This document shows, piece by piece, positions 1 to 64,000 of a stretch of DNA of 64,000 nt. The DNA lies in the NCBI GenBank assembly GCA_943330745.2, contig CALQIX020000001.1, forward strand, positions 62,001 to 126,000. Direction: 5' to 3'. How positions within the stretch are numbered: the first letter of the stretch is position 1; each line of letters begins with the position of its first letter. The notes under the pieces are model-generated. The model did no database searches and was not told the DNA's origin. It saw only the letters and a program-made list of their open reading frames with translations. The translations under genes and the position numbers were made by a program. The DNA is from Lishizhenia tianjinensis. Its GTDB lineage: Bacteria; Bacteroidota; Bacteroidia; Flavobacteriales_D; Crocinitomicaceae.

Positions 1-217
1 TCTAATTGAAAATGAATTAGACCATGTATTAGTTGGCTACACCAATGAAAACCCTATTTTAAATCCCTCTGAAGCTAAAGCATTCCAATGGGTTTCATTG
101 CAAAATTTAACGTCTGATATACAAAACTCACCAGAAAAATATACCATTTGGTTCAAAATAATTATGACTCAACATTTCGAGAAAATTCAAAAAGAACTTT
201 GCCATGCGCGTTTGTAG
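1..217 (+). CDS. idi: Isopentenyl-diphosphate delta-isomerase, C-terminal part (cut by window edge)
   Basis: An open frame enters the window in frame 2 and ends at the TAG at 215-217. The visible ~71 residues include ELDHVLVGY, AFQWVS and a late FKII segment, which match the C-terminal Nudix-fold end of type 1 Idi; that enzyme interconverts isopentenyl and dimethylallyl diphosphate for isoprenoid and quinone synthesis in the cytoplasm. The N-terminal metal and active-site residues lie outside the window. Its last 14 bases overlap the start of queD in another frame, so the two genes are probably translationally coupled. Identification rests on the tail alone. Confidence 0.75.
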   Translation, partial: LIENELDHVLVGYTNENPILNPSEAKAFQWVSLQNLTSDIQNSPEKYTIWFKIIMTQHFEKIQKELCHARL

Positions 218-605
218 AAAAGCTAATTTTAATGCAGCACACCGATTATTTCGAGCTGATTGGACTGATGAAAAAAACCAAGCTGTTTTTGGTAAATGTA
301 ACAATCCCAACTTTCATGGTCATAACTACACACTGGAGGTATGGATTGATGGTGAAATAGATCCTGAGACTGGTTATGTCATTGACCTTAAAATCGTTAA
401 GGATCTTATCAAATCTGAAATCCAAGAGCGCTTTGATCATCGTAACTTAAACTTAGATTGTCCTGAATTTGCTGATTTAATCCCTACAGCAGAAAACATT
501 TCAGTAGTTTGCTTTAATTTATTGCGGACAAAATTAGATCGCAAATATGGTTTAACTATACGTCTTTGGGAAACCGAAAACAATGTTGTGGAATATAATG
601 GTTAG
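204..605 (+). CDS. queD: 6-carboxy-5,6,7,8-tetrahydropterin synthase / 6-pyruvoyl-tetrahydropterin synthase family
   Basis: 133 residues, the normal length for a T-fold QueD/PTPS subunit. The zinc ligands are visible as His13 (in NFNAAHR) and His38/His40 (in FHGHNY), with the candidate catalytic Cys32 just before. ENISVVCFNLL and LWETENNVVEY are the conserved second half. QueD converts dihydroneopterin triphosphate to carboxytetrahydropterin, the second step toward preQ0 and queuosine; the QueG gene for the last queuosine step is also in this window (38472-39383), which supports QueD over a biopterin role. ATG 204 overlaps the end of idi by 14 bases. Fold is certain, exact substrate less so. 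Confidence 0.88.
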   Translation: MRVCRKANFNAAHRLFRADWTDEKNQAVFGKCNNPNFHGHNYTLEVWIDGEIDPETGYVIDLKIVKDLIKSEIQERFDHRNLNLDCPEFADLIPTAENISVVCFNLLRTKLDRKYGLTIRLWETENNVVEYNG

Positions 606-670
606 TAAAAGTCATTTGATTTGTTAGAAAACAAATTTCTAATTCTTACATCCATTTTTTTTAACCAAAT

Positions 671-2053
671 TTGTTGAAAATAACACCCGTGATAAAATTC
701 ATCTTATTTATTTCGATTTATCTTTCCTCCTCAATTTTACTTAGCCAAAAAGGAGACAGTCTTTTCATTTCTTCCATTTACAAAGAAGCACTGACTAAAG
801 GAGAATCGCACGAAAATTTACGAAAACTGTGTAAAGATATAGGCAACCGTTTATCTGGTTCTGCAGCCGCCCAAATGGCCGTTGAATGGGGAAAAAACAC
901 GATGGAAAATTATGGTTTCGATTCAGTTTATTTACAAAAAATTATGGTTCCGCATTGGGATAGAGGCACTACAGAACGCGCCTGGATTCAAGTTGAGAAA
1001 GAACAAATTTCATTGAATATTCTTGCACTAGGTGGGTCTGTTTCAACCAATGGTTTAATGAAAGGTGATGTAATCGAATTTACAAGTTTAAATGAATTAA
1101 AGAAGGCTACAACATCCCAAGTACAAGGTAAAATTGTTTTTATTAATCAACTCATGGCTGATGAAGAAATTAATACTTTTAAGGCGTATGGAGGGTGTAG
1201 TTCAATCCGATTAAAAGGAGCAATTGAAGCCGGTAAATTAGGGGCAAAAGCTGTATTGATTCGTTCATTAGGTCTAGCCATTGATGACCATCCGCATACA
1301 GGAGTTATGTCTTATGATAGTTCTGTGAAGAAAATTCCAGCCGCTGCGCTATCTACACAAGACGCTGATTTATTATCCACTAAATTGAAAACATTCAAAT
1401 TAAAGCTTGCTTTGGAGATGAATTGCAGAACCTTAGAAGATGAGCCTTCTTATAATGTCATTGCTGAAATTAGAGGAAAAAAGGCACCCAAAGAGATTAT
1501 AACATTTGGTGGTCATTTAGATTCGTGGGATACAGGAGAAGGCGCTCATGATGATGGAGCTGGGGTTGTGCATTGTATGGAAGCATTGCGGATTTTAACA
1601 AAATTGAATTATGTTCCCGAACATACCTTGCGTGTAGTTTTGTTTATGAATGAAGAAAATGGAAATATGGGAGGAAAAGGCTACGCTAGTTTTTCTGCTA
1701 CCAAAGGTGAAAAGCAAATAGCTGCCTTAGAAAGTGATCGAGGTGGATTTGCCCCAAGAGGATTTGCCTGCGATGGTTCGTCAAATCAAGTGAAATTTCT
1801 TGAATCATTGGCTCATTTTTTCAAACCCTATGAGTTACATGTTTTTGAAAAAGGATATGGCGGGGTGGATATTGGTCCGCTGAAAAATCAATTTCCGGGA
1901 ATTCCATTATTTGGTTTTGTGCCAGATTCGCAACGCTATTTTGACTTTCATCACACTCCGAATGATGTTTTTGAAAATGTAAATAAACGAGAACTTGAAC
2001 TTGGAGCAGCAGCAATAAGTTCGTTTATTTATTTATTAGATCAAAATCTTTAA
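671..2053 (+). CDS. Secreted M28 family metallopeptidase (carboxypeptidase Q-like)
   Basis: 460 residues beginning with a hydrophobic signal sequence ending near LLSQ, so exported. The M28 di-zinc site is clear: GGHLDSWDTG with His282 and the bridging Asp294 in HDDGAG, the acid pair in FMNEENGN, Asp in ESDRGG, and a late His in FHHTPND. A PA-like insert lies between residues ~100 and 230. The GGHLDSWD..G.GA.DDG pattern is that of the plasma glutamate carboxypeptidase (carboxypeptidase Q) branch, which removes residues from small peptides. Only TTG codons (671 or 674) are available as start in this position, so the first residues are uncertain. One of three exported peptidase genes in the window. 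Confidence 0.88.
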   Translation: MLKITPVIKFILFISIYLSSSILLSQKGDSLFISSIYKEALTKGESHENLRKLCKDIGNRLSGSAAAQMAVEWGKNTMENYGFDSVYLQKIMVPHWDRGTTERAWIQVEKEQISLNILALGGSVSTNGLMKGDVIEFTSLNELKKATTSQVQGKIVFINQLMADEEINTFKAYGGCSSIRLKGAIEAGKLGAKAVLIRSLGLAIDDHPHTGVMSYDSSVKKIPAAALSTQDADLLSTKLKTFKLKLALEMNCRTLEDEPSYNVIAEIRGKKAPKEIITFGGHLDSWDTGEGAHDDGAGVVHCMEALRILTKLNYVPEHTLRVVLFMNEENGNMGGKGYASFSATKGEKQIAALESDRGGFAPRGFACDGSSNQVKFLESLAHFFKPYELHVFEKGYGGVDIGPLKNQFPGIPLFGFVPDSQRYFDFHHTPNDVFENVNKRELELGAAAISSFIYLLDQNL

Positions 2054-2095
2054 CCCTTAAAGCAGCATTAATCGAAATTTTCAATAAATTTAACT

Positions 2096-3304
2096 ATGAC
2101 ATTTGATATAGCAATTGTAGGAGGAGGTATTGTAGGAGCAGCTACTTTGTACAAACTCCAGCAAAAAAACCCAACTCTAACCATCGTTCTTCTTGAAAAA
2201 GAAAAGGAATTAGCACATCATCAAACGGGTCATAATTCTGGAGTAATTCATTCTGGATTATATTACAAACCGGGCTCTTTGAAAGCAAAAAATTGTTTTG
2301 ATGGCAGGCATGAATTAGTCGCTTTTGCAAAAGAACATGGGATCAAGTATGATATCTGTGGTAAAGTAATTGTTGCAACTGATGAAAGGGAATTACCTAA
2401 TCTTGATCGAATATTTGAAAATGGTATTCAAAATCAAATTGAAGGGATTAAAAAAATTACCGCTGCTGAGGTTAAAGAAATCGAACCTTTTGTAGAGTGC
2501 ATTGCAGGAATTTACGTACCCGTTACCGGAATCATTGACTTCCGAGGCGCTACTGCTAAAATGGTTGAGTTAGCACTTCAACTAAACAAAAAAAGCGAAG
2601 TAAGACTGGATACTGAATTTCTTCGTGTAGAAAAAATGAATGACTTTTCAATAATACACACGAACAAAGGAACTGTCCAAGCCAAATATATCGTATATTG
2701 CGCAGGACTTCAGGCTGACCGTTTAGCAAAAAAAGACGGAGTTAAATTGAAAGAACAAGTCGTTCCTTTCCGCGGAGATTATTATGAATTAACTGAAGGT
2801 GCTAAACACAAAGTGAAAAATTTAATTTATCCGGTACCAGATCCTAATTTTCCTTTCTTAGGCGTTCATTTCACTCGAATGGTTGATGGAAATGTGGAAT
2901 GCGGGCCCAATGCAGTTTTCTCTTTCAAACGCGAAGGATATAACAGAACCGATTTTTCGTTCCGGGACACCTGGGAAGCATTGACATATGGAGGAACATG
3001 GAAATTATTTTTAAGTAATATAAAATATGGGATCGACGAATACCGAAGAGCATTTTCCAAAAGGCTTTTCCTAAAATCTTTACAACGCATGATTCCATCC
3101 TTAACCATGGAGGATATAGAACCAGCTAGAGCCGGAGTTAGAGCACAATTATTATCTCAAAACGGAGATACACGCGACGACTTTAGGATTGAACATCATG
3201 GTAATTCGATTCACGTATTAAATGCACCCTCACCTGCTGCAACTGCATCGCTGGCTATAGGAAACTACATCGCTGAGGTTGTTCATGAAAAACTTGATAT
3301 ATAA
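2096..3304 (+). CDS. lhgO: L-2-hydroxyglutarate oxidase/dehydrogenase (FAD-dependent)
   Basis: 402 residues. The N-terminus IAIVGGGIVGAATLY is a Rossmann FAD-binding GxGxxG site, followed by HHQTGHNSGVIHSGLYY, the signature of the LhgO subgroup of the DAO (FAD-dependent oxidoreductase) family. The C-terminus carries ARAGVRAQ and the APSPAATASLAIG segment that closes the FAD site. The enzyme oxidises L-2-hydroxyglutarate to 2-oxoglutarate, passing electrons to the membrane quinone pool or oxygen, and so repairs a by-product of promiscuous dehydrogenases. It stands alone, 42 bases after the M28 gene and convergent with the OmpA gene. Confidence 0.9.
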   Translation: MTFDIAIVGGGIVGAATLYKLQQKNPTLTIVLLEKEKELAHHQTGHNSGVIHSGLYYKPGSLKAKNCFDGRHELVAFAKEHGIKYDICGKVIVATDERELPNLDRIFENGIQNQIEGIKKITAAEVKEIEPFVECIAGIYVPVTGIIDFRGATAKMVELALQLNKKSEVRLDTEFLRVEKMNDFSIIHTNKGTVQAKYIVYCAGLQADRLAKKDGVKLKEQVVPFRGDYYELTEGAKHKVKNLIYPVPDPNFPFLGVHFTRMVDGNVECGPNAVFSFKREGYNRTDFSFRDTWEALTYGGTWKLFLSNIKYGIDEYRRAFSKRLFLKSLQRMIPSLTMEDIEPARAGVRAQLLSQNGDTRDDFRIEHHGNSIHVLNAPSPAATASLAIGNYIAEVVHEKLDI

Positions 3305-3333
3305 AGTATTTTGCTGGAACAGCTTGTGCATTT

Positions 3334-4311
3334 TTAGTTGGAGATAATCTCAAATAGTTTATCCAAGTTTGGTGAAACAATCACTTCAATTCTTCTGTTT
3401 TTTGCTTTATCATTGGCATCTACAGGTAAGAACTCACTTCTTCCTGCTGCCATTATTTTTTTCGGATTCATTGTTGAATTGGCTAGCATTATTTCAACCA
3501 CAGAGGTAGCTCTTAAAACAGATAGCTCCCAGTTATTTTTTGGTGAATTTGGACTACTCATTTTTGTGTTATCCGTATGTCCCTCAACAATAATTTCTAA
3601 ATCACCAGTATTTTCAAGAGCTTTAGATAAATCAATAATCGCGGATTTTCCACCCGGCTCAATTGCAGTACTTCCCGGATTAAACAATAATTTCGCTTCC
3701 AAACTAATGTAAATTCTACCGTCTTTTTGAACAACAGTCAACCCTTTATTTTCATAAGCTCTTAGAGCAGCGGCAATCCTATCTTTTAACTCCTTAATAC
3801 CTCGTTCTTGACGCGCAATAATTTCTTCCAATTCATTTACTCGTGCTTCTCGTTCAGCTAATAATGCTTGCTTTGCATTCAACTCCTTTTCTAATGCTGT
3901 TAATGCATCCTCTTTTCGTTGTAACTCAATACTTTTCGCTTCTAACTCAGCTTGAAAAACAGCCGCTTCTTTGGAACCCATAGTCTTTTGATTATCGAAT
4001 GATTTTTCCAACTCAGCATATTGTTTTTTCATTTTGGCTAATTCCAAATTAGCTGATCTAAATTTCAGCCCATTTGTTGTCGTATCTTTTTTTAATGCTT
4101 CAACATCCTTTGTCAGAAGGTCTAATTTTTCTTGTAATGATTTTGCTTTGCCTTCATAATCAGTACTTTGGTTTTTATATTTCTCCAATTCATCAGCACA
4201 CGATTTTTCACGTGCCAACAAATCCTGGTATTTTTTCACCGGAACACAAGCAACAAGTGCTAAGGTGCATACTAATCCTAGAACAAAAAGTGACTTTTTC
4301 ATAATTTTCAT
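3334..4311 (-). CDS. OmpA-family lipoprotein with long coiled coil
   Basis: About 325 residues. The N-terminus is a lipoprotein signal (hydrophobic run ending LALVAC), so the mature protein is acylated on Cys. Residues ~30-200 are heptad-like, rich in Glu, Lys, Leu and Ala, predicting a long coiled coil. The last ~120 residues are an OmpA peptidoglycan-binding domain: FNPGSTAIEPGG, IIVEGHTDN, LSVLRATSVVEIM and AGRSEFLPVDAN...KNRRIEVI. It probably ties the outer membrane to peptidoglycan. ATG 4311 or 4302 is a better start than the upstream TTG at 4323. Divergent from the next gene across 144 bases. Confidence 0.85.
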   Translation of the reverse strand: MKIMKKSLFVLGLVCTLALVACVPVKKYQDLLAREKSCADELEKYKNQSTDYEGKAKSLQEKLDLLTKDVEALKKDTTTNGLKFRSANLELAKMKKQYAELEKSFDNQKTMGSKEAAVFQAELEAKSIELQRKEDALTALEKELNAKQALLAEREARVNELEEIIARQERGIKELKDRIAAALRAYENKGLTVVQKDGRIYISLEAKLLFNPGSTAIEPGGKSAIIDLSKALENTGDLEIIVEGHTDNTKMSSPNSPKNNWELSVLRATSVVEIMLANSTMNPKKIMAAGRSEFLPVDANDKAKNRRIEVIVSPNLDKLFEIISN

Positions 4312-4455
4312 ATTGAACAACAAAATTCGACAAGATATTCATGCAAATTCAAGTAATAATTAGTAGTTTTAAACACCATTAGTTGAATAACCTATTGTAA
4401 CAAAAATTCAATTTTTCAGTCTAAATCAAAAGCATTAAACAAAAATTAAGAAAAA

Positions 4456-5304
4456 ATGAAAAAAATGAAACTTAGTCTTGCATTTGGGCTGTTATTGACG
4501 ATTCAATTTGCGCAAGCACAAACAAAAGAAGAAAACACTGATAGCACTAAAATTAAACTTGGAAAAGATACAGAATTAATTATAATTGATCATTCCAAAA
4601 AAAACAAAGAAGAAAAACAAAAAAGCGATAATTCAACAAATCCTATTGAAAGAATAACTGACGAAAAATCGAAAAAATACCAAAACACTTGGTCAGGAAT
4701 GGATGTTGGTTTTAATATGTTATTGAATTCAGCGAATCAACTTTCATTTGGCAATACGCCCTATTGGGAAAATGAAATTGGAAGATCAACCTCGTTTCAT
4801 TTTAACTTATTCAGCCACAAATTCCCAATCGTTAAACAATATGTTGGTTTCGTAACTGGATTTGGTTTCGGAATGAATACAATCGGTATAAATAGAGATT
4901 ATAGACTACAAACCAATTCGGACAGCACTTATGCTATTTTAATAAATGATTCAACAAACAATGTTCGCGTAAATTCATTGACCTTGGGTGTTTTTGAAGT
5001 TCCACTATTACTAGAGTTTGCTACCAAAAGAAAAAGAGAACAATCATTTCATTTAGCCGCTGGTGTTATTGGTGGTATTCGTGTCGGATCATCTTATTTC
5101 ATGCGCGGGAAAAAGAATAATGTAAAATACAGAGAAACTGTAAATGACGATTTTAATATTAATCCGTTCCAGCTCGATGCTACTGTTCGATTGGGTTATG
5201 GAGATTTTGGCGCATATGCTTCTTATGGCTTAACAAATTTATTTAAAGGAAACAAAGCTCCACAAATGAGTGTATTTCAATTTGGTGTTACACTCCATTT
5301 TTAA
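4456..5304 (+). CDS. Outer-membrane beta-barrel protein (PorT-like)
   Basis: 282 residues. A signal peptide ends near QFAQAQ, followed by a ~75-residue charged, Lys/Glu/Asn-rich periplasmic stretch, then alternating aromatic/polar strands ending in QFGVTLHF, a C-terminal Phe typical of outer-membrane barrels. SFHFNLFSHKFPIVKQYVGF and FGFGMNTIGI look like barrel hairpins of the 'outer membrane beta-barrel' family common in Bacteroidota. No specific function can be assigned. A rho-independent terminator follows at 5328. Confidence 0.65.
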   Translation: MKKMKLSLAFGLLLTIQFAQAQTKEENTDSTKIKLGKDTELIIIDHSKKNKEEKQKSDNSTNPIERITDEKSKKYQNTWSGMDVGFNMLLNSANQLSFGNTPYWENEIGRSTSFHFNLFSHKFPIVKQYVGFVTGFGFGMNTIGINRDYRLQTNSDSTYAILINDSTNNVRVNSLTLGVFEVPLLLEFATKRKREQSFHLAAGVIGGIRVGSSYFMRGKKNNVKYRETVNDDFNINPFQLDATVRLGYGDFGAYASYGLTNLFKGNKAPQMSVFQFGVTLHF

Positions 5305-5327
5305 TATGATAATGTGATAATTAAGAT

Positions 5328-5352
5328 CCTCGGCAACCCCGAGGGTTTTTTA
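5328..5352 (+). terminator. Rho-independent terminator after the beta-barrel gene
   Basis: CCTCGG (5328-5333) pairs with CCGAGG (5339-5344) around a CAACC loop, followed by a T-rich tail. It lies 23 bases after the stop codon at 5304. Confidence 0.8.
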
Positions 5353-5500
5353 TTTGTAATCAATTCACATCAAAATCAACGGATTACATTTCTAATTTTC
5401 CAAGACGCATATTTTTATCCCTAATAAGTGTTAAAATTTCACCTTAAACATTACATAAATTCAACTTTGTTTTACTACTTTTAGCAACCTAAAATTAATT

Positions 5501-7648
5501 ATGAAAAATTTAAAAATAAAATTAGTTGCTGTACTAGTATTTGTAGGCATGTTTGCTCGAGCAGACGAAGGAATGTGGTTCTTAATGTTCATCGAAAGAT
5601 TGAACCAAAGAGACATGCAAAAAATGGGACTTCAATTGACAGCTGAAGAAATTTATAGTATTAATAATCATAGTTTGAAAGATGCAATCGTGCAATTTAA
5701 CGGAGGTTGTACCGCTGAAATCATTTCAAAAGAAGGACTTATTTTAACCAATCACCATTGCGGATATGATGCCATTGCTGAGTTATCAACGCCTAAGCAA
5801 GATTATTTAACCGATGGTTTTTGGGCAAAAACAAAAGCAGATGAATTAAAACCTAAATCTTTATTTATTCGATTTTTTGTTCGCATGGACGATGTTTCAA
5901 AGCGGATTTTAGGAAAAGTCAATGATTCGATGACTGAAGAGGAGCGTGAAAAAGCTATTAATGCGGAAATTGCGTTGATTCAAAAAGAAAACAATGACGG
6001 TGGAAAATATACAGTAAGTGTTCGCTCATTTTTCCAAGGAAATGAATTTTATTATTTTGTTTATCAAGATTTCAAAGATGTACGTCTAGTGGGTACGCCA
6101 CCAAAAAGCATAGGTAAATTTGGTGGTGATACAGACAATTGGGAATGGCCGCGTCATACAGGAGATTTCTCCATGTTTCGAGTTTATGGTGACGCCAATG
6201 GAAACCCTGCAGATTATTCAACAGCGAACATTCCATTAAAACCAAAACGTCATCTTTCGGTAAATATGAATGGCGTGAAAGAAGGTGATTTTGCCATGAT
6301 TTTAGGCTATCCAGGACGAACGAATCGTTGGTTACCTGCGGGAGGAATTGAACAAAATGTAAAGTTCGCCTATCCGGCGTGGGTAGAAGCATCAAAATTG
6401 AACATGGATGTAATGAAAAAATACATGGACAAAAATGATGATACTCGATTGGATTATGAATCTAAATATGCAGGAATAGCGAATTACTGGAAGAATCGTC
6501 AAGGAATGATCGATGCATTAACAAAAGCAAAAACGGCTGAGTTGAAAAGTAAAAACGAAGCGAAATTTAATGCTTGGGCTAATAAACCGGCAAATGTTGC
6601 TAAATACGGTAAGGTGGTTGAAACGTTAAATAATTATTATGCGAAAACCAGTGAAAAAGCACGACATGACAATTATTTAATGCAAATTTTAAGAGGAAGT
6701 AGTTTTGCTGCAATTTCAAGAACATTGGGTGCTCAATTAGATGGGTATGCAAAAGCAAACGAAGAGGCTAAAGCAGGACTGAAAGCAGATTTATTGACAA
6801 GCGTTGATGAATTCTACACAGAAATTTCCATGGACGTCGAAAAAGATTTATTGTCTAGTCAATTTAATTTGTACGCGCGAAAAGCCGGTTATGTACTATG
6901 TCCAACGATCGAACAAATTGGAAGTAAATCAAACAATGACTTCAGGAAATTTATCAACGCCACTTTTGAAATGAGTCTATTCTCTTCAGCTGACAAGTTG
7001 AAAGCATTTATCGAATATCCAAAAGATGGAATGATCACCAATGATCCATTGTTCCAATTATCCTCAGAACTGCTGGCACATTATAATTCAAAATCAGAAG
7101 AATTAACCAAATTACAAGCTGATTATTCAAAGTCATTTAGATTACTTGTTGCTGGTCTTCGAGAGGCTAAGATGAGTACAATCCAATATCCTGATGCGAA
7201 TAGCACTTTGCGTTTGACGTACGGTAAAGTGAGTGCTCTTCCTGCTAATCCAAAAAATGATGCGAAGGTGAATTATTACACGACTTTGGACGGAACTATA
7301 AAAAAATACAAAGCGAAGGATGAAGAATTTGACTTGCCGCAACGATTAATGGATCTACACAAGGCTAAAGATTATGGTCAATATGTCGATAAAGCAGGTC
7401 ATCTACCGGTGAACTTTTTAACCGACAATGACATAACTGGTGGGAATTCAGGTTCACCCGTTTTGAATGGAAAAGGAGAGTTAATTGGTTTAGCATTTGA
7501 TGGTAATATTGAGGCTATGGCTGGAGATGTAATTTTTGATAAAAATTTACAAAAAACTATCAATGTAGATATACGTTACGTCCTATTTATAATTGATAAA
7601 TTTGCTGGAGCAAAACACATCGTTGACGAAATGACTATCGTAAAATAA
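5501..7648 (+). CDS. dpp7: S46 family dipeptidyl-peptidase, DPP7 type
   Basis: 715 residues, the usual S46 length. A signal peptide ends near MFARA with mature DEGMWF. The catalytic triad is visible: His86 (TNHHCG), Asp222 (HTGDFSMFR) and Ser650 (GGNSGSPV). The residue 18 positions after the serine (Gly668, in AFDGN) corresponds to Gly673 of Porphyromonas gingivalis DPP7; DPP11, specific for acidic residues, has Arg there. A DPP7-like preference for hydrophobic P1 residues is therefore inferred. S46 enzymes occur in bacteria with peptide-based nutrition and act in the periplasm, removing N-terminal dipeptides. The gene has its own upstream spacer after the terminator at 5328. Confidence 0.93.
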   Translation: MKNLKIKLVAVLVFVGMFARADEGMWFLMFIERLNQRDMQKMGLQLTAEEIYSINNHSLKDAIVQFNGGCTAEIISKEGLILTNHHCGYDAIAELSTPKQDYLTDGFWAKTKADELKPKSLFIRFFVRMDDVSKRILGKVNDSMTEEEREKAINAEIALIQKENNDGGKYTVSVRSFFQGNEFYYFVYQDFKDVRLVGTPPKSIGKFGGDTDNWEWPRHTGDFSMFRVYGDANGNPADYSTANIPLKPKRHLSVNMNGVKEGDFAMILGYPGRTNRWLPAGGIEQNVKFAYPAWVEASKLNMDVMKKYMDKNDDTRLDYESKYAGIANYWKNRQGMIDALTKAKTAELKSKNEAKFNAWANKPANVAKYGKVVETLNNYYAKTSEKARHDNYLMQILRGSSFAAISRTLGAQLDGYAKANEEAKAGLKADLLTSVDEFYTEISMDVEKDLLSSQFNLYARKAGYVLCPTIEQIGSKSNNDFRKFINATFEMSLFSSADKLKAFIEYPKDGMITNDPLFQLSSELLAHYNSKSEELTKLQADYSKSFRLLVAGLREAKMSTIQYPDANSTLRLTYGKVSALPANPKNDAKVNYYTTLDGTIKKYKAKDEEFDLPQRLMDLHKAKDYGQYVDKAGHLPVNFLTDNDITGGNSGSPVLNGKGELIGLAFDGNIEAMAGDVIFDKNLQKTINVDIRYVLFIIDKFAGAKHIVDEMTIVK

Positions 7649-7690
7649 GATATTACAATATAGACTGATACAAAATTAAGAATAGAAATC

Positions 7691-8977
7691 ATGAGTGAAT
7701 TAGCAAAAATTGAATTAGACGGAAAAGTGTATGAATTTCCAGTTGTCGTTGGAACTGAGAATGAAAAAGCGATTGATATTTCCAAATTAAGAGATACAAC
7801 AGGTTACATCACTTTGGACACTGGATATAAAAATACCGGAGCAACAAAAAGCAGCATTACATTTTTAGATGGAGAAGAAGGAATTTTACATTACCGAGGT
7901 TATTCCATTGAAGAATTGGCTGAAAAAGCTACTTTTTTAGAGGTTGCATACCTATTGTTAAATGGTGAATTACCAACTCAATCTGAACTAGATTCATTTG
8001 GAAGTAGTATTAAAAAACATACACTTGTACATGAAGATATGAAACGCTTTTTCGAAGCATATCCTGCAAAAGCGCATCCAATGGGTGTGTTATCTTCGAT
8101 GATTTGTTCTCTTTCTACTTTTTATCCGGAATCATTGGATCCGCATAGAAGTAAGGAAATGAAAGAATTAACCATGCATCGATTATTAGCAAAAATGCCA
8201 ACACTTGCTGCTTGGGCTTATAAAAATTCAATTCGTCATCCATTCATGTATCCAAACAATGATTACGATTATTGTTCTAATTTCTTACACATGATGTATG
8301 CAATGCCAACGGAAGAATACAAGGTTGACCCGGTTGTTGCAGCAGCATTAAATAAATTATTAATTCTCCATGCTGACCACGAACAGAATTGTTCCACATC
8401 TACGGTTAGAATTGTTGGTTCTTCTCAAGCTAATTTGTATGCTACAATTTCTGCTGGTATTTCCGCATTGTGGGGTCCTCTGCATGGTGGTGCAAATCAA
8501 GAAGTAATTGAAATGCTTGAACAAATCCACAATGATGGAGGTGATGTAGACAAATGGGTTGCCAAAGCAAAAGATAAAGAAGATCCATTCAGATTAATGG
8601 GCTTCGGTCACAGAGTTTATAAGAACTTTGATCCACGTGCTAAAATTATTAAAAAAGCATGTGATGATGTTCTTGAAAAAATGGGAATCAATGATCCAAT
8701 GTTGGCAATTGCAAAACGATTAGAACAAGTTGCATTGGAAGATGAATACTTTAAAGCGAGAAACCTTTATCCAAATGTTGATTTTTATTCTGGCATTATC
8801 TATAAAGCTATCGGAATTCCTACCGAAATGTTTACTGTAATGTTTGCTATTGGTCGCCTTCCTGGATGGATTTCCCAATGGAAAGAAATGACTGAAAACA
8901 AAGAGCCGATAGGTCGTCCAAGACAAATTTATACTGGTTATACCTCTAGATCATTTGTTGAGATTACAAAAAGATAA
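7691..8977 (+). CDS. gltA: Citrate synthase
   Basis: 428 residues, typical of the hexameric, NADH-sensitive type II bacterial enzyme. The active-site elements are visible: HADHEQNCSTSTVR, LWGPLHGGANQ (catalytic His), GFGHRVYKNFDPRA, and YPNVDFYSG with the catalytic Asp. It condenses acetyl-CoA with oxaloacetate at the entry to the TCA cycle. It lies 42 bases after the S46 gene and 80 bases before thioredoxin on the same strand. Acetyl-CoA supply genes (acs and an acyl-CoA ligase) are 2-6 kb away on the other strand. Confidence 0.97.
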   Translation: MSELAKIELDGKVYEFPVVVGTENEKAIDISKLRDTTGYITLDTGYKNTGATKSSITFLDGEEGILHYRGYSIEELAEKATFLEVAYLLLNGELPTQSELDSFGSSIKKHTLVHEDMKRFFEAYPAKAHPMGVLSSMICSLSTFYPESLDPHRSKEMKELTMHRLLAKMPTLAAWAYKNSIRHPFMYPNNDYDYCSNFLHMMYAMPTEEYKVDPVVAAALNKLLILHADHEQNCSTSTVRIVGSSQANLYATISAGISALWGPLHGGANQEVIEMLEQIHNDGGDVDKWVAKAKDKEDPFRLMGFGHRVYKNFDPRAKIIKKACDDVLEKMGINDPMLAIAKRLEQVALEDEYFKARNLYPNVDFYSGIIYKAIGIPTEMFTVMFAIGRLPGWISQWKEMTENKEPIGRPRQIYTGYTSRSFVEITKR

Positions 8978-9057
8978 CTATCTGACAATTTGTCTCATAA
9001 ATCCGTTTTGGTCAAATGATTGATAAAACGATTATACATAAATTAAAAATAAAGAAA

Positions 9058-9375
9058 ATGGCATTAGAAATTACAGATCAAAACTTTGAAGAATTAGTAT
9101 TAAAATCTGAGAAACCAGTTTTGGTAGACTTTTGGGCTGAATGGTGTGGCCCTTGCAGAATGATTGGACCAGTAGTTGAAGAATTAGCGAATGAATACGC
9201 TGACAGAGCAATTGTAGGTAAAGTGAATGTGGATTTAAACCCAGGAGTTTCTGCTCAATTTGGAATCAGAAGTATTCCAACAATCTTATTTATCAAAAAT
9301 GGGGAAATCGTCGATAAAAATGTAGGTGCTGCTCCGAAAGCGCAATTGTCTGCAAAATTAGATGCAATTCTTTAA
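9058..9375 (+). CDS. trxA: Thioredoxin
   Basis: 105 residues from ATG 9058 (MALEITDQNFEEL). The redox site is WAEWCGPCRM and the cis-proline loop is IRSIPTILF, both standard. Thioredoxin reduces disulfides in cytoplasmic proteins, using electrons from thioredoxin reductase. An upstream in-frame ATG at 9016 would add 14 residues unlike any thioredoxin (IDKTIIHKLKIKK), so I reject it. No signal peptide is present. A strong terminator follows at 9400. Confidence 0.96.
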   Translation: MALEITDQNFEELVLKSEKPVLVDFWAEWCGPCRMIGPVVEELANEYADRAIVGKVNVDLNPGVSAQFGIRSIPTILFIKNGEIVDKNVGAAPKAQLSAKLDAIL

Positions 9376-9399
9376 GAAAAACATAAACTGAATTGATAA

Positions 9400-9428
9400 G
9401 AGTCATCCTAAAGGTGGCTCTTTTTTTT
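9400..9428 (+). terminator. Rho-independent terminator after trxA
   Basis: GAGTCATC (9400-9407) pairs with GGTGGCTC (9413-9420, two G-T pairs) around CTAAA and is followed by eight T residues. It ends just before the stop codon of the convergent lnt gene at 9430. Confidence 0.88.
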
Positions 9429-9429
9429 A

Positions 9430-11052
9430 TTAATTTTTTGATGTAATTAATCTCTTTAGTAATCTTTTTAGCTTTACAAAAATAATTGCCGCAATTAAAA
9501 GCACTGCCAAAGCGCTCAAAATACGATAAAAGAAATCACCCCAAAGCACATAAATTGTTATATGTTTATTTCTATTTAAAGTTGTTTTCATTGCACCTGC
9601 TTTCCACCAAAGGGATTGTTTTATTATCTCTCCTCGTTGGTTCACAAACGAACTAAATCCAGTATTAGCAGCTCTTGCAACCGACCTTCTTGTCTCAATT
9701 GCTCGAATGGAGGCAAAACTATTGTGCTGTTTATATCCGGGTGTATCCCTCCACCATCCGTCATTTGTTATTATAAACAATAATTCAGCCCCTTTCTGAA
9801 CTTGCTGACTAATAAATTCGCCATAAATTGATTCATAACATACGATTGGCGCATACAATCCATATTGGCTATTCATCGTTTGGGGTTCATTTTCTTTTCC
9901 TAAGGTACCTGAGGTTCCTCCGTTATTAATAGATAATTCCTCCAAAAAAGGAAACCATTCCGTAAATGGAATTTCTTCAACCCCCAAAACTAATTTGGAT
10001 TTATGTACTATATCCGTATTATCATTTTCAATAGATAACGACGAATTGTAAAATTCAATAAAATCAGACGAACCATTTATTTTTTTAGATGCAATTGAAT
10101 TTTTTTGCTTAAAAAAAGCATAGGTTGAAGCTCCAGTGAGTAAATGGACCTTAGGGTGATCCTTGGCGAAAGTCAAAAAGGCCGAAGCTGATTCACTTTG
10201 ACGTAAATACCCTTCTTCAACGGAAGAACTTATAGCTGTTTCCGGAAAAAGAATAAAGTTTGTCTTATCACTACTTATTTCACTCGCTAACCCTAACATT
10301 TTATTGATTTGCTCGGAGGGGTCTCTAACAAACTTCTCATTGTAGGGATCAATATTGGGCTGAATTACAGCTACCTCTACTGGATTAATTGCTTCCTGGT
10401 AAGTAAAAAACCGAACCAAAGAGAAAGTACTTGGAATAAATAGAGCTGTAAAAATCCCTATTAACAACCTTTTGCCGTTAGTTTGTATTTCACCTTTGGG
10501 TAGTTGAAATTGGTTTAGTAGATAAGAAAAAATTAGATAATTCACGCCAAGCAGCCATACACTACCTCCCATAACTCCCGTTATTTCATACCATTGAACA
10601 ACCTGAGGATACAATGAGAAAACATTTCCAAGTGTTAACCAGGGCCAAGACAATTCCCAATGATAATGCGCATGTTCAAAACCTACCCAAAATACAATTA
10701 AAAATACCCATCCCCATTTCGCAGACAACTGTTTCCTGGCTATATGGTAAGCATAAAATGCCAAAGACATGAGCAATGAATTTAAGATAAACGCCATGTA
10801 AGCTCCTTCTGGCGATGCAAAATAAATCCAAAAAGTCGTTCCTAAATTATAGATCAAAAATGACAAATAGGCATGCACAAAGACTTTGCCACTTCTCAAC
10901 TTCCCTGTACGAATTGAATTTTCAACCAAAAGCAATGGTACCCAAGCAACAAAACCTAAAAATGCCAATCCACCAGTGAATGGAAAACTTAAAATCAAAA
11001 GAAGTCCACTAATTATTGAAAGGAAAAATCTATACTTTTTAGAAAAAATCAT
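9430..11052 (-). CDS. lnt: Apolipoprotein N-acyltransferase
   Basis: 540 residues. The first ~210 residues form several hydrophobic helices; the rest is a periplasmic nitrilase-type domain. The Glu-Lys-Cys triad is recognisable: FPETAI (Glu), SKLVLGVEEIPF (Lys) and VCYESIYGE (Cys). The last ~30 residues are another membrane helix. Lnt adds the third acyl chain to the N-terminal cysteine of lipoproteins in the inner membrane. It is the first of three minus-strand genes (with the two acyl-CoA ligases upstream), spaced 52 and 39 bases apart, so co-transcription is possible. Confidence 0.93.
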   Translation of the reverse strand: MIFSKKYRFFLSIISGLLLILSFPFTGGLAFLGFVAWVPLLLVENSIRTGKLRSGKVFVHAYLSFLIYNLGTTFWIYFASPEGAYMAFILNSLLMSLAFYAYHIARKQLSAKWGWVFLIVFWVGFEHAHYHWELSWPWLTLGNVFSLYPQVVQWYEITGVMGGSVWLLGVNYLIFSYLLNQFQLPKGEIQTNGKRLLIGIFTALFIPSTFSLVRFFTYQEAINPVEVAVIQPNIDPYNEKFVRDPSEQINKMLGLASEISSDKTNFILFPETAISSSVEEGYLRQSESASAFLTFAKDHPKVHLLTGASTYAFFKQKNSIASKKINGSSDFIEFYNSSLSIENDNTDIVHKSKLVLGVEEIPFTEWFPFLEELSINNGGTSGTLGKENEPQTMNSQYGLYAPIVCYESIYGEFISQQVQKGAELLFIITNDGWWRDTPGYKQHNSFASIRAIETRRSVARAANTGFSSFVNQRGEIIKQSLWWKAGAMKTTLNRNKHITIYVLWGDFFYRILSALAVLLIAAIIFVKLKRLLKRLITSKN

Positions 11053-11104
11053 TGGCGTGTAATTGTATCATTGGAGTTTTGAAAAATGAACGAATCAAGA
11101 GTCT

Positions 11105-12874
11105 TTATTCAGAATAAATTTGGTTATATTCTGCAGTGTAACGCTTCAGGATATTCTTTCTTTTTAATTTTAAAGTTGGAGTCAATTCTTCATTATCAAT
11201 GGTTAATTCCTTAGGTAACAAAACAAATTTTTTCAATTGTTCCCAATTCCCAAAACCTAGGTTGAAATGATCTATTTCTTCTTGAATTCGAATAATGACT
11301 TCTTTGTGTTCAATTAATTCTTGATTGCTTAAGTTATGCCAATCATGACCGTGCCTGGAAGCCCATTCCTTTAAAAATGAAAATGCTGGAATGATGAATG
11401 CGGCAGGAAATTTCTCTCCTTCACCAATTACCACTATTTGTTCAATAAATCGAGATTCTTTGAATTTATTTTCCATCGCTTGCGGAACAATGTATTTTCC
11501 GCCTGAAGTTTTAAAAATTTCTTTTTTTCGATCCGTTATTTTTAGGAATTTCCCCTCCACAAATTCTCCTATATCACCTGTATGAAACCAGCCTTCAGAA
11601 TCAATCGCTTCCGCTGTGACCTCAGGTAGTTTGTAATAACCCATCATGACATTAGGTCCTTTGACCAAAATCTCACCATCCGCTGCTATTTGCACTTGAA
11701 CACCGTCAATTAATGCTCCAACGCATCCCATTCTAATTCCTTTTTGAAAGGAATTTACCGATACCACCGGTGATGTTTCTGTTAATCCATAGCCTTCTAA
11801 AATTGGAATCTCCGCTGCCAGAAAAATACGTGCTAAACGAGGTTGAAGAGCAGCGCTTCCAGAGGCAATTGCTCGAACATTTCCGCCCAAAGCATCTTTC
11901 CATTTAGAAAAGATCAATTTTCTTGCAATACGTAATTGAATATTGAAAAACAAGGAGTTTTTTCCTGTATTATCAAATCGTTCAGCTAAATCCACAGCCC
12001 AGAAAAATAATTTTCTTTTTATTCCGGTTAATTCATCTCCTTTAGCTATGATTTTATCATAAACCTTCTCTATTAAACGAGGAACAGCTGAAAAAACATC
12101 TGGTTTTACCTCTCGAATATTCTCACCAATTGTTTCCATCGATTCCGCAAAATGAATAGAACATCCCAAATACATATACAAATAATGAAGCATGCGTTCG
12201 TAAATGTGACAAACAGGAAGAAAACTCAGCACCTTTGAATGTTGATCGGCAGGAATAGGCTCAATACAAGCCTCAACATTCGATAAAATATTTTTATGCG
12301 ATAACATTACCCCTTTAGGATTACCTGTTGTTCCTGATGTATAAATAATTGTGGCTAAATCATCGTGCTTTATACCATCCATTCTTGCTCTAACGAGCGA
12401 CTCATCTATATTTTTGGCTTTTAATTCAATTTCAGACCAATTTGGAATGCCGTTAATTTTATCGAAAGTAAACAAATGCTCAAGTGATGGTATCTCAGTA
12501 CGGATAGATTGTATTTTATCAAATAATTCTAGGTTTCCAACACAGCAAATTTTAGCTCCACAATCCTTGAAAATGTATTTATAATCATTTACCGAAATGT
12601 TGGGATATAAGGGAACTACAATTGCCCCAACTTGTTGAATTGCGATATCAAAAACATTCCATTCCACCCGATTAGACGAAGCCATAGCGACCATATCTCC
12701 CGGTTCAACCCCTAATGCGATTAATCCGCGAGAAATCAACATTGCTTGATCCAAAAATGATTTAGTATGAACACCGACCCAATTACCATTGGTTTTGGTA
12801 ACAAACATATTCTCGTTTGGGAAGTTTTTTAACTGATAATAAGGAACATCAAATAACCGTTGAGCTTGAAACAT
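11105..12874 (-). CDS. Long-chain-fatty-acid-CoA ligase (AMP-forming)
   Basis: 589 residues of the ANL adenylating family. The P-loop is TIIYTSGTTGNPKG; the A5 motif is GYGLTETSPV; the hinge region reads GWFHTGDIGEF and KITDRKKEIFKTSGGKYI. This last pattern and the length place it with FadD15-type long-chain acyl-CoA synthetases rather than short-chain enzymes. It activates fatty acids to acyl-CoA for beta-oxidation or membrane lipid recycling. The catalytic-lysine end is present as LTPTLKLKRKNI. It is 39 bases downstream of acs. Confidence 0.92.
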   Translation of the reverse strand: MFQAQRLFDVPYYQLKNFPNENMFVTKTNGNWVGVHTKSFLDQAMLISRGLIALGVEPGDMVAMASSNRVEWNVFDIAIQQVGAIVVPLYPNISVNDYKYIFKDCGAKICCVGNLELFDKIQSIRTEIPSLEHLFTFDKINGIPNWSEIELKAKNIDESLVRARMDGIKHDDLATIIYTSGTTGNPKGVMLSHKNILSNVEACIEPIPADQHSKVLSFLPVCHIYERMLHYLYMYLGCSIHFAESMETIGENIREVKPDVFSAVPRLIEKVYDKIIAKGDELTGIKRKLFFWAVDLAERFDNTGKNSLFFNIQLRIARKLIFSKWKDALGGNVRAIASGSAALQPRLARIFLAAEIPILEGYGLTETSPVVSVNSFQKGIRMGCVGALIDGVQVQIAADGEILVKGPNVMMGYYKLPEVTAEAIDSEGWFHTGDIGEFVEGKFLKITDRKKEIFKTSGGKYIVPQAMENKFKESRFIEQIVVIGEGEKFPAAFIIPAFSFLKEWASRHGHDWHNLSNQELIEHKEVIIRIQEEIDHFNLGFGNWEQLKKFVLLPKELTIDNEELTPTLKLKRKNILKRYTAEYNQIYSE

Positions 12875-12913
12875 ATTCTATATTTTGATTACTAATTTAA
12901 TTTTTTAAAATTC

Positions 12914-14818
12914 TTACAGTGCTTGATTTTTTATTTCATCGACAATTTCGGGATTTAAAAGAGTTGAAATATCTCCAAAACTAGAAAAATCACCTTCAGC
13001 AATTTTACGTAAAATTCGTCGCATAATTTTTCCTGAACGGGTTTTTGGAAGTCCACTTGTGAATTGAATTTTATCCAATTTTGCGATGGGTCCAATTTGA
13101 TCAGAAACATATTGGTTAATTTCCTTTTTTAATTGATTTTCGTCAAAATCACCAATTCCATCTTTTAAGGTAACAAAACCATACAATGCATTTCCTTTTA
13201 TATCGTGAGGAAATCCAACAATGGCAGATTCAGCTACGAACTGGTGTTCATTTATCGCATCCTCTATCGGAGCGGTGCCTAAATTATGTCCGGAAACAAT
13301 TATCACATCGTCTACTCTTCCCGTAATTCGGTAATATCCATCTTCATCCCTCCACGCTCCATCTCCGGTAAAATAATATCCGGGAAAGGCTGTGAAATAG
13401 GTGTCCTTATAACGCTGATGATCTCCCCAAATAGTTCGAGCGATAGATGGCCAAGGGAATTTGATGCAGAGACTACCGTCGGTTTCATTTTTATCAATTA
13501 GTTCCTTTTCTGCATTCATTAATATGGGCTGAATTCCAGGTAACGGTAAAGTCGCATAAGTTGGTTTCAATTTTGTTATTCCTGGTATAGGAGAAATTAA
13601 TATCCCGCCAGTTTCTGTTTGCCACCACGTATCAACTATTGGACAAGTTGACTTCCCTATATTTTCAAAATACCACTGCCATGCCTCATCATTTATGGGT
13701 TCACCAACACTTCCAATTATTTTCAATGAGGAGAGATTATGTTTTTCTACCCATGACAATGGTTCTTTTGCCAATGATCGTATTGCAGTTGGGGCTGTAT
13801 AAAATTGGGTGACTTTATATTTTTCAATAACCGACCAGAACCGACCAAAATCAGGATAAGATGGTATTCCTTCGAATAGAACGGTTGTGGCTCCATTCAA
13901 TAAAGGACCATATAAAATATAGGAGTGTCCTGTTATCCAACCAATGTCCGCTGTGCACCAAAAAACATCTGATGGTTGGTATTGAAAAACATTCTGAAAA
14001 GTGTATCCTACGTATACCATGTACCCACCGGTAGAATGCATCATACCTTTCGGTTTACCTGTTGAGCCGGATGTATATAAAATAAATAAAGGATCCTCTG
14101 ACTGCATTGATTCAGCCGGACATTCTGATAAAACAGTGGATAATTCATTTTTCAACCAAAAATCCCTTCCTTCGGTCATATTGATTTGTTCTTTTGTTCG
14201 TTCCACAACCAGAACGGTCTCAACAGTTGGGCATTGAACTAATGCTTCATCAACAATCGCTTTCAAGTCGATGGTTTTATTTCCGCGATACCCCCCATCT
14301 GATGTAATCACCATTTTACAGGAACAATCATCAATACGCGATGCCAGTGCTCCGGCTGAAAACCCAGCAAAAACGACAGAATGAATTGCTCCAATTCTAG
14401 CGCAAGCCAATAAACTAATTGCCAATTCAGGAATCATTGGTAGGTAAATACAAACCCGATCTCCTTTCCCAACTCCTTTTTTCAACAGGACATTTGCTAA
14501 TTCAGCCACACGTTTTGCAAGTTCTCCATAGGTAATCTCTTGGTGCGGCTCAGAAGGATCATTAGGTTCAAAAACGATAGCCGTTTTATCGGATAATTCA
14601 GGTAAATGTCGGTCTAAACAATTAAAAGTAATATTTGTCTCTCCTCCATTAAACCAAGAAAAATCAGCGTCCTCCATGGAAAATCTAGAAACTTCTGTGT
14701 AGGGTTTAAACCAAGTATAATGCTGGGCAATTTGATCCCAAAAAAGTGTTGGGTTTTCGACGGAACAGGTATATGATTCTTTATATTGATCGAATGAATT
14801 TATGGTAAAGATTGACAT
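12914..14818 (-). CDS. acs: Acetyl-CoA synthetase
   Basis: 634 residues. ILYTSGSTGKPKGMMHSTGG (P-loop), DTWWQTETGG (A5), and the C-terminal GLPKTRSGKIMRRIL with the acetylation-sensitive catalytic lysine are all intact. It makes acetyl-CoA from acetate, ATP and CoA and feeds citrate synthase. In other bacteria the lysine is acetylated to switch the enzyme off; the site is present here but no acetyltransferase gene is nearby. The start ATG at 14818 faces the small lipoprotein gene across 132 bases. Confidence 0.96.
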   Translation of the reverse strand: MSIFTINSFDQYKESYTCSVENPTLFWDQIAQHYTWFKPYTEVSRFSMEDADFSWFNGGETNITFNCLDRHLPELSDKTAIVFEPNDPSEPHQEITYGELAKRVAELANVLLKKGVGKGDRVCIYLPMIPELAISLLACARIGAIHSVVFAGFSAGALASRIDDCSCKMVITSDGGYRGNKTIDLKAIVDEALVQCPTVETVLVVERTKEQINMTEGRDFWLKNELSTVLSECPAESMQSEDPLFILYTSGSTGKPKGMMHSTGGYMVYVGYTFQNVFQYQPSDVFWCTADIGWITGHSYILYGPLLNGATTVLFEGIPSYPDFGRFWSVIEKYKVTQFYTAPTAIRSLAKEPLSWVEKHNLSSLKIIGSVGEPINDEAWQWYFENIGKSTCPIVDTWWQTETGGILISPIPGITKLKPTYATLPLPGIQPILMNAEKELIDKNETDGSLCIKFPWPSIARTIWGDHQRYKDTYFTAFPGYYFTGDGAWRDEDGYYRITGRVDDVIIVSGHNLGTAPIEDAINEHQFVAESAIVGFPHDIKGNALYGFVTLKDGIGDFDENQLKKEINQYVSDQIGPIAKLDKIQFTSGLPKTRSGKIMRRILRKIAEGDFSSFGDISTLLNPEIVDEIKNQAL

Positions 14819-14923
14819 AACGTTTGATTTACGTCCGAAGTTAGTGAAATATTTTTCGATTTTTATACATTTTACAGATAGAGATTAATTATTGAGATTG
14901 TACAAAGCAATTATTTTATTCTT

Positions 14924-14931
14924 TACATTTG
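14924..14931 (+). promoter_or_regulatory. Bacteroidota -7 promoter box (TAcaTTTG) for the small lipoprotein
   Basis: An exact match to the TAnnTTTG consensus, 19 bases before ATG 14951. A possible -33 TTG ends at 14900, but the spacer of 23 is long, so only the -7 element is claimed. Confidence 0.55.
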
Positions 14932-14950
14932 AAGGTATAAAATTATATCT

Positions 14951-15265
14951 ATGAAAAAAATTATTTTAAGTCTTGCAATTGTATTTGCAACAGCAACAAT
15001 TTTAGTTTCCTGCGGGGGTAAAAAAGAAGACTCATCTGCAAATGCGACTATGGACGAAGGCTCTATGGAAGAGGTAGCAACAGAATCAGAAGAAATGAGT
15101 GAAGGTTCATCTCAAAATGAGGAATCTACTATGGATAAAGTGAAAGATAAAGCTTCTGAAATCAAAGAAAAAGTTGGGGAGAAAATTGAAGAAGGTAAAG
15201 AAGTAGCTAAACCAGTAGTTGATAAAATCAAAGGGAAAATTAAAGAGAAATTAGATAAAAACTAA
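14951..15265 (+). CDS. Small acidic/Lys-rich lipoprotein
   Basis: 104 residues. A signal sequence ends in the lipobox ILVSC, followed by GGKK and a Ser/Glu/Met-rich stretch (residues ~27-60). The last ~45 residues are Lys/Glu/Val repeats of the type KVKDKASEIKEKVGEKIEEG, likely an amphipathic helix resembling YtxH or stress-type (LEA/CsbD-like) proteins. Composition is strongly biased, so family assignment by eye is unreliable. It has its own promoter box and its own terminator, so it is a monocistronic unit and possibly a stress-related envelope lipoprotein. Confidence 0.75.
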   Translation: MKKIILSLAIVFATATILVSCGGKKEDSSANATMDEGSMEEVATESEEMSEGSSQNEESTMDKVKDKASEIKEKVGEKIEEGKEVAKPVVDKIKGKIKEKLDKN

Positions 15266-15284
15266 ATCTATATACAATTTGATC

Positions 15285-15314
15285 AAGCTGTCCATAAGGG
15301 CAGCTTTTTTTTTG
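15285..15314 (+). terminator. Rho-independent terminator after the small lipoprotein
   Basis: AAGCTGTCC (15285-15293) pairs with GGGCAGCTT (15298-15306, one G-T pair) around ATAA and runs into a T tract of about ten. Confidence 0.92.
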
Positions 15315-15340
15315 CTAAAATATAGTTTCAAACAAATTTT

Positions 15341-15423
15341 CAGACACCCCCCCCTTAAATTTTAATTAGTTGATCATTTTTAACAAAATTATTACAGACA
15401 CCCCCATAATTTTTCTAATTTTA
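15341..15423 (+). promoter_or_regulatory. Two C-rich direct repeats and candidate -7 box upstream of glnN
   Basis: CAGACACCCCC occurs at 15341-15351 (where the C run extends to eight, 15347-15354) and at 15395-15405, 54 bases apart. In both copies it is preceded by an AACAAA-type stretch and followed by an A/T-rich stretch. A near-consensus -7 box, TAATTTTA (15416-15423), lies just after the second copy and 16 bases before ATG 15440. The repeats stand out in a low-GC intergenic region and could be regulator-binding sites for nitrogen control. No known regulator is recognised. Confidence 0.4.
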
Positions 15424-15439
15424 CCGAAAATTTTTAAAA

Positions 15440-17626
15440 ATGGCTACAAAAAGATTGCGTGCGTACCAAGATGTGTTGAATAGAGAACCAAAACACATTG
15501 AATATGATGGTAAATTATCTGAATTATTTGGCAAAAATGTTTTTCATGCTGAAGTAATGCGTGAGTATTTGCCGTCGGAGACCTACAAGTCGATGATGGA
15601 ATCTATTAACAACGGCAAACGATTGGATCGTAAAAATGCGGATCAAGTAGCTTCATCCATGAAAGATTGGTCTATATCAAAAGGCGCTACTCATTATACA
15701 CATTGGTTTCAACCGCTTACAGGAGCTACGGCAGAGAAACATGATGCTTTCTTTAAACCAATTGGTCCGGGAAAAGCAATCGAACGATTTGATGGTGAAA
15801 TGTTGGTTCAGCAAGAGCCGGATGCATCTTCATTTCCAAATGGAGGCATAAGAAATACATTTGAAGCACGAGGTTACACCGCATGGGACCCATCTTCACC
15901 GGCATTTGTAATTGGAAAAACGCTTTGCATTCCAACCATTTTTATTTCCTATACTGGCGAGTCCTTAGATTATAAAATGCCCTTATTAAAAGCCCTTCAT
16001 GCAGTTGATACAGCAGCTGTTGAAGTTTGTCAATATTTTGATAAAAATGTTACAAAAGTTAATGCAACATTAGGATGGGAACAAGAATATTTTTTAATTG
16101 ATCAAGCATTATTCAATGCACGTCCTGATTTGATAATGACAGGAAGAGCTCTTTTTGGTCATGCTCCAGCAAAAGGACAGCAATTGGAAGATCATTATTT
16201 TGGCTCAATCCCAGAAAGAGTTACTGCTTACATGCGTGAATTTGAAATGGAATCGTTGCTTCTTGGAATTCCTGTTACAACTCGTCACAACGAAGTGGCC
16301 CCCAATCAGTTTGAATGCGCTCCCATTTTTGAAGAATGTAATTTAGCCAATGACCACAATTTACTTTTGATGGATTTAATGGAGAAAATTGCGCGTAAAC
16401 ATGATTTTAGAGTGTTGCTTCACGAAAAACCTTTCGCAGGAGTTAATGGATCTGGAAAACACAACAATTGGTCTTTGAGTACTAATACAGGCGTTAATTT
16501 GTTAGCACCAGGTAAAAATCCAAAAACTAACCTACAATTCCTTACGTTTTTTGTGAATACAATTAAGGCTATTCATGATCATGCTGATTTACTTCGTGCA
16601 TGTATTGCCTCTGCAGGAAATGATCATCGCTTAGGTGCAAACGAAGCTCCCCCTGCCATAATTTCTGCGTTTATCGGCACTCAATTATCTGGTTTATTAG
16701 ATGACATTGAGAAAAATGTGAAGGCTGGGAAAATGACACCACAAGATAAAACAGAATTAAAATTAAACATTGGTAAAATTCCTCAAATATTACTTGATAA
16801 CACCGATAGAAATAGAACTTCTCCGTTTGCGTTTACGGGTAATAAATTTGAATTTCGGGCAGTAGGTTCCTCTGCAAACTGCGGATCAGCAATGATTGTT
16901 TTGAATACCATCATGGCAAAACAATTAAAAGAATTTAAAAAATTAGTTGATGCTCGCATTGATAAAGGAGAAGCTAAAGACGAGGCGATTCTAAAAGAAT
17001 TACAAGCTATAATTAAACAATCCAAAAAAATTCGTTTTGAAGGCAATGGATATGGCGATGAATGGGTAAAAGACGCTGAAAAAAGAGGCTTAGCCAATTT
17101 AAAAGATACACCGCGCGCTTTGAAAGTATGGCACGATAAAAAAGTAGCCAAATTATTTGATGAAATGGGCGTTCTTTCTCCACGTGAATTAGATGCAAGA
17201 CGAGAAATTGAATTTGAAAACTACATCTTAAAAATTCAAATCGAATCGCGACTTATGGGTGATATCACTCAAAATTATTTTATCCCGGCAACCGTTGAGT
17301 ATCAAAACAAATTGATTCAAAATGTGCAAGGATTAATAAATATTCTTGGTGAAAAAGACGGAAAAGAAGCATCGAAAGCTCAAATGTCATTAATTCAACG
17401 TATTTCAGAACATATGAACGCGATGAAATCAGCTTCAGATAACATGCTCGTTCAACGTAAATTAGCAAATAAAATTGAAGAAGCGGAAGAAAAAGCCATT
17501 GCATATTGTGACCATGTAAAATCAACTTTTGAAGAAATTCGATACCACGCTGACAAATTAGAATTATTGGTAGACGATGAATTATGGCCATTACCTAAAT
17601 TCAGAGAAATGTTGTTTACTCGATAA
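15440..17626 (+). CDS. glnN: Glutamine synthetase type III
   Basis: 728 residues, the long GSIII form typical of Bacteroidota and cyanobacteria (types I and II are 350-470). GSIII features are WFQPLTGATAEKHDAFF, WDPSSPAF, GWEQEYFLID, FECAPIFEECN and the ammonium/glutamate-site region GVNGSGKHNNWSLST. The helical C-terminal ~150 residues are also present. It makes glutamine from glutamate, ammonia and ATP. It is flanked by a C-rich repeat pair upstream and a perfect terminator downstream, so it forms a single-gene unit. Confidence 0.96.
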   Translation: MATKRLRAYQDVLNREPKHIEYDGKLSELFGKNVFHAEVMREYLPSETYKSMMESINNGKRLDRKNADQVASSMKDWSISKGATHYTHWFQPLTGATAEKHDAFFKPIGPGKAIERFDGEMLVQQEPDASSFPNGGIRNTFEARGYTAWDPSSPAFVIGKTLCIPTIFISYTGESLDYKMPLLKALHAVDTAAVEVCQYFDKNVTKVNATLGWEQEYFLIDQALFNARPDLIMTGRALFGHAPAKGQQLEDHYFGSIPERVTAYMREFEMESLLLGIPVTTRHNEVAPNQFECAPIFEECNLANDHNLLLMDLMEKIARKHDFRVLLHEKPFAGVNGSGKHNNWSLSTNTGVNLLAPGKNPKTNLQFLTFFVNTIKAIHDHADLLRACIASAGNDHRLGANEAPPAIISAFIGTQLSGLLDDIEKNVKAGKMTPQDKTELKLNIGKIPQILLDNTDRNRTSPFAFTGNKFEFRAVGSSANCGSAMIVLNTIMAKQLKEFKKLVDARIDKGEAKDEAILKELQAIIKQSKKIRFEGNGYGDEWVKDAEKRGLANLKDTPRALKVWHDKKVAKLFDEMGVLSPRELDARREIEFENYILKIQIESRLMGDITQNYFIPATVEYQNKLIQNVQGLINILGEKDGKEASKAQMSLIQRISEHMNAMKSASDNMLVQRKLANKIEEAEEKAIAYCDHVKSTFEEIRYHADKLELLVDDELWPLPKFREMLFTR

Positions 17627-17647
17627 TTATCTTAAAAATACATGTAG

Positions 17648-17684
17648 AATCGCGCAATAAAAGGAATTTATTGCGCGATTTTTA
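17648..17684 (+). terminator. Rho-independent terminator after glnN
   Basis: A perfect 14-base-pair stem (17648-17661 with 17667-17680) around AGGAA, followed by a T-rich tail. The strongest hairpin in the window. Confidence 0.9.
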
Positions 17685-17715
17685 TTTACATCATATTACA
17701 TACTTTTACATCTGA

Positions 17716-18957
17716 ATGAGCTCCATGAAAAAATCAACCAAGGGAAGTCCTTTTACACCATATCAAATAGCGGTTGTTTCACTTCTTGCGTTAACACAAT
17801 TTTCAGTCGTTTTAGATTTTATGGTAATGTCACCCTTAGGCGATATATTGATGAAATCAATGAAAATGACACCAAGTCAATTTGGAATTGTTGTTTCAAG
17901 CTACGCACTATCTGCTGGATTTTCAGGCTTTTTAACCGCTAGTTTCGCAGATAAATTTGACCGTAAAAAACTATTGCTCTTCTTCTACTCAGGATTCATT
18001 GTAGGAACCTTACTTTGTGGAATTTCCAATTCTTATGAATTTTTAGTGTTTTCTCGCATTATAACTGGAATTTTTGGTGGGGTAATTAGTTCTATTTCAT
18101 TAGCAATTGTTGCGGATATATTCGATTTTAATCAACGCGGAAGGGTAATGGGATTTATTCAAATGGGATTTGGGATCAGTCAGATTTTGGGAATTCCTAT
18201 TAGTTTGTTTTTAGCCAATCAATGGAATTGGCAAGCTCCATTTTATTTGATTGTAGGTTTATCAATGGCTATTTTTGGAGCCGTTTACTTCATTTTAAAA
18301 CCCGTTACAGCCCATCTATCTATGCAACGTGCAAATCCTTTGAGGCACATGTGGAATACAATCAAAAACAAACAATACCGAATCGGGTTCATTGCAACCG
18401 CTTTTATGTCCCTCGGTGGATATTTAATGATGCCATGGGGCTCCGCTTTTGCCGTTAATAATGTTGGAATCGCTGTGGAAGAGCTACCACTCATGTTTAT
18501 GATAGTTGGTTTAATCACATTTGCTGCTATGCCACTCATCGGATTTATTAGTGACCGTATTAATAAATTCACCATTTTCACAGGTGCATCGGTTCTAATG
18601 GTGTTTTCCGTACTCATATATTCTCAACTTCAGCAAACCTCTCTTTTCATTTTGATTGTTGTTAATGGATTTATGATGATGGGTATAATGGCACGAATGA
18701 TTCCTTCTCAAGCATTGACGGCATCATTACCTGAGATGCAAGACCGCGGAGCATTTATGAGTATTAATTCTTCTTTGCAACAAATGGCTGGTGGAATTGC
18801 TGCGATGGTGGGCGGAATGATTGTTCTCCAAAAATCAGAAACAAGCCCACTAGAACGTTTTGATTTACTCGGATATCTTGTAATTGCAATAATTTTAATC
18901 AATATATTCTTGACTCATCGTGTCTACAAATACATAAAGTCTAGAGAACATTTATAG
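17716..18957 (+). CDS. MFS transporter
   Basis: 413 residues with about twelve hydrophobic helices. The loop 2-3 motif is present as ASFADKFDRKKLLL, with a second copy between helices 8 and 9 (IGFISDRINKFTIF). The FSVVLDFMVMSPLGD opening resembles the drug/arabinose-efflux branch (AraJ/Bcr-like). The exported substrate cannot be told. ATG 17716 or 17725 could be the start. It sits between the glnN terminator and the methyltransferase and is not obviously linked to either. Confidence 0.85.
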   Translation: MSSMKKSTKGSPFTPYQIAVVSLLALTQFSVVLDFMVMSPLGDILMKSMKMTPSQFGIVVSSYALSAGFSGFLTASFADKFDRKKLLLFFYSGFIVGTLLCGISNSYEFLVFSRIITGIFGGVISSISLAIVADIFDFNQRGRVMGFIQMGFGISQILGIPISLFLANQWNWQAPFYLIVGLSMAIFGAVYFILKPVTAHLSMQRANPLRHMWNTIKNKQYRIGFIATAFMSLGGYLMMPWGSAFAVNNVGIAVEELPLMFMIVGLITFAAMPLIGFISDRINKFTIFTGASVLMVFSVLIYSQLQQTSLFILIVVNGFMMMGIMARMIPSQALTASLPEMQDRGAFMSINSSLQQMAGGIAAMVGGMIVLQKSETSPLERFDLLGYLVIAIILINIFLTHRVYKYIKSREHL

Positions 18958-18986
18958 TTTTATCAGGAATTCAAACTTCTTTTTTG

Positions 18987-18994
18987 TAGCTTTG
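18987..18994 (+). promoter_or_regulatory. -7 promoter box (TAgcTTTG) at the methyltransferase start
   Basis: An exact TAnnTTTG match ending 4 bases before GTG 18999. With the usual spacing, transcription would begin at about 18998, giving a leaderless or nearly leaderless message. No -33 TTG is seen at the expected place. Confidence 0.45.
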
Positions 18995-18998
18995 ATTT

Positions 18999-19772
18999 GT
19001 GAAATCAATTTATAAGTATTTATTAAACACGCTGCCTCGGCCATTGTTAATTCGGCTTAGTTATATTTTCAAGTTTTTCGCTCCCTATTTATACCGTGGA
19101 AATAAGGTAACTTGTCCCGTTTGCGAAAAATCCTTTTCTACTTTTTTATCCTACGGTTCTTCCGTGGCTCATCGAGAAAATGTGCTATGTCCTTATGATT
19201 TAACGTTGGAACGCCATCGGTTGATGTGGCTTTATTTAAAAAATGAAAGTGATTTCTTTACGGCTAACAAGATAAAAGTTCTACACATCGCGCCAGAACA
19301 GTGTTTTTACAGTAAATTCAAAGCCCAAAAAAACCTTGACTACCTAACAGGAGATCTTGAATCACCGCTTGCTGATCTTCATTTCGATCTTCATCATATT
19401 CCACTAGAGGACAATCAATTTGATGTCGTTTTTTGCAATCATGTTATGGAGCACGTGGATGACCCAATTCAATGCATGACTGAATTATTTCGTGTAATGA
19501 AAATTGGAGGCTGGGCAATTATGCAAGTTCCTCAAGATTTTTCAAGAGAAACAACCTATGAAGATGCAAGCATTACAAGCCCAGAAGACCGCGAAAAACA
19601 CTTTTGGCAAAAAGATCATGTTCGACTCTTCGGGAAAGATTACCCTCAATGGCTTGAGAAAGCAGGGTTTTCAGTAGACGTTTTCGAATTAACTAATCAT
19701 TATGACCAAGAAACAATTGATAAATTTAGATTGATGCAAGGAGAACTTTTATACATTGCACGAAAAAAGTAA
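18999..19772 (+). CDS. SAM-dependent methyltransferase with N-terminal zinc-ribbon-like motif
   Basis: 257 residues. Residues ~35-70 hold a CPVC pair and a later CPYD, a possible small zinc ribbon of the kind seen in bacterial sugar or lipid methyltransferases. A class I methyltransferase fold follows: KVLHIAPEQ (motif I region), YLTGDLESP, FDVVFCNHVMEHVDDP (motif IV, Methyltransf_11 type) and GGWAIMQVP. The substrate is unknown. The start is GTG; a -7 box lies only four bases before it, so an internal start (for example TTG 19044) is possible. Confidence 0.8.
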   Translation: MKSIYKYLLNTLPRPLLIRLSYIFKFFAPYLYRGNKVTCPVCEKSFSTFLSYGSSVAHRENVLCPYDLTLERHRLMWLYLKNESDFFTANKIKVLHIAPEQCFYSKFKAQKNLDYLTGDLESPLADLHFDLHHIPLEDNQFDVVFCNHVMEHVDDPIQCMTELFRVMKIGGWAIMQVPQDFSRETTYEDASITSPEDREKHFWQKDHVRLFGKDYPQWLEKAGFSVDVFELTNHYDQETIDKFRLMQGELLYIARKK

Positions 19773-19849
19773 TCATTAATTTAATTTCCGCGTTCACTTT
19801 ATTTATTTGTAATAAAGAATTTTAGCAATAAAACCCAAAATTAATTTTC

Positions 19850-20836
19850 ATGAAGTCAATAATAGCTCACCTCATCCTATTAGTAATAAGTACTTCAACT
19901 ATTTATGCACAGAAGAATATTTTTTTAGAAATCGCTCCGGTTTTTCAGAACGCAAATCTGCAAATGAATGTTAATTACACCGGATGGGATGGAAAAACAT
20001 TCAAACTAGACCATTTTGATTACTACTTATCTGAACTTCAAATAACACATGATGGTGGTCAGATTACGGTAATTGATTCCGTGTTTTTAGTTGAACCTCA
20101 AAATCACACCTTATTAGTCGGTAACTACCCGATCAATCAGATTGAAAAACTTAATTTCATGGTTGGTGTTCCCAAACCGCTAAATACACAAAATGGAGCG
20201 AACGCAATTGACATTTCACTTTATCCTGAAAATCACCCATTAAGTTTTCAAACGCCATCTATGTATTGGGGATGGCAAGCAGGATATATGCATATGATTA
20301 TTGGAGGGTATGCAGACGATAATAGTGACGGGAATTTAGAGGCCTATTTTGAATTACATAATTTAGGGAATAATAATCAGCAACTAGTTGAGATTCTGAA
20401 TATTGTTCAAACCAATTCAGCCAATGACCAAATTGATGTTTATTTAACTTGTCATGTCGACCGATGGATTAATAATATTCCATTGAGCACCGTTGGAATC
20501 TTGCACGATCAGGTTGGAATAAATGCTACAATACTTGACAATGTAGTAACGGAAACTGTATTTTCTCAATTATCAACAGCTCAATTAACGTCAAATAAAA
20601 CAAATAAAACGGCTTATTTTGTGAATCATTCAGATGAATTAGAGTTTATTTGGCAGTCCATCAATAACCTAAATAAGTTACTTATTATGGACATGAATGG
20701 AAAACTTGTAACATCGATTAACACCCAAGAAACAAGTGGAAGTATTCGAATTAATTCGATTCCAACTGGAGTATACACTGTAAGCTTATTTGATAATCAA
20801 GCGAATTTAATTGGTCATTTTCGAGCAATTCATTAA
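19850..20836 (+). CDS. MbnP/MopE-like copper-binding family protein with type IX secretion sorting domain
   Basis: 328 residues: signal peptide (ends near IYAQ), MbnP domain (~22-245) and a C-terminal ~65-residue domain. The MbnP hallmark is SMYWGWQAGYMH (Trp140, Trp142), preceded by KLDHFDYYLSELQI. The tail reads LLIMDMNGKLV...INSIPTGVYTVSLFD, the pattern of the type A T9SS sorting domain, so the protein is probably moved to the cell surface. In MopE, CorA and MbnP, copper binding involves kynurenine made from tryptophan; whether Trp140 or Trp142 is modified here is inference. It is the first gene of a seven-gene operon; its di-heme partner starts 6 bases downstream. Confidence 0.8.
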   Translation: MKSIIAHLILLVISTSTIYAQKNIFLEIAPVFQNANLQMNVNYTGWDGKTFKLDHFDYYLSELQITHDGGQITVIDSVFLVEPQNHTLLVGNYPINQIEKLNFMVGVPKPLNTQNGANAIDISLYPENHPLSFQTPSMYWGWQAGYMHMIIGGYADDNSDGNLEAYFELHNLGNNNQQLVEILNIVQTNSANDQIDVYLTCHVDRWINNIPLSTVGILHDQVGINATILDNVVTETVFSQLSTAQLTSNKTNKTAYFVNHSDELEFIWQSINNLNKLLIMDMNGKLVTSINTQETSGSIRINSIPTGVYTVSLFDNQANLIGHFRAIH

Positions 20837-20842
20837 AGCAAT

Positions 20843-21841
20843 ATGAAATCAGCCACTAAATTTTTACTTTTTATTGGTGTTTGTTTATTGTTTTTTCTGA
20901 AATGTTCAGTTATAAAACCATTTTCGGTAGAAATTAGTCAAATTCCAACACCTTCAGAAAATCCAATTACTGCCGAAAAAATAGCCTTCGGTAGAAAATT
21001 ATTCTTTGACAAGCGATTATCACTCAATGAAACTGTTTCTTGCGCAACTTGTCACGTACCGGAATATGCTTTTACGGATCGTAAAAAAACAAGTGAAGGC
21101 ATATTTGGTAGAACTACCACCCGCAATTCACCATCCATTTTGAATTCCGCCTTTTTAAAAACGGTAATGTTTGATGCTCATTTACCAAGCCTTGAAATGC
21201 AAGTGATTGTTCCTATTCAAGAACATACCGAAATGGGTCACAACATGAAAGATTTGATCCAAAAATTGAAAAACATTCCCGAATACCAAGCTGAGGCTAA
21301 AAAAATATTTAACCGCGATTTTGATGCTTACGTCTTGACTCGTGCCATTTCTGCTTTTGAAAGATCCTTGATTTCAATGAACTCTAAGTACGATCAATTC
21401 ATGCGAGGAAATCAAAATGCACTTACGCCACTCGAAAAAGCTGGAATGAAATTGTTTACTGAAAAATTGTATTGTGTTCAATGCCATCCCCCACCCTATT
21501 TCACTACATTTGAAGCTCAAAACAATGGGTTATATAAAGAATTTGGAGAGGATAAAGGTAGATTTAGGATTCATTTAGATTCAGCAGACATCGGAAAATT
21601 TAAAATCCCTTCACTTCGAAACATTGAATTAACTTATCCCTATATGCATGATGGTAGTTTGAATACTATCGATGAAATTATTAATCATTATAAAAAAGGT
21701 GGACAAGGAAACCAATTGCAATCCAAACTAATTCAACCCATTAAAATTAGTACCCAAGAACAAAAGCAACTGAAAGCTTTTCTTTATGCTTTAACAGATA
21801 CTAGTTATATGACTGAAATGAATTTTCGTGAACGCAAGTAA
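20843..21841 (+). CDS. Di-heme cytochrome c peroxidase family protein, MbnH/MauG-like (copy 1)
   Basis: 332 residues with an N-terminal membrane anchor or signal ending near Cys21. Two c-type heme sites are visible: CATCH (Cys67-His71) and CVQCH (Cys211-His215). FGRKLFFDKRLS, TRNSPSILN and YPYMHDGSL are conserved CCP/MauG family features. At the position of the inter-heme Trp (FWDGR-type motif) it has VMFDAH, so Phe110 replaces Trp. MauG and MbnH oxidise residues of a partner protein rather than acting as simple peroxidases; the adjacent MbnP gene suggests the same here. The missing Trp makes the chemistry uncertain. It acts in the periplasm. Confidence 0.85.
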   Translation: MKSATKFLLFIGVCLLFFLKCSVIKPFSVEISQIPTPSENPITAEKIAFGRKLFFDKRLSLNETVSCATCHVPEYAFTDRKKTSEGIFGRTTTRNSPSILNSAFLKTVMFDAHLPSLEMQVIVPIQEHTEMGHNMKDLIQKLKNIPEYQAEAKKIFNRDFDAYVLTRAISAFERSLISMNSKYDQFMRGNQNALTPLEKAGMKLFTEKLYCVQCHPPPYFTTFEAQNNGLYKEFGEDKGRFRIHLDSADIGKFKIPSLRNIELTYPYMHDGSLNTIDEIINHYKKGGQGNQLQSKLIQPIKISTQEQKQLKAFLYALTDTSYMTEMNFRERK

Positions 21842-21868
21842 CAACCCAAAGAATCAACTAAGTAAAGG

Positions 21869-22423
21869 GTGGAGGAAAAAGAAATAGTAAGTGAATTAAA
21901 GCAAGGAAACATTCAAGTTTTCAATTATGTTGTTGATTTGTACTCTGCTATGGTTTATTCTGTATGCTTCAATTTAGTTGGAAATAAGGAGGAAGCTGAA
22001 GATATTACACAAGAGGTATTTATTTCAATTTGGTTATCCATTGATTTTTTTAAAGGCGAGAGTCAATTAAAAACTTGGATTTATCGCATTGCAATGAATA
22101 AATCAAACGAGTTAATCCGCCGAAAAAATCGTAAAAAGCGATCCGGTAAAATGATACCAATTGAAGATGAATCTCTGCCGCTAACATCCACAGAACAAAC
22201 ACCTTTGGAAGAATTAGAATACAAGGAATTGGAGTTAGCTTTTAAAAAAAATTTGATGAAATTACCAGAAAATCAACAAATTGCTTTTATGCTTAATCGA
22301 TTTGAAGGATTAAATTATAAAGAAATTGCCACTGAAATGAAAACATCACATTCAGCGGTTGAATCATTATTGTTTCGAGCGAAAAAAAAACTAATTGAAT
22401 TAATGAAAAAACATTCTTATTAA
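21869..22423 (+). CDS. ECF-type RNA polymerase sigma factor
   Basis: 184 residues. Region 2 is visible as NKEEAEDITQEVFISIW and LKTWIYRIAMNKSNELIRR; region 4 as MKLPENQQIAFMLNRFEGLNYKEIA and HSAVESLLFRAKKKL. No extra domain is present, as in ECF factors held by a membrane anti-sigma factor. GTG 21869 is the only reasonable start. It lies 27 bases after the first di-heme gene and 35 before a small membrane protein, inside the MbnP/MbnH operon, so it likely controls this operon in response to the envelope sensor encoded downstream. Confidence 0.92.
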   Translation: MEEKEIVSELKQGNIQVFNYVVDLYSAMVYSVCFNLVGNKEEAEDITQEVFISIWLSIDFFKGESQLKTWIYRIAMNKSNELIRRKNRKKRSGKMIPIEDESLPLTSTEQTPLEELEYKELELAFKKNLMKLPENQQIAFMLNRFEGLNYKEIATEMKTSHSAVESLLFRAKKKLIELMKKHSY

Positions 22424-22458
22424 AACAAGATTTCGAAAAAAATAAACACTAATAATAC

Positions 22459-22728
22459 ATGATAGAAAAAGATACTATTTTGAATGATTTCCTGGAAGGC
22501 CGGTCGTTCAAAAAAGAAAATCCATCAAATGAACTTGTTCTCAAGCTCAAAGAAATCCCTTTGAAATATGAGCGAAATTTAGGTTCAACTATGAATTGGA
22601 TTTTATTGCTTGCTGTAGCTTGTTTTATTGGATTTATGGTAGTTAATTTGAGGCATTTGAATCAAACCAATGAAGAAAAAAACCTTTTTGAAGGACAAGT
22701 AACCAACTATGATTATTTTAGCATATGA
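22459..22728 (+). CDS. Small single-pass membrane protein, candidate anti-sigma factor (CnrY-like position)
   Basis: 89 residues: a ~44-residue charged, presumably cytoplasmic segment, one membrane helix (~46-64, NWILLLAVACFIGFMVVNL), and a ~25-residue periplasmic tail. It lacks the zinc-binding HxxxCxxC motif of ZAS anti-sigma domains. Size, topology and place between an ECF sigma gene and a periplasmic sensor gene match CnrY of the nickel/cobalt CnrYXH system, where a short cytoplasmic peptide wraps the sigma factor. There is no recognisable sequence similarity, so the role is inferred from context. Its stop overlaps the next start (ATGA, 22725-22728). Confidence 0.65.
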   Translation: MIEKDTILNDFLEGRSFKKENPSNELVLKLKEIPLKYERNLGSTMNWILLLAVACFIGFMVVNLRHLNQTNEEKNLFEGQVTNYDYFSI

Positions 22729-23153
22729 GACCAAATTTACTTTTTAAAATCATCATTGTATTGCTATTAATCAGTAATGGTTTTACGTTGTTTTTATTAA
22801 TAAAACCTGGCAAACCCCATCACCCGCCATTTCTGTCAGAGAAACTTGGATTATCGGGAGATCAATTGAAAAAAGCTAAGAAAATGGAGCTATCCCATTT
22901 CGATCAAATGAAACCACTTGACCTTAAAATCGAGAAATTACATGCAGATTTATTCCTATCTATCACATCAAATGACAAAAGGAAAGAAGACTCATTGAAG
23001 TCTTTGATAAGTTCTAATATTATTAAAAAAGACGAACTCTTATTAGCCCATTTCAAAAAAATATATGCACTTTGTAATTCATCACAGCAACAACTTTTTA
23101 CTACGGAACTAAAAGAGCACTTTTCAAGACGAAAACACCCACCCAGAAAATGA
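22725..23153 (+). CDS. Periplasmic CpxP/Spy/CnrX-like metal or stress sensor
   Basis: 142 residues. An N-terminal uncleaved helix (~8-26) anchors a helical periplasmic domain. The pattern LGLSGDQLKKAKKME followed by long charged helices is that of the heavy-metal-resistance/periplasmic-sensor family (CpxP, Spy, ZraP, CnrX). Possible metal ligands are His32/His33, the His58-x3-Met62 pair and the His-rich C-terminus (HFSRRKHPPRK). CnrX senses Ni/Co through His, Glu and Met residues and frees the sigma factor via CnrY; an analogous role here is inferred from gene order. It is coupled by ATGA overlaps to both neighbours. Confidence 0.75.
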   Translation: MRPNLLFKIIIVLLLISNGFTLFLLIKPGKPHHPPFLSEKLGLSGDQLKKAKKMELSHFDQMKPLDLKIEKLHADLFLSITSNDKRKEDSLKSLISSNIIKKDELLLAHFKKIYALCNSSQQQLFTTELKEHFSRRKHPPRK

Positions 23154-23815
23154 AACTGCTATTTTTAGCTGCCTTTATCGTGGTATCTTTCTATACCATT
23201 TCCCAAATTACCTGTAGGTTTGAAATGAATGATTCCACGTTAAAAACCGGCGAGAAAGTTCAATTTAATAATGATACTTCTTGGATTCAAATTGACGAAC
23301 TTAAATTTTACATCCAGTATTCTCCCTTTTTTTCGGATGAGAAGATCAATGGAGGAAGTGTCATTCATTTGATTGATGTGAATGATTCGCTCACTTATCA
23401 ACTTCCTTTTACGGAAGATGGCGCGCATTCGAACTCAATGTTTCAATTTGCCATTGGAATTGATAGTGTTTCCACGATGCAAACTCAGTTTTCTGGCGCA
23501 TTAGACCCCAGCTTAGGAATGTACTGGGCGTGGAATACTGGCTATATTCATTTAAAACTAGAGGGGAAATCTAATTTAAGTATTCAACGAAACAATGAAT
23601 TCCAACTTCATATTGGAGGATATAGTTTAAAAAACAATACGCAGAGATGGTTGGAAACAAAACTTAAAATAGTAGATGGAAAACCAAAATTAATTTTTGA
23701 TTTAACTAAATTTGTCTTAGAGACGGTAAATTTTCAGAAATCACCTATGATTATGATACCTGGAATTGAGGCAGTACAAATCGCGAATGGTTTTCATAAA
23801 TTAGTTCATCCATGA
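23150..23815 (+). CDS. MbnP/MopE-like copper-binding family protein (copy 2, no sorting domain)
   Basis: 221 residues. A hydrophobic signal segment of ~20 residues precedes the MbnP domain. The hallmark motif is GMYWAWNTGYIHLKLEG with Trp126 and Trp128, and IQIDELKFYIQ corresponds to the first conserved strand. Unlike copy 1, it ends without a T9SS domain, so it should stay in the periplasm or on the membrane. It overlaps the sensor gene upstream and the di-heme gene downstream by 4 bases each, which ties it to both. Copper binding and Trp-to-kynurenine conversion are inferred from the family. Confidence 0.82.
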   Translation: MKLLFLAAFIVVSFYTISQITCRFEMNDSTLKTGEKVQFNNDTSWIQIDELKFYIQYSPFFSDEKINGGSVIHLIDVNDSLTYQLPFTEDGAHSNSMFQFAIGIDSVSTMQTQFSGALDPSLGMYWAWNTGYIHLKLEGKSNLSIQRNNEFQLHIGGYSLKNNTQRWLETKLKIVDGKPKLIFDLTKFVLETVNFQKSPMIMIPGIEAVQIANGFHKLVHP

Positions 23816-24834
23816 AAGTTGGAAGTATTTTTCTCAGTTTGTTTTTGATTTTAGTTCTCTTTTTATCCTTCCAATCTTTAAAACCAAAAATGGGTTTCGA
23901 AATACCCAAAGGATGGCCCAAACCTTTATACTATTTTGATGGAAATGAGTATACAGAAGAGAAATTTCAACTCGGCAGAAAATTATTTTACGATCCAATT
24001 CTATCCAGAGACAATACGATTTCTTGCGCCACATGTCATGTTTCATTTTCTGGATTTGCACATACTGATCATTCATTAAGTCACGGAATTGATGGTAGGA
24101 TCGGCCGGAGAAATGCACCTGCGCTTATAAATATGGCATGGAATCCTTATTTCAACTGGGATGGGTCCATGGGTAATATAGAACGGCAATCTATGGAACC
24201 CATTCGGCATCATGATGAAATGGATTTTAATTTAGATTCAGCAGTTGCGCGATTAAGTTCCGATAAAAAATACGCTGCATTATTTCGTGAGGTTTGGGGA
24301 GTTGATCAAATCACCGTTCGACGAATGATCCAATCTTTAGCGATGTTCACGGCAAACTTGGTTTCAAGCAATTCAATCTATGATAAGGTGATGCGTAAGG
24401 AAGCCGGTTATTCATTTACTACACAACAAGAAAATGGATATCGATTATTCAAAAAAGAATGTGCCTCTTGCCACAAAGAACCTTTATTCACAAACTATAA
24501 ATTAAAAAGTAACGGATTACCAATGGATCCTTTCCTAAAGGATTATGGTAGAGCGGAATTTAGTGAGTCTTACAAGGATTCCTTTCTTTTCAAAGTCCCA
24601 ACCCTAAGAAATATTGAATTCACCTTTCCATATATGCACGACGGAAGATTTAAAAAATTGAAAGATGTTCTGAATCATTATGCGAATTTGGATCCTAAAA
24701 CTAACCATTTGAGCAAAGAGCTAAAAAAGATAAAGAAACTTTCTTCGAACGAACAAAAAGATATAATCGCATTCTTATATACATTAACGGATAAAGAATT
24801 CTTATATAATCCGCGATATCAATTTCCTAGGTAA
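23812..24834 (+). CDS. Di-heme cytochrome c peroxidase family protein, MbnH/MauG-like (copy 2)
   Basis: 340 residues with a short hydrophobic N-terminus. Heme sites are CATCH (Cys72-His76) and CASCH (Cys217-His221). The inter-heme Trp is present (Trp116 in FNWDGS), as expected for MauG-type electron hopping and unlike copy 1. FQLGRKLFYDPILS, RRNAPALINMAW, RHHDEM and FPYMHDGRF are family features. The likely substrate is the MbnP protein encoded immediately upstream. The stop codon abuts the stop of the convergent EnvC-like gene with no spacer, so this is the end of the operon. Confidence 0.88.
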   Translation: MKVGSIFLSLFLILVLFLSFQSLKPKMGFEIPKGWPKPLYYFDGNEYTEEKFQLGRKLFYDPILSRDNTISCATCHVSFSGFAHTDHSLSHGIDGRIGRRNAPALINMAWNPYFNWDGSMGNIERQSMEPIRHHDEMDFNLDSAVARLSSDKKYAALFREVWGVDQITVRRMIQSLAMFTANLVSSNSIYDKVMRKEAGYSFTTQQENGYRLFKKECASCHKEPLFTNYKLKSNGLPMDPFLKDYGRAEFSESYKDSFLFKVPTLRNIEFTFPYMHDGRFKKLKDVLNHYANLDPKTNHLSKELKKIKKLSSNEQKDIIAFLYTLTDKEFLYNPRYQFPR

Positions 24835-26133
24835 TTATCGACTTAACCAAAGCGAAGGATTGAGGCATTGAATGCTTCCACCACTCACCATGTGAATTTC
24901 AAAATGAACGATTGACATAGAACCCGATTCATGTGTTAATAAGGCCCCAATGGATTGTTTCGTGCTTACTTTTGAGCCCACATTTACATACGTATCTTTC
25001 AAGTTACTGTATACCGTCCTATAATTACCATGTTTAATAATCACAACCTTACCAGCACCTGGAATTGTTAACACGCTTGTAACTTCTCCTTCAAAAACAG
25101 CCCGAACACTTGCATTTTTCGCAGTACTGATATCCACTCCATTATTATTCGTGAAAACATTTTTAATGGTAGGGTGAGGATTTGTACCAAATTTCTCAGT
25201 AATCGTTCCACTTCCAACAGGAAAAGGCAATCTACCTTTGTTTCCTGAGAAATTAGCGCCCAAGGAGTTGGTCTCAGGAGTTTCAGAATACGTTACAACC
25301 TGTTCTTTTATTGCAGCAGTATTCGACTTTTTCTTAGCTGCAGTTGATTCTTTTTTTGATTGTTTTTGTGATGTTGACTTTTTCTTTTTGGGTTGCTGCG
25401 ATTTTTTTAACTCATCTTGGATTGCAGCATTAATTTTCGATTTTAATACTTGTTTCTCCTTTTCATCCTTTTCCAAGTTACCGCGCAGTGTTGCTTCCTC
25501 ATTTTTCAATTTCTGATACAAACTTTCCTTAAGTGCTTTATCTTGTTCAATCAATGCTTTTTCAGAAATTTTCTCATTCAAGGCTTGTTCTTTGATGGTT
25601 TTTTCTGAACTAATTAATGCAAATTCACCTTGAATGATTTGCTGATTTTTTGTTAGAAGTTGAAATTGTGTTTTTTCAATTTCCTTCATTTTTTCAATGT
25701 AATTATTTCTTTGTAATGCCTCAGTGTAGTTTTTGGCAGAAAACACATACATTAATTTGCCCAATTTATTACGATTCTTGTAGGCATGTAGAATCATTTG
25801 ACGAAATTGTTTTTTTAATATTTGTTGACGTGATTTTATATGCTTTATATCATTCGCCTTACCAATCATGTCCATTTCGGCATTTCGTACTTGCTCATCA
25901 AAATTTCGGACAAGCATTTCACGGGTTGCGATTTGAGCATCTACCAATTCTAATTCTTGCAAAGAAGATTGCGCTTTTGTTTTTGTTTTATCGAGTAAAC
26001 TCTTGGTGTTTTTTATCCGTTTCTCAATTTTTACTTGATCCTTCTTTAGTTTTTCACTTTTCGATTGTGCGAAAAGAATGGATGTAAAAAAACAACAATA
26101 GAATAGTAGAAAAAATTTAGTTACACTTCTCAT
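24835..26133 (-). CDS. EnvC-like murein hydrolase activator (coiled coil plus degenerate LytM/M23 domain)
   Basis: About 432 residues from ATG 26133 (MRSVTKFF); upstream in-frame codons would run into the preceding gene. A signal peptide ends near ILFAQ. Residues ~20-240 form a long coiled coil, then a Lys/Ser/Gln-rich linker, then a LytM domain in the last ~120 residues. Catalytic positions are degenerate: NNNGVDIS instead of HxGxDI, VYSNL instead of YxHL, and SIVHFEI instead of HLHFE. This matches EnvC-type regulators, which activate cell-wall amidases at division rather than cutting peptidoglycan themselves. It overlaps the DUF4292 gene by 17 bases. Confidence 0.85.
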   Translation of the reverse strand: MRSVTKFFLLFYCCFFTSILFAQSKSEKLKKDQVKIEKRIKNTKSLLDKTKTKAQSSLQELELVDAQIATREMLVRNFDEQVRNAEMDMIGKANDIKHIKSRQQILKKQFRQMILHAYKNRNKLGKLMYVFSAKNYTEALQRNNYIEKMKEIEKTQFQLLTKNQQIIQGEFALISSEKTIKEQALNEKISEKALIEQDKALKESLYQKLKNEEATLRGNLEKDEKEKQVLKSKINAAIQDELKKSQQPKKKKSTSQKQSKKESTAAKKKSNTAAIKEQVVTYSETPETNSLGANFSGNKGRLPFPVGSGTITEKFGTNPHPTIKNVFTNNNGVDISTAKNASVRAVFEGEVTSVLTIPGAGKVVIIKHGNYRTVYSNLKDTYVNVGSKVSTKQSIGALLTHESGSMSIVHFEIHMVSGGSIQCLNPSLWLSR

Positions 26134-26914
26134 AATTCTCTGGAATTTCAAATTCAATTTTTTCAGGAACATTGATTTCAACAGCATTGTATTTCAGCTG
26201 AACATCAATCAATGCCACTCCTCTTTGAATAGAAATAGTAACCAATGAAGGAACACGAAACGAAGAAACATCTTGAGATTCTTCACACTTCCATTTTACT
26301 GAAATAGAATCGGATGGAATTTGAATATTCATTTGTTTCATATACGTTAGCGAATCATCAAAAGTATACACTATATCAACCCATTTAGGTGTTTCATTAG
26401 ACATACGCATGTTTCCAGAATAAGTTACTTGATTATTTCCCACTGAATCAGTTAGAAAAGACAAATCGGATTTATTCAACTTCGGGAAATACACAGGTAA
26501 TCCTAATAGAAACTCCTCTAAATCACGCAATTCTAATTCAACACCTAATAAACCAGAAAGAAGTTCAGAATTTCCCTCGCTGTAACATTTGGAGAATCTA
26601 TTTAATAAAACGCCTCTTGAATTTGTGATATGTATCGTTGCTGCTTGAATTCCCATGTAATTAGCATTTGCAAAAACCAGAGAATCTTTTTTAACCCTTG
26701 TTGATAAACGCATATCTGCATTAAAATCAGGATTTGACGCGTTCATTTGAATCCCAATTTTTGAGTAAAAAAAATCAGGTCTATGTAGAGATAAATTTTT
26801 GATTTGACTACTAACAAATGTTGTGTCAATTGTAAAATTCTGTTTTTGACAAAGAATAGTCAACTTCATAAAAACGAATGCGCCAAACAGGAAAACTCTA
26901 ATAATTTGGCTCAT
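26117..26914 (-). CDS. DUF4292 family exported protein (LolB-like fold)
   Basis: About 265 residues from ATG 26914 (MSQIIRVFLFGAF). A signal sequence is followed by a beta-rich domain: FYSKIGIQMNASNPDFNADMRL, VFANANYMGIQAATIHI and late strands. The family is found in Bacteroidota between a TPR gene and an EnvC-like gene, exactly as here. The fold is thought to resemble LolA/LolB lipoprotein carriers, but the function is unproven. It overlaps the upstream TPR gene by 17 bases and the downstream gene by 17, so the three are translated together. Confidence 0.75.
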   Translation of the reverse strand: MSQIIRVFLFGAFVFMKLTILCQKQNFTIDTTFVSSQIKNLSLHRPDFFYSKIGIQMNASNPDFNADMRLSTRVKKDSLVFANANYMGIQAATIHITNSRGVLLNRFSKCYSEGNSELLSGLLGVELELRDLEEFLLGLPVYFPKLNKSDLSFLTDSVGNNQVTYSGNMRMSNETPKWVDIVYTFDDSLTYMKQMNIQIPSDSISVKWKCEESQDVSSFRVPSLVTISIQRGVALIDVQLKYNAVEINVPEKIEFEIPENYEKCN

Positions 26915-28592
26915 AATATTCTGTTTTTTCAATTTTTAGATTAAGCGATTTATTTGTTGAGCCTAGGTCTGCCGCCTTTTTCCAATACGTTAACGCATTT
27001 TTTTTATCCCCTGTTTTAAAATAAGCATCGCCCAAGTGTTCTGTTAACATATTATCCGCTTGCTCTGTGTAAATCGCAAGAAAAATAGCAAGTGCATCTG
27101 CATATTTACCATCTTGAAAATAAACATACCCCTGCGTGTCTTTAAATTTTGAACTTGAGTTTAATCCAACTACCTCATTAATTAAACGAGTAGCCAAAGA
27201 AAGGTCGTTCTTATAAAAAGCCAAACGATATGCGAAATTATTCTTCAAAATTATATTTTTAGGATCTAAATCTAATGCCGCCTCATAATTATCTTTTGCT
27301 TTGCCAATTTCCTTCTTCCCAAAATAAGCCTCACCCAACTGACCATGAAATTCTGCTAACAACGGATCATTGGGCTTAACAAAGTCTATTCCATTTGTTA
27401 CTAATTCAATAGCCTCATCGTACTTTTTTAATTGATTGGAAGCTAATCCTGCCATTAAATATACATTAGCCACAGTTGGAAACAACTCCAAACAGGCCAA
27501 TGCATTGCTTTGTAATTCAGTGAAATTCTTTAATTCATAATCGAGTAATAAAACCTCTTGCCAGATCAAGTACTTGGACTTATCGTATTCTAAGGCCTTC
27601 TTATAAGCAAGTAAAGCTTCCTTTTTCTTGTCAATTCGCTGCAGAAAATCGCCTTTAAACGTATACGATTTTGCATTGTCAGGAAAAACTTCGGTAATGT
27701 AATTTACCAAATCTTCCATTATTTCATTGGAAGCGTTGACATCAAATAATTGAATGGCCATTTTCATTCGATCATCCAATGCTAAATCACATTTTATTGC
27801 CAAAACAAATTCTTGAATACCTTTCTCACGTTGATTTGATCGAAAATAGTAATCACCTAAAAGCTTGTGTGCGTTTCCATTGCCTGGATCTGCTTTAACG
27901 AGCAATTCCATGGTTTGAAATGCTTTATCATCTTGCTTAGTTTCAAAATAATAATCAATTTCTGTGGCAATTAATCGTGCATCCTTAGGGAATTTTTGTT
28001 TCGCTTTTTCAATTGTTAGTAGAGCCTCTTTTTCATTTTTTACTTTGAGATACAAATAAAACTTTCGGATAGAAATGCTCGTATTAATTCCGATTTCATT
28101 CTCGGTTTTTGTCAACATTTCTATAGCTTCTGAAATTTTTCCTGTGTTTTCAAGTAGGGATGCATATTCAAAAAGCCATTCTGCTTTATTGGGTTGAAGC
28201 TTTAAAAGTTGTTTGTATATTTTTGAAGCATTTTCTTGATCATTCAACTCTTTGTACATGTATGCTAATTCTTGCAAATACCATGTATTTAAGGGATCAA
28301 GTTCTGCTGCTTTTTTAGTGGAAATTGAAGCGTTTTGCACATCGTTTTTCATCAAATAACATTGTGCTAATGCAAAATGTGGAGCATCTTCCTTTGGAGA
28401 TAATTGACTTGCCTTATTGAAAAAATTAATTGCTTCCTCCAATTGCCCACTCATTTTTGCGCGTAATCCTTGATGAAACTGTTGTATAAATTCTTTATTT
28501 TCCGTTGGAAGATTTGAGGATTCCTTATTGGTAGAAACTACCTTACAAGAGGTCAAAACTAAACCGATTAACACGAATTTAAGAACGTGCAT
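26898..28592 (-). CDS. Tetratricopeptide-repeat lipoprotein
   Basis: About 564 residues from ATG 28592 (MHVLKFVLIGLVLTSC), chosen because it gives a lipoprotein signal; the longer frame to 28670 lies inside the upstream gene. After the lipidated Cys, the protein is a string of roughly ten or more TPR units, for example AINFFNKASQLSPKEDAPHF, ASKIYKQLLKLQPNKAEWLF and AKDNYEAALDLDPKN. It probably acts as a protein-interaction scaffold in the envelope, perhaps with the DUF4292 and EnvC-like proteins it is coupled to. It starts 4 bases after the nucleotidyltransferase stop. Confidence 0.85.
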   Translation of the reverse strand: MHVLKFVLIGLVLTSCKVVSTNKESSNLPTENKEFIQQFHQGLRAKMSGQLEEAINFFNKASQLSPKEDAPHFALAQCYLMKNDVQNASISTKKAAELDPLNTWYLQELAYMYKELNDQENASKIYKQLLKLQPNKAEWLFEYASLLENTGKISEAIEMLTKTENEIGINTSISIRKFYLYLKVKNEKEALLTIEKAKQKFPKDARLIATEIDYYFETKQDDKAFQTMELLVKADPGNGNAHKLLGDYYFRSNQREKGIQEFVLAIKCDLALDDRMKMAIQLFDVNASNEIMEDLVNYITEVFPDNAKSYTFKGDFLQRIDKKKEALLAYKKALEYDKSKYLIWQEVLLLDYELKNFTELQSNALACLELFPTVANVYLMAGLASNQLKKYDEAIELVTNGIDFVKPNDPLLAEFHGQLGEAYFGKKEIGKAKDNYEAALDLDPKNIILKNNFAYRLAFYKNDLSLATRLINEVVGLNSSSKFKDTQGYVYFQDGKYADALAIFLAIYTEQADNMLTEHLGDAYFKTGDKKNALTYWKKAADLGSTNKSLNLKIEKTEYYEPNY

Positions 28593-28596
28593 ACAC

Positions 28597-29607
28597 TTAA
28601 ATATGAATTGTAGAATAATCTCCCAAGCTAAGATTCGCTTTTTGTCCTTGAACGGTAGCATGTGATCCAATCATAGAATCTTTAAGTATTGAATCCAAAA
28701 TTGATGAATTATTTTGAATAATAGAGTTTCGCACTACGCTATTTCTCACCTTTGACCCAGCTCCTAATGAAACATGTGGACCAACTACTGAATTTTCTAT
28801 CACCACTCCTTCCCCGATGAAACAAGGCGGTATAATAGTAGCGTTCAATACCTTAACATCATCATGAACTAGATTCCTATTTTTCGCCCAATCGTATTCC
28901 AAAACACGCTGATTCGTATGAACCGTTACCTCTTTATTGCCACAGTCTAACCATTCGGATACAGTTCCTGGTTTCAATTTAAAACCTGCTTCCGTTAACC
29001 TCCGCATCGCATCGGGAAGTTGGTATTCCCCTCCTTTCATTACTTGGTTATCAATCAAGTAATTCAATTCTTGTTTCAAGCGATTTCCATCTTTGAAATA
29101 ATAAATTCCGATCATGGCCAAATCTGAAACAAATTCTTTTGGTTTTTCTACAAAATCGATAATATTGCCCTCCACATCCAATTGAACAACACCGAATGCA
29201 CTTGGATCTTCGATTTGATTCACCCATAAAATACCATCTACCGTAGGGTCCAATTTAAAATCGGCTTGAAACAAGGTATCGGCAAAGGCAATAACTACAG
29301 GACCTTCCAAGGCGGATTCAGCGCACAAAACCGCATGGGCAGTACCTAAAGGTTCATGTTGGTAATGAATGGTTCCTTTTGCGCCCAAACTAGCTGCAAC
29401 AGCAATGAGTTCATTTTCAACTTGTGTTCCAAAATCACCGATAATAAAAGCGATTTCATCGATAGGATCGGTACAAACTTCCGCTATATCCTCGACTAAT
29501 CTATGTACAATTGGTTTACCTCCAACTGGCACAAGGGGTTTTGGAATTGTCAATGTATGAGGACGTAATCTACTTCCTCTTCCTGCCATCGGCACAATAA
29601 TTTTCAT
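28597..29607 (-). CDS. NDP-sugar pyrophosphorylase with left-handed beta-helix
   Basis: 336 residues. The N-terminal nucleotidyltransferase signature is PMAGRGSRLRPHTLTIPKPL, followed by GKPIVHRLVED and the metal-site region VVIAFADTLFQ. The C-terminal ~90 residues are hexapeptide-like (VVIENSVVGPHVSLGAGSKV), forming a left-handed beta-helix. It makes a nucleotide-activated sugar (such as dTDP-glucose or GDP-mannose) for surface polysaccharides; base and sugar specificity cannot be read from the sequence. It sits between dut and the TPR gene, a common Bacteroidota arrangement. Confidence 0.88.
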   Translation of the reverse strand: MKIIVPMAGRGSRLRPHTLTIPKPLVPVGGKPIVHRLVEDIAEVCTDPIDEIAFIIGDFGTQVENELIAVAASLGAKGTIHYQHEPLGTAHAVLCAESALEGPVVIAFADTLFQADFKLDPTVDGILWVNQIEDPSAFGVVQLDVEGNIIDFVEKPKEFVSDLAMIGIYYFKDGNRLKQELNYLIDNQVMKGGEYQLPDAMRRLTEAGFKLKPGTVSEWLDCGNKEVTVHTNQRVLEYDWAKNRNLVHDDVKVLNATIIPPCFIGEGVVIENSVVGPHVSLGAGSKVRNSVVRNSIIQNNSSILDSILKDSMIGSHATVQGQKANLSLGDYSTIHI

Positions 29608-29626
29608 AGCATTAAATATTATTCAA

Positions 29627-30064
29627 TTAACTTTTATTTCCTGTACTACCAAAACCACCCGTTCCTCTATCCGTGTTGGATAAATTTTCAGTAACTGACC
29701 ATTCAGCTTGTTCAACCCGAGCAAAAACCAATTGTGCGATTCTCTCTCCAGGTTCAATAACAACACTTTCAGCCGATAAATTGACCAAAATCACGCCAAC
29801 TTCTCCCCGGTAATCGGCATCAATTGTTCCAGGTGAATTTAAAACGGTAATTCCTTTTTTCAGTGCAAGTCCACTTCTTGGCCTTACTTGACATTCATAC
29901 CCATCAGGAATTTCCATGTATAAGCCAGTCGGAAACAATCTACGTTCCATCGGTTTTAACTCAACTGAAGTCTCCATATTCGCTCTGATATCCATTCCTG
30001 CAGACAAACTTGTTTCGTATTTAGGTAATTCGAATGCCGAATGAAATTTAACTTTTACCTGCAT
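29627..30064 (-). CDS. dut: dUTP diphosphatase
   Basis: 145 residues, standard trimeric dUTPase. Conserved motifs in order: [46 protein letters not shown], and the mobile C-terminal arm [10 protein letters not shown] that closes over the nucleotide. It hydrolyses dUTP to dUMP, keeping uracil out of DNA and supplying thymidylate synthesis. It lies 9 bases after clpX on the same strand, in an apparent clpP-clpX-dut-nucleotidyltransferase run. Confidence 0.97.
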
Positions 30065-30073
30065 AAATTAAAT

Positions 30074-31318
30074 TTAAGAAACTGCTTTTAAAATGGAAAA
30101 TTTAGATTTAGAAAATTGATCCTCAGCAAATTGACGCGTAAGCCTATATGATTTTTTACCCGATGTTGGAAGGTTAAACATAGCATCTGTTAAAATTGCT
30201 TCACATATCGAACGGAGACCACGAGCACCCAATTTGAATTCCACAGCTTTTGTTACAATAAAATCCAACGCATCATTATCAAATGTAAGTTTAACATCAT
30301 CTAAATCAAATAGCTTCGTGTATTGTTTAGTCAATGCATTCTTTGGTTCAGTTAATATTCGACGCAAACTAATTTCATCAAGTGGCTCCAAATAACTTAA
30401 AACTGGAAAACGTCCAATGAGCTCTGGAATTAAACCAAAACTTTTTATATCGGTTGGATTTATGTATCGCAATAACGAATCTTGTTCAATACGTTGAGAT
30501 TGATCCGAAGAAAATCCAATTGTTTGTTTGTTGACCCTTCCCGCAATGATTTTTTCAATTCCATCAAAAGCGCCACCACAAATAAACAAAATATTGCGCG
30601 TGTCAATTTGAACCATTTTTTGTTCTGGATGCTTACGGCCTCCTTGAGGTGGAACACTAGAAACAGTACCTTCTAATAATTTTAACAAAGCTTGTTGCAC
30701 CCCTTCACCTGAAACATCACGTGTGATTGAAGGATTATCCCCTTTTCTCGCGATCTTATCTACCTCATCGATAAAAACAATACCCCGTTGTGCATTTTCC
30801 ACATTAAAATCTGCTGATTGTAAAAGACGAGATAAAATACTTTCAACATCCTCTCCCACATACCCGGCTTCTGTTAAAACCGTTGCATCAGCGATACAAA
30901 AAGGAACATTGAGCAATTTAGCAATTGTTTTTGCCAATAACGTTTTTCCCGTTCCCGTTCTACCAACTAACATAATATTGGATTTTTCAATCTCTACCTC
31001 CTCCGCTTTTGAAGGATTATTTATTCGCTTGTAATGATTATAGACGGCAACAGCCAAAACACGTTTCGCTTCTTCTTGACCAATTACATATTCATCCAAG
31101 AAAGTTTTGATTTCAAGTGGTTTCTTCACTTGAAAACCACTACCAGAATTGGTTTTAATATCTTTATCACCCTGCTTATACGTAAATTCATCACGAATAA
31201 TTCGTTCCGCTTGAATTGCACAAGAATCGCAAATGTGTCCTGTAACACCTGCAATCAACATGCCCACTTGAGACCTATTTGAGCCACAAAATGAGCAGTT
31301 GGCTTCTTTTTTAGCCAT
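30074..31318 (-). CDS. clpX: ClpX, ATP-binding subunit of ClpXP protease
   Basis: 414 residues. The N-terminal zinc finger is CSFC...CDSC (Cys8, Cys11, Cys30, Cys33). The AAA+ core has Walker A (GRTGTGKT), Walker B ([13 protein letters not shown]) and the pore loop GYVGEDVES; the RLIGRFP-type sensor region is [12 protein letters not shown]. ClpX unfolds tagged proteins and feeds them to ClpP, whose gene is 17 bases upstream. All features are intact. Confidence 0.97.
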
Positions 31319-31335
31319 TGAAAAATGAATTTAAA

Positions 31336-32004
31336 TTATTTCGGATTACGTAATAAAATTTCATCGACCATTCCGTAGTCTTTTGCTTCTTCCGAAGTCA
31401 TCCAATAATCACGATCTGAATCCGCCCAAACTTTTTCATAATCTTGTTTACTGTGATGGGCTATAATATCATATAATTCTTTTTTCAATTTTTGAATCTC
31501 ACGTGCAGTAATTTCGATATCTGAAGCTTGACCTTGTGCTCCTCCTAGAGGTTGGTGAATCATCACACGAGAATGTTTCAAAGCAGAACGTTTGCCATCA
31601 GCACCTGCACACAACAATACAGCTCCCATGGAAGCAGCCATTCCGGTACAAATCGTAGCTACATCCGGTCTAATGTATTGCATGGTATCATAAATTCCCA
31701 AACCAGCATAAACTGATCCACCAGGAGAATTTAAATAAATTTGGATGTCTTTTTTCGCATCAGCTGATTCCAAAAACAATAATTGTGCATTGATAATATT
31801 GGCTACCTGATCATTGATACCAGTTCCTAAGAAAATAATACGATCCATCATTAATCGAGAGAAAACATCCATTTGCGTCATATTCAATGATCTTTCTTCA
31901 ATGATATATGGAGTTAGGGAAGATTCAATGTAATGTTCAACATGCATACTGCTAAGGCCCATGTGTTTGGTAGCGTATTTTCTAAATTCGTTATAATCCG
32001 TCAT
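31336..32004 (-). CDS. clpP: ClpP protease proteolytic subunit
   Basis: 222 residues. Catalytic Ser is in GMAASMGAV, His in RVMIHQPLGG, and the third residue in the DYWMTSEEAKDYG region. NSPGGSVYAGLGIYDTMQ is the conserved substrate-binding stretch. It forms the tetradecameric barrel that degrades substrates delivered by ClpX. The N-terminus is about 25 residues longer than the processed form, consistent with a propeptide. First gene of the minus-strand clp run, divergent from a glycosyltransferase-like gene. Confidence 0.97.
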   Translation of the reverse strand: MTDYNEFRKYATKHMGLSSMHVEHYIESSLTPYIIEERSLNMTQMDVFSRLMMDRIIFLGTGINDQVANIINAQLLFLESADAKKDIQIYLNSPGGSVYAGLGIYDTMQYIRPDVATICTGMAASMGAVLLCAGADGKRSALKHSRVMIHQPLGGAQGQASDIEITAREIQKLKKELYDIIAHHSKQDYEKVWADSDRDYWMTSEEAKDYGMVDEILLRNPK

Positions 32005-32108
32005 AAGAGTGAGTTTTTCAATTTAAGCCTTAAAGGTAATGAAAGAAATCATTTCTCTTTCATTCCTGTCAAATTTCATCTTATTTTTCACACTAATTAT
32101 CTTTTGAT

Positions 32109-32116
32109 TAGTTTTG
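32109..32116 (+). promoter_or_regulatory. -7 promoter box (TAgtTTTG) just before the glycosyltransferase-like gene
   Basis: An exact TAnnTTTG match ending 7 bases before ATG 32124, predicting a leader of about 4 bases. No clear -33 TTG is visible. Confidence 0.45.
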
Positions 32117-32123
32117 AACCTGA

Positions 32124-33065
32124 ATGAATTTATCTGAGGTTCACGAAAAAAAAATTCTGATTTCATGCTTAAATTGGGGCATGGGTCATGTTTCACGGTG
32201 CATTGGACTGATTCAAAAATTGGAAAAGCAAAAGAATACCTGTGTTGTTGCAGGAAATGAAGTTCAACTTACAGTTTTTAAAACTTATTTCCCTGATATT
32301 CAAACAATTAAACACGATGAATACCCCTTTAATTTCTCGAATGAAATCTCTTTTTTTCAATCATTATGGAACCAAAAAAACAAAATACTTCAATTTATTC
32401 GTGCAGAAAAAGCGTTTGCCCAAAAAATCGTCGTTGAAAATAAAATAGACCTAGTTATTTCAGACCATCGTTATGGTTTTGTAACAAAGGCTTGTCCTTG
32501 CATTTTTCTCACTCACCAATTAAATCCTAAATTGAAAGGACTAAGTAAACTATTCATTTTTTTTCACAATTATTGGATGAGACAATTTGATTTCACCTGG
32601 GTTGTAGATGACCCAAGCATTAATTTAGCTGGAGATTTATCCAAATCAAGTAAGCGCACATGTACCTATTACATTGGATTATTATCGCGATTTGAAAATA
32701 AACCAAATAATTCTATTCTAAAAAAACCAAATTCCTTATTGCTCCTGAGCGGACCTGGCGTGCACCATGATTTTTTATTCAAGTCCTTTATTTCGAATTG
32801 CCCAGAAAACCAACGAAAAATTATTTTAGGTAGCCCAAAAGCAATTAATTCACTTCAAGTAGAAAATCAAACTATAGAAAAGATAGGAACCAATGACTGG
32901 AGAATTATCGATAACTATTTATTGGAATCCGCCAATGTTTATTCGTTCTCAGGTTATTCGACGCTTATGGATCTTTACTTTCTGAAGTGCCAAAAACACT
33001 TGATTCCTTGCCCTAACCAGTGGGAACAAATCTATTTATCTGAAATACACGAAGACATTTCATGA
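32124..33065 (+). CDS. GT-B glycosyltransferase-like protein (MurG/family 28-related)
   Basis: 313 residues. The opening KILISCLNWGMGHVSRCIGL is the glycine-rich N-terminal loop of GT28-like sugar transferases, and the middle DLVISDHRYGF and LTHQL match that group. The C-terminal half has LLLLSGPG and a late SGYSTLMDLYFLK, corresponding to the nucleotide-sugar binding end where MurG has a GGxxT motif. It may transfer a sugar in glycan or glycolipid synthesis; the acceptor is unknown. It has no signal peptide, so it is cytoplasmic or membrane-attached. Confidence 0.75.
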   Translation: MNLSEVHEKKILISCLNWGMGHVSRCIGLIQKLEKQKNTCVVAGNEVQLTVFKTYFPDIQTIKHDEYPFNFSNEISFFQSLWNQKNKILQFIRAEKAFAQKIVVENKIDLVISDHRYGFVTKACPCIFLTHQLNPKLKGLSKLFIFFHNYWMRQFDFTWVVDDPSINLAGDLSKSSKRTCTYYIGLLSRFENKPNNSILKKPNSLLLLSGPGVHHDFLFKSFISNCPENQRKIILGSPKAINSLQVENQTIEKIGTNDWRIIDNYLLESANVYSFSGYSTLMDLYFLKCQKHLIPCPNQWEQIYLSEIHEDIS

Positions 33066-33095
33066 TGCAAATTTTCGCATTTAACTCTTTTAGTT

Positions 33096-33103
33096 TAATT
33101 TCG
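33096..33103 (+). promoter_or_regulatory. -7 promoter box (TAatTTcG, one mismatch) for the M1 aminopeptidase
   Basis: Seven of eight consensus-relevant positions fit TAnnTTTG. It ends 7 bases before ATG 33111, the same close spacing as at 32109. Confidence 0.3.
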
Positions 33104-33110
33104 TGATTCC

Positions 33111-35057
33111 ATGAAAAAAATCATGCTTTATTCTATTTTAATTGGCTTAGTCGGTTTGACTTCCTGTCAAGAGATGGAAAAAAAGAAAGCGAAACAAAAG
33201 ACAACTTGGGTTGACACGGAAAAAGACGACCACAGTTATGCCAACGTTACTCAAGTTAGAACAAGCCACTTGCACCTAGATTTAGATGTTAATTTCAAAA
33301 ACAAAACGATCTATGGAGTGGCTCGCCACACGCTCGGAAAGCATAGTTCTGACACAATAATTTTTGATATCAAACACCTTCAAATTCAAAAAATAACACT
33401 TGGAAAAAAAGGATCGGAAATAGAATCCGAATTCGTTATTGGTCCTTGGGACAAAGACTCTATTTTAGGACAACCGTTGATTGTTGGACTTAGTAAATCT
33501 ACACAATTTGTCAATATTTATTACCAAACTACCTCCCGGACAGAAGCCATTGATTGGCTTGATCCAGTTCAAACAGAAGGAAAGACACATCCGTTTTTAT
33601 ATACACAAGGACAACCTATTTTAACTCGAACATGGATTCCGTTGCAAGATTCCCCTTTAAATCGCTTTACTTACAGCGCAGATGTGAAAGTACCTAACGA
33701 ATTAATGGCAGTCATGAGTGCTGAAAATCCGATCAAAAAAAATGATAAAGGACAGTACCATTTTGAGATGAAACAAGCAATACCAAGCTACTTAATTGCC
33801 CTTTCTGTTGGAAACATAGATTACGCCCCTATTTCCAATAAATGTGGGGTTTATGCTGAACCAGAGTTGCTTTCTGTTGCAAAAAATGAATTTGAAGATT
33901 TACCAAAAATGATTTCAGTTGCAGAGAAATTATATGGACCGTATCGATGGGGGAAATATGATTTGTTGGTCCTACCCTACTCATTTCCATATGGTGGAAT
34001 GGAAAATCCGTGTTTAACCTTTGTTAATCCAACCATCATTGCCGGGGATAAAAGTTTGGTTTCGGTGATTGCACATGAACTAGCACATTCATGGTCGGGT
34101 AATTTAGTGACCAATCGCACGTGGAATGACTTTTGGCTCAACGAAGGGTTTACTGTGTATTTTGAGCACAGAATCATGGAAGAGATAGCAGATTCAGAAT
34201 ATGTTGAAATGCTTGCTTTAATTGAGCTTGGAGAATTAAAAAACGAATTAAAACAATTTAAAAAAGAAAATCGATTGGCTGATACACACCTGAAGCTTGA
34301 TCTAAAAAATCGAAATCCCGGAGATGGTCTAACCCAAGTAGCCTATATAAAGGGTGCATTCTTTTTAAAAACACTTGAAGAAACCGTTGGAAGAGAAAAA
34401 ATGGATGTTTTCTTAACTAATTATTTCAACACTTTTGCATTTCAAACAATAAGCACCGAAAAGTTTATTGAGTATTTAAACAACGAATTACTTGAGCCGA
34501 ACCAAATTAAATTCAATACGGATGAATGGGTATATCAACCAGGCATTCCAAAAAACTGCCTAAAAATTCAATCGAAAAAATTCAAGCACATGCAACAACT
34601 TGCTAAATCTTTCGCAGCAGGAGATGATATTTTCGAACCCAAAACAACCTATGAACCAATACCAAAATCCTGGCGTAAAAAACGTGTTACCAAGCAAATT
34701 CAGCGTTCTGATTACTCTACCCAAGAATGGATCGAATTCATTCGATCACTCCCCATGTTTATGGATCCAGAAAAACTTGCTTTAGCCGATGCTTACATGA
34801 ATTTTTCACGCTGGGGCAATGCAGAAGTAATGACAGAATGGTATTTGCTTTCTATTCGCAGTGACTACAAGCCAGCATTTTTACCCATGGAACAATTCAT
34901 TACAAAAGTGGGTAGAAGAAAATACTTGTTACCTATTTATTCTGAATTAAATAAAACCCCCGATCACAGACTCTTAGCATTGTCTATATTTGAAACCGCT
35001 AAACAAAACTATCATTTCATTTCACGAAATTCAGTAACAGAACTTTTAGGTTTGTAA
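33111..35057 (+). CDS. M1 family aminopeptidase lipoprotein (leukotriene A4 hydrolase-like)
   Basis: 648 residues. The lipobox is VGLTSC, so the mature protein is envelope-anchored. The M1 exopeptidase motif is YGGMENPC and the zinc site is HELAH (His322, Glu323, His326) with the third ligand Glu345 in LNEGF. The last ~130 residues are helical and resemble the C-terminal armadillo domain of leukotriene A4 hydrolase-type aminopeptidases. It trims N-terminal residues from peptides and, with the S46 and M28 enzymes, supports protein-based nutrition. No frame damage. Confidence 0.93.
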   Translation: MKKIMLYSILIGLVGLTSCQEMEKKKAKQKTTWVDTEKDDHSYANVTQVRTSHLHLDLDVNFKNKTIYGVARHTLGKHSSDTIIFDIKHLQIQKITLGKKGSEIESEFVIGPWDKDSILGQPLIVGLSKSTQFVNIYYQTTSRTEAIDWLDPVQTEGKTHPFLYTQGQPILTRTWIPLQDSPLNRFTYSADVKVPNELMAVMSAENPIKKNDKGQYHFEMKQAIPSYLIALSVGNIDYAPISNKCGVYAEPELLSVAKNEFEDLPKMISVAEKLYGPYRWGKYDLLVLPYSFPYGGMENPCLTFVNPTIIAGDKSLVSVIAHELAHSWSGNLVTNRTWNDFWLNEGFTVYFEHRIMEEIADSEYVEMLALIELGELKNELKQFKKENRLADTHLKLDLKNRNPGDGLTQVAYIKGAFFLKTLEETVGREKMDVFLTNYFNTFAFQTISTEKFIEYLNNELLEPNQIKFNTDEWVYQPGIPKNCLKIQSKKFKHMQQLAKSFAAGDDIFEPKTTYEPIPKSWRKKRVTKQIQRSDYSTQEWIEFIRSLPMFMDPEKLALADAYMNFSRWGNAEVMTEWYLLSIRSDYKPAFLPMEQFITKVGRRKYLLPIYSELNKTPDHRLLALSIFETAKQNYHFISRNSVTELLGL

Positions 35058-35061
35058 ACTA

Positions 35062-35090
35062 TTGAGTGTAGATAAATATTTTTAAATTTG
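35062..35090 (+). promoter_or_regulatory. Promoter for dnaN (TTG -33, TAaaTTTG -7)
   Basis: TTG at 35062-35064 and an exact TAaaTTTG at 35083-35090, separated by 18 bases, fit the Bacteroidota two-element promoter. ATG 35150 is 59 bases downstream, leaving a leader of ~55 bases. Confidence 0.65.
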
Positions 35091-35149
35091 CAATCAGACT
35101 AGAGTTAAAGTACTTAACTTCGTTGCGTTTCAAAAGTTAAACTACACAT

Positions 35150-36265
35150 ATGAATTTCATTGTTTCCAGTAACACCCTATTACGACATCTACAAAGTATT
35201 TCAGGTGTGCTCAGTACAAACAGCAGTTTGCCGATATTAGATAATTTCTTGTTTGAAATTGTTGACAATAAATTAAACGTTCTTGCATCAGATTTAGAAA
35301 CGACTATGATGACTTCATTGGAAGTTCAAATGGAAGAAGCTGGTAAAATTGCTATACCGGCAAAATTATTACTTGATGTACTAAAGAATTTACCAGACCA
35401 ACCTTGTTCTTTTAGAGTTAATGCTGATTTCGGAATTGAAATAGGGTATGATAATGGTAATTCCAAAATGGTTGGTTTTAATGCTGAAGAATATCCAAAA
35501 CTACCTGTTTTAGAAAACAAAAGTTCAGTAAAAATTACAGGAGAGATATTATCAAGAGCAATCAATAAAACTATTTTCGCAACCGGTAACGATGAATTAC
35601 GCCCGGTTATGAGTGGCGTTTACTGCCAATTTTCTGAACAAGAAATCACTTTCGTTGCAACAGATGCTCATAAATTAGTGCGTTATACGCGAAAAGATTT
35701 TGCTGCTGATGGTAATGCTTCATTCATTCTACCGAAGAAGCCGTTGAACCTATTGAAATCAAATGTGCGTGGTGATGAAGAATTAACTATTGAGTTCAAT
35801 ACTTCTAATGCTATATTCACATTCAATGACATAACATTAATTTGTAGATTAATCGATGGAAAATATCCAAACTATGAGGCTGTTATTCCAAAAGAAAATC
35901 CAAATGTATTAACGATTGATAGACAACAGTTTTTAAGCTCTATTAAACGTGTTTCTATTTTTTCAAATAAAACTACGCATCAAATTAAACTAAAGATTAC
36001 TGGATCTGAATTATTGCTTTCTGCAGAAGATTTAGATTTTTCAAATGCAGCTAGCGAAAGACTTACATGTCAATACGATGGCGATGACATGGAAATTGGC
36101 TTTAATTCTCGTTTCCTTATGGATATGTTGAGTAACCTAGACACAACAGAGATTCGTTTGGCCATGAGCATCCCAAGTCGAGCGGGTTTATTGATGCCTA
36201 ATTTACCCGAAAACCAAGAGGAAGACATACTTATGTTAGTGATGCCTGTTATGTTGAATCGATAA
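35150..36265 (+). CDS. dnaN: DNA polymerase III sliding clamp (beta subunit)
   Basis: 371 residues, three-domain beta clamp. N-terminal FIVSSNTLLRHLQSISGVLS and NSSLPILDNFLFE are typical, as are FRVNADFGIEI, RPVMSGVYCQF with TDAHKLVRY in domain 2, and the C-terminal LMLVMPVML. It encircles DNA and tethers polymerase. Here it is not next to dnaA; it is followed by rlmN and ruvB with short spacers, so it may be co-transcribed with them from the promoter at 35062. Confidence 0.97.
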   Translation: MNFIVSSNTLLRHLQSISGVLSTNSSLPILDNFLFEIVDNKLNVLASDLETTMMTSLEVQMEEAGKIAIPAKLLLDVLKNLPDQPCSFRVNADFGIEIGYDNGNSKMVGFNAEEYPKLPVLENKSSVKITGEILSRAINKTIFATGNDELRPVMSGVYCQFSEQEITFVATDAHKLVRYTRKDFAADGNASFILPKKPLNLLKSNVRGDEELTIEFNTSNAIFTFNDITLICRLIDGKYPNYEAVIPKENPNVLTIDRQQFLSSIKRVSIFSNKTTHQIKLKITGSELLLSAEDLDFSNAASERLTCQYDGDDMEIGFNSRFLMDMLSNLDTTEIRLAMSIPSRAGLLMPNLPENQEEDILMLVMPVMLNR

Positions 36266-36292
36266 AGTCAACACAAAGGTCACAACCATTTT

Positions 36293-37369
36293 ATGACATC
36301 TTCATCGAAAAAAAATATCCGCAACCTCAGTTTGGTTGACCTTCAAGAATATTTACTTTCGATTGGTCAGAAATCTTTCCGTGCAAAACAAATCTATGAA
36401 TGGCTTTGGAAAAAGAATGCCCAATCATTTCTGGAAATGTCAAATTTACCAGCTAATTTTAGAGAATTATTATCCGCTGAATTTTACATCGACCACATCC
36501 AGCTTTCAGACAAACAAATAAGTAAGGATGGAACAGTTAAATGCGCTTTCTCAATTGGTGAATCACAAGTAATTGAAGGTGTATTAATTCCAACAAAATC
36601 CAGATCAACAGCTTGTATTTCCTCTCAAGTAGGTTGTAGTTTATCCTGTACTTTTTGTGCTACTGGTAGATTAAAATTATTACGCAATTTATCTGCTGGA
36701 GAAATTGTAGACCAAGTGGTTTATTTAAACGAAGAATCTCTTAAAAATCATGGCAGGTCATTGAGTAATATCGTTTATATGGGAATGGGTGAACCCTTAT
36801 TAAACTATAAAAATGTCGTAAAATCAACGGAACTCCTTTGTTCTGAGGAAGGGTTAGGAATTTCACCTAGGCGGATTACTGTTTCAACGGCAGGAATTGC
36901 AAAAATGATAAAAAAACTTGGCGATGATCAGGTAAAATTCAACTTAGCACTTTCTCTTCATGCAGCAAATGATTCAAAAAGAGATAAAATAATGGAAATC
37001 AACGAATCCAATAATTTAGCCGAATTATCTGAAGCGCTGACCTATTTCTATGAGAAAACAAACAGTAGAATCACCTTTGAATATATTATTTTTAAAGATT
37101 TTAACGACCAACCAGAAGACGCCTTTGAATTGGCAGCATTCGCAAAATGTGTACCTTGCAAAATTAATATTATTGAATATAACCCGATTGATGATGGCAA
37201 TTTTCAGCAAGCATCTGCCGATAAAGTGAATGCTTTTGCCTCTATTTTGGAGAGTAAAAATATGATAGTTAATATCCGAAGAAGTAGAGGAAAGGACATC
37301 GATGCAGCATGTGGACAATTGGCTAATAAAAATAAAACCGCTGCTATTGACGGCAGGATTTTCAAATAA
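36293..37369 (+). CDS. rlmN: 23S rRNA (adenine(2503)-C(2))-methyltransferase, radical SAM
   Basis: 358 residues. The 4Fe-4S/SAM site is CSLSCTFC (Cys115, Cys119, Cys122). The conserved MGMGEPLLNY and SLHAANDSKRDKIM stretches follow, and the second catalytic cysteine is Cys340 in DAACGQLA. RlmN methylates A2503 in 23S rRNA and A37 in some tRNAs. It lies 27 bases after dnaN. It lacks features of Cfr (resistance) enzymes and is assigned to housekeeping RlmN. Confidence 0.97.
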   Translation: MTSSSKKNIRNLSLVDLQEYLLSIGQKSFRAKQIYEWLWKKNAQSFLEMSNLPANFRELLSAEFYIDHIQLSDKQISKDGTVKCAFSIGESQVIEGVLIPTKSRSTACISSQVGCSLSCTFCATGRLKLLRNLSAGEIVDQVVYLNEESLKNHGRSLSNIVYMGMGEPLLNYKNVVKSTELLCSEEGLGISPRRITVSTAGIAKMIKKLGDDQVKFNLALSLHAANDSKRDKIMEINESNNLAELSEALTYFYEKTNSRITFEYIIFKDFNDQPEDAFELAAFAKCVPCKINIIEYNPIDDGNFQQASADKVNAFASILESKNMIVNIRRSRGKDIDAACGQLANKNKTAAIDGRIFK

Positions 37370-37432
37370 GAGTTAATCACCAAAATAAAAAATCACACAG
37401 TGAAACCGCTGTCGGATTCACAAAACTCTTTG

Positions 37433-37440
37433 TACATTTG
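37433..37440 (+). promoter_or_regulatory. -7 promoter box (TAcaTTTG) just before ruvB
   Basis: An exact consensus match ending 8 bases before ATG 37449; the predicted leader is ~5 bases. No TTG at the expected -33 position. Confidence 0.45.
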
Positions 37441-37448
37441 TAAGGAAC

Positions 37449-38471
37449 ATGGAAGATTCATTTGATTATCGCGAGGAGGCAGAAAGTAATGGTGAACAAG
37501 ACTACGACAAAGTCCTTCGTCCCAAATATTTAACCGATTTTTCGGGACAGGATCCCATTGTTCAAAATTTATCAATTTTTGTCCAAGCCGCTAAATTAAG
37601 GAATGAGCCACTTGATCATGTGCTATTGCATGGCCCTCCAGGACTTGGGAAAACAACCTTGGCGAATATTATTGCAAATGAATTAGGTGTTGGTTTTAAA
37701 GTAACAAGTGGTCCCGTACTTGATAAACCGGGAGATTTAGCTGGACTATTGACCAACCTTGGAGAAGGAGATGTATTGTTTATCGATGAAATACACCGTT
37801 TAAGTCCTGTGGTCGAAGAATATTTATATTCTGCCATGGAAGATTACGTAATTGATATATTAATTGATTCTGGAGCCAACGCACGGAGTATTCAAATCAA
37901 CTTAAATCCATTTACGTTAATAGGAGCCACCACGCGATCGGGTTTATTGACCTCTCCCCTACGCGCCCGATTTGGTATAAATTCCAGGTTAGAATATTAC
38001 GATTCAAAAACACTCACATTAATTATTGAACGATCTGCAAGCCTTTTAGGTATTGCGATAGATGAAGATGCAGCCTATAAAATAGCAAGTCGTAGCAGAG
38101 GTACTCCTCGCATTGGTAATGCCTTATTGAGAAGAGTACGAGATTTTGCACAAATCAAAGGTTCCGGTAGAATTGATGATGAAATTACTGAATATGCCTT
38201 AAACGCGCTCAATGTTGATGCAAATGGCTTAGATGAAATGGATATTCGAATCTTAAAAGTGATTATTGAGAAATTCAGTGGTGGACCAGTTGGTTTGACA
38301 ACAATTGCCACAGCAATTGGAGAAAATGCAGGTACGTTGGAAGAAGTATACGAACCTTTTTTAATTCAAGAAGGGTTTCTGATGAGAACCCCACGTGGAA
38401 GAAAGGCCACTGATAAGGCATTTAAACATTTAGGAAAAGACTTAGGTTGGTCACAAGGTGGTTTATTTTAA
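37449..38471 (+). CDS. ruvB: Holliday junction branch migration helicase RuvB
   Basis: 340 residues. N-terminal [12 protein letters not shown], Walker [13 protein letters not shown], Walker [11 protein letters not shown], sensor [18 protein letters not shown] and the C-terminal winged-helix [14 protein letters not shown] are all intact. RuvB hexamers drive branch migration with RuvA. ruvA is not in the window. The stop at 38471 directly precedes the queG ATG at 38472. Confidence 0.98.
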
Positions 38472-39383
38472 ATGAATGCTAAGAAAATCATTACCAATAA
38501 AGCTCATGAATTGGGTTTCTTTTCATGTGGTTTTTCCAAAGCTACATTTCTAGAAGAGGAGGCTCCTCGCTTGGAACAGTGGCTTTCCCTCAATTATAAC
38601 GGAAAAATGGGCTACATGGCTAATCATTTTGATAAGCGATTGGATCCGAGATTATTGGTTGATGGTGCAAAAACAATCGTTTCCTTGCTTTTCAATTATT
38701 TTCCGGAAGAAAAACAAAATGAAAATGCCCCCAAAATTGCCAAATATGCCTACGGTGAGGACTATCATTATGTTATCAAAGACAAACTAAATGAGTTATT
38801 GGATTATCTGCGTGAAGAAATTGGTGAAGTAAATGGACGGGTTTTTGTTGATTCTGCACCGGTAATGGACAAAGTTTGGGCCAAGAAATCAGGGCTAGGA
38901 TGGATTGGAAAAAACACCAATTTAATTCAACCAAAAATGGGAAGCTTTTTTTTTATTGCTGAATTGATACTCGATCTTGATATTGAACCCGATGGCCCAA
39001 CGAAAGATTATTGTGGCACTTGTACCAGATGCATTGATTCTTGTCCCACTGAGGCTATTGTTCAACCCTATGTAGTTGATGGATCGAAATGTATTTCTTA
39101 CCTTACCATTGAACTCAAAGACCAGCTAATCCCCCAAGAATTCTCAGGTAAAATGGATCAATGGATGTTTGGTTGTGATATTTGTCAAGATGTCTGTCCA
39201 TGGAACAGATTCTCCAAAATCACGCAAGAAAAACGATTCAAACCAACCCCTCTTTTATTAGAACTGAAAACGAATGAATGGCAGGAATTAAACGAAGAAG
39301 TATTCGAAAAACTTTTTAAATTAAGTGCTATAAAACGAACAAAATTCGAAGGATTGAAACGCAATATTCAATTTCTGAAATAA
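38472..39383 (+). CDS. queG: Epoxyqueuosine reductase
   Basis: 303 residues. Two 4Fe-4S motifs are visible: [16 protein letters not shown] and [11 protein letters not shown]. The N-terminal cobalamin-binding part includes [18 protein letters not shown] and the catalytic region [19 protein letters not shown]. QueG reduces epoxyqueuosine to queuosine in tRNA, the final step of the pathway to which QueD (204-605) belongs. Slightly shorter than E. coli QueG because the C-terminal HEAT-like extension is missing, as in many bacteria. It abuts ruvB without a gap. Confidence 0.96.
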
Positions 39384-39389
39384 GTTGAA

Positions 39390-39857
39390 TTATTTTTTAC
39401 CTATTTCAGATTCGCGCACTGAAAAAGACACATCCAAAACATTATCTAACTGATTTTCGACTGTCGCTAAATTTAATTCGAACGTATATTTACCAATGAG
39501 TGGTAATTTCCTTTTGGAAAATTTGATGTAATGCTCAACTGAACTTCCCGTTTTATTACCCAGCCAACGACCAGTTTCATCTGCAATACGAACCTGCAAG
39601 GCCTCCTTGGAAGGTTTACCTTTGGGTGCTTTTGAATTCAAATAGATCCACATATTACTATATGCATAGGATGTTGTAGTCCGAATTACAAATACAAAAT
39701 CATATAATTTGGTTGTATCTTTAATTTGAACAGTAAATATTGGTTTATTTGACTTTTTCCAAGTTTCGTTATCAAACTCATAAGACTGATTCACGATCGA
39801 ATTATCTCCACAAGAAAATAACACAATCAAGGGTAAGCAAAAAATCAAAAACTTCAT
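39390..39857 (-). CDS. gldH: Gliding motility lipoprotein GldH
   Basis: 155 residues. Lipoprotein signal LIVLFSCGDN; mature protein starts with YEFDNETWKKSNKPIF, then strand-rich GldH features (YDFVFVIRTTTSYAYSN, IWIYLN-type segment, DETGRWLG). GldH is needed for gliding in Flavobacterium johnsoniae and linked to the T9SS/gliding apparatus. It starts 3 bases after the PSP1 gene stop; the PSP1-GldH order is conserved in Bacteroidota, which supports the call despite low sequence identity. Confidence 0.88.
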   Translation of the reverse strand: MKFLIFCLPLIVLFSCGDNSIVNQSYEFDNETWKKSNKPIFTVQIKDTTKLYDFVFVIRTTTSYAYSNMWIYLNSKAPKGKPSKEALQVRIADETGRWLGNKTGSSVEHYIKFSKRKLPLIGKYTFELNLATVENQLDNVLDVSFSVRESEIGKK

Positions 39858-39860
39858 AAA

Positions 39861-41183
39861 CTATAATTTAGGAGGTTGTTTTGATTGATTTTGTTGCGGA
39901 TTATTTGGCCTGGGTGAATTATTATTTCCTTTATTTGGATTGTTAGTGTTTGGATTTGGTTTTTCTCTGTTTGGATTTCCTTTTGGTTGATTGGATTGAT
40001 TTTGCTGATTCGGCCTATTACCATTATTTTTTGCGATAGGTGCTCCACCTTGACCTTGCGGTCTTTTCTTTTTCTTGTTTTTATTAAAAGAGTTTTCAAA
40101 ACGATTCAGACTATCTTGTCCAACCACATTTTCGTAACTTGGTTCATCCGATTTCACATTGGACTCCTTGATAATTGTAAAATCTTTCAAGTCTTTGGGA
40201 GTTTTTCCGTCTTTATTCAGTTTTATAACTTCCTTCACTTTGTCAGGATCTAAGGCAATCAATCCCATTTCTCCTTCAGTTGCATACCACATTTGACGCT
40301 TAAAAACATCAGTTTTTATATGAAAAGCAACCCCTTTTTCGGTCTTTAATCGTATATCAGACCTAGGGAACTCTTTGATTGTATCCAAGTACATGTCTAA
40401 TTCAAAATTCAAACAACATTTCAATTTACCACATTGCCCAGCCAATTTTTGGGGATTCAAGGAAAGTTGTTGATACCGTGCTGCTGATGTTGATACAGTT
40501 CTGAAATCCGTTAACCAAGTTGAACAACATAATTCTCTACCACAAGAACCAATTCCACCCAAACGAGATGCTTCTTGACGTGATCCAATTTGGCGCATTT
40601 CGATACGGATTTTGAATTTATCCGCCATATCCTTGATCAATTGTCTAAAATCAACTCTTCCTTCTGCTGTATAATAAAATGTTGCTTTGGATAAATCTGC
40701 TTGATATTCGACATCAGAAATTTTCATTTCCAATTTTAAGTTAACAGCTAAAGATCGGGCTTGGTACATGACATCCTTTTCCAATGTTCTACCTTGTATC
40801 CATTTATCTATTTCCTCTTGATTTGCAATTCGCAAGACTTTTTTTGCCTCATATGGTTTAATGTCCGGTGCTTTCTTCCGAATTTGCACTCTGACTAATT
40901 CACCTACAACAGAAACAACACCCACATCATACCCAGGAGAAGTTTCGACAATAACAATATCTCCCACTTGAAGTGAAATTCCATTTTGATTCCGGTAAAA
41001 CCCTTTGCGGCTGTTTTTAAAACGTATTTCAACCATGTCATAGGTAGAATGACCATCAGGAAGCGACATGTTGCCTAACCAATCGTAGACATCCAATTTG
41101 TTGCACCCACCTGAGCTGCAAGTACCATTATTCTTACACCCTTTTGGCGTACCTCCCCCACTTGAACACGATGAACAACCCAT
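39861..41183 (-). CDS. PSP1 domain protein (RicT/YaaT-like) with Asn/Pro-rich tail
   Basis: 440 residues. The N-terminus is Cys/Gly/Ser-rich (six cysteines in the first ~30 residues). The PSP1 domain spans ~40-300 with IRFKNSRKGFYRNQNGI, ARSLAVNLKLEMKISDVEY, RIEMRQIGSRQEASRLGG and GSCGRELCCSTWL...CGKLKCCLNFE, a cysteine cluster that in Bacillus RicT helps hold Fe-S clusters. The last ~80 residues are low complexity (Asn, Pro, Gln, Lys). RicT acts with RicA/RicF in RNA processing in Bacillus; the role in Bacteroidota is unclear. It is 3 bases ahead of gldH. Confidence 0.88.
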   Translation of the reverse strand: MGCSSCSSGGGTPKGCKNNGTCSSGGCNKLDVYDWLGNMSLPDGHSTYDMVEIRFKNSRKGFYRNQNGISLQVGDIVIVETSPGYDVGVVSVVGELVRVQIRKKAPDIKPYEAKKVLRIANQEEIDKWIQGRTLEKDVMYQARSLAVNLKLEMKISDVEYQADLSKATFYYTAEGRVDFRQLIKDMADKFKIRIEMRQIGSRQEASRLGGIGSCGRELCCSTWLTDFRTVSTSAARYQQLSLNPQKLAGQCGKLKCCLNFELDMYLDTIKEFPRSDIRLKTEKGVAFHIKTDVFKRQMWYATEGEMGLIALDPDKVKEVIKLNKDGKTPKDLKDFTIIKESNVKSDEPSYENVVGQDSLNRFENSFNKNKKKKRPQGQGGAPIAKNNGNRPNQQNQSNQPKGNPNREKPNPNTNNPNKGNNNSPRPNNPQQNQSKQPPKL

Positions 41184-41246
41184 ACATTTTTAATTATTGT
41201 AAAGATAACAATTTATTGAATTCTCGATAGCGAAATAAAATCGAAA

Positions 41247-41810
41247 TTATTTATTATTCCATTGAGTCATCGCTAAGCCTAAACCAATTGTACAAAACGA
41301 TTTAATGGCCTCGCTTGCAACCTCAATTCTTTCGGATAAGTCATTTTGCTCCTCCGTTTTCCATTTACCTAAGACATAATCCGATTGTTTACCTGGAGAA
41401 AAATCATTTCCAACCCCAAATCTTAACCGTGGGTATTCTTGAGAATTCAATATGGCTTGAATATCCTTTAATCCGTTGTGACCACCATCACTCCCCTTTC
41501 CCTTCATACGAATTTTACCAAAAGGCAAAGCGATATCATCTGCAATGACAAGGATATTTTCTCGCTGTATTTTTTCTGTTTGCATCCAAAAATTCACTGA
41601 TTTTCCACTTAAATTCATGTAAGTAGTTGGTTTGATCACGATTAAAATACGTCCTTTAATTTTCACCTCCGCCCGTTCGGCTAATTTGGAAATTGTAAAC
41701 ACACCGCCTAGTTCAGCTACTAATTTTTCTACAACCTTAAAACCGATATTATGACGTGTTTCAATATATTCGCCACCTGGGTTTCCTAATCCAACAATTA
41801 AAAACTTCAT
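41247..41810 (-). CDS. pth: Peptidyl-tRNA hydrolase
   Basis: 187 residues. LIVGLGNPGGEYIETRHNIGF holds the conserved Asn and catalytic His; further motifs are KPTTYMNLSGKSV, ILVIADDIALPFGKIRMKGKGSDGGHNG and the YPRLRFGVG stretch. Pth releases tRNA from stalled peptidyl-tRNA. It overlaps the mtnA stop by four bases (ATGA), so it is translationally coupled to mtnA. Confidence 0.97.
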   Translation of the reverse strand: MKFLIVGLGNPGGEYIETRHNIGFKVVEKLVAELGGVFTISKLAERAEVKIKGRILIVIKPTTYMNLSGKSVNFWMQTEKIQRENILVIADDIALPFGKIRMKGKGSDGGHNGLKDIQAILNSQEYPRLRFGVGNDFSPGKQSDYVLGKWKTEEQNDLSERIEVASEAIKSFCTIGLGLAMTQWNNK

Positions 41811-42904
41811 ACTACCTGAGAATCATTAAATTCCGGAAACAAGGATACTATTCCCATTTCATTGGCCGGACAGATGCCACGTTCGGTAATCAAAGCAGTA
41901 ATATATTTAGAGGGAGTTACATCAAATCCATAATTACTGGCAGAAGTAGTTTCGGGACAAATTAAAACAGAATCTATTTGACCATCTGATCTTTTACCTG
42001 TAATATACTTCACTTCATTTTGATCTCTTTCCTCAATTGGGATTTCGGTAAGTCCGTTACGAATCGTCATATCCAATGTCGTTGAGGGTAAAGCTACATA
42101 AAATGGAATTTGATTATCATGTGCAGCTAAAGCCTTTAGATACGTTCCAATTTTATTTGCCACGTCTCCATTTCGAGTTGTGCGATCCGTACCAACTAGC
42201 ACTAAATCAACCATACCATGTTGCATTAAATGTCCTCCGGCATTATCAACAATCAATGTATGCGGAATACCATGTTTGGTTAGTTCATAAGCAGTAAGGT
42301 TTGAACCCTGATTCCTCGGTCGAGTTTCATCCACCCAAACATGAACTTTAATCCCTTTATTGTGAGCCTGATAGATGGGTGAAGTCACTGTCCCCCATTC
42401 GATACACCCCAACATTCCAGCATTACAATGAGTTAATATTTGCACGGGTTCGTTCATTTTTTTTGCTGCAATTTCTTCAATAATTGGCAAACCATGAACA
42501 CCAATCATCCTGCACGTTTCAATATCTTCTTCCACTATTTGTGCCGCCATATCCCAGGATGTTGACAAGAAATCAGATGAATTATCAAGTGCTGACCTCA
42601 TTTTATCCAAAGCCCAAAATAAATTTACGGCCGTTGGTCGTGATGCACGAAGATCTGAAAATGCTTGATCTAAAAATTCACCTTCTCTTTCATTTTCAAT
42701 CATTTCGCGCACAGCTAAATAGATACCATAAGCTGCAGTTGCACCAATCAAAGGCGCGCCACGAACAGTCATGTTTTTAATGGCAATTTCTGCGTCCTTA
42801 TAGGTGAATAATTTCATTGTTTCCAATGAATGAGGTAATTTACGTTGATCGATTATTTCTACAAATCTATCTTCAGTTGTCCAAATAGTACGAAAAGGGC
42901 GCAT
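41807..42904 (-). CDS. mtnA: S-methyl-5-thioribose-1-phosphate isomerase
   Basis: 365 residues of the eIF2B-alpha/MtnA family. MtnA features include TVRGAPLIGATAAYGI, LTHCNAGMLGC (catalytic Cys) and WVDETRPRNQGSNLTAYEL, VLVGTDRTTRNGDVANKIGT (catalytic Asp). It isomerises methylthioribose-1-phosphate in methionine salvage. No other salvage gene is adjacent, though a transsulfuration gene lies 6 kb away. The gene may alternatively act on 5-deoxyribose-type substrates, as shown for some relatives. Confidence 0.93.
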   Translation of the reverse strand: MRPFRTIWTTEDRFVEIIDQRKLPHSLETMKLFTYKDAEIAIKNMTVRGAPLIGATAAYGIYLAVREMIENEREGEFLDQAFSDLRASRPTAVNLFWALDKMRSALDNSSDFLSTSWDMAAQIVEEDIETCRMIGVHGLPIIEEIAAKKMNEPVQILTHCNAGMLGCIEWGTVTSPIYQAHNKGIKVHVWVDETRPRNQGSNLTAYELTKHGIPHTLIVDNAGGHLMQHGMVDLVLVGTDRTTRNGDVANKIGTYLKALAAHDNQIPFYVALPSTTLDMTIRNGLTEIPIEERDQNEVKYITGKRSDGQIDSVLICPETTSASNYGFDVTPSKYITALITERGICPANEMGIVSLFPEFNDSQVV

Positions 42905-43031
42905 AAATACAAGTTTAGGCTACGAAATTAAGTAAAATGATTCATTTTTTCTGTTTGAAAGAAGATACAAAGACTTCAACTGCTTTAAAAATCACACTAA
43001 TATTTTTAAAAATTGAGTTCATTCCATATGA

Positions 43032-43067
43032 ACGTAAATAGTTTACGTACAAGTGATAGCATCTTTG
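43032..43067 (+). promoter_or_regulatory. 17-bp palindrome over the -33 region of a small unknown gene
   Basis: ACGTAAA-TAG-TTTACGT (43032-43048) is a perfect inverted repeat with a 3-base centre. A -7-like CAtcTTTG (43060-43067, one mismatch) follows at a spacing that puts the palindrome over the -33 position of the gene starting at 43084. This looks like an operator; the regulator is unknown. Confidence 0.45.
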
Positions 43068-43083
43068 TTAAAAATAAAACGAA

Positions 43084-43401
43084 ATGGAAATGAAAAGAAA
43101 TTTAATTAATCGCATCGAATACAATTCACATGAGAATGAAATTCACATTAATTGTCTCGTGAAAGCAGGTAATCTTTCATTTGAAACAGTAGTAATCTTA
43201 TCCTCAAATTGGTTTAATCCTATACTCCTATTTCTGCAAAAAGAAAATCCAACTGTATTACTAGACGAGAACATTGAGCGCATATCATTTCCGGACGGTA
43301 GCACACAATATTGTGTTCACACAAACTCTTTACTTGAAAAAAATATTTGCTGGGAGAATTTTCTAGGCTCTGATGTTCAACCGAGGCGAATTAGAGCTTA
43401 A
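43084..43401 (+). CDS. Small protein of unknown function
   Basis: 105 residues, not recognised. No signal peptide or membrane helix; soluble, mixed alpha/beta composition with RIEYNSHENEIHINCLVKAG and VILSSNWFNPILLFLQKEN. It is the only plus-strand gene between two minus-strand blocks, has an upstream palindrome and -7-like box, and its stop overlaps the infB stop codon by three bases. Alternative in-frame ATG at 43090 would shorten it by two residues. Reality is supported by the promoter-like upstream DNA and codon use, but not by homology. Confidence 0.6.
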   Translation: MEMKRNLINRIEYNSHENEIHINCLVKAGNLSFETVVILSSNWFNPILLFLQKENPTVLLDENIERISFPDGSTQYCVHTNSLLEKNICWENFLGSDVQPRRIRA

Positions 43402-46097
43402 AGTTTTCTTGCAACCTCAACTTCTTCGAATGCTTCGACGATATCTCCAATTTTAATATCATTAAATTTATCGATATTCAAACCACATTCATAATTGTTT
43501 TTCACTTCACGTACGTCATCTTTGAAACGTTTCAATGAACCTAGAACACCTGTATGAACTACAATTCCATCACGAATCACACGAATTTTAGATGTTCGTT
43601 TAATTGTACCATCCATTACATAACAACCCGCGATAGTTCCTACTTTGGTTATGTCAAAAGTTTCACGAATCTCAGCAGATCCAACTATTTTCTCTTCGAT
43701 ATCCGGAGACAACATACCTTCCATCGCTGCTTTAATTTCTTCAATAGCTTTATAGATAATTGAATACAGACGAATATCAATTTGTTCGTTCTCCGCCATT
43801 TTACGTGCTGTAACAGTTGGTCGAACTTGGAATCCAATGATAATCGCATCGGAAGCAGAAGCAAGATTGACATCCGCCTCAGAAATTGCTCCAACACCTT
43901 TGTGAATTATTTTCACTTGAATTTCCTCGGTAGACAATTTCAATAAAGCATCAGATAATGCCTCAATAGAACCATCCACGTCTCCTTTCACAATAACATT
44001 TAACTCCTTGAAATCACCGATTGCCAAACGACGACCAATTTCATCTAAGGTAATATGTTTCGTTGTACGCAAACCTTGTTCCCTGTATAATTGTTCTCTT
44101 TTAGTTGCAATTGTTTTTGCTTCTTTTTCATCATCCATGATGTTGAATTTATCCCCTGCACTTGGAGCACCGCTTATACCCAAAATTGAGACAGGACGAG
44201 AAGGACCGGCTTCTTTAACAGACAACCCATGTTCATCATGCATTGCACGCACTTTACCATAATATCGTCCAACTAAAATAACATCTCCAACCTTCATTGT
44301 ACCTGATTCAACTAATAAATTAGTTACAAAACCTTTCCCTTTGTCCAAGGAAGATTCGATTACTGTTCCGACAGCATTTTTATTCGGGTTTGCTTTTAAA
44401 TCAAGAAGTTCAGCTTCCAATAAAACTTTATCAAGAAGTGAATCAATATTTAAATTTTGCCTAGCTGAAATTTCTTGAACCTGATATTTCCCACCCCAAT
44501 CTTCTACTAAAATATTCATAGCAGAGAGTTGTTCACGAATTTTATCTGGATTAGCACCTGGCTTATCAATTTTATTAATAGCAAAAACCATTGGAACCCC
44601 AGCAGCTTGAGCATGAGAAATTGCTTCTTTAGTTTGGGGCATTACATCATCATCTGCCGCAACGATAATAATTGCAACATCGGTAACTTGTGCACCACGG
44701 GCCCTCATCGCAGTAAAGGCTTCGTGTCCCGGTGTATCTAAGAATGTCATTTTACGACCGTCCTTAATCGTTACTGAATACGCACCGATGTGTTGTGTGA
44801 TACCACCTGCTTCACCATCTGTTACGTTGGCGTTCCTAATTTTATCTAATAAGGAAGTTTTGCCATGATCGACATGTCCCATAACCGTAATGATAGGAGG
44901 GCGTTCAATTAATTGATCTTCCGTATCTTCCACCACTTTAATTGATTCTGCAATTTCAGCACTCACAAATTGAGTTTCATAGCCAAATTCATCTGCAATA
45001 ATCTGTATCGTTTCAGCGTCAATTCGTTGATTAATGGATGCGAAAATACCCAACGACATACAGGCTGAAATTACCTGAGTTGATTGAATATTCATCATTG
45101 ATGCCAATTCAGAAACGGTTACAAATTCGGTGATTTTCAAGATTTTCTCTTCCATTTCAGCGGCTGCCATTTCTTCTTGGCGACGTTGCGAAACGACATC
45201 TCTTTTTGCTCTCCGATTTTTTGAAGCCTTAGACTTCCCGCCTTGATTGGATAAGCGTGCCAATGTATCCTTAATTTCTTTTTGGATATCGACTACTTTA
45301 ATTTCTTGTTTTTCAACTTTACCTTTCTGAGGTTCCTTTGTAAAACCACTTGGTTTTGGTGCGCTCGGAGAAGGTGTTTCAATCTTCTTAATTCGTTTGC
45401 GTTTACGACGTAACTCTTCAGCAGATTTATTGTTGTTATTATTGGTATTGGTTTTAGGTCTTTCAACAGGTAATTCAATTTTCCCTAAAACGGTAGGACC
45501 AGTTAATATTTTACGTTCAACACGTATCGTTTCAATTTCTATAGGTTGCTCCACTTTTGGGGCCTCCACAGCGACAACCTCTGGTTCAACAATTACAACT
45601 GGTTCCGGTTTGATTTCCTCTGCGACTGGCTGGGGAGTAGGCTCCACTTTTTTCTTATCCGGTCGTGTTTTTTGATTCAGAGCATCTAAATCAATTTTAC
45701 CCACCACATTAATCCCTGAATTTGATTCAATTGGAACAGGCTTAACCTCAACAGGTTCTAGCACAGATCGTTTAATCTCTTCTAGGTTTATAGGTGTTTC
45801 ATCCTCCTCCTCTATCTCTTCCTCTTTAACCTCTTGTTTTACTTCAATTTCTCGTGAATCTTTTAAACTTAAAGTTTCACGTTTTTCGCGAGATACAACC
45901 GTGTTTTTTGATTGTTCCTTCAAATCAACATCTGCTGAAAATTCGCCCCGCAATAAATCGATTTGATCCTCTTCCAATTTTGTATTTGGGTTCGAATCAA
46001 TTTTCATCCCTTTAGACTCCAAAAACTCTACAAGTGTTGAAACACCTACATTAAGTTCACTCGCAGCTTTTCCTAAACGTATTGGTTTACCAGCCAT
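43398..46097 (-). CDS. infB: Translation initiation factor IF-2
   Basis: 899 residues. An N-terminal IF2_N domain ([23 protein letters not shown]) precedes a ~270-residue Lys/Glu/Pro-rich linker, a second N-domain (~320-385), then the GTPase domain with G1 at Met406-GHVDHGKT, G2/G3 [10 protein letters not shown] and G4 INKIDK. Domains II-IV follow. IF-2 brings initiator tRNA to the 30S subunit. It ends the rimP-nusA-infB operon, 46 bases after nusA. Confidence 0.97.
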
Positions 46098-46143
46098 AAT
46101 TTTTTAACTCTTCTTTGTTATAGTCTTAGTTCAAGAGGTCTAT

Positions 46144-47379
46144 TTATTCAAATTCAGATCGTAAAATTCGAATTACTTCTTCAACCGTTTCATGCTCTAA
46201 ATCCGTTCGTTGAACAAGATCCTCAACACCCATTTCAATCACTGATTTAGCTGTATCACAACCAATTGCCTTCAATTCGTCTAAAATCCAGCTATCAATT
46301 TCATCAGCAAACTCTTCTAAATCAACATCTTCAATATCCACCTCACCATCTCGATAAACATCTAATTCATATCCGCTTAATCTACCAGCTAATTTAATAT
46401 TATTCCCCCCTTTTCCAATAGCCAACGAAACTTGATCTGGCTTTAAGAAAACTTTGGCTCGTTTATCACTTTCGTTTAATTCGATTGAAGTAATTTTTGC
46501 TGGAGATAATGCACGTTGAATCAATAATTGAACGTTCGTTGTAAAGTTGATTACGTCGATGTTTTCATTTCTTAATTCACGAACAATCCCATGAATTCTT
46601 GAGCCCTTCATTCCCACACAAGCACCAACTGGGTCTACACGATCATCATAAGACTCAACGGCAACTTTTGCGCGCTCCCCTGGTTCTCGAACAATTCGTT
46701 TAATCGTAATCAATCCGTCAAATACCTCAGGAACTTCCAACTCAAATAAACGCTCCAAAAATTCAGGTGCCGTTCTGGACAATATAATTACTGGCGTTGA
46801 ATTTCGCATATCCACCTTAGCAACAACAGCACGAACACCTTCTCCTTTTTTGAAATAATCAGATGGAATTTGTTCAGATTTAGGTAAAATTAATTCATTT
46901 CCTTCATCATCCAAAACTAAGATTTCTTTTTTCCATACTTGATAAACTTCACCGGTGATAATTTCACCAACACGCTCTTTGTATGCTTTATAAAGACTAT
47001 CTTTCTCTAATTCCATGATACGAGAAATTAAATTTTGACGAAGGGAAAGAATACTTCTTCTTCCAAAATCAGCAAATTTAAATTCTTCCGTTACCTCTTC
47101 TCCGATTTCAAAATCAGGCTCAATTTTTATAGCATCTGAGTAAGCCATTTCCGTGTTTGGATCTTCCACCTCTCCATCATCAACAATTTCTTTATTCAAG
47201 AAAATTTGCACATCTCCTTTATCGATATTTACAATAATATCAATATGTTTATCCGTGTTAAATTTCTTTTTAAACATAGAACGAAAAACATCCTCAAGGA
47301 CATGTTGCATCGTCTGTTTATCAATATTCTTTGATTCTTTAAACTCTAAAAACGAGTCGGTCAATTCAGCATTATTCAT
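46144..47379 (-). CDS. nusA: Transcription termination/antitermination factor NusA
   Basis: 411 residues. N-terminal RNA-polymerase-binding domain (~1-125), S1 domain (GEIITGEVYQVWKKEILVL), and two KH domains containing GACVGMKGSRIHGIVREL and VSLAIGKGGNNIKLAGRLSG. A short acidic C-terminus follows. NusA modulates pausing, termination and antitermination. It lies 11 bases after rimP. A terminator-like hairpin in the operon leader (47873-47899) offers a route for autoregulation. Confidence 0.97.
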   Translation of the reverse strand: MNNAELTDSFLEFKESKNIDKQTMQHVLEDVFRSMFKKKFNTDKHIDIIVNIDKGDVQIFLNKEIVDDGEVEDPNTEMAYSDAIKIEPDFEIGEEVTEEFKFADFGRRSILSLRQNLISRIMELEKDSLYKAYKERVGEIITGEVYQVWKKEILVLDDEGNELILPKSEQIPSDYFKKGEGVRAVVAKVDMRNSTPVIILSRTAPEFLERLFELEVPEVFDGLITIKRIVREPGERAKVAVESYDDRVDPVGACVGMKGSRIHGIVRELRNENIDVINFTTNVQLLIQRALSPAKITSIELNESDKRAKVFLKPDQVSLAIGKGGNNIKLAGRLSGYELDVYRDGEVDIEDVDLEEFADEIDSWILDELKAIGCDTAKSVIEMGVEDLVQRTDLEHETVEEVIRILRSEFE

Positions 47380-47390
47380 AGCATCTAACG

Positions 47391-47867
47391 TTAATTGAAT
47401 GAAATTACAATTTTTGTTTCTTTTATTTGATTAAATGGAAGCACAAATTCTTCCGTTAATGTTTCTTTTTTCTTAGTCCCTTCGATTTTAACGATTTTCT
47501 CGTTTTCTAATCGAATAAAATCTTGTTCAACTTGCACAAGTTGGCCTTCAATCTTCTTTCCTTCTGTTGTAACAATCTTCACACGCTTACCTTGGTGTTT
47601 TTTATATTGATTCCAATGAATCAAGGGTCGATCTAATCCCGCAGAGGAAACATTTAATTCAAAATCTTCTTTTTCTCGATCCAAATTATGTTCAACATTC
47701 CTAGAGATAGACATGCATTCTTCTATAGAAACACGTCCTGAAATCTTATCAATAGAAACATGAATTACATTGGATGCACTGATTGTTAAATCCACCACGT
47801 AAAGATTCGCGTCCAATTCTTGGATGCGCTCATCAATGAATTTTAGTACTTTTTTCTTATCAATCAT
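47391..47867 (-). CDS. rimP: Ribosome maturation factor RimP
   Basis: 158 residues with the conserved LYVVDLTISASNVIHVSIDK, SISRNVEHNLDRE, FELNVSSAGLDRPL and KIVTTEGKKIEGQL stretches. RimP helps 30S subunit maturation. First gene of the rimP-nusA-infB operon. Its ATG follows a strong hairpin plus U tract by only six bases, which is unusual. Confidence 0.95.
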   Translation of the reverse strand: MIDKKKVLKFIDERIQELDANLYVVDLTISASNVIHVSIDKISGRVSIEECMSISRNVEHNLDREKEDFELNVSSAGLDRPLIHWNQYKKHQGKRVKIVTTEGKKIEGQLVQVEQDFIRLENEKIVKIEGTKKKETLTEEFVLPFNQIKETKIVISFN

Positions 47868-47872
47868 AGGTT

Positions 47873-47899
47873 AAAAAAAGAGGGGACTTTCGTCCCCTC
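47873..47899 (-). terminator. Intrinsic-terminator-like hairpin in the rimP-nusA-infB leader
   Basis: On the minus strand GAGGGGAC and GTCCCCTC form a perfect 8-base-pair stem (47880-47899) around a GAAA tetraloop, followed by seven U (47873-47879). It lies between the promoter at 47924-47955 and the rimP ATG (47865-47867). It may be an attenuator, or it may stop antisense transcripts coming from metB. Confidence 0.75.
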
Positions 47900-47923
47900 G
47901 TTCATTCACATTAAAATCTGTTG

Positions 47924-47955
47924 CAAATATATATCAATTCTAATGAAAAAACAAA
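47924..47955 (-). promoter_or_regulatory. Promoter for rimP-nusA-infB (TTTG -33, TAtaTTTG -7)
   Basis: On the minus strand an exact TAtaTTTG (47924-47931) is preceded, with a 20-base spacer, by TTTG (47952-47955). Predicted transcription start is near 47920, giving a ~53-base leader that contains the hairpin. Confidence 0.65.
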
Positions 47956-47990
47956 TAAAATTAGATTAATTTAGCCGTTTTACTGAAAAG

Positions 47991-48554
47991 ATGCTACTAG
48001 AATTAGGAGATAAAATTATTTCGACACAAATTTTTGAGCAAAAGTTCGTTTGTGATTTGAATGCATGCAAGGGTGCCTGTTGTATACAAGGAGATGCTGG
48101 AGCCCCATTAAGTTGGAGTGAAGTGGAAATCATTCAAGCTGATTTGGAAAAAATCAAACCATTTATGAGGGAGGAAGGAATTGAAGTTATTGAAAAAACG
48201 GATATTTTTTATTTAGATGAGGAGGAAGCACCCGTAACTTCATTAGTCAATAACCAAGAGTGTGTTTTTGTACAATTCGAGAATGGGATCGCAAAATGTT
48301 CCATAGAGGAGGCAAACAAACAGGGAGCTACGACATTTAAAAAACCCATTTCTTGTCACTTGTATCCCATTCGATTGAAAAAGTTTAATGATTACACTGC
48401 CATTAACTACGAACAATGGGATATTTGTAGTCCCGCCTGTGCTTGTGGTGAATCACTAAATGTACCCGTTTATAAATTCCTCAAGGAACCATTAATCAGA
48501 GCTTTTGGAGCTGATTTTTATACGGAATTGGAAAACGTAAGCAAGGAACTTTAA
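47991..48554 (+). CDS. DUF3109 family cysteine-rich protein
   Basis: 187 residues, no signal peptide. Cysteine groups are CDLNACKGACC (~21-31), NQECVFV, CSIEEA, SCHLYPIRL and CSPACACGE, an arrangement like zinc/iron-chelating YkgJ-type domains. The family is common in Bacteroidota but its role is unknown; metal or Fe-S binding is likely from the cysteines. It is divergent from rimP and its stop overlaps the metB stop by 4 bases. Confidence 0.85.
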   Translation: MLLELGDKIISTQIFEQKFVCDLNACKGACCIQGDAGAPLSWSEVEIIQADLEKIKPFMREEGIEVIEKTDIFYLDEEEAPVTSLVNNQECVFVQFENGIAKCSIEEANKQGATTFKKPISCHLYPIRLKKFNDYTAINYEQWDICSPACACGESLNVPVYKFLKEPLIRAFGADFYTELENVSKEL

Positions 48555-49690
48555 TTCAGCGCAACTTGCAAATCTGCGATTAAATCATCAGCATCCTCAA
48601 CCCCAACACTCAATCTAATTAATGAGTCAACCACACCGCTTTTTTCTCTGATTTCTTTTGGTATTGATGCATGTGTCATTGTTGCAGGATGTCCAATTAA
48701 AGACTCCACGCCTCCCAATGATTCAGCCAAAGCAAAAAGATGAACTTTTTTTACAATATCTAAGGCATCCTCCAATTTATTTCCTTTGAGTGTAAATGAA
48801 ATCATACCACCAAAACCTCTCATTTGTTTTTTTGCGACATCGTGATTCGGATGAGATTCAAAACCAGGCCAGTAAACCTTATCTATTTTTGCATGGTTTT
48901 TAAGGAAATGAGCTATCTTTTCTCCATTTTCACAATGCCTTTGCATACGTAGGTGTAAGGTTTTAATTCCACGCAAAACGAGAAAAGAATCCATTGGACC
49001 AGTTACAGCACCCGATGAATTCTGAATGCGATACATCTCTTTAGCCACTTCCTTATTGGATGTAACAAGTGCACCCATAACAACATCCGAATGTCCTCCC
49101 AAATATTTTGTCACTGAATGCATAACAATATCCGCCCCCAAATCTAAAGGTGTTTGCAAATAAGGAGTGGCAAACGTATTATCAACACACAACAACGCAC
49201 CTGCTTTTTTAGAGATTCTCGACATCGCCTCAATATCCACGATATTCATCATTGGATTTGTTGGGGTTTCTACCCAGATAATTTTAGTGTTTTCATTTAC
49301 ATGCGCCTCTACTTCTAATGTATTTTGCATGTCAACAAAATGAAATTTAATACCATATTTTTCAAAAATGGTTTTGAAAATTCGGTACGAACCACCATAT
49401 AAATCGTTGGTTGATATCACTTCATCCCCTGGATTTAACATTTTTATGACGCAATCAATGGCAGCTAGTCCTGATCCAAAACAAGCACCAAATTTTCCAT
49501 TTTCTATGGCTGCAATATTTTGTTCCAATGCATGCCTCGTTGGGTTCAACGTACGCGAATATTCATACCCTTTATGGTTACCAACCCCATCTTGTACATA
49601 AGTCGATGTTTGATATATTGGAGTCATTATCGCTCCGGTAGCAGGATCAGGTTGAACTCCCGCATGAATGGCTTTGGTTGCAAATTTCAT
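48551..49690 (-). CDS. Cystathionine gamma-synthase / gamma-lyase family enzyme (PLP)
   Basis: 379 residues from ATG 49690 (MKFATKAIHAGVQPDP). The Cys/Met-metabolism PLP fold is clear: TPIYQTSTYVQ, YEYSRTLNPTRHALE, the PLP phosphate region GSGLAAI, and PLP lysine in MHSVTKYLGGHSD, then SLGGVESLIGHPATMTHAS. It works in transsulfuration between homoserine/cysteine and cystathionine; synthase and lyase cannot be separated by eye. The longer start at 49708 is rejected because the -7 promoter box overlaps it. Confidence 0.9.
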   Translation of the reverse strand: MKFATKAIHAGVQPDPATGAIMTPIYQTSTYVQDGVGNHKGYEYSRTLNPTRHALEQNIAAIENGKFGACFGSGLAAIDCVIKMLNPGDEVISTNDLYGGSYRIFKTIFEKYGIKFHFVDMQNTLEVEAHVNENTKIIWVETPTNPMMNIVDIEAMSRISKKAGALLCVDNTFATPYLQTPLDLGADIVMHSVTKYLGGHSDVVMGALVTSNKEVAKEMYRIQNSSGAVTGPMDSFLVLRGIKTLHLRMQRHCENGEKIAHFLKNHAKIDKVYWPGFESHPNHDVAKKQMRGFGGMISFTLKGNKLEDALDIVKKVHLFALAESLGGVESLIGHPATMTHASIPKEIREKSGVVDSLIRLSVGVEDADDLIADLQVALN

Positions 49691-49705
49691 TGAACAAATT
49701 TTTGA

Positions 49706-49738
49706 CAAAAGTAAAATTTCTTTTAAGTCAATTGCAAA
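49706..49738 (-). promoter_or_regulatory. Promoter for the cystathionine gamma-synthase/lyase gene
   Basis: On the minus strand an exact TActTTTG (49706-49713) follows TTTG (49735-49738) by 21 bases. Transcription would start near 49702, 12 bases before ATG 49690, which decides between the two possible starts. Confidence 0.6.
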
Positions 49739-49775
49739 TTATTTTGTAAATTCAGTATGGAAATAAAACAAACGC

Positions 49776-50135
49776 ATGGAAAAGAATGAACTTGGCTCGT
49801 GGGGAGAGGATTATGCCTGTAGGTATTTAAATGAAAATGGTTTTACTGTATTGAGTCGAAATTTTCGATTCAAAAAATATGAAATCGATATTGTTGCAAA
49901 AAAGGACAATGAAATTGTTATTATCGAGGTTAAAACAAGACAAACAGCTGAAATTGGTGAGCCCTGGCGCGCTGTAACTCGAGCAAAACAAAAACAAATC
50001 ATTCATGTTGCGGATTATTATGTCAAACAAAACACCATTTCATTAAATACACGTTTTGACATAATTTCAATCGTTCACAACTCCTACAGAACTGAATTAG
50101 AGCATATCACTCATGCGTTTTACCCTAGTTGGTAA
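49776..50135 (+). CDS. yraN: YraN/UPF0102 family endonuclease-like protein
   Basis: 119 residues. GSWGEDYACRYLNENGF, YEIDIVAKKDNEIVIIEVKTR (the D...ExK nuclease-fold core) and the late YRTELEHITHAF segment define the family. The fold belongs to the restriction endonuclease-like (Holliday-junction-resolvase-related) superfamily; the biological role is unproven. The gene is followed by a promoter whose -33 element overlaps its stop codon. Confidence 0.9.
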   Translation: MEKNELGSWGEDYACRYLNENGFTVLSRNFRFKKYEIDIVAKKDNEIVIIEVKTRQTAEIGEPWRAVTRAKQKQIIHVADYYVKQNTISLNTRFDIISIVHNSYRTELEHITHAFYPSW

Positions 50136-50158
50136 GTCCACACTTTTCGCTATCTTTG
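50129..50158 (+). promoter_or_regulatory. Promoter for the 50186 secreted protein (TTG -33, TAtcTTTG -7)
   Basis: TTG at 50129-50131 and an exact TAtcTTTG at 50151-50158 with a 19-base spacer. The -33 element overlaps the yraN stop codon region. Confidence 0.65.
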
Positions 50159-50185
50159 CAAAACTCAACAAAAAAACCATAAATC

Positions 50186-50728
50186 ATGAAATTCACTCTT
50201 TTTCTTTCAGTTCTATTTATCACTTCCCTTGGATTTGGCCAATATGAAGTAAATTATGAAAATATCGGTAGTTTAAAACTAGGAGCAACGGTTGCTGAAG
50301 TTTCCAAACTATGTGGAAAAACACTGACGATTCCGGCAGATGAATTCAGTGTAGAATTTGACATTACTATTTCTGGATCTGAATATCACATTACTTTTCA
50401 GGAGGAAGAGGTAGAGAAAGTTAAATCAATGTCCTTGCACCGTATTTCTGTTAAAGACCCAAAATTCAAAACGAAAGAAGGCGCCAAAATAGGGATGACA
50501 AAATCTGAATTACTTAATTTATACAAGGATTTCTATAGTTTTGAAATGACTCGTTTTCTAGATACCGAAAATTTTGATTACCCAACAAATAAATTAATGT
50601 TCGTAATCGATAAAAAAAATAACAACGCAACAATTGATTTTGAAGATTTTTCTGAATTTCGAATTTTGTTTTTAATTGTCGACAATGTTGTTAAAGAAAT
50701 TCAAATTTTGGATGGATTTTTCATCTAA
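50186..50728 (+). CDS. Exported protein of unknown function
   Basis: 180 residues. A signal peptide ends near SLGFGQ. The mature protein contains two similar stretches, SLKLGATVAEVSKLCGK and GAKIGMTKSELLNLYKD, both of the form 'G(A/M)(T)xxE(V/L)xxL', an internal repeat seen in BLIP-like or SmpA/OmlA-type domains. No known function is recognised. It has its own promoter and is followed 19 bases later by a pseudouridine synthase gene. Confidence 0.75.
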   Translation: MKFTLFLSVLFITSLGFGQYEVNYENIGSLKLGATVAEVSKLCGKTLTIPADEFSVEFDITISGSEYHITFQEEEVEKVKSMSLHRISVKDPKFKTKEGAKIGMTKSELLNLYKDFYSFEMTRFLDTENFDYPTNKLMFVIDKKNNNATIDFEDFSEFRILFLIVDNVVKEIQILDGFFI

Positions 50729-50747
50729 CTAATTTCCAAATACAAAA

Positions 50748-51698
50748 ATGATCAGACGCAAAACAGATTCGCAGAAAAAAACTACGGCATCCGGCACTAA
50801 AAAACCGGATTTCAAAAAACCAACGACTTCTGCGAAAAAAGATAGTACCGGAGAGAGAAATGTGAAAACTTCTTCTTCGAAAAAAGATAGTTCCGGAGAG
50901 AAAAATGTAAATGCGCGTGACAAGCGAAAGTACATTGAATTTAAACAACGTGTTAAAAAAGGCGACCCTCTCCCCTCCTTTAATGAAGATGCCATTCGGT
51001 TAAATAAATACTTGTCCAATGCTGGAGTGTGTTCTCGAAGAGAGGCAGATGTACTGATCCAAACGGGTGTTGTTACTGTAAATGGAGAAATAATCACTGA
51101 ATTAGGTTATAAAATAAAACCAGAGGATGCAGTTCAATATGACGGAGAAACAATCAATGCCGAAAAAAAACGATACGTTTTATTGAATAAGCCAAAAGGA
51201 TTCATCACCACCATGGACGATCCAAGAGGTAGAAAAACAGTCATGTCTTTGGTTAAAAAAGCATGTAGGGAACGTGTATACCCTGTAGGTCGATTGGATA
51301 GAGAAACAACTGGTTTACTTTTGTTTACCAATGATGGTGACATGGCTAAAAAACTAACTCATCCGCGTTACAATGCTTCCAAGATCTATCATGTCGAAAC
51401 GGACAAACCAATTAAAAAAGAAGATTTAGAGAAACTGGTTTCAGGAGTTGTACTAGAAGATGGAAAAACCAATTGTGATAAAGCTAGCTTTATTGAAGGG
51501 GCAACTGAATATGAAGCTGGAGTTGAATTACACTCAGGAAAAAACCGGGTTGTTCGACGTTTATTTGAGGCGATTGGATACAAAGTGATCAAATTAGATC
51601 GCGTTCAATTTTCTGGATTAACTAAAAAAGACTTGCCTCGTGGAATGTATCGTCACCTAACCGAACAAGAAGTTGCATTTTTGAAAATGTCCTCATGA
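50748..51698 (+). CDS. rRNA pseudouridine synthase (RsuA/RluB family)
   Basis: 316 residues. An unusual Lys/Ser/Thr-rich N-terminal tail (~1-65) contains a tandem repeat; then an S4 domain (IRLNKYLSNAGVCSRREAD...VTVNGEI) and the synthase domain with YPVGRLDRETTGLLLFTNDGD (catalytic Asp) and GKNRVVRRLFEAIGYKV. It converts uridine to pseudouridine in rRNA; RluB (23S) or RsuA (16S) cannot be separated by eye, though S4 plus length favour RluB-like. Stop overlaps the next start (ATGA). Confidence 0.93.
   Translation: MIRRKTDSQKKTTASGTKKPDFKKPTTSAKKDSTGERNVKTSSSKKDSSGEKNVNARDKRKYIEFKQRVKKGDPLPSFNEDAIRLNKYLSNAGVCSRREADVLIQTGVVTVNGEIITELGYKIKPEDAVQYDGETINAEKKRYVLLNKPKGFITTMDDPRGRKTVMSLVKKACRERVYPVGRLDRETTGLLLFTNDGDMAKKLTHPRYNASKIYHVETDKPIKKEDLEKLVSGVVLEDGKTNCDKASFIEGATEYEAGVELHSGKNRVVRRLFEAIGYKVIKLDRVQFSGLTKKDLPRGMYRHLTEQEVAFLKMSS
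50834..50908 (+). repeat. Tandem 45-bp repeat in the pseudouridine synthase N-terminal tail
   Basis: Two near-identical 30-base units (50834-50863 and 50879-50908) offset by 45 bases encode KKDSTGERNV and KKDSSGEKNV. The period is a multiple of three, so copy change would keep the frame. Confidence 0.8.
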
Positions 51699-52396
51699 AA
51701 ATAATAGGCTTTGTTCTTTTTGTACTCTTAATCGCATCTTGCGGAGAAAGTTCCAAGAAAAAACAGGAATTAAAATCGGTGCATCCCTATATCAATTATT
51801 TTTACCCATACGATAGTGTTCCTCGAATTTACTGTTACAGAAATATTGCCAATGGTCTTGATGAAGAATTCCACCGTATTTATGGCATCAAGGATTCAAA
51901 GGGTCATCACATTGTTGTTGAAAAATATGCATCTACCGGTAGAATAATCGAGGCATTCAATTATAATTACGACTCGTTAAATGTAATTGATCACATGGTT
52001 GTCAATAGAAATAACCTAAAAACACAAGCTGTTTTAGTAAAAACCAAACTTTTTCCATTTTCTGATACTGAACAAACCTGGTTTGCTTCAAAATACGCTG
52101 GTCACCTTGATTCAACATTGATTTTAGATGAATTAAAGCGTAAAGTTCAGAAGAAAAATGTGGATTACCTGGTGATGGATGAAGAAAAACGTAAGGCGAT
52201 TTACTTTTCTGATTTTAGGAGATTAACCATGATTAATATTTTTTCTAAAAAAGAAACTAGCCTTAATACTGAGGGATTTTCAATTTTTGCCGAAGGGTTT
52301 GGATTAGTTGAATTTTATTCCAAGAATAAAATTGCGCATTACAAACTTGAAAAGGTCTTAACACAAAAGGAATGGAAAGAATTTTTGCACCGATAA
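51695..52396 (+). CDS. Lipoprotein of unknown function
   Basis: 233 residues. The signal and lipobox are FVLLIASCGES. The mature part is rich in Lys, Asp and aromatic residues with HPYINYFYPYDSVPRIYCYRN near the N-terminus; no known domain is recognised. It is coupled upstream to the pseudouridine synthase (ATGA overlap) and overlaps the next gene by 25 bases. Confidence 0.8.
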   Translation: MKIIGFVLFVLLIASCGESSKKKQELKSVHPYINYFYPYDSVPRIYCYRNIANGLDEEFHRIYGIKDSKGHHIVVEKYASTGRIIEAFNYNYDSLNVIDHMVVNRNNLKTQAVLVKTKLFPFSDTEQTWFASKYAGHLDSTLILDELKRKVQKKNVDYLVMDEEKRKAIYFSDFRRLTMINIFSKKETSLNTEGFSIFAEGFGLVEFYSKNKIAHYKLEKVLTQKEWKEFLHR

Positions 52397-53280
52397 ACAA
52401 ATTTATATTGTTTGTGTTTTTTGCTGGAATCATTGCCAATTCAGGGTTTTCACAACGCAATTACAAAAGCAACTATAAAAAAAAGGCGAAAAATTCGATG
52501 GCAGAAGGAACCGCTTTTGTTTCCTGGGGCTACAACCGATCTGCCTACACAAAAAGCAATATTAATTTTGTTGGAACTGGTTATAATTTCACTTTAAGCG
52601 GGGTAAAAGCAGTTGACAGACCAAGCACGAAAATCAGTGAATATGTTAGCCCAGATAAATTTACGGTTCCACAGTTCAATTTTAGGATCGGTTATAATTT
52701 TGCCAATTACTGGAATCTTTCGATTGGTTATGACCATTTGAAATATGTGATGGTACATGGTCAAGAATATTTACTCGATGGTAAAATTAATTCCGGTGTT
52801 GACCCAAATTGGTCAGGGAGTTACGCGGATGAAATTGTGAAAACAGAAGAGACTAAATTTCATTACGAAAACACCAATGGCCAAAATTACATACGAGCGG
52901 AAATAACGCGTGTTCGAAATCTTGTCAGAAATAATCGCGACAACTTTACATTGTCTGGGTTATTAGGAGCCTCTACAGGAGTTATATTATCATTCAATGA
53001 CTTCACTTTTGGTGGCGAAAAAGATGTCCAAACCGTTTCGCTTTCTGGTCTTGGATTATCTGGTCACGGTGGACTGCGCTTTGAATTTTTTAAGCACTTC
53101 TACATTCAAACAAATGTTTCTTTGGGTGTATTGGCGCAAAACCATGTTAAAACCAGGCCAGCGGATTATAGTGCATACGCGCGACAAACAATCGGTTATG
53201 TCGAAGGAAATATGGTAGTGGGCGCATTGTTTTATATACGCCCGACTAACAGTTGTGGAAGTTGCCCTTCTTGGGATTAG
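52372..53280 (+). CDS. Outer-membrane beta-barrel-like protein of unknown function
   Basis: 302 residues. A signal peptide ends near GFSQ. Strand-like stretches such as NFRIGYNFANYWNLSIGYDHL, VSWGYNRSAYT and GGLRFEFFKHFYIQTNVSLG suggest an outer-membrane barrel. The C-terminus has an unusual NSCGSCPSW tail. ATG 52372 lies inside the lipoprotein gene, and no later start would keep the signal peptide, so the 25-base overlap appears real. It is convergent with the TonB receptor gene 3 bases away. Confidence 0.7.
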   Translation: MERIFAPINKFILFVFFAGIIANSGFSQRNYKSNYKKKAKNSMAEGTAFVSWGYNRSAYTKSNINFVGTGYNFTLSGVKAVDRPSTKISEYVSPDKFTVPQFNFRIGYNFANYWNLSIGYDHLKYVMVHGQEYLLDGKINSGVDPNWSGSYADEIVKTEETKFHYENTNGQNYIRAEITRVRNLVRNNRDNFTLSGLLGASTGVILSFNDFTFGGEKDVQTVSLSGLGLSGHGGLRFEFFKHFYIQTNVSLGVLAQNHVKTRPADYSAYARQTIGYVEGNMVVGALFYIRPTNSCGSCPSWD

Positions 53281-53283
53281 ATT

Positions 53284-55740
53284 TTACTCCTTTCCTTTTA
53301 ATTTGAAATCTATTTTATAGTAGAAAATAGGTAACCTACCTAACTGAGATTTTTGTGCAATTGGGTCAGATGTATCATTTGGATCTAATCTAGGAGCATA
53401 AGCTAGGCTTAATAAGTTTTTCGTATTTAATAAATTCACTAAATCCAACCCAAATTCATGCGTTAATTTTTGTGTATTCATCCTCCAACTTATTTTTAAA
53501 TCCACTCTGAAATAATCTCTAAATGTCAATTCATTGAATAAACTATCTTGAAAGATAATGTCTTTTGACGCCTCGGTTTGTGCTACATCAACAAGACCAT
53601 AGCGTTTTCCTCCCGCTCGCGTGATTTTTGCCCCTAAACCAATGACTTGTTTTTTGCTAATATTAAATTCTTTACCAGCAAGAACGTTCCATACGTATGA
53701 AAGGTCTATTGAATTTGAAATATTAGATCCTTTATAAGAGGTATTTCTCCATTTCCCATCACCTGCTTGATACTTGGAATCATATACACTCGCAGACAAC
53801 ATAAAAAAGAAACTTTTACTGAAATACTTTTGCAAAGTGAATTCCACCCCATAATTCACTCCTTTACCAGCATTTACAAGGGTATCATTTGGAAAAACGC
53901 GAGCAAACCCTCCTCCTGCATTCACCAGCGAGAATGAACTGTTTCCAGCGCTAATAGGTAAGTTATAAAGGTATTGATAATATGCTTCTGTTTTGAAATT
54001 TAAACCAGGGCCAAAAGATTTTTCATAACCCAAACCTGAATGCAAACTTCTTGAGAAGTCCATTTTTAAGTTATGAGAATTTCCATCGTGATCGGGGTCA
54101 TACGTATACGTATAGTAAGGTTGGGTCTGACTATGGAGTCCAGCTCCTGCAAATAATGATTGTTCACCTCTCATTCTATATTTCCACCCAAGTCTCGGTT
54201 CTGCCGGACTCAAACTATTGCTTAAACTAAAATATTGTGCATGAATACCTGCGGTCAAATCCATGTTCTCATTTATTTTCCATTTCCATTGAGCAAATGG
54301 TTGAACTATTAGTGCCTTACCAGCATAATCCCATCTGGTCATCCAACTGTTTCGGTCATCTAAATTGGATAATACAGAGTCTATTTGGTTCAACGAAATG
54401 ACATCAAAGTTTACACCAGCCTTAATTAAATTCCGTTTATTTATTTTGTGATTAATGGCGAAATAACCGGATAACTTCATGGTTTGAAAGTTAAATCGCA
54501 GCATATTAAAAGAGCTATCAACTCGGATTGTTGTATCAGCTCCATTGACTTGCAAGCTTCTATGCAGATAGACATGACGTGCGTGTTGTTCTTCTCTAGA
54601 ACCTGATATAGTAGCAGAAATATACGTTTTTGGGTTTAGTGATTTCTTGTAACTTAAACCAGAAACATACATGCTTGTCCCAAAATACTGATCTCGATCT
54701 CCTTCACCATAAAACTCTTTCGTATATTCTTTTTGTTCTGAAATTAATATATCAATGTTACTTTTTCCACCCATAGCCCACCATGAAAGTTGACCACCTT
54801 TTTTTAACTTCCAATTGAATTTAAAAGCCCCATCTCCATATACAGGGACTGCATCTGTACCAATCGTTACGCCAATTTTTTGAAATAATGCCAAACTAGA
54901 ATATCTCCCCATAACGAGATAACTTGAATTTCCGTTTTTTCCCATTGGACCTTCTGCTAACGCTTCCAATCCAAATAATCCAAATTGCCCTGTAAATTCA
55001 TGTTTATTGTTATTTCCGTTGCGCAATTTTAGGTCAAAAACTCCTGAAGTACTGTTTCCATATTCAGCAGGAAAAGCACTCATGAAAAAGTCGGAATTCC
55101 CTAAAATCTTGTTATTCAGAATAGAAACGGGCCCCCCAGTACTTCCTGACACGGCAAAGTGAGATGGGTTTGGGATATCAATTCCTTCCACGCGATAAAC
55201 GACACCCAAGGGTGAGTTTCCTCTAACCACTATATCATTTCGAGAATCGTCCGCTCCTTGTACTCCAGCAAAATTAGACGCCATACGTGCAGGATCCATA
55301 CGCGAACCCGGATAGCGATTTGTTTCTTCAACACTAAACTGCTGTGCCGACAAAACAGCCATTTCATTCAATACTTCACCCTTTTTACGTGCTGTTACCA
55401 CAATTTCTTCTTTTGTAATGATTGCTTCCATTAATGGAATATTTACAATTAACTCTTTCCCAGAATTAACCTCAATGGTGATGGTATTGGATTCATATGA
55501 ATTAAATTTCGCAATCAACCTATGTTTCCCAATTGGTATCTTTTTCAGGGTAAACTCCCCCATTGCATCCGTTCCTCCCAAATAACGAGCATTGGTATCG
55601 GCTGTCAACACTTGTACTCGAACTCCGGCCAGCGGATAATTAGTTTCAGCATCATACACCTTACCGCGAACGGTTTGGGTTGGCTGAGCATAACAAAGAA
55701 AAGTAGAGAGTGAAAGAAAAACAGCTAATACATGTTTCAT
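53284..55740 (-). CDS. TonB-dependent outer-membrane receptor
   Basis: 818 residues. Signal peptide (ends near LCYAQ); carboxypeptidase-regulatory-like domain (~22-100, VRGKVYDAETNYPLAGVRV, YESNTITIEV); plug domain (~115-235, EEIVVTARKKGEVLNEMAV, NDIVVRGNSPLGVVYRVEGI); then a beta-barrel to the C-terminus. No SusD gene is adjacent and the protein is shorter than SusC, so it is not a typical polysaccharide-utilisation receptor. The substrate is unknown; iron chelate, cobalamin or peptide are possible. Confidence 0.88.
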   Translation of the reverse strand: MKHVLAVFLSLSTFLCYAQPTQTVRGKVYDAETNYPLAGVRVQVLTADTNARYLGGTDAMGEFTLKKIPIGKHRLIAKFNSYESNTITIEVNSGKELIVNIPLMEAIITKEEIVVTARKKGEVLNEMAVLSAQQFSVEETNRYPGSRMDPARMASNFAGVQGADDSRNDIVVRGNSPLGVVYRVEGIDIPNPSHFAVSGSTGGPVSILNNKILGNSDFFMSAFPAEYGNSTSGVFDLKLRNGNNNKHEFTGQFGLFGLEALAEGPMGKNGNSSYLVMGRYSSLALFQKIGVTIGTDAVPVYGDGAFKFNWKLKKGGQLSWWAMGGKSNIDILISEQKEYTKEFYGEGDRDQYFGTSMYVSGLSYKKSLNPKTYISATISGSREEQHARHVYLHRSLQVNGADTTIRVDSSFNMLRFNFQTMKLSGYFAINHKINKRNLIKAGVNFDVISLNQIDSVLSNLDDRNSWMTRWDYAGKALIVQPFAQWKWKINENMDLTAGIHAQYFSLSNSLSPAEPRLGWKYRMRGEQSLFAGAGLHSQTQPYYTYTYDPDHDGNSHNLKMDFSRSLHSGLGYEKSFGPGLNFKTEAYYQYLYNLPISAGNSSFSLVNAGGGFARVFPNDTLVNAGKGVNYGVEFTLQKYFSKSFFFMLSASVYDSKYQAGDGKWRNTSYKGSNISNSIDLSYVWNVLAGKEFNISKKQVIGLGAKITRAGGKRYGLVDVAQTEASKDIIFQDSLFNELTFRDYFRVDLKISWRMNTQKLTHEFGLDLVNLLNTKNLLSLAYAPRLDPNDTSDPIAQKSQLGRLPIFYYKIDFKLKGKE

Positions 55741-55928
55741 AGATTCATATTTAAAATTTATGTAAATCTAATCTGATTTCCAATTCACTCTCAAAAAGTA
55801 GTCAAAAAGTAATCAACATCTTGTTTTTAACACCCTTGAAGAAATTAAATGGAAATATTTCCACCTTGAAAAACCAAACTAAATTCAATATTCTTATTAA
55901 TTTCACGACTGAAAGAAAAATTAAACTT

Positions 55929-58679
55929 ATGGAATTCCTAAAAAAAATTGCTCCTCACGCTATAGCAATCGTACTTTTCATCGCGCTATCTAGTATTTAC
56001 TTTAGTCCCCTGTTCGATGGATATACACTCAAACAAAGTGATGTAAAACAATTTCAAGGAATGTCTAAAGAAATCGTGGATTACCGCATTCAAAATGGTT
56101 CAGAACCTTTGTGGACCAATTCCATGTTTGGAGGAATGCCAGCATACCAAGTTTCTGTTACACATGAATCCAATTTATTAGTTTTTGTGGATCGATTTTT
56201 AAAATTAGGTTTGCCTATTCCGGTTGGTGTTTTATTTATATCCATGCTCGGTTTTTATATTTTTGCCCTTTGCCTAAGGCTTAATCCATGGCTAAGTATC
56301 GTTGGTGCAATCGCCTTTGGTTTTTCATCATTTAATATTCTTTATATCGGAGCTGGACACATGACAAAAGTAAATGCAGTGGCCTATATGGCGCCAGCAT
56401 TGGGAGGGATGATTCTTGCCTTCAGGGGTCGTTGGCTGATTGGATCGATTATTTTTGCCTTATTTTTTGGACTTAACCTAACATCCAATCACCTTCAAAT
56501 TACGTATTATCTCGCCATTCTTTTGGGAGCAGTTGCTATAGGTGAAACCATTCGTTTACTGGTTGCGAAACAATTTATTGATTTAGGCAAAACACTTGGA
56601 GCATTAACAATTGCGGGAATCATTGGCGTTTTACCTTCTGCTAGCAACTTGCTTACCACTTATGAATATAGTAAATATACCACTCGAGGTGCGACCGATT
56701 TAACAATCGAACCAGATGGTAAAAAGAAAGAAGTGTCAACTCAAAAAGGACTAAATACAGATTATATACTAGAATACAATTACGCTCCAGGAGAATTCCT
56801 TTCCGTATTTATTCCCAACGCTAAAGGAGGTAAAGATGACTATATCGGAAATAACGAATCTGCTATGGAAAAACTTGACTCAGATTATGCTGACCAAGTT
56901 GCTCAAAGTAGCCAATATTGGGGTGGACAACGTTTTAGTGGGGGTGCTATTTATATGGGTGCAATCATGTTTGCTTTATTTCTTCTCGGACTCGTTTTTG
57001 TGAAAGATTCCCTAAAATGGCCTTTTTTAGCCTTGGGTTTTGTTATTCTATTTTTGGTTGGAAAAGAAAATTTCATGAATGATCTTTTCCTAAACCATTT
57101 TCCTATGTATAATAAGTTCCGAGATTCTAAAATGATCTTGGTGATTCTTCAAGTTATCGTACCGGCTATGGCTTTATTGTTTATTGATAAACTAACAAAA
57201 AAAGAAGGGGTTTGGGGAAATCAAAAAACTTGGTTAATTGGTACTGGAGCAATTTTAGGATTATTGGCGATACTTTATATCTCGCCTTCTATCGCAGGAT
57301 CATTCTTGAAGTCAGAAGAAATCAAACAGTTTAGTGATGCCGCAGGATCAGTGAAAGAAGCCGATAAAATCGAAATGATTAATGGAATAAAATCAACATT
57401 GGTAGATGCCCGTATAGAAATATTTAGGGCTGACATAGGTAGATCGTTCTTATTTATTGCGCTTGCCGGTTTATTATTTTTCTTATTCTTTAAAGGTAAA
57501 ATTAAGCCTTTGTTCGTAATCGCAGGGATAGCTGTTTTGGTATTAATAGACCAAATGTCGATAAGTAAAAGATACCTAAATAATGAAGAAGGAGATATGG
57601 GATATTTAAGTTATGAGGAAAAACAAACGGCAGGACTCCCTTATGCTCCTGAAAATGCGGATAAATTCATCCTTGCTTCTGAAAAAAAATCAGTGCCTAA
57701 TTTTGCGTCATTAAGTTCTTCCTTTGCACAGCAAATGAAATCGTATAATTTATATGAATCCATTGAAGATGATGCATCCTTGAAACAACTTGCTGATTAC
57801 AGCATTCTAGGTTTAAATACGGATTATCGTGTTTTTAATTTCAATAACCCATTTAATGAGACATCTACGAGTTATTTTCACAAAAGCATTGGTGGATACC
57901 ACGGGGCCAAATTGAAGCGTTACCAGGAAATGATTGATTTCTATATTGGAAATGAAATGCAAACGGTTAATCGACTTATAAGTCAGGTTAAAATGCAAAA
58001 ATTACGCGGATTGGATTCGCTAAATATTGATAGCCAAGAAAAAGCCAAAGCGATTTTTGATACACTTTCTGTTTCAGGTATGCTTTTACCGGACAGTACT
58101 CCTGTTTTAAACATGTTGAACACTAAGTATATTATTTTAGATAAAACAAAAGAGCCAGTTGTGAACAACCAAGCGAATGGAAATGCTTGGTTTGTATCTA
58201 AAGTGATTCTTGCCAACAATGCCAATGAGGAAATGAAAGCGTTGAAAGGATTTGATTCCAAGAATTCGGTGGTGGTAAATGGGAAAGAAACCATTGGGTT
58301 TGCTAATGAACTTGGAAAACAAACTAAACAGCCAACGGATAAAATTGTGTTAACGAAATATGGAACAAACCAATTAACCTATAATTCGGATTCTAAAACT
58401 TCTTTACCGGCCGTATTTAGTGAGATTTGGTATCCAGAAGGCTGGAATTGTTACATTGATGGTAAAAAAACAGATAAGATTTTTAGGGCCAATTACATTT
58501 TACGAGGAGCTATTATTCCAGCTGGGAAGCACAAAATTGAATGGAAATTTGAACCTACATCTTATGCAACTGGTGAATCATTATCCTTATTTAGTTCAAT
58601 TCTATTGCTATTGCTGTTTGGAGGTGTTTCTTTTATTAGCTTAATGAAGAAAGAAGATAAAGAAAAAACGGAAGCTTGA
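55929..58679 (+). CDS. YfhO family multi-pass membrane protein
   Basis: 916 residues from ATG 55929 (MEFLKKIAPHAIAI); an upstream in-frame TTG at 55821 would add 36 polar, unconvincing residues. About a dozen hydrophobic helices are spread over the first ~560 residues, with FDGYTLKQSDVKQFQGMSKE and WTNSMFGGMPAYQ in the first loop, then a large soluble region ending in YPEGWNCYIDGK and FRANYILRGAIIPAGKHKI, and a final helix. YfhO proteins resemble GT-C type glycosyltransferases; in Bacillus, YfhO glycosylates lipoteichoic acid. The role here is inferred as envelope glycan transfer. Confidence 0.88.
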   Translation: MEFLKKIAPHAIAIVLFIALSSIYFSPLFDGYTLKQSDVKQFQGMSKEIVDYRIQNGSEPLWTNSMFGGMPAYQVSVTHESNLLVFVDRFLKLGLPIPVGVLFISMLGFYIFALCLRLNPWLSIVGAIAFGFSSFNILYIGAGHMTKVNAVAYMAPALGGMILAFRGRWLIGSIIFALFFGLNLTSNHLQITYYLAILLGAVAIGETIRLLVAKQFIDLGKTLGALTIAGIIGVLPSASNLLTTYEYSKYTTRGATDLTIEPDGKKKEVSTQKGLNTDYILEYNYAPGEFLSVFIPNAKGGKDDYIGNNESAMEKLDSDYADQVAQSSQYWGGQRFSGGAIYMGAIMFALFLLGLVFVKDSLKWPFLALGFVILFLVGKENFMNDLFLNHFPMYNKFRDSKMILVILQVIVPAMALLFIDKLTKKEGVWGNQKTWLIGTGAILGLLAILYISPSIAGSFLKSEEIKQFSDAAGSVKEADKIEMINGIKSTLVDARIEIFRADIGRSFLFIALAGLLFFLFFKGKIKPLFVIAGIAVLVLIDQMSISKRYLNNEEGDMGYLSYEEKQTAGLPYAPENADKFILASEKKSVPNFASLSSSFAQQMKSYNLYESIEDDASLKQLADYSILGLNTDYRVFNFNNPFNETSTSYFHKSIGGYHGAKLKRYQEMIDFYIGNEMQTVNRLISQVKMQKLRGLDSLNIDSQEKAKAIFDTLSVSGMLLPDSTPVLNMLNTKYIILDKTKEPVVNNQANGNAWFVSKVILANNANEEMKALKGFDSKNSVVVNGKETIGFANELGKQTKQPTDKIVLTKYGTNQLTYNSDSKTSLPAVFSEIWYPEGWNCYIDGKKTDKIFRANYILRGAIIPAGKHKIEWKFEPTSYATGESLSLFSSILLLLLFGGVSFISLMKKEDKEKTEA

Positions 58680-58716
58680 CCATTACAAATAATATAGTTA
58701 AACCTGTCAAGCTCTA

Positions 58717-59511
58717 ATGATCGATTTCATACAAAATGTAAAAACAAGAAATGAAACCCTCTTTTACTATGGATTAGTTTGTCTTTTCTTTGCATGTATT
58801 TTTTTAATCTTATCTAAATTCACAAGCACTCAAGTCTACAATGTAAATGCTTGGATAAAGCCTTTTAAATTTGCGTTCTCCACGTTTTTGTTCTCATGGG
58901 CAATGGCATGGTATTGTCATTATTTACCAACGTTTAATATAAATCTATTCAACTGGACCGTAATTATTCTATTAGGATTCGAGATTGTGTATATTGCCAT
59001 CCAAGCTAATAAAGGGGAATTATCTCATTACAATTTAAGTACACCTACTTATGCTGTCCTATATTCTATGATGGCTTTGGCCGCTTCCATTGTTACCATT
59101 TATACGGCATATGTAGGGTTCCTATTCTTTACCAACGATTTTCCACAACTTCCGAATTACTATGTTTGGGCAATTCGTTTGGGCATATTTATTTTTGTAA
59201 TTTTCTCATTTGAGGGGTTTGTAATGGGGTCAAAACTCACGCATACCATTGGCGGTGAAGATGGAGGACCAGGAATCCCCCTATTGAATTGGAGTACAAA
59301 ATTTGGAGATCCTAGAATAGCCCATTTTATTGGCATGCATGCTTTGCAGGTTATTCCCCTGATTTCTTTTTATCTGTTGAAGAATACGAAAGCAACGATT
59401 CTTGTTGCTGCATTATATGGACTACTTTCCGTTTTTACACTCGTTCAAGCATTAAAAGGTAGGCCTTTTTTTAAATCAAAGGAAACTCAGAAGGAGCAAG
59501 TAAAAAGATAG
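58717..59511 (+). CDS. Seven-helix membrane protein of unknown function
   Basis: 264 residues with about seven hydrophobic segments (near 18-35, 46-68, 76-94, 110-135, 143-166, 205-222, 226-244). Between helices 5 and 6 is a conserved-looking loop with GGEDGGPGIPLLNWS, GDPRIAHFIGMHALQVIPL, including His residues that could bind heme or metal. No family is recognised with confidence. It starts 37 bases after yfhO on the same strand and is convergent with the glycosyltransferase gene. Confidence 0.75.
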   Translation: MIDFIQNVKTRNETLFYYGLVCLFFACIFLILSKFTSTQVYNVNAWIKPFKFAFSTFLFSWAMAWYCHYLPTFNINLFNWTVIILLGFEIVYIAIQANKGELSHYNLSTPTYAVLYSMMALAASIVTIYTAYVGFLFFTNDFPQLPNYYVWAIRLGIFIFVIFSFEGFVMGSKLTHTIGGEDGGPGIPLLNWSTKFGDPRIAHFIGMHALQVIPLISFYLLKNTKATILVAALYGLLSVFTLVQALKGRPFFKSKETQKEQVKR

Positions 59512-59512
59512 A

Positions 59513-60637
59513 TCAAAATTGATTCATCCATTGATACACCTTATCTAAATTAAATTTAGCATTAAAACCTTTGGCGGCAACATCGCTATTTTGCTTAAAT
59601 ACAATTATTTCATCTCTACTCATTGAATTGAGTGTATTTGCCAAACTCTGCGCCTCAAAATCAGGTGATATTTTCCCCAACTGATGGGTCGCAACAATTT
59701 TCTCCATTTCGGGTGAAGGTCCAATTGCAATGGCTAAGCGCGCTTGTATAAATTCAAAAAACTTGTTTGGTAACGCGTGTTTATTGTTGAAATTAGTGGG
59801 TTCCAATAGATAAACTCCAATGTCGTACTGTGCGATAAAAGGAATTATTTCATCCGTGCTAACCGGAGGTATAAGTCGAACATTTTTTTTAGATCCAATC
59901 AAACTTTCCAATTCCTTTCGATATTCTTCCTTTCTAAAAACGAGCATGAGATCCAATTCAAATCGATCGTCCACAAATTCCATCATTGCAATCATGTTTT
60001 CAATTTTTCGTTGTGGTAAGGCTAAGCCATGATGAATTAATCGAATTTTGCTCCCCACCTTCATGGCATTCATGTTTTCAAAGTAATCCGCTGCATTCGT
60101 CACAACCAATGGATTCAATCCAAAAACCTCCTGGTATTTTTGAGCAATCCCATCGCATACCGTCAACATTAAATCCGCCTTTGAAGCAAATTGCTGAATT
60201 AAAAAAGTTTTGTACCGTTTAAATAGAATTCTCCAACGGAAACTATCTGCATTTTCTTCCGGAGAATATTCATGTGCATCAAAAATGACCTTTGCCCTAC
60301 CCTTCATTTTTAGCGCAATAGGCAATGAATCCGCATCATTTGCCAAGATAAAATCAACGGTTAATGAACTCAGAATTTGTTCGGTTTCCTTTATTTCTTT
60401 TAGATTCCAATAATAGGAAGAAAATAATCCCATTATCAATTTCGGGAGGCGTGCGGCCAATTTGATTTTATTAAATGGATGTGATACATCAAAATGTGTA
60501 ATTCCCGAAATCTGAGAATCCGCAAATCCAATAGTAGTGATATCGTAATAGTGTTTGAAAAATTGAATTTCTCGTTTCACACGAGGATCTTTATTCAAAT
60601 CGGAATAAGAAATAATTACTAACTTTTGTTTTGACAT
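59513..60637 (-). CDS. Glycosyltransferase (GT4-like)
   Basis: 374 residues, GT-B fold. N-terminal KLVIISYSDLNKDPRVKREIQ is typical of polysaccharide-cluster glycosyltransferases; the central VIFDAHEYSPEE and LMLTVCDGIAQKYQEVFG lead into the C-terminal domain with YDIGVYLLEPTNFNNKHALPNKFFEFIQARL, the nucleotide-sugar site. Donor and acceptor are unknown. It lies 4 bases after the acyltransferase gene in a minus-strand surface polysaccharide cluster. Confidence 0.88.
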   Translation of the reverse strand: MSKQKLVIISYSDLNKDPRVKREIQFFKHYYDITTIGFADSQISGITHFDVSHPFNKIKLAARLPKLIMGLFSSYYWNLKEIKETEQILSSLTVDFILANDADSLPIALKMKGRAKVIFDAHEYSPEENADSFRWRILFKRYKTFLIQQFASKADLMLTVCDGIAQKYQEVFGLNPLVVTNAADYFENMNAMKVGSKIRLIHHGLALPQRKIENMIAMMEFVDDRFELDLMLVFRKEEYRKELESLIGSKKNVRLIPPVSTDEIIPFIAQYDIGVYLLEPTNFNNKHALPNKFFEFIQARLAIAIGPSPEMEKIVATHQLGKISPDFEAQSLANTLNSMSRDEIIVFKQNSDVAAKGFNAKFNLDKVYQWMNQF

Positions 60638-60641
60638 GCGC

Positions 60642-61748
60642 TTAGTTTACTTTGCTGAATCGTTCTTTCATTTTCAAAAAATGAATTTCAAAATAATAGT
60701 AGCTGAGGTAACTAATCGATATTGTCAATCCAATACTTAAGGGAATCAACAACCAAATAGTTGAATCAATTGGTAGAATCAATAAGGCGATATTAATTCC
60801 AATCATGTGAGTTAGATACAATCCATAGCTTATTTTGCCCAAATTTGAAAGTGCTTTTACCTTACCTAATTTGAAAAAAGAATTGGGAGAGAAATTTTGT
60901 TCCAATAGCACAAAGGAGAAAAATAAGGCCGGTACAAGATGAAATACATATGGATATGCAGAGGAATGACCCACAAGTTTATGCTGAATAAAAATATAAC
61001 CGAGCGAAAAAACATAGATTAGCAAGGTCCATCTTCTTTTCATTGAGGTTAAAAATGCCACTAATTTTTCTTTCTGAAAAAAAGCAATATGTGCCAAGAG
61101 TCCACCGAGTGCAAGGTATTTGAAACAACTAATTAAATGGTAATCTCCCGCTTTAATATGACTTCCAAGAAAAAAGAAATACAACTCTGATGCAATAATC
61201 AGCAATACAGTTCCTCCCACAAAAAAACGTGTTTTGGTTAACAGCCAGAAAATCAAAGGCCAAAGAATATAAAATTGTTCTTCCACACAGACACTCCAAT
61301 GAACTCCTAAGGCATTTAAGGTAGGAAAACCATTATAAATATGATCGAAATTGGCCAAAAACAAGGAGTACAATAAAGGGGAAGCATTCTCGGGTCCCAT
61401 TGTCTTGAATAAAGGCAGAATGACAAATCCAATGAGTAGAATCAAAAAATACAAGGGCCAAATGCGTAAAACGCGACGCAAATAAAAACTACCAATCGCA
61501 ATGTGTCCCTTCTTTTTTTTCTCAGCAAAGAGGAGGTAGGTAATTAAAAAACCGGAAAGAATGAAAAAGAAAATCACCCCCAATCGTCCACCTACTCCAC
61601 CAAAAGAAAAAATCGCTTTTAAAGCAAAAGCAAACGGTTCGTTGGGTTTAATTTGATAGGAAAGATGAGCAAAAATGACAGCAAAAGCGGCAATTGCTCT
61701 CCAACCGTCCAAATTTTCAAAATAAATTTTATTCGGTGATTCTTTCAT
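60642..61748 (-). CDS. Acyltransferase 3 family membrane protein
   Basis: 368 residues with about ten membrane helices. LDGWRAIAAFAVIFAHLSYQ near the N-terminus holds the conserved Arg and His, then GVIFFFILSGFLITY, FYLRRVLRIWPLYF and VHWSVCVEEQFYILWP, all OafA/YrhL family features. It probably acetylates or otherwise acylates a surface polysaccharide or glycolipid. Its start overlaps the asparagine synthase stop by one base (TAATG-type). Confidence 0.92.
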   Translation of the reverse strand: MKESPNKIYFENLDGWRAIAAFAVIFAHLSYQIKPNEPFAFALKAIFSFGGVGGRLGVIFFFILSGFLITYLLFAEKKKKGHIAIGSFYLRRVLRIWPLYFLILLIGFVILPLFKTMGPENASPLLYSLFLANFDHIYNGFPTLNALGVHWSVCVEEQFYILWPLIFWLLTKTRFFVGGTVLLIIASELYFFFLGSHIKAGDYHLISCFKYLALGGLLAHIAFFQKEKLVAFLTSMKRRWTLLIYVFSLGYIFIQHKLVGHSSAYPYVFHLVPALFFSFVLLEQNFSPNSFFKLGKVKALSNLGKISYGLYLTHMIGINIALLILPIDSTIWLLIPLSIGLTISISYLSYYYFEIHFLKMKERFSKVN

Positions 61749-63577
61749 TAAGCATTAAAGGTTAACCAATAATTGAGGCATGCCACCCGCCATACCAACT
61801 TAGCAAATTTATTATTTCCTTTTTTAAAATCTGCTATCAAGGCCTCGGTCTTGCGCTTATCCAAAAATGAGAGCAGGGAATAATCCAATTCTAATAGGTA
61901 GGATAAATGTCCTCTTAGCCAAAGTACTTCTCCAGGAGTTACAAATCCTTTTTTGTCTGTTCTCCATTGAATTTCCTTTGGAAGCACTCCATCCATCGCT
62001 TTTCGTAAGGCATATTTTGTCCAACCTTTATTAATTTTCAATTGATCTGGAAACGAAAATAACAGTTCTACCAATCTATGATCTAAAAAGGGAACTCGAC
62101 TTTCGATTGAATGAGCCATTGAATTTCGATCCTCATAATGCAACAATGTAGGTAATGAGGAATAATTCATCAAGGCAAAATGAAATTCATTGAGTTTACC
62201 CGAATGATAGGATTCAAATGATTTCCAATCGTTCTGCTGATTACCCAAGAATGGTAAATAATTTTTATATTCTACTTTGTAAATGGCATCCTCGCTCATG
62301 ATAGAACTGAGCGTTGCCTTTAACAGCACATTTGTCAGTTTTGAGTTACTTGCCTCATGTATTTGTTTATAGAAGTTAACTTCCTTTGAAAGTTTACGCA
62401 ATTGAAAATGTTTCATCCAATCTGCGTATAACCGATAATAGGAATGCATGTATCCACCCATATAGTCATCTGCTCCTTGTCCACTCAAAATCACCTTAAT
62501 TCCTTTTTCTTTCGCCATTTTCATAACGTAATATTGGGAAATTGGAGATGAACCGGAAAGAGGGAAATCCATTGTATAAGCAATCGATTCAAAATCTTGA
62601 GCTATTTCATTTTCTTCAGGCGAGTAATAATTCAATTGAAACTGATTTTTGTATTCACGTTCAATCGTTTTTATAAATGGTCGTTCATCAAACCCTTTGG
62701 TTGAATCATAATAAATGGAAAAAGTTTCCAAATTTTGAGACAAGTTATTCTTCAATAAGGAAGATACAATACTCGAACTATCAATACCACCGCTCAAGGT
62801 TGCACCGATAGGAACATCGCTTCTTACATGCAATTGAAGTGAATTATCAAATAGTTCCTTGAATTGAAAAACTGCCTCGTCATCATTCAAAGAAAGTTGT
62901 TTCGATGGATAATCCCAGTACTTAGTAAGAGAAAGTTGGTTGTCTTTAAAAACTAAGTTATGCCCGGGCTCCAATGATAGAATGGTGTCAAAATACGTTT
63001 CATCTTTAAATCCTACCCAACCCAACTGTAATCCTCTATTTACCTGAGATAGATTCAATGAATTACTGAATAAAGGTGTAAGTTTAAGCGATTTTATTTC
63101 GGAGGAAAAATAAAAAGAATGAGTATTGGATTGATAATAAAATGGCTTTATACCAAATCGATCTCGCGAGCAAAACAGACTATTATCCTCCCGATTATAT
63201 ATGGAAAACGCCCACATTCCAACAAATTGTTGTACGCAACTTTCGCCATAAAAATCATAACTTTTCAAAATCACCTCGGTATCCGAGGAGGTTGAAAAGG
63301 AAATTCCTTTATTTTGTAGCTCAGCCCTTATTTCTTTATAATTATATATTTCACCATTAAAAACTATCCAAAACTTTCCGAAATTCATCGGTTGATTGGC
63401 TTCTGGGTTGAGATCAATAATGCTCAGGCGATTATGTCCAAAATAAACCGGATGCAATGCTTGAACTCCACTATAGTCTGGTCCACGATGCAAAGTAGAT
63501 GATACCATCTTTCGAATCAAGCTTGAATTTTCTTCTTGATTTTGATTAGAGGTAAAAAATCCATGTATTCCGCACAT
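61748..63577 (-). CDS. asnB: Asparagine synthase (glutamine-hydrolysing), polysaccharide-cluster type
   Basis: 609 residues. The mature N-terminal nucleophile is Cys2 (MCGIHGFF); RGPDYSG and HNRLSIIDL, FNGEIYNY belong to the glutaminase domain (~1-200). The synthetase domain has the P-loop LSGGIDSSS and LSGQGADDYMGGY. It transfers amide nitrogen to aspartate; copies in exopolysaccharide clusters often amidate sugars or uronic acids instead, which is possible here given the flanking glycosyltransferases and acyltransferase. Confidence 0.93.
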   Translation of the reverse strand: MCGIHGFFTSNQNQEENSSLIRKMVSSTLHRGPDYSGVQALHPVYFGHNRLSIIDLNPEANQPMNFGKFWIVFNGEIYNYKEIRAELQNKGISFSTSSDTEVILKSYDFYGESCVQQFVGMWAFSIYNREDNSLFCSRDRFGIKPFYYQSNTHSFYFSSEIKSLKLTPLFSNSLNLSQVNRGLQLGWVGFKDETYFDTILSLEPGHNLVFKDNQLSLTKYWDYPSKQLSLNDDEAVFQFKELFDNSLQLHVRSDVPIGATLSGGIDSSSIVSSLLKNNLSQNLETFSIYYDSTKGFDERPFIKTIEREYKNQFQLNYYSPEENEIAQDFESIAYTMDFPLSGSSPISQYYVMKMAKEKGIKVILSGQGADDYMGGYMHSYYRLYADWMKHFQLRKLSKEVNFYKQIHEASNSKLTNVLLKATLSSIMSEDAIYKVEYKNYLPFLGNQQNDWKSFESYHSGKLNEFHFALMNYSSLPTLLHYEDRNSMAHSIESRVPFLDHRLVELLFSFPDQLKINKGWTKYALRKAMDGVLPKEIQWRTDKKGFVTPGEVLWLRGHLSYLLELDYSLLSFLDKRKTEALIADFKKGNNKFAKLVWRVACLNYWLTFNA

Positions 63578-63580
63578 AAT

Positions 63581-64000
63581 TTAAGCTTGTATTAACTGTA
63601 CAAATTCTTTCGCCAGGTTCTTTCTTGTGTATTTCAACATGGAGTTATCCTGCTCCTTGTTGATATGGGTTGAGGCAAGTAACATAAAATTATACATCTT
63701 TTCCGATTCATGTGAATCGACAACGGCAGAAAACGCATGTTCATTTACAATTTTTGCCGCATCACCGTCGGTTGGACCAATCAGTAAAATAGGATTTCTG
63801 GTTGCTAAATATTCAAATAACTTTCCTGTTAATATTCCTTTGTTGTCTGCTACTTCTGGGATAATTAATAACAAAATAGTAGATTTTAACATGAATTGTA
63901 TGGCTGCGGCATGATCCACATATGGAATAAACTCAACCTGTTTCGTTAAATTAAGGTTTTCCACCTTGTTTTTTACTCCAACATGGCAATTTCCCACAAA
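63581..64000 (-). CDS. Glycosyltransferase, C-terminal part (cut by window edge)
   Basis: About 140 residues are visible; the frame stays open to the window end, so the true start lies outside. QVEFIPYVDHAAAIQFM, LLLIIPEV and GKLFEYLATRNPILLIGP, GDAAKIV are the nucleotide-sugar binding half of a GT4-like glycosyltransferase. It is 3 bases upstream of asnB and part of the same minus-strand surface polysaccharide cluster. Confidence 0.85.
   Translation of the reverse strand, partial: FVGNCHVGVKNKVENLNLTKQVEFIPYVDHAAAIQFMLKSTILLLIIPEVADNKGILTGKLFEYLATRNPILLIGPTDGDAAKIVNEHAFSAVVDSHESEKMYNFMLLASTHINKEQDNSMLKYTRKNLAKEFVQLIQA

Follow-up and report, generated by a model that had tools for sequence, protein, structure and literature searches.

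Gene organization of the locus

Seven open reading frames follow one another on the plus strand between positions 19850 and 24834 of the window (the whole 64,000-nucleotide stretch of DNA that was analysed), separated first by gaps of 6, 27 and 35 bases and then overlapping three times by 4 bases. The ORF list reproduced exactly the gene order and spacing given in the first-pass annotation, and its MbnP, MbnH and ECF sigma identities were borne out by Pfam matches above the cut-offs (27 bits for MbnP, PF20243; 25.6 bits for CCP_MauG, PF03150). The locus comprises the following features:

18999..19772, plus strand: methyltransferase (Pfam Methyltransf_11), conserved neighbour upstream of MbnP1-MbnH1, outside the relay
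19850..20836, plus strand: MbnP1, WxW-type, its C-terminus probably a T9SS sorting tail (PF20243, 91.3 bits)
20843..21841, plus strand: MbnH1, di-heme MauG/CCP-like partner (PF03150, 175.7 bits)
21832..21861, plus strand: promoter-like site ACGCAAGTAA-N13-CAACTAA, which overlaps the stop codon of mbnH1 and lies 37 nt upstream of the start of the sigma gene
21869..22423, plus strand: ECF sigma factor with GTG start (PF04542 and PF08281, sigma-70 regions 2 and 4)
22459..22728, plus strand: 89-aa protein with one TM helix and a CnrY-like layout, probably the anti-sigma factor
22725..23153, plus strand: membrane-anchored periplasmic sensor, CnrX-like predicted fold (AlphaFold and Foldseek)
23150..23815, plus strand: MbnP2, WxW-type, relay-linked clade (PF20243, 84.4 bits)
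23812..24834, plus strand: MbnH2, di-heme MauG/CCP-like partner, Trp kept (PF03150, 177.5 bits)

Both MbnP proteins reach the curated PF20243 score and contain the WxW motif; they also match the NCBIfam model TIGR04052 (MbnP), with 36.7 and 26.6 bits against a curated cut-off of 140. The two MbnH proteins each carry two CxxCH hemes and a MauG-like domain and adjoin an MbnP. Their scores with TIGR04039 (MbnH), 258.5 and 199.6 bits against a curated cut-off of 362.85, class them by sequence as MbnH relatives and not as the NCBIfam equivalog. The seven genes probably represent two adjoining units, unit A (MbnP1-MbnH1) and unit B (the other five), and not one system.

The five genes of unit B recur across Bacteroidota

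The module of unit B, made up of the genes for the ECF sigma factor, the one-TM anti-sigma protein and the CnrX-fold sensor together with mbnP2 and mbnH2, is found repeatedly across the Bacteroidota. In most cases a gene for a T9SS-tailed YHYH protein comes next, and in a number of loci a multicopper oxidase gene follows. A neighbourhood survey was performed with a search query drawn largely from relay-linked MbnPs; of the 65 loci with enough flank, 48 have an ECF gene no more than 2.5 kb ahead of MbnP (31/47 clusters, loci being merged at 70% identity), and 46 have both ECF and sensor genes upstream (30/47 clusters). MbnH adjoins MbnP in 78 of 79 loci, and YHYH is found downstream in 50/59 (36 of 42 clusters after the same merging); one fragmentary locus (L094) was dropped before these counts. 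A multicopper oxidase is located directly after MbnH in 7/80 loci. Thus, the sigma/sensor link to MbnP and MbnH, for which the first-pass annotation had named such a survey as the check, is a recurrent one. An even draw of 395 Bacteroidota yielded the relay at only 5 of the 30 loci inspected, own locus included. In the genome from which the window is taken just one YHYH gene was detected, at a distance of 64 kb from the module; YHYH, searched against the PDB, gave a best match of E 0.021, located in the C-terminal part.

For the MbnP2 model, the six chains of 7l6g (M. trichosporium MbnP) are the top six PDB matches. This structure was reached by fold search: the MbnP2 profile detected nothing at E 0.01 among PDB sequences, and a broader MbnP profile found 7l6g at E 0.13 only. 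The MbnH profile matched best to 6e1c, titled 'Di-heme enzyme', which we take to be MbnH. MbnP binds copper, and copper is the likeliest metal of the system. That another metal such as iron, manganese or zinc is handled seems rather unlikely to us: a zinc site is predicted for YHYH in phages (PMC7824862) and cobalt and nickel are the metals sensed by CnrX (PMC7689651), but the functional analogues MopE and CorA bind copper (PMC3912023), and the copper binding of MbnP as well as the multicopper oxidase in operon variants point in the same direction.

Sigma factor, anti-sigma factor and sensor

The sigma factor of the window is 38-46% identical to the module sigmas of eight loci from the same genus (L066-L073). 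The 89-aa protein encoded between sigma and sensor matched no Pfam or NCBIfam family above cut-off; a small ORF is present at this position in 54/54 loci having both flanking genes, with strong TM hydropathy in 53 of them, and the protein is probably the anti-sigma factor. The sensor scored 15.2 bits with PF13801, below the cut-off of 29.2, and its profile gave chance matches only against PDB sequences. Its AlphaFold model (pLDDT 86.8) was compared to the PDB with Foldseek, where CnrX occupied 14 of the first 15 rows with TMq values of 0.54-0.61 and a best E of 0.02, no match being found at E ≤0.001. The sensor is thus predicted to have a CnrX-like fold, in agreement with the CnrYXH-like relay proposed earlier.

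A sequence comparison of 58 sensors showed that H58 is kept in 54, H109 in 38 and C117 in 53, that 57 have I, V or L at position 113, and that CnrX Met123 has no evident counterpart in them. Since the sensor differs from CnrX in having an aliphatic residue at His109 +4 and a Cys at +8, the ligands of the two probably differ. The relay might also sense misfolded or unmodified envelope protein, in a CpxP/Spy-like stress response with MbnP and MbnH as stress targets and not metal handlers. CpxP and Spy do appear lower in the sensor fold list (ranks 21 and 24), and PF13801 is matched below its cut-off; the CnrX rows at the top of that list, the His and Cys residues conserved in the sensor's periplasmic part and the multicopper oxidase found after MbnH nevertheless make this distinctly unlikely.

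MbnP1-MbnH1 forms a probable separate unit

A MYWGW motif is present in 31 of the 32 long MbnPs fetched, a set including the sister species (L045) and a locus with another MbnP type (L056). At the position where MbnH2-type proteins carry Trp (73/75), MbnH1 has Phe in 28/28 sequences, L045 being counted here and L056 left out. Both loci were dropped for the remaining counts. Among the 30 relatives' loci, a methyltransferase gene is located upstream of MbnP1 in 29, the exception (L040) having none in 2.3 kb upstream, and module-type sigma genes lie beside the genus-wide pair in none, 27 of the 30 loci extending 1 kb or more beyond MbnH1. The gene order of the window is kept in L045, with MbnH2 beyond the contig end, and units A and B were found joined only in the window and in this one sister species. 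MbnP1-MbnH1 is therefore probably a genus-wide unit of its own, outside the relay module. The probable T9SS sorting tail of MbnP1, absent from the first-pass annotation, scored 25 bits against a cut-off of 23 with TIGR04183 (NCBIfam) and 22.4 against 27 with the Pfam model.

A promoter-like motif precedes the sigma and YHYH genes

A bipartite motif was searched with a fixed-spacer matrix trained solely on the sigma upstream regions of relatives. The site at 21832..21861 was the best of all window positions on both strands, scoring 15.4 with the next at 11.0, and a site of 18.4 is located at -37 of the sigma gene in the sister genome. In the own genome, the 15.4 site before the sigma gene is accompanied by one of 18.3 before the YHYH gene. 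We regard 21832..21861 as the candidate promoter of the sigma gene. The motif was detected before 29 of the 60 YHYH genes of the loci scanned, being below threshold or lacking in the other 31; 26/52 sigma genes had no site at threshold. Flavobacterium terrisoli PT-3 (L151) and Flavobacterium aurantiibacter TH167 (L133), which both carry the module, show scores of 13.3 and 12.5 before YHYH, just under threshold, and no motif before sigma; the YHYH gene of G003 has no site (4.3). Between ECF and anti-sigma genes the motif occurs in 12/55 loci, and no site was found there in the window (best 2.6). None was found before mbnP1 in the window (best -4.3) or in the sister species (2.1), nor before the long MbnP genes fetched for MbnP1 (0/32 loci scanned, L045 and L056 included).

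The pattern CGCAAG-N15-TCAACTAA has just two exact copies in the 3.06 Mb of the own genome, those at the sigma and YHYH sites, and no one-mismatch site; it was composed after both sites had been seen, and the independent test is the relatives' matrix. With two mismatches 22 sites were found, compared to 31 for the reversed control. A pattern search with a spacer longer by one base, which serves as a spacing control, gave no exact site and two with one mismatch. A looser earlier pattern gave 22 sites in the own genome and 15 in the control; it was exact at the sigma site and at an unexplained position (C2:142578), with YHYH among 20 one-mismatch sites. An earlier variable-spacer matrix misplaced two -10 boxes and was replaced by the fixed-spacer matrix; under the earlier one, a minus-strand site at 16394 (21.1) had outranked the sigma site (15.3), which came second among the window positions. 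Scans for sigma-70 promoters (19 sites, 25.3 in shuffles) and terminators (3, 3.7 in shuffles) were dropped.

A single operon of seven genes, with the relay in control of the two MbnP-MbnH pairs for copper acquisition or sensing, as the first-pass annotation had it, is suggested by seven co-directional genes with tight spacing and by the order kept in L045, but we reject it as very unlikely because unit A is found by itself in relatives (30/30 other loci without sigma genes) and has no motif of its own, the sites lying between units A and B and before YHYH. Transcription starting at an mbnP1 promoter could nevertheless run on into unit B and express it.

Proposed function of the relay

We propose, with a probability of roughly two in three, that a self-regulated CnrYXH-type relay controls one MbnP-MbnH pair together with YHYH, beside an independent unit A. 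This reading is built on gene order, protein families, predicted folds, conservation and motif placement. The ECF sigma factor would be held at the membrane by the one-TM anti-sigma protein and the CnrX-fold periplasmic sensor, and a metal, probably copper, meeting the sensor would loosen the anti-sigma protein. Once released, the sigma factor could start transcription from its own promoter inside the mbnH1 end and from that of the unlinked YHYH gene. MbnH2 would modify a Trp in the WxW motif of MbnP2 (to kynurenine in studied relatives), enabling MbnP2 to bind the metal, and YHYH would be exported by the T9SS.

Because CnrX-type relays are activated by metal binding (PMC7689651) and some loci (7/80) have a multicopper oxidase after MbnH, we lean towards metal excess rather than acquisition. 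MopE and CorA, in which Trp is oxidised to kynurenine, are repressed by copper, the opposite of CnrX-type induction, which counts against the model (PMC3912023). Chances are about even that this is a Bacteroidota regulon for copper handling at the cell surface, whose CnrX-type metal sensor and sigma factor activate a kynurenine-forming MbnP-MbnH pair along with a T9SS-exported YHYH protein, in some cases with a secreted multicopper oxidase, YHYH then being an unrecognised metalloprotein.

Comparison with known systems

CnrYXH of Cupriavidus metallidurans likewise clusters an ECF sigma factor, a short one-TM anti-sigma factor and a membrane-anchored CnrX-fold sensor (the fold is predicted here). 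Its order, taken from the name, is Y-X-H, whereas here it is H-Y-X, and it targets an RND efflux pump, whereas here MbnP-MbnH and YHYH, in some loci with a multicopper oxidase, are the predicted targets. The 'metallo-mystery pair' MbnP-MbnH of Methylosinus and others shares with our locus the two adjacent families, the WxW motif, the MbnP fold (7l6g) and a di-heme relative (6e1c). Isolated pairs in Methylosinus lie near the FecI/FecR-type MbnI-MbnR and a TonB-dependent transporter, in contrast to the CnrY/CnrX-like partners found here (PMC3621798).

MopE/CorA and SACCP/CorB also combine a binding partner (for copper there, predicted here) with a di-heme MauG-like protein, co-transcribed there and adjoining here; they are copper-repressed, and the passages on them mention no ECF relay (PMC3912023). 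MopE/CorA is described as not markedly similar to MbnP in sequence (PMC3621798). CorE of Myxococcus xanthus is a copper-dependent ECF sigma factor, and the one here is probably linked to copper as well; CorE responds via its own C-terminal extension, whereas a separate sensor and anti-sigma protein are present here (PMC10141476). No description of the present arrangement was found among the literature matches listed, subscription journals lying mostly outside the search.

MbnP and MbnH have been described as mysterious partners whose conservation extends well outside the methanobactin producers (PMC3621798). With a sensor, a sigma factor and a promoter motif that are conserved, there would be a direct route to the signal and the co-actors of such pairs, and the module links the poorly characterised YHYH family to MbnP-MbnH chemistry. 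Since two named strains, F. aurantiibacter TH167 and F. terrisoli PT-3, carry the module, it is probably testable in culture.

Two units joined in one gene order

The first-pass annotation had described seven plus-strand genes, the first four spaced 6, 27 and 35 bases apart and the next three each overlapping the gene before by 4 bases, and the ORF coordinates confirmed this layout: MbnP1, MbnH1, an ECF sigma factor, a probable one-TM anti-sigma factor, a sensor of predicted CnrX-like fold, MbnP2 and MbnH2. Pfam backed the two MbnP proteins, the two di-heme CCP_MauG proteins and the ECF sigma factor; it gave no family above cut-off for the tiny anti-sigma protein and only a match below cut-off (PF13801) for the sensor. 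The NCBIfam MbnP and MbnH models matched, all under their cut-offs. The genome contains three MbnP genes, the third located on another contig with an MbnH-like gene directly after it.

The genome set numbered 60, namely our own, 36 congeners and 23 members of the same order; MbnP is present in 58. From genomes of this genus we fetched 32 stretches surrounding long MbnP genes, and leaving out L045 (the sister species G014) and L056 (another MbnP type) gave 30 loci. A methyltransferase is encoded upstream of MbnP1 in 29 of these, the exception being L040, with none within 2.3 kb upstream. A module-type ECF gene was found in 0/30 of the stretches fetched, 27 of which extend at least 1 kb beyond MbnH1 while 3 stop sooner. 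Conversely, ECF, anti-sigma, sensor, MbnP and MbnH genes occur together without MbnP1-MbnH1 in eight loci of the same genus (L066-L073), the anti-sigma gene there being assigned mostly from its place. The window and G014 were the only places where we saw both units side by side; in G014, six proteins show 88-96% identity to those of the window and MbnH2 falls past the contig end. The seven-gene order is thus most readily explained as a junction specific to this lineage, with the five-gene order being what is conserved.

Spread of the five-gene module in Bacteroidota

Genome contigs were scanned with an MbnP2 alignment, yielding at least 592 pattern matches, of which 573 were confirmed; the best 80 were taken and L094 was dropped, leaving 79. 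Among these best-scoring loci MbnH follows MbnP in 78/79, ECF is present in 48 and ECF plus sensor in 46 of the 65 that extend 2 kb or more upstream, and YHYH, a T9SS-tailed protein, in 50 of the 59 that extend 3.5 kb or more downstream. Since some loci are near-duplicates, we merged them at 70% MbnP identity into 51 clusters, giving ECF in 31/47, ECF plus sensor in 30/47 and YHYH in 36/42, values for which the scan query remains biased towards relay-linked MbnPs. When 395 genomes were sampled evenly from Bacteroidota, 62 had a match, and ECF plus sensor lay within about 1.5 kb in 5 of the 30 loci listed (our own and four genomes from four other families). The link between relay (ECF, anti-sigma, sensor) and MbnP is thus recurrent, yet limited to part of the MbnP family.

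Several variants were observed. YHYH lies upstream of MbnP in L225 and L235, and in seven order-level relatives (L012, L017, L021, L027, L030, L031, L033) MbnP-MbnH is directly followed by another MauG-like ORF, truncated at the locus end. Locus L025 (G012) has an MbnP-MbnH pair whose MbnH is 56% identical to MbnH2 of the window; no relay genes were found in about 1.4 kb upstream, nor a clear promoter-like motif (best score 5.4). Some records titled Chitinophaga, Rhizobium or Bifidobacterium (L077, L107 and L123, for example) bear this Bacteroidota locus, and the titles given to such metagenome bins look unreliable.

Sensor, MbnP and MbnH proteins

The predicted sensor fold (pLDDT 86.8) is closest to CnrX, which accounts for 14 of the 15 leading Foldseek rows at probability 1.00, with a best E of only 0.02. 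Three of its residues are kept to differing degrees (H58 54/58, C117 53/58, H109 38/58). The MbnP2 model (pLDDT 85.8) has MbnP 7l6g as its sole match at E ≤0.001. A WxW and one His are invariant over 14 diverse MbnPs; counting WxW over the 80 loci is subject to bias, as the motif was part of the scan pattern. Searched against the PDB, the MbnH profile scored best with 6e1c, titled 'Di-heme enzyme', which we take to be MbnH. MbnH1 (window 20843-21841; relatives L034-L065) carries Phe in 28/28 sequences where MbnH2-type proteins have Trp (73/75), a Trp whose counterpart in MauG sits between the hemes. Because of this substitution, the chemistry of the two pairs may differ.

A promoter-like motif upstream of sigma and YHYH genes

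The sequence GCGCAAGTTT (≤1 mismatch) was found upstream of the sigma gene in 21/51 loci, whereas mononucleotide shuffles averaged 0.2. A matrix was built from 14 sites in relatives, combining a 10-mer, a spacer of 13 bases and a box resembling CATCTAA. In the window, position 21832, 37 bases before the sigma start, scores 15.4, higher than anywhere else on either strand (runner-up 11.0); the sister genome scores 18.4 at the same distance. Relatives' loci contain 84 hits ≥14 in 1.63 million positions: 26 precede ECF, a number that includes the training sites, 29 precede YHYH, not one of which served for training, 2 precede MbnP and 27 lie elsewhere. By coordinates, 12 of the latter sit just past the ECF stop, and a separate count for that gap gave 12/55. 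No long MbnP gene of the MbnP1 fetches is preceded by a motif ≥14 (0/32). Counting against the motif, half of the sigma genes lack a site at threshold, the G003 YHYH gene has none, and none lies between sigma and anti-sigma in the window. A variant seen in some clades, AAGGATT...CGTCTA, carries little weight, as it occurs frequently (140 matches in 1.63 Mb).

The sole YHYH gene detected in the own genome (C1:19439-20818) is separated from the sigma gene by about 64 kb and has a site scoring 18.3 about 45 bases before the likely ATG; an earlier table had 11/28 YHYH genes reaching 14, this one included. In the same genome, CGCAAGT-N15-CANCNAA gave 22 sites at ≤1 mismatch versus 15 for the reversed control; its exact matches are the sigma gene site and a second place (G000:C2:142578-142606, minus strand; L156), and it has one mismatch at YHYH. 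The narrower CGCAAG-N15-TCAACTAA, composed once both sites were known, matches exactly nowhere but at the sigma gene and YHYH, with 0 one-mismatch and 22 two-mismatch sites versus 31 control sites. Lengthening the spacer by one base left no exact match. A gene that by eye resembles superoxide dismutase adjoins this YHYH gene (L074:2645-3655, minus strand); another (L024:2241-2918, plus strand) lies upstream of one MbnP2 locus.

Proposed mechanism and metal

The literature search gave no description of an ECF/anti-sigma/sensor/MbnP/MbnH module among the matches listed. An ECF gene beside MbnP-MbnH is not new as such, since excerpts of PMC3621798 place isolated Methylosinus pairs near TonB-dependent transporters with MbnI/MbnR; these are, however, FecI/FecR-like, another type than the relay of the window. 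CnrY belongs to the class II anti-sigma factors (PMC7406223, excerpt). YHYH of jumbo phages is a predicted metal-dependent hydrolase (excerpt of PMC7824862), and excerpts of PMC7029224 and PMC11992049 mention the domain, giving no function that bears on this system.

We observe the gene architecture, the folds as predicted, where the motif lies and what is conserved; from these we infer a possible course. Metal bound by the sensor would free the sigma factor, as in CnrYXH (PMC7689651, excerpt), which would then drive its own unit and YHYH. MbnH2 would oxidise one Trp of MbnP2, as proposed for the MopE/CorA partners (PMC3912023, excerpt). By analogy, metal excess as the trigger is favoured by the CnrX precedent and metal shortage by that of MopE/CorA. 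Kynurenine in MbnP was reportedly described in a 2021 study.

Membership of the MbnP family and the accompanying multicopper oxidase favour copper as the metal. Among the best 80 of 573 loci, this oxidase directly follows MbnH in 7; in 4 of them redoxin and YHYH come after it, and in the other 3 no YHYH was found downstream up to the stretch end. It follows YHYH in one further locus of this set and lies on the opposite strand in another. The one oxidase checked with Pfam carries a T9SS tail.
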